Shown here piece by piece: positions 1 through 24,889 of a stretch of 24,889 nt of DNA. Origin of the DNA: a virus; the IMG/VR virus record IMGVR_UViG_3300020027_000031, positions 1 through 24,889 of that record; one strand, given 5' to 3'. A model generated the notes under the pieces. It had not been told where the DNA came from. It did no database searches and saw only the letters and a list, made by a program, of their open reading frames with translations. Both the position numbers and the translations under genes were made by a program. The stretch's first letter is position 1; each line of letters opens with the position of its first letter.

Positions 1-78
1 TGCGGCTCGCGGTGCGCGTGGGTCTGGATCCCCACCTCCGTCACTCTCGGTGGTAGCACGGGATGGGGGTGCTCCCTC

Positions 79-819
79 GTGTATGCCCACGTTTGCGCCC
101 AGTGTCGGAGTGGGTTCATTAACCGGGTGAGCACGGCGAAGTACTGCAGCTCCCTGTGCGCCCGTCGCGCATACCGCGTCCGTCGCGAGACGGACGGACG
201 GGGCCCGACGTCGCGCCGTGCCCGTCGCGATGTTCAACGGGACTACGACAACGCCTGGCGGCTACGTGCTCCTGAAGTTCCGTGTGTGGCCTGCGGCGAG
301 GGGATTCCCAAGACGCACGGCAACCGACGGCGGGTGTGTAGCGACCGGTGCCGAAGCTTCACCCGATTCGGTCGGTGGCCAAGTTCGGAAGTCCCCGCGT
401 CTCACCCTGTTCGGTCCTGTGCCGTGCCGCTGGATCACGCAAGCCGGCAAGCGGGTTGTCGCCATTGCGCCATCCGGTTTGTGATCCAGCGGCCTGGGCA
501 GACCTACTGCACCTCGCGCTGCAAGCGTCGAGCGCACACAGCCAGGCGTGATGCACAGAAGCGCTCGGGAAGGCAGGCCACTCAGTTGGTCTCGCCTGGT
601 GATGTCTATGACCGCGACGGGTGGCGGTGCTATCTCTGCGATAGTCCGATAATCAGAACGGCAGTTGTGCCGCATCCTCTCTCTCCCACGGTGGACCATG
701 TCGTGCCGCTTGCCCATGGCGGCGACCATTCGATGGCCAACGTTCGCGCGGCCCATTTCTTGTGTAACGCGCGTAGGGGGACTCGCGGCGGCGGAGAACA
801 GCTGGCTTTGATCGGTTGA
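79..819 (+). CDS. HNH endonuclease with three N-terminal zinc modules (HNH-1)
   Basis: This is a 246-residue protein that would bind and cleave DNA, probably assisting terminase at packaging, as phage HNH proteins encoded next to terminase do. The HNH core is C-terminal: C184-x2-C187, D206-H207, N221, H226 and C229, giving the beta-beta-alpha-metal fold with a structural zinc. Upstream are three copies of a C-x2-C ... C-x3-C module (C6/C9/C23/C27, C69/C72/C87/C91, C127/C130/C144/C148), each followed by Arg-rich sequence, probably zinc ribbons that contact DNA. The GTG at 79 is chosen because it follows a G-rich stretch at 65-70. The frame is open back to base 1, so an upstream start outside the window is possible. 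It shares its HNH core with the second HNH gene at 2524. The family is certain; the packaging role is inferred from position. Confidence 0.85.
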   Translation: MYAHVCAQCRSGFINRVSTAKYCSSLCARRAYRVRRETDGRGPTSRRARRDVQRDYDNAWRLRAPEVPCVACGEGIPKTHGNRRRVCSDRCRSFTRFGRWPSSEVPASHPVRSCAVPLDHASRQAGCRHCAIRFVIQRPGQTYCTSRCKRRAHTARRDAQKRSGRQATQLVSPGDVYDRDGWRCYLCDSPIIRTAVVPHPLSPTVDHVVPLAHGGDHSMANVRAAHFLCNARRGTRGGGEQLALIG

Positions 820-835
820 CCCGAGGAGCTTACGG

Positions 836-1123
836 ATGAGTCTTTCGCACATGATGACGACGATGCGCGCGGTGTGCCTGATCCGTGACGGACTTGTCGA
901 GGTTGAGGCCGAGGAGCTGGCCGAGGACACAGGCCCCTTCGATGAGGTGCGCCGCAGCATTGACCGGCTCTTTACCGCGGCTCGGGCGCGTGCAGACCAG
1001 GAGTGGCGGGACGTAGGCCCTCGTGTCCCTAACGCCGAGCTGCTGGCGTCCACCTGCGAGACATTCATCAACGATGTGTTCTGGCTGCACGGCTTGGAAC
1101 GACCTAAGCCCCCGGCCGGTTAG
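836..1123 (+). CDS. small acidic hypothetical phage protein
   Basis: This 95-residue protein has no family I recognise. The ATG at 836 follows GAGGAG (about 822-828), and the gene starts 16 bases after the HNH-1 stop, so the two are probably co-transcribed. It is mostly helical by composition, acidic in the first half (a run rich in Glu at residues 20-40) and more mixed afterwards. It has no signal peptide, membrane segment or cysteine pattern. The last bases (TTAG) are shared with the stop of the convergent gene on the minus strand, so the two genes end tail to tail with no room for a terminator. Small genes of unknown function are common between HNH and terminase in actinophages. No function is assigned. 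Confidence 0.65.
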   Translation: MSLSHMMTTMRAVCLIRDGLVEVEAEELAEDTGPFDEVRRSIDRLFTAARARADQEWRDVGPRVPNAELLASTCETFINDVFWLHGLERPKPPAG

Positions 1124-1584
1124 CGTTTCGTCCAGGTTCCGCAGTCGGACACCTTCAAGTACTCGCCGGCCTTGGCGGTGACGATGACCTGGCCCTGGCC
1201 GGGGCTCCACTCGTTGGCGATGGTCGAGTGGCCGGTGGCGTCGCGCTCCCGAGCCCAGAAGCAGTTGCGTCCGCCGGGCGCAACGAACGTGCCAGCTGCG
1301 ACGTCGCGGCCGACCTCGTAGAACCCGTCGCCGAAGGTGATGCGCGGCGCGAGCGGCGCGGCCACAGTCGGCCCGGCGGTCTGCGACGCAGGCGGCAGGT
1401 ATCGCGGGCTCGGGCTGCCGGCCGTGGTGGTGGGTGTCGGTGAGGCGCCGCGGCCGACGATTACGAGCCCGGCGAATACGCCGATGACGATCCCGACGCG
1501 CGCGAGCCATGGCAGACCGAAGAACCCTCGCGCTTTCGCGGGCACCACGGGCTCGGTGACCTGCGGGTCCTGTTGCTGCGTCAT
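1120..1584 (-). CDS. membrane-anchored extracytoplasmic protein, reverse-strand cargo gene
   Basis: This 154-residue protein is encoded opposite to the late genes. Residues 1-27 are a short cytoplasmic tail, 28-46 a single hydrophobic segment, 47-80 a Pro/Thr/Ser-rich spacer, and 82-154 a compact domain with two cysteines (C108, C148) placed to form a disulfide. The pattern GDGFYEVG ... AAGTF ... CxWAR ... GEYLKVSDCGTW is typical of small secreted or surface domains in Actinobacteria of unknown function. The ATG at 1584 is preferred over the in-frame TTG at 1593 because GAGAGG sits 9 bases before the ATG and would abut the TTG. It is divergent from terS and convergent with the 836 gene. Its topology and orientation suggest expression independent of the late operon, possibly to alter the host envelope. 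That role is inference. Confidence 0.75.
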   Translation of the reverse strand: MTQQQDPQVTEPVVPAKARGFFGLPWLARVGIVIGVFAGLVIVGRGASPTPTTTAGSPSPRYLPPASQTAGPTVAAPLAPRITFGDGFYEVGRDVAAGTFVAPGGRNCFWARERDATGHSTIANEWSPGQGQVIVTAKAGEYLKVSDCGTWTKR

Positions 1585-1666
1585 GGCCGCCAACCTCTCG
1601 TCCCTCAGCGCGTATTTCGCGGGCTGCGTCCGCTCCGTTACTGCATGTCAGAAGGAGGTGGTGGCT

Positions 1667-2104
1667 GTGGCTGGTCGTGGCCCTGCCCCGAAGGCTAGCC
1701 GTGCCCGGAAGCGTGACGAGCCGGAAACGACTGTGTTGGTCGCCGATGGTGACCTCCGCGGCCCGGATCTGCCGGCCGGGGTGCTCCCGGATGGTGCTGA
1801 TTGGCATCCGCAGACCCGTGCGTTGTGGGATGCGTTGCGCCGTAACCCGCTGCTCGCCGACGAGCCCGATCTGGGTTGGCAGTTCCTCATCGACACAGCT
1901 CTGATGCATCACACGATGTGGGAGAAGGGTCGTTGGGAGTTCGCGTCGGAGGTTCGGCTGCGGGTCGCGAAGTATGGGGCGACCCCGGAGGACCGGCTGC
2001 GGTTGAAGGTGAAGATCGCGACCCCGGCTGATGCTGCTGCGCAGGATTCGACGACTCCTGCGTCGGCGACGGCTCGGCGCCGGAACTTGCACATCGCGGG
2101 CTGA
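1667..2104 (+). CDS. terminase small subunit
   Basis: This 145-residue protein would be the DNA-recognition subunit of the packaging motor, binding the phage packaging site and delivering DNA to the large subunit. The N-terminus (M-A-G-R-G-P-A-P-K, basic) is the familiar opening of small terminase subunits of actinobacterial phages. The middle has the W/L-rich segment WHPQTRALWDALRRNP and then LGWQFLIDTALMHHTMWEKG, which is the conserved helical body. Three in-frame GTGs lie at 1658, 1661 and 1667. The GAAGGAGG at 1651-1658 gives good spacing only to 1667, so that start is used. The open frame further upstream, from 1337, is antisense to the membrane-protein gene. The large-subunit gene is a kilobase downstream, separated by a regulator and a second HNH gene. 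Confidence 0.85.
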   Translation: MAGRGPAPKASRARKRDEPETTVLVADGDLRGPDLPAGVLPDGADWHPQTRALWDALRRNPLLADEPDLGWQFLIDTALMHHTMWEKGRWEFASEVRLRVAKYGATPEDRLRLKVKIATPADAAAQDSTTPASATARRRNLHIAG

Positions 2105-2172
2105 GCGGTGCCGTGGCGCGGCCCAGACACTGGACCGTGAGAGCGGCATAACAGGCCGAGCATCGCCCGGAA

Positions 2173-2505
2173 TCATAGGTCGGCACTCGTCCCCCGCCCA
2201 CAGCGTTGGCACGTGAACCCTCGTGGTGGCAGATCCGTGCAGTGGCTGCAGTCGTAGTCAGGTGCCCGTAGGAGCGCGTCCGTGTCGACTCTGAGTGCTT
2301 TGGCTAGGGCGGTCAAATCGTCTACGTCAATGCGCCGTAGTCCTCTCTCCATCCTGTGGAGCCCTGTCGGTAGCAACGGCCGTCCGGCAGCCTCCATGCG
2401 GGTCGACAGCTGTTCGAAGCTGAGCTTCATCTGACGACGCAGACGACTCAGATTAGCTATGACCTGTTCGCTGGTCGGGCCCTGCGGAATGACCTTTGTT
2501 CCCAT
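2173..2505 (-). CDS. Cro/C1-type HTH regulator with C-terminal zinc ribbon
   Basis: This 110-residue DNA-binding protein is encoded opposite to the late genes. Residues 13-80 form an XRE/Cro-type five-helix domain (EQVIANLSRLRRQ, LSFEQLSTRME, LHRMERGLRRIDVDDLTALAKALRVD). The C-terminal 25 residues carry C86-x2-C89 and C99-x2-C102, a small zinc ribbon unusual for a minimal XRE regulator. No ribosome-binding site precedes the ATG at 2505. A -10-like TAGTAT ends 7 bases before it, so translation is probably leaderless. It shares that promoter region face to face with the HNH-2 gene, so self-regulation and control of HNH-2 are plausible. It converges on terS, whose stop is 68 bases away. A role in lysogeny or in late-gene control cannot be decided from sequence. 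Confidence 0.8.
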   Translation of the reverse strand: MGTKVIPQGPTSEQVIANLSRLRRQMKLSFEQLSTRMEAAGRPLLPTGLHRMERGLRRIDVDDLTALAKALRVDTDALLRAPDYDCSHCTDLPPRGFTCQRCGRGTSADL

Positions 2506-2541
2506 AACGGCTATACTAGCGGAATGGGCTGCCGGGTCGAC
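2489..2541. promoter_or_regulatory. face-to-face promoter with overlapping -10 boxes
   Basis: On the plus strand TATACT (2512-2517) lies 17 bases after ATGACC (2489-2494) and 6 bases before the ATG at 2524. On the minus strand TAGTAT (2518-2513) lies 16 bases after TCGACC (2540-2535) and 7 bases before the ATG at 2505. The two -10 boxes overlap by five base pairs inside the imperfect palindrome GCTATACTAGC (2510-2520). Transcription would begin at or next to each start codon, which explains why neither gene has a ribosome-binding site. The -35 matches are only 4 of 6. The palindrome could also be an operator for the HTH protein. Confidence 0.55.
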
Positions 2542-3126
2542 CAGTGTGCGGCACCGGTTCGAGTCAAGGTTCATCAGCTCTGCGTTCGTCATTACAACCG
2601 GTGGCAGCGGCACGGTGACGCTGAGACCCTTCTCCATCGCCCCCGCACCGAGTCGACGTGTTCTGTCGTGGGCTGCGAGAAGAAGAACCACTCCCGCGGC
2701 CTCTGCCATCAGCACTACCGGCGCCAGCACCTCTACGGGGACCCGCTCGGGCGGTCGACGAAGTACGCATCGATCAACTGTCTTGAGTGCGGGATGCCGA
2801 TTGAGGTACCGGCGGATCAAATCGGCTGGCCACCGCTGCACTGCTCTGACCGATGCCGATATCGGCGTCACAGCGTGCGGTACAACAGCCGTGGGTTCAG
2901 TCCCAGGAAGGTCGAGGGCGTACCCCGCGTCCAGGTGTTCGATCGTGACGCCTGGATCTGTGGCATCTGCCATCTGCCCGTCGATCCGACGCTGGTGTGG
3001 CCGAACGGCGGCATGGCCACCATCGACCACATCACGCCCGTCGTCGGCGGCGGCGCTCACACGTTGGCCAACGTCCGGCTGGCGCACCTGACCTGCAACA
3101 CGCGCAGGAGGGACGACAACAGGTAG
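2524..3126 (+). CDS. HNH endonuclease with mixed zinc modules (HNH-2)
   Basis: This 200-residue nuclease is a paralogue of the first HNH gene over the catalytic part: C146-x2-C149, D168-H169, N183, H188 and C191, with the shared pattern DRDxW, DHxxP, ANVRxAHxxCNxRR. Upstream are two similar Cys/His repeats (C20 ... HYNRWQRHGD and C61 ... HYRRQHLYGD) and one C-x2-C ... C-x3-C ribbon (C86/C89/C107/C111) like the three in HNH-1. It ends 11 bases before terL, whose ribosome-binding site overlaps its stop region, so HNH and TerL are likely co-translated. This is the arrangement in which phage HNH proteins assist cos cleavage. The ATG has no Shine-Dalgarno sequence and appears leaderless from TATACT at 2512. 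The nuclease call is firm; the packaging role is from context. Confidence 0.87.
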   Translation: MGCRVDQCAAPVRVKVHQLCVRHYNRWQRHGDAETLLHRPRTESTCSVVGCEKKNHSRGLCHQHYRRQHLYGDPLGRSTKYASINCLECGMPIEVPADQIGWPPLHCSDRCRYRRHSVRYNSRGFSPRKVEGVPRVQVFDRDAWICGICHLPVDPTLVWPNGGMATIDHITPVVGGGAHTLANVRLAHLTCNTRRRDDNR

Positions 3127-3137
3127 GAGGTGCGCCA

Positions 3138-3707
3138 ATGTGGCGCGGACCTACCTTTCCCGGCGAGTTCCCCAGCCTGGGCGCACAGCTCGTCGAATGG
3201 ATCGAGACCTACCTGGTCCACGGCCCCGGTGATGTGATGGGCGACCCGATCGTCCTGGACGACGAGTTCTACGAGTTCATCGTCCGCGCCTACCGCCTCG
3301 ACCCCGACACCGGCCGGCGTGTGTACCGGCGGGCGTTCCTGTCCCGTGCGAAAGGCCGCGCGAAGTCGGAGCTCGCCGGGATGCTGGTGTGCGCCGAGGC
3401 GCTGGCCCCGGTGCGGTTCGCCGGATGGGACGCGTACGGGGAGCCGGTCGCGCGGCCGGTCAAGGCCCCCTTCATTCGCTGCCTGGCGACGGAGGAAGGC
3501 CAGAGCGGCAACACGTTCGACAACGTGTCCTCGATGATGGCCAACATCGTCGAAATCCACGGCGACACCTACCCCGGCATCGACTTCGGGCGGTCCGCCC
3601 AGACGAGCTCCCGGATCCTTCTACACGCACAGCGTGGGGAGGTGGTTCCGAGCACAGCGAGTGGCGCGTCCAAGGACGGCGGGAAAGAAACATTCGCTGT
3701 GTTCTAG
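3138..3707 (+). CDS. terminase large subunit, N-terminal ATPase part (frame broken)
   Basis: This is the first 189 residues of the packaging motor ATPase/nuclease. The ATG at 3138 is fixed by AGGAGG at 3125-3130. The P-loop-like segment SRAKGRAKSE lies at residues 69-78, a deviant Walker A of the kind seen in phage TerL proteins. The frame ends at TAG 3705-3707 directly after ETFAVF, which is the hydrophobic strand of Walker B. The expected next residues, DETHLY, appear in another frame at 3715. Ten extra bases (3705-3714) separate the two halves, a net +1 shift. Read as is, this makes an inactive fragment lacking the Walker B acid and the whole nuclease domain. Joined to the next part the protein would be about 540 residues, normal for the family. 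It may be a mutation, an assembly error or recoding. Confidence 0.85.
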   Translation: MWRGPTFPGEFPSLGAQLVEWIETYLVHGPGDVMGDPIVLDDEFYEFIVRAYRLDPDTGRRVYRRAFLSRAKGRAKSELAGMLVCAEALAPVRFAGWDAYGEPVARPVKAPFIRCLATEEGQSGNTFDNVSSMMANIVEIHGDTYPGIDFGRSAQTSSRILLHAQRGEVVPSTASGASKDGGKETFAVF

Positions 3708-4767
3708 ATGGGTCGACGAAACCCATCTGTACATCCTCCCTGAGCTGCGGCGCATGCATGACACGGTGCGACGGAACCTGCGGAAGCGCCGCGAGGCGGA
3801 CCCGTGGTGCTTGGAGACGTCGACGATGTACCGGCCCGGCGAGGAGTCGGTCGCGGAGAAAACCCACGGCTACCACCAGGCGATCGTCGAGGGCCGCGTC
3901 AAGGAGAAGGGTCTCCTGTTCGACCACCGCGAGGCTCCACCTGACATTGACTTGTCGGACCGGGAGTCGCTCCTGCGTGGCCTGAGGGCGGCGTACGGGC
4001 CTGCTGCGGAGTGGATGGACCTCGACGGGATCGTCTCCGAGATTTGGGATCCGCAGAACGATGTGTCGGACTCGCGCCGCTACTGGCTCAACCAGGTTGT
4101 TGCCGCATCGGATGCGTGGTTGGCGCCGTCGGAGTGGGGTCCGCTCGCGGATGCGACGAAGTCCATCGCTGATGGTGAGACGGTCACGCTCGGGTTCGAC
4201 GGTTCGGTCCGGGAGGATTCCACCGCGCTGGTGATGTGCCGGGTCGAGGATGGGCACCTGGACTTGTTGGGGTGCTGGGAGAAGCCGGACGGCCCCGCTG
4301 GGGCTGGTTGGCAGGTTGACCGGGTCGCGGTCGACGCCGCGGTGCATGGCGCGTTTGAGCGGTTCACTGTGGTCGGTCTGTACGCGGACCCCCCGCATTT
4401 CCAGGACTACTGCGACCGGTGGATGGCGGAGTTCGGGCCGCGGTTGCGGGTGCGTGCGACGCAGCAACGCCCGATCGAGTGGTGGACGAACCGGCCGAAA
4501 GCGATGGTCGATGCCCTCGAGCGGTTCCACGAGGCGGTCGTGTCCGCGCACCTGTCCCACGACGGCGGCACTGTCCTGACCCGCCACATTCTGAACGCCA
4601 GGCGTCGGATCGGCCGCACCGGTTTGACGATCTCGAAGGAGTACCCAGGGTCGCCGCGCAAGATCGACTGTGCCATGGCGGCAGTCCTCGCCTACGAATG
4701 CCGCGCGGACGCGGTGACAGCGGGCTTTGCCCGACCCAAGAAGCGCCGCAGAGCGCAAGGATTCTGA
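3634..4767 (+). CDS. terminase large subunit, C-terminal part with nuclease domain (frame broken)
   Basis: This is the continuation of the terminase large subunit in a second frame. The recognisable protein starts at about 3715 with D-E-T-H-L-Y (the Walker B acids), while the frame itself is open from a GTG at 3634 that has no credible ribosome-binding site. The RNase-H-like nuclease is clear: GFDGS with its Asp at 4198, YADPP with Asp at 4387, and KIDCAMA with Asp at 4666, the three metal-binding acids that cut concatemeric DNA. It ends with a basic tail (KKRRRA), and the stop is 15 bases before the portal start. From 3715 onward the coding looks intact and conserved, so the frame loss seems recent. 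Independent expression of this fragment is unlikely. Confidence 0.85.
   Translation: MGRWFRAQRVARPRTAGKKHSLCSRWVDETHLYILPELRRMHDTVRRNLRKRREADPWCLETSTMYRPGEESVAEKTHGYHQAIVEGRVKEKGLLFDHREAPPDIDLSDRESLLRGLRAAYGPAAEWMDLDGIVSEIWDPQNDVSDSRRYWLNQVVAASDAWLAPSEWGPLADATKSIADGETVTLGFDGSVREDSTALVMCRVEDGHLDLLGCWEKPDGPAGAGWQVDRVAVDAAVHGAFERFTVVGLYADPPHFQDYCDRWMAEFGPRLRVRATQQRPIEWWTNRPKAMVDALERFHEAVVSAHLSHDGGTVLTRHILNARRRIGRTGLTISKEYPGSPRKIDCAMAAVLAYECRADAVTAGFARPKKRRRAQGF
3706..3728 (+). repeat. perfect 8-bp hairpin at the terL frame break
   Basis: AGATGGGT (3706-3713) is the exact reverse complement of ACCCATCT (3721-3728), with a 7-base spacer. The right arm is normal coding sequence (T-H-L of the Walker B region). 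The left arm makes up 8 of the 10 surplus bases. This is what template switching at a quasi-palindrome would leave behind, or a chimeric read artefact. Confidence 0.8.
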
Positions 4768-4782
4768 CGAGGGGGCACGCCC

Positions 4783-6210
4783 GTGGCGGAAGCCTCCGAC
4801 CTTGAGCCGCTCGAGTGGCTGGCACGGTTGGGTCCGAAGCTCAGCGACCGCCAGGCTCTGATCGGCTACTGGCGGCGCTACTACGAGGGCGACCAGGATC
4901 TCCCGGCCGGCCCGAACCAGCACCACGAGGCCTACAGGCGGTTCCAGCGGCTTGCCCGGACGAACCTGTGCTATCTGTGCGCCGAGTCGCGGGTGCACCG
5001 CACCCAGGTCATCGGGTTCAGGGACTCCGACGGTCGCGACGACCAGGTGTGGCGGCTGTGGCAGGCCGCGAAGCTCGACGCCCGCCAGTTCGGGATCTGG
5101 CGTAAGGCCTACTCGCGGTCGGCCGCGTATGTGACGGTCGGCGTGGACCCGAAGGACTCGTCGAAGCCGCGGGTGACGATCGAGGGCCCCGAGAACGTCA
5201 TCGTGGAGACCGATCCGGCCGACAACTCGCGCCGCCTCGCCGCGTTGCGGATGTGGCACGACCCGATTGTGCGGCGCTGGATGGCGACCCTGTACCTGCC
5301 GGGGGTGCGTTATCACTGGCGGTCCCGCGCTGAGGTCAAGGACGCCGACATGGGTGCGGGCCGGCTCAAGTTCAGTGCGGATGCGTGGGAGCTGCGCTCG
5401 GAGCCGGGTCGCAGCTTGCAGAACGTGCCGGTGGTGCCGTTTCTCAACGGTGACGAGGGTGACGAGCCGACGGCGGCGTTCGCCCGCGGTATCGACGTGC
5501 AGAACCGGCTGAACCTGACCCTTTTGAACCGGCTCACCGCGGAACGGTATGCGGCGTTCCGGCAGCGGTGGATCACGAACTATGAGACGGAGATCGACGA
5601 GGCCACCGGGCTCGCGATCGCCCCGTTCAAGCCTGGCACCGATCAGACGTGGACGTTGCCGCCTCCGGAGGCGGGTATGCCGGAGTCGAAGTTCGGTGAC
5701 TTCCAGCAGACCGACACCAGTCAGATGCTGCGTGGCTGTGAGGCGGACATGCGTGCGTTCGCCGCGGTCACCCTGACCCCGGTGTACTACCTCCCCGGCG
5801 ATCTGATCAACATTGGTGCGGACTCCATCGCAGCGTTGGATGCCGGGCACATCGCTGATGTGAAGCAGTCCGAGGCGGTGTGGGGTGAAGGCCTCGAAGA
5901 GGTTTTGCAGCTGATGGCTGATGTGGCCGGTCTGGATCGGGATCTGTCGCAGTCGGAGATCGTGTGGGCGCGTCCGGAGAACTTCCAGCCGGCTGTGGTC
6001 GCCGATTACGCCTCGAAGCTGAAGAGTGCTGGGGTGCCGCTGCCGATGGTGGTCGAGGAGATCGGGTGGACCCCGCAACGGGTCAACCAGTTGCGTTCGG
6101 AGCAGGCCGCGGAGGCGTTCATGGCCGCCGCGGTCGCACCGGAGCAGCCACAACGCCCCACCGCGCCTGCACCCCGGACTGAGCCTGTTCCGCAACCTGC
6201 AGGGGAGTAG
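4783..6210 (+). CDS. portal protein
   Basis: This 475-residue protein would form the dodecameric ring at the capsid vertex through which DNA enters and leaves and on which terminase and the neck dock. It has the SPP1/HK97-type portal layout: an N-terminal helical region with YYEGDQDLP and the conserved segment RLARTNLCYLCAES (residues 57-70), a beta-rich wing (about 110-240) including VVPFLNGDEGDEP, the long stem/crown helices around the segment beginning GIDVQNRLNLTLLNRLTA (236-253), and a C-terminal low-complexity Pro/Ala/Glu tail. The segment LTPVYYLPGDLINIGADSI (321-339) is typical of actinophage portals. The GTG at 4783 follows GAGGGGG at 4769-4775. It sits directly downstream of terL and directly upstream of the MuF gene, the standard order. 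Confidence 0.92.
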   Translation: MAEASDLEPLEWLARLGPKLSDRQALIGYWRRYYEGDQDLPAGPNQHHEAYRRFQRLARTNLCYLCAESRVHRTQVIGFRDSDGRDDQVWRLWQAAKLDARQFGIWRKAYSRSAAYVTVGVDPKDSSKPRVTIEGPENVIVETDPADNSRRLAALRMWHDPIVRRWMATLYLPGVRYHWRSRAEVKDADMGAGRLKFSADAWELRSEPGRSLQNVPVVPFLNGDEGDEPTAAFARGIDVQNRLNLTLLNRLTAERYAAFRQRWITNYETEIDEATGLAIAPFKPGTDQTWTLPPPEAGMPESKFGDFQQTDTSQMLRGCEADMRAFAAVTLTPVYYLPGDLINIGADSIAALDAGHIADVKQSEAVWGEGLEEVLQLMADVAGLDRDLSQSEIVWARPENFQPAVVADYASKLKSAGVPLPMVVEEIGWTPQRVNQLRSEQAAEAFMAAAVAPEQPQRPTAPAPRTEPVPQPAGE

Positions 6211-6213
6211 CCG

Positions 6214-8178
6214 GTGGGGCTGGTAGAGCAGTCCCGGCTGGTGTCAGCGTTCGTGGCGTCGATGGCGAAGGTGCGGTCCCGTCTCACCCGCGTCCTCGAC
6301 GACATGTTCACGTCCCCGAAGTCGTGGCGCGAAGCTGACGCCGCACGGTTCGTCGAACGTGCCGTCCCCGCGGTGCAGGGCGCGCAGCGAACAGCTGCAT
6401 CCCTGACGGATGACTTCCTGTCGAGGATGATCGCCGATCAGACGGGGGAGCCGTACCGGCCGCACGGCGTCGACCAGAACAAGGTCACCGGTGCGGCACC
6501 GCGGAACGGCACACCACCGGAAGAGGTGTACCGACGCCCGTACGAAGAGGTGTGGTCCTCCCTCGCAGAGGACCGCCGCCGTGGTGAAGAGGTCGCACGG
6601 GTTCAGCAGGCACTCGAGCAGGCCGAAGCTCGCCAGTCGGCGCAGCAACGGAACGCCGCCTCCATCCAAGAGGCGTTGCGCCGGTTCGAAGAAGCCGGCA
6701 AGGCCCGCTCGAACCGTGAACAGCGCCCCACCCTCACCGACCCGACAACGGGACGGAAGGTAGCCCGACCCAACGACAAGCCCCTCACAGAGGCTGTCGG
6801 ACGCGGGCAACGCCGAGCGAAACTGCTCGGGCTCACCGACGTCGAGCTCGCCGTCACACACACCGTGCGGGAACGTCTCGCCGACGAACCCCGCTACCGG
6901 TTCTACCGCCGCGTCCTCACCGGCATGGAGTCGTGCGGGCTGTGCGTTGTCGCATCAACGCAGCGGTACCGGAAACGGGACCTGCTCCCGATCCACCCGA
7001 ACTGCGTACCTACGGGCACGTCTGTCCGGGCTCGGAACATTTCAGGCGCCACGCGCCGGTGGTATACCGGGGAACTCGCCGTTCTCACAACGGCCCGTGG
7101 CGATCACGTGTCCGTCACCCCGAATCACCCGGTACTGACCAAGCGCGGTTGGGTCCCAGCTGGCGCTGTTCGCGAAGGTGATTACCTGGTTCGCGCCGCC
7201 GGGTCCGAGCGGGTAGTTGGGCACAGCCCAGACGAAGGCTATGCACCAGCCCTCGCTGAGGATGTATGGCGTTCGCTCGCGGTGACGTTCGGGTTTGTCC
7301 AGGTGCCACTCGCCTCCGAGGATTTCCACGGCGACGGGGCCGACAGTGAAGTCGACGTTGTACGGGCCGATGGCTACTTCTCTGCGGTAGGGGATGTCCC
7401 GCTGCCGCAGGTTGCTCTCGAAGACCCGTTCCTGGCTGGACATGTCGGGCGGCTGCAGCTGCCTGGTTTTGGCGCTTCTGCAGCGCTCGTACCAGCTGGC
7501 GCTTCGGCCGCGCACAGCCTGGTGGGCAGCGGCGGTCTGACTGGCGCGTTGTTCGGGGGTCATCTGTGCGGCGCGCACCTGGCCGGCGTCGGATGGCCCT
7601 CGGCGGGTGACGCCGGCTTCGTTGAGCCATCGTGTGACGACATTGCGAGAGACCCCATGTCGGTGCGCGAGGACGTGCTCGGCGAGTCCGTTCTCGCGGT
7701 AGTCGATCCGGAGCTGTTCAGTCGAGTAACCGACGTCGGCAGGGTCGATTTTGCGGGTCATGTCTTCAACTTCCACACGAGGTTGGGAACATACGAAGCA
7801 AACAGTCACATCGTACACAATTGTGACTGCGCGATTGCGTTGATCCTCGGCGAGCAAGACCCGGGCCACATCATCAACAGCAAGCAGGTCGGGAAGGACG
7901 TCACCCCCACCGGGGAGTCGAAGTCCGGTGTCCCGATCTTCTCCGACAACCAGCTGGTTGACCTCGGGGAACTGTTGGATGCCGTGCACAAGGCGGTGCA
8001 GGACGAGTTCGGGTTCGCCGCGATGGATGCGCGTCGCCTCGACTACCGCAAGGTCATCACCGTGCACGAGCACGGTGAGCTCGGCCCCACCTTGACGGTG
8101 GCGCGGCACAAGTTCACGAAACGCCAGGTTGCACAGCGGGACTTCGCCGCTCCACCCGGCAGCTTCAGCGATCGCTGA
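6214..8178 (+). CDS. MuF-like minor head protein interrupted by an in-frame intein
   Basis: The precursor has 654 residues. After removal of residues 264-536 the mature protein would be 381 residues, normal for a MuF-type capsid/morphogenesis protein. Such proteins sit inside the head near the portal and may be ejected with DNA. The extein N-part (1-263) has a long charged coiled-coil-like stretch (about 105-170) and the family signature C-x2-C-x3-A-x3-Y ... P-I-H-P-N. The signature resumes after the intein as C-D-C (537-539). The downstream extein ends with VTVHEHGELGP and a Lys/Arg-rich region. The GTG at 6214 follows AGGGGAG (6201-6207), 3 bases after the portal stop. A second gene is encoded on the opposite strand inside the intein segment. 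MuF assignment rests on position and the HPN-CDC motif. Confidence 0.88.
   Translation: MGLVEQSRLVSAFVASMAKVRSRLTRVLDDMFTSPKSWREADAARFVERAVPAVQGAQRTAASLTDDFLSRMIADQTGEPYRPHGVDQNKVTGAAPRNGTPPEEVYRRPYEEVWSSLAEDRRRGEEVARVQQALEQAEARQSAQQRNAASIQEALRRFEEAGKARSNREQRPTLTDPTTGRKVARPNDKPLTEAVGRGQRRAKLLGLTDVELAVTHTVRERLADEPRYRFYRRVLTGMESCGLCVVASTQRYRKRDLLPIHPNCVPTGTSVRARNISGATRRWYTGELAVLTTARGDHVSVTPNHPVLTKRGWVPAGAVREGDYLVRAAGSERVVGHSPDEGYAPALAEDVWRSLAVTFGFVQVPLASEDFHGDGADSEVDVVRADGYFSAVGDVPLPQVALEDPFLAGHVGRLQLPGFGASAALVPAGASAAHSLVGSGGLTGALFGGHLCGAHLAGVGWPSAGDAGFVEPSCDDIARDPMSVREDVLGESVLAVVDPELFSRVTDVGRVDFAGHVFNFHTRLGTYEANSHIVHNCDCAIALILGEQDPGHIINSKQVGKDVTPTGESKSGVPIFSDNQLVDLGELLDAVHKAVQDEFGFAAMDARRLDYRKVITVHEHGELGPTLTVARHKFTKRQVAQRDFAAPPGSFSDR
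7003..7821 (+). other. intein (273 residues) in the MuF gene
   Basis: This is a self-splicing protein element. Splicing residues are all present: Cys1 (codon 7003-7005, start of CVPTGTSV), the block B sequence VTPNHPVL with T39 and H42, RGWVPAGAVREGDYLV, a block F sequence FAGHVFNFHTRLGTYEANSHI, and the terminal H272-N273 followed by Cys+1 (7822-7824). Splicing would join ...IHPN to CDCAIAL..., restoring the MuF signature. The middle (about residues 65-245) is Gly/Ala/Val/Leu-rich and shows no LAGLIDADG or HNH endonuclease in this frame. That stretch is instead the complement of an antisense nuclease gene. Insertion at the most conserved motif of the host protein is the usual intein habit. 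Splicing activity is predicted, not shown. Confidence 0.9.
7042..7761 (-). CDS. antisense Vsr/EDxHD-like homing endonuclease overprinted on the intein
   Basis: This 239-residue protein is encoded on the minus strand wholly inside the intein. Residues 12-55 form a homeodomain-like helix-turn-helix (EQLRIDY, LAHRHGVSRNVVTRWLNEAGV). Residues 108-200 form a Vsr/PD-(D/E)xK-like core: E111, then IGPYNVDF with D137, VAVEILGGEWH with E146 and H153, RHRERTPYIL, then EGWCIAFVW. This matches free-standing Vsr-fold homing nucleases of phages. The ATG at 7761 follows GGAAG with 8-base spacing, and the TGA is at 7044-7042. Codons are in exact register with the intein: the sense codons for V101, V117 and F108 are complements of H153, D137 and E146. 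It presumably cuts intein-free MuF genes to drive homing. Late transcription of the plus strand would oppose its mRNA. Domain recognition is by eye. Confidence 0.72.
   Translation of the reverse strand: MTRKIDPADVGYSTEQLRIDYRENGLAEHVLAHRHGVSRNVVTRWLNEAGVTRRGPSDAGQVRAAQMTPEQRASQTAAAHQAVRGRSASWYERCRSAKTRQLQPPDMSSQERVFESNLRQRDIPYRREVAIGPYNVDFTVGPVAVEILGGEWHLDKPERHRERTPYILSEGWCIAFVWAVPNYPLGPGGANQVITFANSASWDPTALGQYRVIRGDGHVIATGRCENGEFPGIPPARGA
7803..7829. repeat. inverted repeat across the intein 3' boundary
   Basis: CAGTCACA (7803-7810) and TGTGACTG (7822-7829) are perfect 8-bp inverted arms around an 11-base spacer. The right arm begins exactly at the +1 Cys codon, so one arm is intein and one is extein. 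It also contains the short palindrome CACAATTGTG (7816-7825). On the minus strand it lies 42 bases upstream of the nuclease ATG and could be a leader hairpin or operator. Confidence 0.6.
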
Positions 8179-8192
8179 ACACCCCTAGAGAC

Positions 8193-8215
8193 CTCTCGCG
8201 CCTTTGCGCGGGGAG
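8193..8215 (+). promoter_or_regulatory. hairpin between MuF and scaffold genes
   Basis: The 91-base gap 8179-8269 contains CTCTCGCGC (8193-8201), loop CTTT and GCGCGGGGAG (8206-8215), a 9-bp stem with one bulged G and one G-T pair. No T run follows, so it is not a classical terminator. It could be an RNA processing or stability element ahead of the highly expressed scaffold and capsid genes. Confidence 0.4.
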
Positions 8216-8269
8216 CGCTACGTCCGCGCTTGCAAAGGACGGAATGCCGACGGGCTTACGGAGCACCAC

Positions 8270-8818
8270 ATGAGCGACGACCAAGACAGCGCAGCGGACG
8301 GCCTCGACATCACCGATGACGATGCCGCGAAGCTGCTCGACGACGCCACCCCCGACAAGGGGGCAGCAGCCACGTTCTCGCAGGCCGACGTCGAACGAAT
8401 CGTGTCCGACCGGCTCAGCAGGGAACGGAAGAAGTACGCCGACTACGGCGACCTCAAGAAGCAGGCAGCGGCGGCGAAGACCGTTGAGCAGCAGCTCGAA
8501 GAGGTCCGCGCGCAGATCGGTGAACGCGACAAGCGCGACACCGAACGCAACGGGCGCCTCGCCCTGTCGCAGCTCAACACGCGCCTCGCCGAGGCCGGCA
8601 TCAAACGCGACGACGTCGCAGGCCTGATCAAGCGGATCTCCCCGACCGACTTGCTCGCCGAGGGCGAACCCAACGACGAGGCCATCGGTGAACTCGCCGA
8701 TTCCCTCGTGAAGATCGCGGGCCGCGCCACACCGGACCCCGACCAGGGGCAAAAGGGCGGCAAGGCACCGCTCGACATGAACCAGCTGATCCGGCGCGCT
8801 GCCGGAGTCACGAGCTAA
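8270..8818 (+). CDS. capsid scaffolding protein
   Basis: This 182-residue, highly charged, mainly helical protein sits immediately before the major capsid gene. This is the position and composition of phage scaffolding proteins, which guide procapsid assembly and then leave. Residues 1-45 are acidic and disordered-looking (DDQD, DITDDDAAKLLDD), 45-115 form a likely coiled coil (VERIVSDRLSRERKKYADYG, then a Lys/Glu/Gln-rich helix), and the C-terminus has a basic, helical tail (NQLIRRAAGV) of the type that docks on capsid protein. The ATG at 8270 has GGAG 6 bases upstream. The in-frame extension back to 8204 lacks a ribosome-binding site. No separate prohead protease gene is visible near it, consistent with a scaffold that exits without cleavage. 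Confidence 0.82.
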   Translation: MSDDQDSAADGLDITDDDAAKLLDDATPDKGAAATFSQADVERIVSDRLSRERKKYADYGDLKKQAAAAKTVEQQLEEVRAQIGERDKRDTERNGRLALSQLNTRLAEAGIKRDDVAGLIKRISPTDLLAEGEPNDEAIGELADSLVKIAGRATPDPDQGQKGGKAPLDMNQLIRRAAGVTS

Positions 8819-8872
8819 GCAGCCCGGCGGCACGGCCCCTGCCTGCTGCGCATCAACTCACCAGGAGGACCC

Positions 8873-9829
8873 GTGCCGTTCAACAGTCTTACGTCCCGCG
8901 CCGATGCGGAGGCGCTGATCCCCGAGGAAGTCTCTCGGATCATGCTGGGCAAGGCCACCGAGGGATCGGCTGTCCTGTCCCAGTTCCGCCGCATCCCCGT
9001 GTCCCGCAACCAGGTGCGCTTCCCGATCATGTCGGCGCTGCCCATCTCGTACTGGGTTACCGGCGACACCGGCCTGAAGCAGACCACCGAGATGGCGTGG
9101 GACAACAAGTTTCTCAACATCGAGGAGATCGCCACGATCCTCCCCGTCCCGGAGAACGTCGCCGCGGACATGGAGGTCAACATCTGGGACAACGCCGAGC
9201 CGTACATCGTGGAGTCGTTCTACCGTGCGCTGGATTCGGCCGTGTTCTTCGGCATCAACGCCCCGGCGAGCTTCCCCACGAATGTCCTCGCGGCGTGTGT
9301 CGCGGCGAGCAACACCGTCACGGAGGCCACCGCCACCGCCGCACAGGGCGGCTACTTCGGCGACGTCGACAACCTGATCTCTGCAGTTGAGGAGGACGGG
9401 TTCGACGTTTCCGGGTTCATCGCGTCCCGGGCGGTCCGCCGCAAGTTCCGGGCGGCACGCAACGTGCAGGGTGACCACACCGACGTCGGTCGCCTTTCCG
9501 GTGACCTGACGAGCCTGGACGGATCCCCGATCTCGTACCCGATGCGCGGCCTGTGGTCCACCTCCGGTGGCGGTGGGTCGAACGTGCGCATGTTCGCGGG
9601 CGACTGGGCATCCCAGTTCGTGGTGGGTGTCCGCGAGGACATCAGCTTCAAGATCCTCGACCAGGCCGTGATCCAGGACAACACCGGTGCGATCGTGTAT
9701 AACCTCGCGCAGCAAGACATGATCGCCATGCGCGTGAAGTTCCGTGTCGGCTGGCAGGTCGCGAACACCATCAACAACGACAACACCAACGCCGGCACGC
9801 GGTACCCCGCAGCCGCGCTGGTCTTCTGA
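8873..9829 (+). CDS. major capsid protein, HK97 fold
   Basis: This 318-residue protein is the shell subunit. Features of the HK97-fold family are an N-terminal arm with EALIPEEVSRIMLGKATEGSA (about 13-33), then VRFPIMSALPISYWV, a spine-helix-like region around EPYIVESFYRALDSAVF (108-124), the A-domain segment ISYPMRGLW, MFAGDWASQFVVGVREDISF (241-260), and a C-terminal beta strand ending in KFRVGWQV. There is no N-terminal delta domain, in keeping with the separate scaffold gene. The GTG at 8873 follows AGGAGG (8863-8868). Expression should be very high during the late phase. Its neighbours, scaffold before and decoration and connector genes after, match siphovirus head modules. Confidence 0.93.
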   Translation: MPFNSLTSRADAEALIPEEVSRIMLGKATEGSAVLSQFRRIPVSRNQVRFPIMSALPISYWVTGDTGLKQTTEMAWDNKFLNIEEIATILPVPENVAADMEVNIWDNAEPYIVESFYRALDSAVFFGINAPASFPTNVLAACVAASNTVTEATATAAQGGYFGDVDNLISAVEEDGFDVSGFIASRAVRRKFRAARNVQGDHTDVGRLSGDLTSLDGSPISYPMRGLWSTSGGGGSNVRMFAGDWASQFVVGVREDISFKILDQAVIQDNTGAIVYNLAQQDMIAMRVKFRVGWQVANTINNDNTNAGTRYPAAALVF

Positions 9830-9840
9830 GGTTGACGGAC

Positions 9841-10032
9841 ATGGCAGACGAGAAGCTGTTCATCGACCCGAAGGACGCCCTCGAGCACGGCTACTGGGGG
9901 CACAGCCGCCAGACCGACGAGGACCGGGCCGCATCAACGATGGCCGGCCAGTCCGGCGTCGGTACTGCCGACGAGCCCGTCGCAGAGAAGCCGGCTGTGA
10001 AGCCGCGCGCCACAAAGGAGACCGCGAAGTGA
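9841..10032 (+). CDS. small protein after capsid gene, unknown function
   Basis: This 63-residue protein is encoded between capsid and decoration genes. The N-terminal half (KLFIDPKDALEHGYWGHS) looks folded. The C-terminal third is Lys/Ala/Pro-rich (VAEKPAVKPRATKETAK) and probably extended. The ATG at 9841 follows a weak GAGG that overlaps the capsid stop. Its TGA overlaps the next gene's GTG by four bases (GTGA), so the two are translationally coupled. Small genes here are frequent in actinophages and are often called head-associated, but nothing in the sequence shows the role. Confidence 0.7.
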   Translation: MADEKLFIDPKDALEHGYWGHSRQTDEDRAASTMAGQSGVGTADEPVAEKPAVKPRATKETAK

Positions 10033-10430
10033 GTGCCCCTCTGGTCCGCACCATCGAAGCGGATGTCCCTGCAGTCGGAACGGCCGGCAACGACGACGAC
10101 ACCATCGTCGGTCAGGCCCCGTTCGCGTGCACCGTCACCGCCGTGGAGTACGTCCCGGAGGCCGCGATCACCGGTGCTGCGACGAACAACCGCACCGTCT
10201 CCCTGATCAACAAGGGTCAGGCCGGTTCCGGCACCGCGGTGGTGGCGTCGCTGAACTTCGCATCCGGTATCGACGCGACGGCGGCGAACGAGAAGGCGAT
10301 CACCCTGTCGGTCACCGCGGCCGATCTGGTGCTCGCTGCAGGGGACACGCTGCTGTGGCGTTCCCTGCACATCCTCACCGGCATCACCGACCCGGGTGGT
10401 CTCGTCCGGATCACGCTCAGCCGCACCTGA
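10029..10430 (+). CDS. probable head decoration protein
   Basis: This 133-residue protein is almost entirely beta-type in composition, with alternating Thr/Val/Ala and many Gly (VTAVEYVPEAAITGAATNNR, TVSLINKG, VVASLNF, LVRITLSR). It has no cysteine-rich, membrane or enzymatic motif. Size, fold type and location directly after the capsid gene fit a head decoration or stabilisation protein that binds the outside of the capsid. This is inference from context, as I do not recognise a named family. The GTG at 10029 shares bases with the previous stop and has AAGGAG (10015-10020) at suitable spacing. A longer reading in the same frame starts inside the capsid gene and is not credible. Confidence 0.6.
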   Translation: MSAPLVRTIEADVPAVGTAGNDDDTIVGQAPFACTVTAVEYVPEAAITGAATNNRTVSLINKGQAGSGTAVVASLNFASGIDATAANEKAITLSVTAADLVLAAGDTLLWRSLHILTGITDPGGLVRITLSRT

Positions 10431-10464
10431 TTCCCATTCTGGGCTCGACGTCTGAGGAGGGTTC

Positions 10465-10917
10465 GTGGCGATCTACGCGACTGTCTCGGACGTCGAGCTC
10501 GAATGGGGACATCCCGTCACGGACGCCACAGCCGGGAATGTTGCGTGGCTGATCGACAAGGCGGAGATGCTGATCCTGGCATCTGTGCCGGGTCTCCCAG
10601 CCCGCATCACCGCTGGCCGTGCCAGTGTCGGCCAGGTCGCTCACGTGGCTGCGGCGATGGTGGTGCGGGTTCTGCGGAACCCTGAAGGGAAGCAGGCCGA
10701 AACCGCTGGTGACTACTCGTACCAGCTGGCTTCAAGCTCGGGAGTAACCGCAGGACACATGTTCCTGTCGACCCCCGAGCGGAACCTCCTTCGCGGCCGG
10801 GCGGGTGCGGGTTCGTTGCAGCTCGTTGATGATGCGCGGGAGTTCCCGCTGCGCCGCCCCCCGTTCGTTCAAGGGTGCGGGGAGTGGACGGTCCTCGCGA
10901 CCGGTGAAGCTCCGTGA
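10465..10917 (+). CDS. head-tail adaptor (connector) protein
   Basis: This 150-residue protein would bind under the portal and begin the neck (gp15/gp6-like adaptor family). The opening MAIYATVSDVELEWG, then VAWLIDKAEMLILASVPGL, resembles the start of actinophage adaptors: a short strand followed by a helix pair. Middle residues AHVAAAMVVRVLRNPEGKQAETAGDYSY, with the conserved R-N-P-x-G and a following Gly/Tyr loop, are also family-typical. The GTG at 10465 follows GAGGAGG (10454-10460). The stop overlaps the next start (GTGA). It is first of the four-gene neck cluster that ends with the tail terminator. Confidence 0.78.
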   Translation: MAIYATVSDVELEWGHPVTDATAGNVAWLIDKAEMLILASVPGLPARITAGRASVGQVAHVAAAMVVRVLRNPEGKQAETAGDYSYQLASSSGVTAGHMFLSTPERNLLRGRAGAGSLQLVDDAREFPLRRPPFVQGCGEWTVLATGEAP

Positions 10918-11255
10918 GTCTCCTCGATGGCCCCGAAACGATCACCGTGTATGTCGAGGAAACCTACGAGGACTCCTACGGGGACACGAAGACCCGCCCA
11001 TCCGAGACGGGCGTGGTCATCACCGGCTGCATCGTGCAGCCGATGTCGACGCTGCGCCTGTTCCCGCCCCTGGACGGCACCCAGCAGCAGCGCGTGTATG
11101 CGACGTGGCGGCTGATGGCGAAGACCGCACCTCTCGGGGTGTGGGCACGCGTGGAGTGGCGCGGGATCCGCATGTCCATCCGCTCCGGGCCGGAGTATCG
11201 GCCGTACTCGGCGGCGACGAACCATGTGTCGGCGTTGCTCGAGGAGGAACGCTGA
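10914..11255 (+). CDS. head closure (stopper-type) protein
   Basis: This 113-residue beta-rich protein is the second gene of the neck cluster, in the place of SPP1 gp16-like head-closure proteins that form a ring below the adaptor and retain DNA. Sequence hallmarks are the early strand ETITVYVEETYEDSYGD, a central loop around VQPMSTLRLFPPLDG, and strands RVYATWRLM and VEWRGIRMSI ending in GPEYRPYS. The GTG at 10914 overlaps the preceding stop. Its own TGA shares one base with the next ATG (TGATG), so translation is coupled on both sides. The call comes mostly from order and size, supported by the strand pattern. Confidence 0.7.
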   Translation: MSLLDGPETITVYVEETYEDSYGDTKTRPSETGVVITGCIVQPMSTLRLFPPLDGTQQQRVYATWRLMAKTAPLGVWARVEWRGIRMSIRSGPEYRPYSAATNHVSALLEEER

Positions 11256-11560
11256 TGGCGATCGTCTACGCGGACTGCAACTCCACGGTCGCGCACTTGA
11301 CCGGGGTCATCGCCGCCGTGCACGAAGCAGCGGTCGAGGGCGGGGCGGCGGCGGAGGCGATCCTGCGGTCGCACTTCGAAACTGGGGCCTCACAGATTGA
11401 GGTCACTCAGGGCAGTGTGGACTCGTTCGTGTCGCTGGTCGACGACGCGGCGGTGTCGATCGAGTTCGGCCGTACAGGTGCCCGCGGCAAGGGCACCTCG
11501 CAGGGTGTGTTCGCTGTGACTGGCGCGTTCGGGATCATCAAGGGTGGCTGGGGTCGGTGA
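11255..11560 (+). CDS. neck / tail-completion protein (HK97 gp10-like)
   Basis: This 101-residue protein is the third gene of the neck cluster. It starts with a helix (VAHLTGVIAAVHEAAVEGGAAAEAILRSHF), then ends with a beta hairpin segment containing VSLVDDAAVSIEFGRTG and a C-terminal GVFAVTGAFGII. The helix followed by a strand with an E-F/Y-G motif is the general pattern of HK97-gp10-type proteins, which act at the head-tail interface. The ATG at 11255 is preceded by GAGGAGG (11241-11247). The TGA overlaps the next GTG (GTGA). The exact family is not certain; the position between head closure and tail terminator is the main support. Confidence 0.68.
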   Translation: MAIVYADCNSTVAHLTGVIAAVHEAAVEGGAAAEAILRSHFETGASQIEVTQGSVDSFVSLVDDAAVSIEFGRTGARGKGTSQGVFAVTGAFGIIKGGWGR

Positions 11561-11979
11561 CCCGCTTCGCTGTCGACCCCGCTGATGTCATCGTGGGGAT
11601 CCTCCGCCTAGCCCTGCCCGACGTCACGATCCGCGCGTCCATCCCCGATGGTGTGCCCGAACTGGTGCCGTTGGTCGTGGTGCGCCGCACCGGCGGCTCC
11701 AGTCTCGTCCCAGAGTTTTGGGACCAGCCGATCACGAACGTGCAGAACTGGGCAGCACACGACGGCGACATCGACGCCTCCCGCGCCGCATCCGACCTGG
11801 CAGACCAGATCCGGCGAGCCCTGTGGACGGCGTGGCGGCAGCAGACCGTTGTCGCGGCCGGTCACATCGCTGGGATCCGCGAGTTCCTCGGCCCTATGGA
11901 AGCCATCGACCCCGACCTGCCGCACCTGGGTAGGTACACGGCCACCTACGAGCTCCTGGTCCGCCCCGTAGCTGCCTGA
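11557..11979 (+). CDS. tail terminator protein
   Basis: This 140-residue protein is the last of the neck cluster, immediately before the tail-tube gene, where siphophages encode the ring that caps the tail tube and joins it to the head. The N-terminal helix-strand PADVIVGILRLALPDVTIRA, the strand LVPLVVVRRTGG, the helix SRAASDLADQIRRALWTAW and the C-terminal strand GRYTATYELLVRPV match the alpha/beta pattern of terminator proteins (lambda gpU/Gp17-like). The GTG at 11557 overlaps the previous stop by four bases. A 94-base gap with two hairpins follows, setting the tube gene apart as the next expression unit. Confidence 0.75.
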   Translation: MTRFAVDPADVIVGILRLALPDVTIRASIPDGVPELVPLVVVRRTGGSSLVPEFWDQPITNVQNWAAHDGDIDASRAASDLADQIRRALWTAWRQQTVVAAGHIAGIREFLGPMEAIDPDLPHLGRYTATYELLVRPVAA

Positions 11980-12009
11980 GCGCACCTCGTTCCCACGGTC
12001 CCACTCCCG

Positions 12010-12052
12010 GGGCACGTGGCTCTTTGTCGTGCCCTGAAGCCCCGCCTGGGGC
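12010..12052 (+). promoter_or_regulatory. two tandem hairpins before the tail-tube gene
   Basis: In the 94-base gap 11980-12073, GGGCACG (12010-12016) pairs perfectly with CGTGCCC (12028-12034). GCCCC (12039-12043) then pairs with GGGGC (12048-12052) around a four-base loop. No T run follows either, so a leader or processing role for the abundant tube transcript is as likely as termination. Confidence 0.45.
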
Positions 12053-12073
12053 GCACCGAAAGGAAGCCCCAAA

Positions 12074-12613
12074 TTGGCACTCTCCGATGCCGCGGTCCTG
12101 ATTCCAGGAACGGGCTACATGTACCTGGCGCCGGCCGAAACCGCGCAGCCTGCCTCGCTGACATCACCGGCGTCGCCGTGGGAGAACCTTGGCCACACCT
12201 CCCGCGATGACGGTCTGACGATCACCCGTGACGGTGGTGACTCCGAGGTTCTGGGTACGTGGCAGAACCCGGCACTGCGCGAGCGTCGCGACCCCACCAC
12301 CTTCGCGATCACCGCGTTCCTGCACCAGGTCGACAACACCGTCCTGGAGTTGTACTTCGGTGCGGGGGATGTCAGTGAGGTCGGCGAGTTCGGTGTCACC
12401 TCCACCACCGGCACCACCGCGAAGGCGCTGTTCGTGCGCATCGTGGACGGCGCCGACCAGGTCGGTCTCTACATCCCGCGCGTCAGCATCGCCGCAGAAG
12501 ACGACGTCGAGGTTGATGTCGAGAACTTCCTCGCCTTCCCGATCCGGGCCACCGTGCTGCAGGTGTCGGGTAGCAACCTGATGACCTTCCTCGGGGACGA
12601 GCTCGGCGCCTAG
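12074..12613 (+). CDS. major tail (tube) protein
   Basis: This 179-residue protein polymerises into the tail tube. The pattern is typical of actinophage tube proteins: an N-terminal beta strand with PGTGYMYLAPAET (about 11-23), LGHTSRDDGLTITRDGGDSEVLGTWQNPALR (a conserved 'N-x-G-H-T' type stretch with the TW motif), then alternating strands and helix (FAITAFLHQVDNTVLELYFGAG), and a C-terminal beta region (VRIVDGADQVGLYIPRVSIAAEDDVEVDVENFLAFPI). The start is a TTG at 12074 with AGGAAG 7 bases upstream. No better in-frame start exists nearby. It lies between the tail terminator and the chaperone pair, and a strong 16-bp hairpin follows its stop, as expected for a gene needing far more product than its neighbours. 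Confidence 0.88.
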   Translation: MALSDAAVLIPGTGYMYLAPAETAQPASLTSPASPWENLGHTSRDDGLTITRDGGDSEVLGTWQNPALRERRDPTTFAITAFLHQVDNTVLELYFGAGDVSEVGEFGVTSTTGTTAKALFVRIVDGADQVGLYIPRVSIAAEDDVEVDVENFLAFPIRATVLQVSGSNLMTFLGDELGA

Positions 12614-12615
12614 TC

Positions 12616-12659
12616 GACTGGCCGGCTCGCGTTTCTCCCGGACCGCGAGCCGGCCAGTC
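12616..12659 (+). terminator. 16-bp perfect hairpin after the tail-tube gene
   Basis: GACTGGCCGGCTCGCG (12616-12631) pairs over all 16 positions with 12644-12659 around a 12-base loop (12632-12643). It starts two bases after the tube stop (12611-12613). No T run follows, so it may be a factor-dependent or partial terminator, or a 3'-end stability element. Its loop TTCTCCCGGAC is complementary to the two downstream copies of GTCCGGGAGAA. Confidence 0.75.
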
Positions 12660-12672
12660 ACCTAGCAAACCT

Positions 12673-12694
12673 GTCCGGGAGAAGTCCGGGAGAA
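12673..12694 (+). repeat. tandem 11-bp repeat carrying the chaperone ribosome-binding site
   Basis: GTCCGGGAGAA occurs twice head to tail (12673-12683, 12684-12694). The GGGAG of the second copy is 6 bases before the GTG at 12699 and is the only plausible Shine-Dalgarno sequence. Both copies are exact complements of the hairpin loop at 12633-12643, so loop pairing could hide or compete for the site. Confidence 0.8.
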
Positions 12695-12698
12695 CAAC

Positions 12699-13109
12699 GT
12701 GCCAGAAAAGACCATTGACCCTGTCGTGGACGCGATCGACGAGGAGGCGAACCCGCCGGAGTACCCGGCCGGGTCGCCCCTGCTGCACACGATCGCGGAG
12801 ATCCGCCCGCGGTCCCGCCGAGCCCAGTTCAAGCGGCTCCTCGCCGACTTCCTGGAGAAGCAGGCCGCGGTGAACCTCCTCGGTCTCGCCACCGACACCG
12901 AAGACATGGAACAAGCGGCGAAGGTCCGGTCGTGGGCCGAAATGGACGAGTTGTACCAGCAGATGGCGGAGCTGATGGAGCTCGCCGCGAAGAACCCCAC
13001 CCACTGTGTGGAGTGGACCGACAACGCCACCGACGAAGCACTGCTGGCCGTGTTTCAGGTGTTCATGAGGCGAGCACAGCCGGGGGAAGCGCCCAGCTCG
13101 ACGAGCTGA
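12699..13109 (+). CDS. tail assembly chaperone, short form (gpG-like)
   Basis: This 136-residue protein binds the tape measure during tail assembly. It is acidic at the N-terminus (DPVVDAIDEEANPPEYPAGSPLL), then helical (QFKRLLADFLEKQAAVNLLG, WAEMDELYQQMAELMELAAKN), with a conserved C-terminal segment EALLAVFQVFMRRAQPGEA, as in actinophage chaperones. The GTG at 12699 uses GGGAG in the second tandem repeat. Near its end the frame passes CCG GGG GAA (13080-13088). A -1 slip on the G run leads into the long overlapping frame ending at 13471. It is located between the tube and tape measure genes, the invariant siphophage order. Confidence 0.88.
   Translation: MPEKTIDPVVDAIDEEANPPEYPAGSPLLHTIAEIRPRSRRAQFKRLLADFLEKQAAVNLLGLATDTEDMEQAAKVRSWAEMDELYQQMAELMELAAKNPTHCVEWTDNATDEALLAVFQVFMRRAQPGEAPSSTS
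13082..13087 (+). promoter_or_regulatory. -1 programmed frameshift site (G-run)
   Basis: Frame 0 reads CCG GGG GAA at 13080-13088. A P-site glycine tRNA on GGG (13083-13085) can slip one base back onto GGG (13082-13084) and read GGA (13085-13087) next, entering the downstream frame. The overlap is short: the zero-frame stop is at 13107-13109. This arrangement is conserved among siphovirus tail chaperones. Confidence 0.75.
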
Positions 13110-13471
13110 TCGCAACGCACGGCACGGCGCTCATCTCCGACTTCCAGGCGTACTACCAGCTTGACCTGCTGGACGTGTACCGCTCAGGAACTGAGCTGAC
13201 GCCGCGCCGCGCGTTGTGGTTCGTCGAGCACCTCCCACCGCAGGCCGCGTTCCGCGCATCACTGCAGGGCGGTCCCGAGTTCCGCGGTTGGGATCACCAG
13301 ACGTACCTGTTCGCGGCCGCCGTGAACCTGCTCAACGCGGCGAACCGGCAGCGCGCCGGGAAGAAGACCCGCACACCGCTGGTAAAGCCGCCGACAACGA
13401 AAACGAAGGTCCGCCGCATGTCAGTCGCGGGGATCGTCGCACGACAGAAACGGCTCGAAACGAACAACTGA
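13085..13471 (+). CDS. tail assembly chaperone, frameshift extension (gpGT-like)
   Basis: This is the second half of the long chaperone form, translated only after the -1 slip. The fused product (12699-13085 joined to 13085-13471) has 257 residues. It has no start codon or ribosome-binding site of its own at the overlap. The extension begins GSAQLDELIATHGTALISDF, then DLLDVYRSGTELTPRRALWFVEHLPP, with the conserved W-F-x-x-x-L-P and the segment FRGWDHQTYLFAAAVNLLNA. It finishes with a basic tail (KKTRTPLVKPPTTKTKVRR) and SVAGIVARQKRLE. The pattern of a domain recruiting tail-tube subunits to the tape measure fits the T extension. The tape measure follows 21 bases later. Confidence 0.87.
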   Translation, partial: GSAQLDELIATHGTALISDFQAYYQLDLLDVYRSGTELTPRRALWFVEHLPPQAAFRASLQGGPEFRGWDHQTYLFAAAVNLLNAANRQRAGKKTRTPLVKPPTTKTKVRRMSVAGIVARQKRLETNN

Positions 13472-13492
13472 AACCGGGCCGGGGGTGCTTCT

Positions 13493-14698
13493 GTGAGCTC
13501 CCCCGAAGTCGGCCGGGTCAGCGTCCGCGTCATGCCGGACACGGGCCAGTTCCGGTCCGAGCTCGCGCGGGACCTGCGGGGGATCGAAGAGACTCTCAAG
13601 CTCGAAATCCCTGTCACGTTCGACATCGACCAGGGTGAGCTGCGGGCACAGCTTGGGGCGATCCGCGAAACCCTCACGGTCCAGGTCGAACTTGACTTGG
13701 ACCCGACACAGCTCGCCGCGCAGCTCGCCGCGCTGGGGGCGACAAGGCTCGCCATCCCGGTGGATCTCGAACCGAATATCGCGGCGCTGCGGGCACGGCT
13801 GGCGACGATCGGGTCAGTCTCCATCCCGGTCGACTTCGACGCAGCCGCGGCGATCGCGCGACTCCGCACCGAGCTGGCGTCGCTGGTCGGCCGCTCGATC
13901 GACATGCGCGTCAACGTCGCCGGTGTCGCACTCGCCCTTGCGGAACTGACGGCGCTCGAAACGATCGTGGACCGTCTCGACGGGCGCACCATCCGTATCG
14001 ATGTTGACGTTGACAGTGCTGGCGCGCTAGCCCAAATCGCAGCGATCGAGGCCGCGCTACTCGCACTGCGCGGTTCGATCGGTTCGATCGGCGGCGGCCT
14101 CGGCGGGGGGGCAGGCGGCCTCGGCGGCTCGATGGCGGGCATCGTCACCTCACTGGCCCAGGCTTCCGCGCTGGCCGCCGCCCTCGCGGTCGCCGGTGCC
14201 GCTGTTGCGGCTGCCTGGGGTGTGGTGTCAACGGCGATCGCGGCGATCCCGGTCGCACTGTCAACGTTGGCTGTGCCGATCGCGGCGATCGCCCTCGGGA
14301 TGGACGGCATCAAAGCCGCCGCGCAGACCCTGAAGCCGGAGTTCGACAAGCTCAAGCAAACGGTCTCCGATGTCTTCGAGACCGGGTTCACACGGGCCTT
14401 CAACACCGTCCGCGGCCTGTTCACCAGCGTGCTGACGCCCGGGTTCACACTCGTCGCGAACAGCATCAACGGCATCGTCCAGGCCCTCGCGGTCATGGTC
14501 GCGTCGGCTGACGGGGTCACGCTGCTCAAACATCTTCAACGGTGTCGGTGTCGCGATCAACAACATGAAGCCCGGCATCCTCGACATCGCCGACTCCATT
14601 CTGATCCTCGCCGGGCGGGCGTCTGCGTTCCAGGCGCTCGAGGAAGCAGTCAACCGTTTCGGTGCGGCGTTCCGCCGCGAGCTGATCGACAACATTGA
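13493..14698 (+). CDS. tape measure protein, N-terminal part (frame broken)
   Basis: This is the start of the tail-length ruler. The GTG at 13493 follows the G-run at about 13481-13485. Residues 1-60 carry the usual opening VGRVSVRVMPDTGQFRSELARDLRGIEETLKLEI. Several near-repeats of 'IPVxxD-x-A-x-LRARLATIG' follow to about residue 130. A Gly-rich hinge is at 195-212, and a long hydrophobic region at about 220-285 (ALAAALAVAGAAVAAAWGVV, ALSTLAVPIAAIALGMDGI) is likely the membrane-interacting part. Homology ends at LLK (14528-14530). After that the frame gives Arg/His/Cys-rich nonsense to 14698, while the proper continuation (NIFNGVGVAINN) is in the +1 frame from 14529. The gene is therefore split by a net +1 shift. 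Confidence 0.85.
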   Translation: MSSPEVGRVSVRVMPDTGQFRSELARDLRGIEETLKLEIPVTFDIDQGELRAQLGAIRETLTVQVELDLDPTQLAAQLAALGATRLAIPVDLEPNIAALRARLATIGSVSIPVDFDAAAAIARLRTELASLVGRSIDMRVNVAGVALALAELTALETIVDRLDGRTIRIDVDVDSAGALAQIAAIEAALLALRGSIGSIGGGLGGGAGGLGGSMAGIVTSLAQASALAAALAVAGAAVAAAWGVVSTAIAAIPVALSTLAVPIAAIALGMDGIKAAAQTLKPEFDKLKQTVSDVFETGFTRAFNTVRGLFTSVLTPGFTLVANSINGIVQALAVMVASADGVTLLKHLQRCRCRDQQHEARHPRHRRLHSDPRRAGVCVPGARGSSQPFRCGVPPRADRQH

Positions 14699-17405
14699 CA
14701 GCGGCGCTCTGGACGCGGCGTTCCAGGGGCTCGGGGACACCCTTGGCGAGCTCGGCGAGGCGTTCGCAGGGCTGGTCCACAACGGGATCGAGCTGTTCGC
14801 CGCCGCAGCACCGGGGATCAACCAGGCGCTCGACGCGATCACCGGGTTCTTCGCCCGGTTCGACTGGACAGCGCTGGGCGCTGCGGTCGGGAACGTGTTC
14901 TCCGGGCTTGCGGAGACACTCGAAGGCGTCCCGGTTGGGACGATCGATCAGATCGAGGGTGCGTTCGGGCGTCTCGGGGACCTGTTCAAGAACCAGCAGT
15001 TCCAGGCTGACCTGCAGAACATGATCGCTGGTATCCCGGCTGCGATCGACACCATCGGCGCCCTGACCTCAACGTTCGCGGGGATCGGGAGCTTCATCTC
15101 GTCCGGGCTGCAGCAGCTTTCGGACTTCGCTGGGGAGTTCGACTCCTTCGTCCAGGGCACGAAGAAGAGCGCCGAGGACTTCAGTAAGAACATTCCGCAG
15201 TTCCTGAAGGACGGCGCGGCGGGGATCGACCAGTTCCTGGACGACACCCTTCGGGACCTGCTGGGGCAAACCCAGGCTGAGTACGACGCCATGTTCAACT
15301 CGATCGACACCACCATCGGTGGCGGGACCCAGAAGAACGCCGACACGTTGTTCACCGGGATGAGTTCGTTGGTGGACCGGGGTGCGGAACGGCTCCAGGC
15401 CGGCGCTGGTGAGCTCACCGCGGCGGCTGGGGACCTGACCAAGGGAATTCCGCCCGCCGCGACAGCCGGGCTGGCGCCGCTCGCGCCGGCTGTCACGGCC
15501 GCTCTGTCCCCTGCCGCGGTCGCGTTGGCTCAGGGTCTCGAGCAGATGCCGCCGATCGTTCAGCAGTCGTTCATTGGGCTGTCGGCGCACGCCGCCACGG
15601 GGATGGCCGCTCTGGCCGCGGCGATCTCCGCGAGCGGTGCAGGTGTGGGTGCGGCCCTGTCAACCGCACTGTTCGGCCTGCAGACGGTGACGCAGACTGC
15701 GTTCCAGGGGATCGTGACGCAGGCGTCGATCGGCATGTCCCAGATGGGGCAGGCCGTGTCGTCGGGCTCCACTGTGCTGACGACGTCGCTGACCGCAGCT
15801 CTGGCCACCCTGCCCGCGCTGGTGCAGACCGCGTTCGCCGGGCTCATGCAGTACGCCACCGCCGGCATGGGTCAGATGGCGTTGGGGATCGCCTCGGGGG
15901 TGCCGCTGATCCAGGCTGCGATCACCGCGGCGTTCGCGACGCTGCCCGCTCTGGTGCAGACCGCATTCGCAGGGTTGATGGCGTACACCACCGCCGGGAT
16001 GGGGCAGCTCGCCCTCGGTGTGGCCACCGGTGCTGTGCTCATCCAGACCGCGCTCACCGCCGGCCTCGCAACCCTGGGCCCGATCATCACAACAGCGTTC
16101 ATCGGCTTGGCCGTGTACGCGACGAACGGGATGTTGCAGATCCAGACAGCGGTCACCCTCGGTGCCGTCGCGATCGGCGTCGCGATGGCGGAAGGTTTGG
16201 CCACGCTGGGCCCGATCGTGCAGATCGGGTTCCTGGGATTGTCGGTTGCTGCCACGGCGGGGATGGAGCAGATCGCGCTCGCGGTGACGACCGGCATGGT
16301 CCTCATCCAGACCGCGCTGTCGACGGGGCTGCTCACACTCGGAACGACCGTGCAGACCGGGTTCGCCGGGCTGGGCGTGTTTGCCACGACCGGTATGGCC
16401 ACCCTCGTTGAGGCCGTCCGGGTGGGCATGGCCGCCGTTGACACAGCGTTCCTCGACGGCTGGCTGGCGGTCCAGGACAGGTTCTTCACGTTCCAGACGG
16501 TCGCCATAGCGGCGTTCCAAGTGATGTTCGGCCTGTTGGCCACCTATGCCACCACCGGCATGGCAGAGGTCACCGCCGCAGTCCAGGCGGGGCTGCAGAT
16601 TTTGGCGAACACGTTCGATGCGACGTGGCAGCTGATCGTCACCGAGGCCACCACGTACTTCGCGACGCTGGTCACGGTCATCACGACTGCGATGGCCGAG
16701 GCCCTCGTCGCGGTGCAGACCGGCACGGACGCGATGACGCTCGCGATCACCACGTTCGGCACGGTGATCGTCGACGTCATCACTCAGGCGATGGCGCAGT
16801 TCACCGCTGCGATCACAGCTGGGATGGCCACCGCGAACGCTGAGGTAGCTGCCGGGGTTGCGGCGATGATCGCGACCCTTGAGGGTGCGGTTGGGGCGTT
16901 CTTCGCGGCCGGCTCCAACATGGGCGCGGCACTCGCTGACGGTCTGCGTAGCCAGGCAGGCAACGTTGCGGCGGCGGCTGCGGAGCTCGCCAACGCGGCT
17001 GCGGCTGCGGTCGCTGCCGCAGCTCAGATCAACTCGCCGTCGCGGGTGTTCCTGAAGTTGGGCTCGTTCATGGGCGAAGGCCTGGAGCTCGGCCTGGGAT
17101 CGGCCGAGCACGGGCTACTCGCGATCGCCCGCAACATTGTGTCGGCGATGAGCACCGTGTTCAACGGGTTCGACGCGGGCGCGTTGAACATCTCAGACAA
17201 TATCGGCCGGTTCGGCTCGCACGTTGAGGGCCGTGTCCGTGCCTCCATCGCCGACGTCGACTCCTCGGTCACTGGCAGTGGGTCGATTGATTCGCAGTTG
17301 GTGCAGAACTTCAACATGGCGCCCGGTATTTCGGTGGGCGAGTTCTGTGACGAGGTCACGTTCCGGACGAGGCGTGCTAGGCGTGGGGGTGTGTATGCCC
17401 GCTGA
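14565..17405 (+). CDS. tape measure protein, C-terminal part with 44-residue repeats (frame broken)
   Basis: This is the rest of the tape measure in the shifted frame. The true continuation begins near 14529 with N-I-F-N-G-V-G. The first ATG in frame, 14565, lacks a ribosome-binding site. It contains helical segments (FQALEEAVNRFGAAFRRELI, GELGEAFAGLV), then seven back-to-back 44-residue hydrophobic repeats at 15537-16460 and a looser repeat after them. A Gly/Ala-rich helix follows (MGAALADGLRSQAGNVAAAA) with the common tape-measure motif INSPSRVFLKLGSFMGEGLELGL (residues about 824-846). Together the two parts would make about 1,300 residues. At the usual 0.15 nm per residue this predicts a tail of roughly 190-200 nm. 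The C-terminus overlaps the next gene by 11 bases. Confidence 0.88.
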   Translation: MKPGILDIADSILILAGRASAFQALEEAVNRFGAAFRRELIDNIDSGALDAAFQGLGDTLGELGEAFAGLVHNGIELFAAAAPGINQALDAITGFFARFDWTALGAAVGNVFSGLAETLEGVPVGTIDQIEGAFGRLGDLFKNQQFQADLQNMIAGIPAAIDTIGALTSTFAGIGSFISSGLQQLSDFAGEFDSFVQGTKKSAEDFSKNIPQFLKDGAAGIDQFLDDTLRDLLGQTQAEYDAMFNSIDTTIGGGTQKNADTLFTGMSSLVDRGAERLQAGAGELTAAAGDLTKGIPPAATAGLAPLAPAVTAALSPAAVALAQGLEQMPPIVQQSFIGLSAHAATGMAALAAAISASGAGVGAALSTALFGLQTVTQTAFQGIVTQASIGMSQMGQAVSSGSTVLTTSLTAALATLPALVQTAFAGLMQYATAGMGQMALGIASGVPLIQAAITAAFATLPALVQTAFAGLMAYTTAGMGQLALGVATGAVLIQTALTAGLATLGPIITTAFIGLAVYATNGMLQIQTAVTLGAVAIGVAMAEGLATLGPIVQIGFLGLSVAATAGMEQIALAVTTGMVLIQTALSTGLLTLGTTVQTGFAGLGVFATTGMATLVEAVRVGMAAVDTAFLDGWLAVQDRFFTFQTVAIAAFQVMFGLLATYATTGMAEVTAAVQAGLQILANTFDATWQLIVTEATTYFATLVTVITTAMAEALVAVQTGTDAMTLAITTFGTVIVDVITQAMAQFTAAITAGMATANAEVAAGVAAMIATLEGAVGAFFAAGSNMGAALADGLRSQAGNVAAAAAELANAAAAAVAAAAQINSPSRVFLKLGSFMGEGLELGLGSAEHGLLAIARNIVSAMSTVFNGFDAGALNISDNIGRFGSHVEGRVRASIADVDSSVTGSGSIDSQLVQNFNMAPGISVGEFCDEVTFRTRRARRGGVYAR
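15537..16460 (+). repeat. seven contiguous 132-bp (44-residue) repeats in the tape measure gene
   Basis: Seven units align without gaps. Consensus landmarks are L-A-T-L-P-x-x-V-Q-T-A-F-x-G-L near the start, A-T-x-G-M at positions 19-23 and a helix ending T-A-L-T-A-G. Units 3 and 4 (15801-15932, 15933-16064) are the most alike. Codon choice differs between units, so duplication is old. Confidence 0.85.
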
Positions 17406-18276
17406 CCTGAGCTACGACCTGGACGGGTTCCTGTTCGGGGTGGGTTCGGATTTCCATGTGAATGACCTCGATATGGGTGAGGTGGAGATCCGGAACAATG
17501 ATGCGGCGATGCCGCGTCAGGATGGGATCCGGTTCGGCCGCGATACTCGTGGCGGCAGGACGCTCACGTTCGTCGACGTGTTGGTGATGACCAGCAACGG
17601 TACGGATGTGTCGGCGCAGGATGCGTTCGCCCGGTTCACGAGTGCGTGGCGGGCGAACCTGGTGCGGTCCACACCGGGTGCGGTGTCGATCCTGAAACTG
17701 ACCCGGGGTGGCCGGACCAGGCGCGTGTACGGCCGGCCCAGACGGTTCGCCCCGGCTAGTGAGCGGAACCGTTTCGGCTGGTTCTCCGCGGATGCGGACT
17801 TCCAGTGCGTCGACGACCTGTTCTACAGCGACGCCGAGCTCACCACCAGCATCGGGATGACGGTGCCGTCGGTGGGTGGTCTGGTGGGTCCGCTGATCGG
17901 CCCGATCGACGCCGAGTCCGCTGGGTCGGGTGTGGAGTCGCTGTTTGTGGGTGGGACGGAGCCGGCGTGGGTGTCGGTGCAGATCCACGGCCCGATCATC
18001 GACCCGTCGGTTGAGGTTGAGGGTCAGTGGTCGTTCAAGCTCGCCGGGGTCACGTTGGCATCCGATGAGTGGGTGCTGGTTGATCCGTCGCCGTGGAATC
18101 GGACGGTGCAACGCTCCAACGGGGCGAACATGGGCGGCTATTTCACCCAAGCGTCGCAGCGCCTGTCGGATATGCGGATCGCCCCCGGCCCGACACAAAT
18201 CATTCTGCGGGGCACGGACCCGACGAACACCGCCTATGCGCAGAGCTACGTCAGGGAAGCCTACGCGTCTTACTAG
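17395..18276 (+). CDS. distal tail protein (Dit-like minor tail protein)
   Basis: This 293-residue protein is the first after the tape measure, where siphophages encode the ring protein joining tube to tip. The N-terminal domain (1-150) fits Dit family layout: DLDGFLFGVGSDFHVNDLDMG, then RQDGIRFGRDTRGGRTLTFVDVLVM (beta-barrel strand), a helix AQDAFARFTSAWRANLV, then RVYGRPRRFAPA and WFSADADFQCVDDLFYSD, the typical closing strand. Residues 180-293 form a second beta-rich (galectin-like) domain with VSVQIHGPIIDPSVEVEG. The ATG at 17395 follows GGGGGT and overlaps the tape measure's last 11 bases, so it is coupled to it. The 'F-x-A-D-x-x-F-x-x-x-D-D' stretch is common in actinophage proteins at this position. 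Confidence 0.82.
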   Translation: MPADLSYDLDGFLFGVGSDFHVNDLDMGEVEIRNNDAAMPRQDGIRFGRDTRGGRTLTFVDVLVMTSNGTDVSAQDAFARFTSAWRANLVRSTPGAVSILKLTRGGRTRRVYGRPRRFAPASERNRFGWFSADADFQCVDDLFYSDAELTTSIGMTVPSVGGLVGPLIGPIDAESAGSGVESLFVGGTEPAWVSVQIHGPIIDPSVEVEGQWSFKLAGVTLASDEWVLVDPSPWNRTVQRSNGANMGGYFTQASQRLSDMRIAPGPTQIILRGTDPTNTAYAQSYVREAYASY

Positions 18277-18294
18277 AACTCTTGAGGAGACACG

Positions 18295-19338
18295 GTGGCC
18301 TTATCGAACCCTTGGTATATAGATGCCGAGGCCCGGCATTTGCCGAACACGATCCGCCTGCTGTCGTACATGGCGTCGGAGGGCAAGGAAGGTGTCGGCG
18401 CCGAAGGGCATCTGGCGGTGACGGATCTGGACACGCCGGGTGCGTCGATCAACGTGGCCCCGGGTTCGTACGCGATCGTCGCGAAGCACACCGGTGGCAG
18501 CTTCGAGTCGTATGTGGGGAAGGTCGCGATCCAGGAGACCGTGTCCGTCAACCCCACTTCCTCCGGCGGGCCGCGCACCGACTTGGTGATTCTGCGGGTG
18601 GAGAACCCGTACGTTGTCGGGTCGGGGTCGTGGGCGCAGCCTCCGGACCCGCTGAACGGGCCGTACGCGTACGTGCGTGTCATCGAAGGGGTTCCGGCTA
18701 ACACCAACAGTGTGCAGGCCGTGAACGCCACCTGGTCCGCCATCACCCTCGCCAGGATCACACGCCCGTCGAGCACGGGAATCGTGTCGCAGTCCCACAT
18801 CACCGACCTCCGCAGCCTGGCGAAGCTCGGTGGGGAACGGGTCATCATCATCGACGACCCGCCCGTTGACCCGCCGCCGATCACACAAGCGTTCTTCCTC
18901 GACGCGAAGAACTTCAGCGGGTCAGAGCAGACGATGGGCCCCTCAACGGGGTCGTACACGCATTTCCCGACGCAGGCGGACTGGCAGGTCCCAGTCCCGT
19001 CGTGGGCGTGTGGTGTGGATGTCATGTTCCAGGTCAACAACCTCAGGTTGGAGACCGCGGGCGCGTTGGGCAACTACCGCATCAACATCGACAACGGGAC
19101 GGTGCTGACCCCTGCGACTGGGTTCGACCTGTCGCACAACCGGCCCATCAACGGCTGGGAACGCCACCCCCTCTTCGTCGCCGCCACAGTCCTTCTACCT
19201 GCGAGTTTGCGCGGGAAGATGATCCGTTTCAAGGCGGAAATGCAGATCACCGTCAACGACGGCGGCACCCTCAAATGGGTCTCCGGCTGCTCCATGAGCA
19301 TGTGGGCCGTCTTCAAGCAGTTCCCGATCACAGGCTGA
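18295..19338 (+). CDS. minor tail protein with tail-tip and beta-sandwich domains
   Basis: This is a 347-residue structural protein. The N-terminal 190 residues have the pattern of actinophage tip proteins: NPWYIDAEARHLPNTIRLLSYMA, then GVGAEGHLAVTDLDTPGASINVAPGSYAI, a compact beta domain with RTDLVILRVENP, and TWSAITLARITRPSSTGIVSQSHITDLR. A Pro-rich linker (DDPPVDPPPI, about 195-204) leads to a C-terminal beta-sandwich (205-347) with alternating strands, which may bind receptors or glycans. The GTG at 18295 follows GAGGAGA (18284-18290). The two-part design with a proline hinge suggests that the N-terminus attaches to the tip and the C-terminus projects. Exact role not known. Confidence 0.75.
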   Translation: MALSNPWYIDAEARHLPNTIRLLSYMASEGKEGVGAEGHLAVTDLDTPGASINVAPGSYAIVAKHTGGSFESYVGKVAIQETVSVNPTSSGGPRTDLVILRVENPYVVGSGSWAQPPDPLNGPYAYVRVIEGVPANTNSVQAVNATWSAITLARITRPSSTGIVSQSHITDLRSLAKLGGERVIIIDDPPVDPPPITQAFFLDAKNFSGSEQTMGPSTGSYTHFPTQADWQVPVPSWACGVDVMFQVNNLRLETAGALGNYRINIDNGTVLTPATGFDLSHNRPINGWERHPLFVAATVLLPASLRGKMIRFKAEMQITVNDGGTLKWVSGCSMSMWAVFKQFPITG

Positions 19339-19350
19339 GAAGGAGCTGCT

Positions 19351-19830
19351 GTGACTACCTCGTTCAACGCCACCAAGCACAAGATCGGTGCGCTAGTCGA
19401 AGCAGCCGCAACAGGTGGATACCCGGAGATCGGGCTGTACCTGATGCGCACCAGCGAAGCCGACGCCACACTCGCCGACCGCGACACCCTCGCCGACATC
19501 TGGGCCGCCGCCGGCTCGGTCAACCTCGAAGCGAACTTCACGAACTACGTGGTGAAGCTCCTCGCCGCACCCACCGTCACCGTCGACGACGTCAACAACC
19601 GTGTCCTCCTCGGCGGTGCCGCGGTCGGGGTCGGGTTGGCGATCACCTACACCGCAGCCGGTGGCGCCACGAACAACACGCTGGTCAAGGCGTTGTGGTG
19701 CTACATCCCCACCTCCGGCGCTGCGACGTCGCTGATCTTGCCGTTGATGGCGACCAACGTGTCCGCGTCCACCGACGGCAACGACCTCGTGCTCACGCTC
19801 AACACCGACGGGTTCGCCCGAGTCCTCTAA
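19351..19830 (+). CDS. small minor tail protein
   Basis: This 159-residue protein belongs to the tip gene series. The N-terminus is helical (FNATKHKIGALVEAAATGG), followed by LYLMRTSEADATLADRDTLADIWAAAGSVNLEANFTNYVVKLLAAPTVTVDDVNNRVLLGG, and a beta-rich end with ALWCYIPTSGAATSLILPLMATNVSASTDGNDLVL. The 'ANFTNYVVK ... VDDVNNRV ... G' arrangement recurs in minor tail proteins of actinobacterial phages. The GTG at 19351 uses AAGGAG (19340-19345). It is followed 12 bases later by the next tip gene. I do not recognise a specific function. Confidence 0.68.
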   Translation: MTTSFNATKHKIGALVEAAATGGYPEIGLYLMRTSEADATLADRDTLADIWAAAGSVNLEANFTNYVVKLLAAPTVTVDDVNNRVLLGGAAVGVGLAITYTAAGGATNNTLVKALWCYIPTSGAATSLILPLMATNVSASTDGNDLVLTLNTDGFARVL

Positions 19831-19842
19831 GGAGCCCCCGTC

Positions 19843-20397
19843 GTGCTGCACCACGCCACACCGGAAGACATCGCCCACGTCAACGACATGTCGAAGGTGG
19901 AGGTGGCGCAGTTCGCGCGCTGCCACGACCTCGCCGTGTGGGAAGGCCGGGCGACCGTCGCCAAGTACTGGGGCGACGACACCTCCGGTACCCCGTACGA
20001 GGTCATCGAGTCCGAACCGAACCTGCTGCTCACCGCGGGGATCACGCTGCTGTGGAACCTCCTCACCGGTGCTGGCGGGACAGCGTTCAACGGCTCCAAC
20101 GCCCGCATCGCAGTTGGTGACAACAACGCTGTGGCGACCGCCGGGCAGACCGATCTGCAGGCGGTGACGAACAAGATCCGGCAGGTCGTCGACTCCACCC
20201 CGATCGTCAGCACGAACACGGCGACGTTCGTGGCGACGTTCGCGACCGGCTCAGGGAACTTCGCCGGTGGCTGGCAGGAGATGGGTGTCGCGAACACCGC
20301 ATCCGGTGCGACCCTGCTGAACCGGCTGGTCCAGAACTTTGGTGTGAAGACCTCGGCCGTGGCCTGGGTCGCGACCATGGTTCTGACCCTGAACTGA
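19843..20397 (+). CDS. minor tail protein
   Basis: This 184-residue protein starts at a GTG with AAGGAGC 7-8 bases upstream (19829-19835). The first 60 residues are charged and mixed (TPEDIAHVNDMSKVEVAQFARCHDLA, WEGRATVAKYW). After that the segment NLLLTAGITLLWNLLTGAGGTAFNGSNARIAVGD (about 62-95), then QTDLQAVTNKIRQVV, and the final beta strand run (TATFVATFATGSGNFAGGWQEMGVAN) are familiar from tail tip proteins of actinobacterial phages. They suggest a beta-rich structural subunit. No enzymatic motif is visible. It lies between two other tip genes and is probably part of the same complex. Confidence 0.72.
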   Translation: MLHHATPEDIAHVNDMSKVEVAQFARCHDLAVWEGRATVAKYWGDDTSGTPYEVIESEPNLLLTAGITLLWNLLTGAGGTAFNGSNARIAVGDNNAVATAGQTDLQAVTNKIRQVVDSTPIVSTNTATFVATFATGSGNFAGGWQEMGVANTASGATLLNRLVQNFGVKTSAVAWVATMVLTLN

Positions 20398-20448
20398 TCC
20401 CGCTCGTCTTGAACCCCAGTATGTCGACGATCTAGCGGGGGGCAGGGC

Positions 20449-22764
20449 GTGGCACCGACCGACGTTCCGAACCTCCACACCTGGTACCGCGCCGACAGCA
20501 TCGCCCAGGCCGACAACACCGCGGTAACCAGCTGGACGGACTCGTCCGGCGGCGGGTTCACGATGTCGCAGGTCAACGCGCTGAAGCAGCCGACACTGCA
20601 GACGGCGGAGATCAACGGGCTGCCGATCGTCAGGTTCGACGGCACCGCCGACGGGCTGGCCTCGTCCGCGCCCGGTAACGGCGTGAACCAAACCGTCATT
20701 GCGGTCGCTCGAGCCTCGAACGTGACGGGTATCCGCACGATCCGCGGCGGCCAACTGCAGGTCACGTGCAACGGCGGCATCCCTACCGCCTACAGCAACA
20801 GCGTCAACCTGCTCGGAGCTTCGACCGGCGGTTCGATCGGCACCACCAACTTCGTCATTCTGACGTTCACATTCAACGACACCACGGGTGCGTGGGCCTG
20901 GTTCAGGAACGGCACCGCCGACGGGTCGGGCACGAACACGACCGTTTCGCTGACCGGCACGGCTTTGCAGGCCATCAGTGGGTCTGATTCGACGGTCAGC
21001 CAGGAGTACTGGCAAGGCGATATTGCCGAGGTCATCTCCTACACGCGGGTCATCACCGCCGGTGAACGCTCCAACGTCCACAGCTACCTGCAAGAGAAGT
21101 ACGGCATCACCGTCTCGGACTACGTGCCGACCAGCGTGCCGAAGAACGCTGCGGACTCGGCTACCCGCACCGAAACGTTCAGCGTCACGGCCCGGTCCAC
21201 GGCGAACGACTCTGGCATCCAGACCGACACTGCGTCGGTCGCGGTCAAGGTGTCCGGCGCGGATTCCGGCATCGGCACCAACACTGCGAGCGTCGGCGTC
21301 GTTGTCCCGGTCGACGCCGGGGACGTCACGGTCGAGGGCTTGCCGATCACGGTCCACCACGTCGTCAACCTCGGCGTCGGGGACATCACGGTTGATGGGC
21401 CGGCACCGAACCTCGCGCACCACGCACCGTTGGACATCGGTGATGTCACGGTCGACGGGTTGCCGGTCGAGTTCCTCGGCCGCCTCGACCTGGGCGAGGT
21501 CGAGGTTCAGGGCCTGCCGATTCAGGTGTCGTACGGCTCCACCGGCCCTGGCGGTCAGGGCGGGGTTGTTGCGGTACCGCCCGCTGTCCCGTCCCGCTTC
21601 CTTGTCCAAAGCATTTTGGATGGCCGGTTCTTGTCGTGGGACCTCGAGCTGTCGGATCCGCAGGTGGCGTTGGTGCTGTCGGGGCCGACGTCGATCACTG
21701 GCGTGCTCAAGCCGGAGGATCCCGAAACCAGGAAGCTGCTGCTGGGTGGCGGGTTTGAGCCGTGGGCGTGCTGGATTCACCACGAAATCGAGGGCGAGAT
21801 CCGCGCGTCGGGGATCCTGCAGCCCTACCAGATCGACGGCGAAACCCTCTCCGTCGAGGCCGCCGGTGTGTCCGCCTACGCGCACGGCATCCCGTGGCTT
21901 GCGGAGCTGTCGGCGATCCAGATTGATCCGGCGAACGTGGTCCGGGCGATTTGGGCGCACCTGCAGTCGTACCCCGACGGGCAGTTGGGTGTGACGGTGA
22001 CGGGGACAACACCGGTGCGGATCGGTACCCCGGCGATGACGGTGCCGAAGACGGACCCCGAAACGGGAGCCCCGGTGTTGGACGACAACGGCAACCAGAT
22101 CCTTGAGGATGTTGAGGCGAAGCCGTACGAGCTGATGTTCTGGGAAGGCACCGACTGCGGCTCCGAAATCGACTCCCTGGCTGGTGAGGCACCGTTTGAC
22201 TACATCGAACGGTGCGCCTGGAACGACGCCCGCACGACGGTGACGCACTGGATCGAGATCGGGTATCCGCGGATCGGGCAGCGTTGCATCGGCGCGGGTG
22301 CGCCACGGTTCGCTTCGGGGGAGAACATCCTCAACGCGGTCCCCGCGGAGGAAACCGACGACCTGTACGCCAGCCAAGTGGTGGTGTTCGGTAAGGGTGA
22401 GGGTCGGGACACCACGAAGGGCTACGCCGGCCGACCCCTGAACCGGCGTTTGCGTCGGGTGGCGATTGTGCAGGACAAGACGATCCCCACCCCCGAACGC
22501 GCCACCGCCGCCGCCGGGAGCGAACTCGAACGCCGCCAAGCCCTCATCGACGTCACTGATCTTGAGGTGGACGCCCGCCACCCGAACGCTGTGTTCGGGT
22601 CGTATCAGGTGGGGGATGACGTCCTCGTCGACGTCGAGGTCGACTGGATCGGCCGGCTACGCCAGTACGAACGGATCCTGTCCATCACCTACGCACCCGA
22701 CCTCGAGTCGGTTCGCCTAGAGCTGCGCCGGTCTGAGGCGTTCCGGTACGGGGAGGGGGCCTGA
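20449..22764 (+). CDS. lectin-domain / tail hub fusion protein (Tal-like)
   Basis: This 771-residue protein has three regions. Residues 5-225 form a concanavalin/LamG-like lectin domain (LHTWYRADSI, VTSWTDSSGGG, QPTLQTAEINGLPIVRFDG, WQGDIAEVISYTRVITAGERSNVHSYLQEKYG). Residues 230-365 form a repetitive linker with DSGI-x-T-x-TASV twice and four copies of GDVTVEGLPI-type strands at 20-residue spacing. Residues 370-771 form a hub part (RFLVQSILDGRFLSWDLELSDPQVALVLSGP, then EGEIRASGILQPYQI and a C-terminal VGDDVLVDVEVDWIGRLRQYERILSITYAPD) as seen alone in other actinophages. The GTG at 20449 follows GGGGGGCAGGG. The hub would sit at the tip centre and the lectin would probably bind cell-wall sugars. 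The next ATG overlaps the stop (TGATG). Confidence 0.8.
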   Translation: MAPTDVPNLHTWYRADSIAQADNTAVTSWTDSSGGGFTMSQVNALKQPTLQTAEINGLPIVRFDGTADGLASSAPGNGVNQTVIAVARASNVTGIRTIRGGQLQVTCNGGIPTAYSNSVNLLGASTGGSIGTTNFVILTFTFNDTTGAWAWFRNGTADGSGTNTTVSLTGTALQAISGSDSTVSQEYWQGDIAEVISYTRVITAGERSNVHSYLQEKYGITVSDYVPTSVPKNAADSATRTETFSVTARSTANDSGIQTDTASVAVKVSGADSGIGTNTASVGVVVPVDAGDVTVEGLPITVHHVVNLGVGDITVDGPAPNLAHHAPLDIGDVTVDGLPVEFLGRLDLGEVEVQGLPIQVSYGSTGPGGQGGVVAVPPAVPSRFLVQSILDGRFLSWDLELSDPQVALVLSGPTSITGVLKPEDPETRKLLLGGGFEPWACWIHHEIEGEIRASGILQPYQIDGETLSVEAAGVSAYAHGIPWLAELSAIQIDPANVVRAIWAHLQSYPDGQLGVTVTGTTPVRIGTPAMTVPKTDPETGAPVLDDNGNQILEDVEAKPYELMFWEGTDCGSEIDSLAGEAPFDYIERCAWNDARTTVTHWIEIGYPRIGQRCIGAGAPRFASGENILNAVPAEETDDLYASQVVVFGKGEGRDTTKGYAGRPLNRRLRRVAIVQDKTIPTPERATAAAGSELERRQALIDVTDLEVDARHPNAVFGSYQVGDDVLVDVEVDWIGRLRQYERILSITYAPDLESVRLELRRSEAFRYGEGA
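21319..21528 (+). repeat. four strand repeats of about 20 residues in the lectin-hub linker
   Basis: Four copies of G-[DE]-[VI]-T/E-V-[DEQ]-G-L/P-P-[IV] begin at protein residues 291, 311, 331 and 349 of the 20449 gene. They are 60 bp apart except the last at 54 bp. They probably form a stiff beta stalk between lectin and hub. Confidence 0.7.
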
Positions 22765-24716
22765 TGCCACGACGCCCACTCATCCCCACCCCCGAGCTCC
22801 GCCGGGTCGTCGGGGACCTCCTCGAACTGCAAAACCGTGTCGGCCGCATGGAACGCGGCGGCCGCGCAACCCAGCTCGGGCACTCCAGCATCGACGGCGG
22901 TTACCTCACCATTCGTGACGCCGACGGCCTACCGCGTGGCTACATCGGTAACCAACCCGACGGCACCACCGGTGTGCGTGCCGTCAACGGGCCGCCACCG
23001 TCACGCCCGAACACTCCGGACGGTATCCCGATCCAGGGCGGAGTTCGGTGGGAGTGGAACGGCGAGTTCGTCGAACCACGGCCGGGGGACTTCCTCAACG
23101 CGCACCTGTACGTGTCCGGTGCGGGGGCGGACTTCATCTCCGGGCCGTCGAACCTGGTGCACGCGTTCTCTGAGCCTGGTTCGTTCCCGACTACCGGTCT
23201 CGGCACGGCCCCAGTGTGGGCGCGCATCGTCGCTTACAACACGTCGGGGGAGCCGTCGGAGCCGTCGTTCACGGTAGGCCCGATCACGCCGTTGGAAGTG
23301 GTGGCTGACGACATCGTTGACGGCATCGTCACAACGGTGAAGATCGCCGCGGGGGCGGTCACCGAAGCTGTGATCGCCGCGTCGGCGGTGACGGTCACGA
23401 AGATCGCCGACGATGCCATCACCAGCCCGCAGATCATCGCTGGTGGGATTCAGGCGGTCAACCTCGCCGTCGACTCAGTGTCCGCAGGCAAGATCGCTGC
23501 TGATGCTGTCACCGCGCGCGAAATCCTCGCCCTGACCATCACGGCGGCGGAGATCGCCGCCAACGCCATCACCGCCACCCACATCACCGCTGGCTCCGTC
23601 ACAGCGTCCAAGCTCGAATCCGTGCTGGTGTTGACCAACCGGGTCGTCGTCGGAGCAGCCGCGGGTGACCGGGTGGAGATCAACGCCACCTCCGGGATCG
23701 AACAGTGGCTCTCCGGTGCCCGAACGCTGCACATCCCGCCCAACGGGTCCGCATCGTTCACCGGGAAGGTCACCTCCGGCGCAGGTGTCGGTGTCGGCTC
23801 CACGATTGTCATCGACCCGGTACTGATCGAGCAGTCGTTCTACCCGAACAACACCACGAAGCGGTTCCGGTTCCAGGCCGGGATGGGCGCGGTCGTCGGC
23901 GGAGGATCGGGCCCGATCCTCGACATAGAGGCCGTCAACGCCTCCGGCCTAGAGCGCGGCGCGTTTATCCACATGGAGTCCGTCACGGACACCACGGGGG
24001 TTCTGTGGATCGGTTTCACCGGGGCCAGCAGCTTGCAGGGCGGCCGGCTACAGATGGAGCAGGGCGGCCGGGTTGTCCTTGCCGTCAACTCCACGAACAT
24101 CCTCGACATGGGCGCCGGGTCCACCGACATCACGACCGCTAACCAGCCGATCAACATCCGCTCCAACGGCGCCCAAATCAACATCGACACCGCGGGGAAC
24201 CAACTTCTCATCGGGTCCAGCGCCAGCAACTACCTGGTGATCGATAACGGGAACGTGGCGCTTGTCGAGAACGGCGGGCTGAAGGCGTTCATCATCGACC
24301 ACCCCGTTGACGCGGCGCGTCGTCTGGTGCATGTGTGCACGGAGACCCCGAACGCGATGGTGGAGTACGTCGGCACGGCGACACTGAAGGACGGTGTCGC
24401 CGTGGTTGGTGCGCCGGACCTGCCGGGCTACTTCGAGGCGCTCACCGAACTTGCTGGACGCACGGTCACCGTGACTCGGATCTTGCTGGACAACCCGATC
24501 CCCCTGACGGCCCCGCTCCCCGTTGTCGCCGCATCGTTGCCTGTGGATGGAACGTTCCGCATCGAGTGTGGAGCACCAGACGGGACGCAGATCAGCTGGC
24601 GGGTCACCGCGAACCGCAAGAACACCAAGTTTGACGTCGAACCCCTCGCCGCCACCACACCACTGCCGGACGGCCCCTATGGGATCGCCACCCCGAAGGA
24701 GAGCTCGAATGGTTGA
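22764..24716 (+). CDS. tail fibre protein with FN3-like domain and decapeptide repeats
   Basis: This 650-residue fibre starts at an ATG sharing a base with the previous stop. The N-terminal helix PELRRVVGDLLELQNRVGRMER would anchor the trimer at the tip. Next comes a beta domain (40-75, LTIRDADGLPRGYIGNQPDG), then a fibronectin type III-like domain (about 78-172; ending WARIVAYNTSGEPSEPS). Residues 184-283 are ten decapeptides of the type I-A-A-G-A-V-T-x-x-K/E, giving a shaft. The distal part (285-600) is beta-helix-like with repeats such as NQPINIRSNGAQINIDTAGNQLLI, and the protein ends in a beta domain with RIECGAPDGTQISWRVTANRK. It is the probable receptor-facing fibre. No catalytic motif was seen. 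Stop at 24714-24716, overlapping the next gene by eight bases. Confidence 0.85.
   Translation: MPRRPLIPTPELRRVVGDLLELQNRVGRMERGGRATQLGHSSIDGGYLTIRDADGLPRGYIGNQPDGTTGVRAVNGPPPSRPNTPDGIPIQGGVRWEWNGEFVEPRPGDFLNAHLYVSGAGADFISGPSNLVHAFSEPGSFPTTGLGTAPVWARIVAYNTSGEPSEPSFTVGPITPLEVVADDIVDGIVTTVKIAAGAVTEAVIAASAVTVTKIADDAITSPQIIAGGIQAVNLAVDSVSAGKIAADAVTAREILALTITAAEIAANAITATHITAGSVTASKLESVLVLTNRVVVGAAAGDRVEINATSGIEQWLSGARTLHIPPNGSASFTGKVTSGAGVGVGSTIVIDPVLIEQSFYPNNTTKRFRFQAGMGAVVGGGSGPILDIEAVNASGLERGAFIHMESVTDTTGVLWIGFTGASSLQGGRLQMEQGGRVVLAVNSTNILDMGAGSTDITTANQPINIRSNGAQINIDTAGNQLLIGSSASNYLVIDNGNVALVENGGLKAFIIDHPVDAARRLVHVCTETPNAMVEYVGTATLKDGVAVVGAPDLPGYFEALTELAGRTVTVTRILLDNPIPLTAPLPVVAASLPVDGTFRIECGAPDGTQISWRVTANRKNTKFDVEPLAATTPLPDGPYGIATPKESSNG
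23313..23612 (+). repeat. ten 30-bp (decapeptide) repeats in the fibre gene
   Basis: Residues 184-283 of the fibre read as ten in-phase decapeptides, with I or L at position 1, A/D/G at 3-5, V or I at 6 and T/S at 7 in most units. Such spacing is common in phage fibre shafts. Confidence 0.75.
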
Positions 24717-24889
24717 TACGTTCTACGCCGGGACCCTCGGTCCTGTCGGCCCGCTCGTCGCCTGGGATGGCACAAACGAGAACGACATCCTGACGTGGAT
24801 CAACGAGGTGTCCTCACCCTCGTCGGTCATCGTCTCGGTGACCGCGACGGAGGTCGTGTTTAGGCGTGGCGCGAACCCACCACCACGAC
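24709..24889 (+). CDS. partial gene, probable minor tail protein (runs off window)
   Basis: The ATG at 24709 is preceded by AAGGAGAG (24696-24703) and overlaps the fibre gene's last eight bases. The 60 codons visible read MVDTFYAGTLGPVGPLVAWDG, then NENDILTWINEVSSPSS, then a strand ending VVFRRGANPPP, with no stop before the window edge. The overlap and orientation place it in the same operon as the fibre. The short visible part, with a beta-strand-like end and a proline-rich stretch, is compatible with another tail or capsid accessory protein. No family is recognised. Confidence 0.7.
   Translation, partial: MVDTFYAGTLGPVGPLVAWDGTNENDILTWINEVSSPSSVIVSVTATEVVFRRGANPPPR

Follow-up and report, generated by a model that had tools for sequence, protein, structure and literature searches.

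A phage MuF intein and a predicted Vsr-like homing endonuclease encoded codon over codon on opposite DNA strands

The window analysed here is the whole stretch of viral DNA, 24,889 nucleotides in length (IMG/VR virus record IMGVR_UViG_3300020027_000031). A gene for a MuF-type minor head/head maturation protein is located at 6214-8178 on the plus strand (PHROG 1522, head maturation protease, 1.5e-55), with the portal gene before it (4783-6210) and the scaffold gene after it (8204-8818). The gene is interrupted by an intein of 273 residues (819 nt; 7003-7821, +), which begins with Cys1 at 7003 and ends with a His-Asn pair, with Asn273 at 7821, and is followed by Cys+1. These boundaries are those given by intein-free alleles (see below). 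The marks of a class 1 intein are present, including Cys1, the TxxH motif of block B, the His-Asn of block G, and a Cys, Ser or Thr residue at the +1 position. Blocks A, B (TPNHPVLT..GW) and F/G (GHVYNL...HN) are conserved in 36 relatives, and residues C1, N41, H42 and N273 are invariant in the intein alignment (A3). The match to the Pfam Intein_splicing family is weak (7.6e-5, 23 bits, under the cutoff of 35.8). The element is assigned as a class 1 intein, whose Hint halves are inferred to splice it out of the MuF precursor.

The two Hint halves are predicted with confidence by AlphaFold. The N-terminal splicing half (residues 1-66; 7003-7200, +) has pLDDT above 90 over most of its length, and the C-terminal half (residues 234-273; 7702-7821, +), which contains blocks F and G and is conserved in alignment A3, has pLDDT of 90-98. 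Residues 124-233 are disordered in the model (pLDDT about 40). No nuclease domain is found in the sense frame of the intein, in which the model gives no ordered structure for residues 123-230 and their conservation is no more than the other strand forces, and a canonical intein with an in-frame nuclease was therefore rejected. An earlier note on this locus, made without database searches, had claimed complete splicing blocks and no endonuclease in the intein's own frame, and both claims held. A fractured gene with a split intein is not met either, as MuF is a single ORF open across 6214-8178, with the host gene and the intein not split into separate ORFs.

Two other regions of the window are of note. 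The large terminase is encoded by two overlapping ORFs in different frames (2997-3707 and 3634-4767, both +), which cover adjoining PHROG 9 positions, 69-326 and 326-675. This split is possibly due to a frameshift, either programmed or from assembly. A free-standing HNH endonuclease gene (2524-3126, +; PHROG 1271, 1.6e-21) is located just upstream of the terminase and could be a second selfish nuclease.

On the minus strand, an ORF of 239 residues plus stop (7042-7761) lies within the intein and overlaps its splicing blocks as well. The two frames are in codon register, such that sense and antisense codons pair one to one as reverse complements. The earlier note had given these coordinates, the 239 codons, the coverage of 720 of the 819 intein bases and the codon register, all of which held. 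The AlphaFold model of the 239-residue protein has a mean pLDDT of 90.7. A profile search of the PDB finds I-Bth0305I (3r3p) as the top match (2.1e-7), and Foldseek with the model finds 3r3p with a probability of 1.00 and Vsr (1cw0) with a probability of 0.99, so that the structural comparison with Vsr and I-Bth0305I suggested by the earlier note gave a match. The Foldseek E-value against the PDB (3.1e-3), with a TM-score on the target of 0.63, counts against the reading, as does the Pfam DUF559 match of the window nuclease (0.0013), which is under the cutoff. The Vsr-like or I-Bth0305I-like fold and the active-site residues are predictions by model, and cleavage of DNA is inferred.

The model shows three helices (residues 14-23, 28-35 and 39-48) in an N-terminal helix-turn-helix region (residues 14-48; 7618-7722, −), and members of the family have Pfam matches to HTH domains. 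The N-terminal HTH of the earlier note thus held. The Vsr-like catalytic core is formed by residues 109-180 (7222-7437, −), with a helix-strand-strand-strand-helix-strand topology in the model, and contains Glu111, Tyr134, Asn135, Asp137, Glu146 and Arg163 (alignments A1 and A2). These residues, together with Ala144 and Val145, are conserved across relatives. In the wider alignment, Tyr134, Asn135, Asp137, Ala144, Val145 and Glu146 are invariant and Glu111 is conserved at 90% or more, and Arg163 is invariant among the first 20 relatives aligned. The ORF in the window is complete, and all the invariant residues are intact. The earlier note had described a Vsr/EDxHD-like core with Glu111, Asp137, Glu146, Trp152-His153, Trp172 and Trp178. 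This claim held in part: the three acidic residues are present and conserved, while Trp152, His153, Trp172 and Trp178 are not conserved across the family. The His/Asp part of the EDxHD name has no clear support here, in that His153 of the window protein lacks conservation among relatives.

The predicted ATG start codon of the nuclease (7759-7761, −) is the reverse complement of CAT, the codon for the His residue of block F, and in most relatives it is located 20 codons from the C-terminal end of the intein. Relatives prefer CAT over CAC at this position (38:6, compared to 163:267 outside the overlap, p=6e-10). The neighboring Leu residue is encoded by CTC or CTT in 36 of 45 cases (616 of 1,727 elsewhere, p=3e-9), which writes GAG or AAG upstream of the start. 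Shine-Dalgarno-like sequences (GGAG, GAGG, AGGA or AAGG) are found ahead of 36 of 44 starts in relatives, compared to 25 of 230 control codons (p=5e-21). In the window itself, a Shine-Dalgarno-like GGAAG (7770-7774, −) is positioned 8 nt before the ATG, within the coding sequence of blocks F and G, and it is a weaker match than the family norm. No sigma-70-like promoter was recognised on the minus strand, and neither a promoter nor a terminator was called close to the start of the nuclease; promoters of actinobacterial phages may not fit the sigma-70 consensus. The earlier note had also proposed a timing switch, in which late plus-strand transcription is antisense to the nuclease message. There is no evidence for this proposal.

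The length of the antisense ORF was rejected as evidence that it is a gene. The window is rich in GC, and spurious antisense frames as long as this one or longer are abundant in it, for example one of 907 residues at 3472-6195; the nuclease frame itself is open over 380 codons. Length is uninformative in this window, and the case therefore rests on comparative tests. Among 69 diverged pairs of relatives, with less than 45% antisense identity, no stop codon is found in 14,409 shared codons. Antisense conservation is 0.98, compared to 0.16 after permutation of synonymous codons that preserves the sense protein (z=125), and in the converse shuffle sense conservation is 0.66, compared to 0.11 (z=78). 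In comparison, the antisense frame of the N-extein, as a control, gives a z of 1.6 and has 75 stops in 4,483 codons. TTA, CTA and TCA, the sense codons that place a stop in the nuclease, account for 3 of 3,306 Leu/Ser codons in the overlap and 565 of 4,048 outside it. The same avoidance is observed in pairs with GC below 0.46 (1 of 701 Leu/Ser codons in the overlap, 215 of 689 outside). Finally, in 13 close pairs the changes are distributed as 48, 16 and 36% over sense positions 1, 2 and 3 in the overlap, compared to 27, 21 and 51% in the exteins. Sense position 1, where most of these changes fall, is the wobble position of the antisense codon.

A further test uses inteins that were ascertained from the sense strand only, with the pattern DFHGDG....V[DE]xx, which accepts any third base in the Val codons and does not distinguish TTC from TTT. 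In the 101 inteins of this set, the Phe codon is TTC and the first Val codon is GTC without exception, the next codon is GTT or ATT in all 101, and the last is GTA or ATA in 98. On the other strand, these silent choices (TTC, GTC, GTT/ATT and GTA/ATA) spell Glu146, Asp137, Asn135 and Tyr134 of the nuclease. Moreover, all 73 new loci found with the sense-motif pattern match the nuclease profile. An intein that lacks the entire DFHGDG segment would be missed by this sampling. No decayed or nuclease-less members were found, although motif-based samples would miss many such members. The intein of Kewpiedoll, a candidate nuclease-less mini-intein from a search with the joined splicing domains, was rejected as it has a full nuclease. 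Overall, both frames of this overlapping gene pair are under purifying selection. The selection on both strands claimed by the earlier note thus held on these computational tests, including its proposed overlapping-gene test on MuF inteins, with the Asp and Glu codons kept in all 101 sense-ascertained inteins.

The constraint on the sense frame is not uniform along the overlap. In the splicing blocks (residues 17-61), sense conservation exceeds the level forced by the nuclease, with z values of 32-53 by block. Residues 87-122 (DFHGDG..SEVDVV; 7261-7368, +), which are located over the catalytic core of the nuclease, are also conserved above the forced level (z=17 to 27 by block). Both frames exceed expectation in this doubly constrained segment, which contains the sense-silent bases that are fixed in the 101 inteins. 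In contrast, residues 123-230 (7369-7692, +) have sense conservation equal to the forced level (z of 0-3) and form a shadow linker, with a sequence dictated by the nuclease. The nuclease is conserved along its whole length. The block z scores agree with the AlphaFold model of the intein, and therefore the sense sequence opposite the HTH/linker half of the nuclease is shadow only, while the active-site half of the nuclease is constrained in both directions. The earlier note had read DFHGDG...EVDVV as the shadow of the nuclease motifs. This held only in part, as residues 87-122 are constrained beyond a shadow and residues 123-230 are essentially shadow alone. The DFHGDG..EVDVV segment (7261-7368, +) is partly folded in the model; it is conserved more than the nuclease needs, and its role in the intein is unexplained.

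A tblastn search with the antisense protein finds 125 phage records, 116 of which match 80% or more of its length, from phages of Gordonia, Salmonella, Pseudomonas, Klebsiella, Vibrio, Haemophilus and other hosts. In records of these kinds, the antisense protein outscores the sense intein. When IMG/VR was searched with a DNA pattern for the nuclease motif, at least 119 stretches matched, and 118 of the 119 are true relatives by profile. Their GC content ranges from 0.36 to 0.73, and nearly all have an open, in-register sense frame with block F/G. The nuclease and intein pair is present at about 190 sampled IMG/VR loci, and 18 of 25 pattern matches in genome_contigs are relatives. The N-exteins tested are mostly MuF-family head proteins. 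In the Rctr197k virus (L012, 616-1968, −), the same intein with its antisense nuclease is located in a gene annotated as head morphogenesis, which we take to be dCMP-deaminase-like by sequence inspection only, without a profile.

Intein-free alleles are available for comparison. Three contigs (L142-L144), with MuF identity of 63-69%, are empty at the exact insertion site, the best of them with 83% nucleotide identity across the junction, and many phage records match the joined exteins. Between Snoke and a Salmonella Jerseyvirus, the inteins share 96% identity and the N-exteins 70%. According to the report on Snoke (PMC6776784), LSPA1 has an almost identical intein and K1ind2 lacks one. Double coding slows change, and high identity of the intein is only partial evidence of transfer. 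In Escherichia phage BEU35 (L253), an intact, related intein with its nuclease is located at a second MuF site, and the usual site is empty. This change of site may represent a shift in target specificity. An apparent internal stop in the BEU35 nuclease was rejected, as it is the gene's own end.

The nuclease also exists without an intein. In Acinetobacter phage P1068 (L016, 1803-2696, +), a free-standing nuclease gene is the convergent neighbor of an uninterrupted, intein-free MuF gene, and the identical nuclease is found in three Acinetobacter phage records, P1068 included. The former sense frame of this copy has 9 stops in 216 aligned codons. In the tree, the copy is nested among intein-borne copies (support of 100/89 with L037, inside a 100/96 clade of 20). 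It has therefore probably escaped from an intein and then lost only the sense frame.

A second, unrelated case is found in the Gordonia phages Nordenberg, Lennon and Barsten (L248, L249 and L250), where a different intein at the corresponding MuF site has an antisense ORF at 2495-3082. The encoded protein is of the LAGLIDADG type, matching I-MsoI by profile (1.2e-13) and PHROG 5046 (2.2e-15). The Pfam LAGLIDADG match of the Nordenberg element is only 0.26, and the identity was settled with a profile that includes free-standing relatives, which are found in one cyanophage and in Caulobacter phages. Nordenberg and Barsten differ at 51, 6 and 16 sense positions 1, 2 and 3 in the overlap, a pattern that follows the antisense wobble, whereas their flanks differ mainly at position 3. 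This case is one informative pair from one genus, and no more LAGLIDADG antisense inteins were found in the viral-contig search. Taken as a joint claim, it is likely that inteins have a general solution in which the nuclease is encoded antisense, reached at least twice with unrelated folds (Vsr-like and LAGLIDADG) at the corresponding MuF site, and that in the Vsr-like case block F also supplies the ribosome site and start codon of the nuclease, with an active-site segment that is functional on both strands.

The most probable reading of the locus, at roughly 0.88, is a mobile intein whose homing endonuclease gene is on the complementary strand, codon over codon. The presence of two genes, the selection on both, the predicted nuclease fold and active-site residues, the start and ribosome signals of relatives, the empty alleles, and the identity of the intein above that of its flanks in close pairs are shown by the sequences; expression, cleavage and gene conversion are inferred. 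From the plus strand, the MuF precursor would be made, and the intein would be excised from it by its Hint halves (residues 1-66 and 234-273). The minus strand would give its own message, with translation beginning at the ATG and a ribosome site that is the antisense of block F, and the product would be the HTH and Vsr-like nuclease. During co-infection, the nuclease would cut intein-free MuF alleles at the insertion site, and repair of the cut allele would copy the intein across. The earlier note had called the antisense frame a homing-type nuclease, and homing is the part of this claim that remains inferred. It had also named outcomes that would refute it, namely minus-strand stops or lost codons, no structural match, and no free-standing relative, none of which occurred.

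Three alternative explanations were considered. In the first, the nuclease is real but does not home the intein. It would instead benefit the phage, for instance through cleavage of the DNA of competitors, with the intein as no more than a place of shelter for the nuclease. The free-standing copy that persists beside an intein-free MuF gene in Acinetobacter phages is in favor of this explanation. Free-standing homing nucleases of phages are known to affect competing phages, which is also in its favor. However, the nuclease is almost always inside inteins, mainly in MuF-family genes, and the exact-site empty alleles and the identity of the intein above its flanks are as homing predicts. Cutting of rivals and homing are also not exclusive of each other, and this explanation is considered very unlikely. 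In the second, equally improbable explanation, the window copy is decaying, with an intein that still splices and a nuclease that is inactive. Homing-cycle theory expects decayed nucleases, and the Shine-Dalgarno sequence of the window is weaker than usual, but the ORF is complete with all its invariant residues, although the selection history of a single copy cannot be measured. The third explanation, that the antisense frame is an artefact of high GC and conservation of the intein protein, has in its favor the spurious antisense ORFs of the window and the copying of sense conservation onto the other strand by a codon-register overlap, but it is all but excluded by the avoidance of TTA, CTA and TCA in low-GC pairs, an antisense conservation that beats sense-preserving shuffles where the extein control does not, the fixed sense-silent bases, the substitutions that track the antisense wobble, and the confident predicted fold.

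In the usual teaching, an intein has its nuclease as a domain within its own reading frame. With the mobile antisense-nuclease intein proposed here, a splicing protein and a nuclease share the two strands of roughly 240-300 codons, and this arrangement is seen again in phages whose bacterial hosts differ widely, with selection that can be measured on both strands. It is an unusually strong natural example of antisense double coding in codon register, with a built-in control in the escaped nuclease, whose sense frame has decayed. It raises the question of how the opposing transcription is arranged, and other nucleases on the complementary strands of inteins may have escaped annotation. No earlier account of a nuclease antisense to its intein came up in the literature searched, which left out Gosselin et al. 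2025 (bioRxiv 10.1101/2025.01.02.630785), a preprint on non-canonical actinobacteriophage inteins that is cited in PMC11855218, as well as Dassa 2009 and Taylor 2011. The layout appears to be new for inteins, a statement made with reserve.

Several known systems share features with this element. The I-Bth0305I/Vsr-like (EDxHD) homing endonucleases (PDB 3r3p; PMC3943268) have the same catalytic core with a separate DNA-binding module, in a phage homing context. However, I-Bth0305I is annotated as a mobile intron protein, whereas the window nuclease is antisense within an intein and the His/Asp of EDxHD do not appear to be conserved. Canonical large inteins, with LAGLIDADG or HNH nucleases, likewise have Hint halves, insertion into an essential phage gene, and a nuclease as the driver. 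Their nuclease is in frame, while in the window it is encoded by an antisense gene of its own, which also runs over the splicing blocks. Dassa et al. 2009 (doi 10.1093/nar/gkp095) reportedly describe fractured genes in which split inteins occur with Vsr-like nucleases, and the association of such a nuclease with phage inteins is shared with the window element. In those genes, a nuclease ORF of its own stands between the parts of the host gene and intein, whereas the window intein is contiguous and fully double-coding. The ShiLan-type HNH nuclease in a phage methylase (PMC11855218) is likewise a selfish nuclease concealed within an inserted sequence, in another reading frame. In that case, the nuclease is on the same strand, in the third frame, and there is no self-splicing domain. 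In comparison, the nuclease in the window is on the opposite strand, in codon register with an intein predicted to splice.
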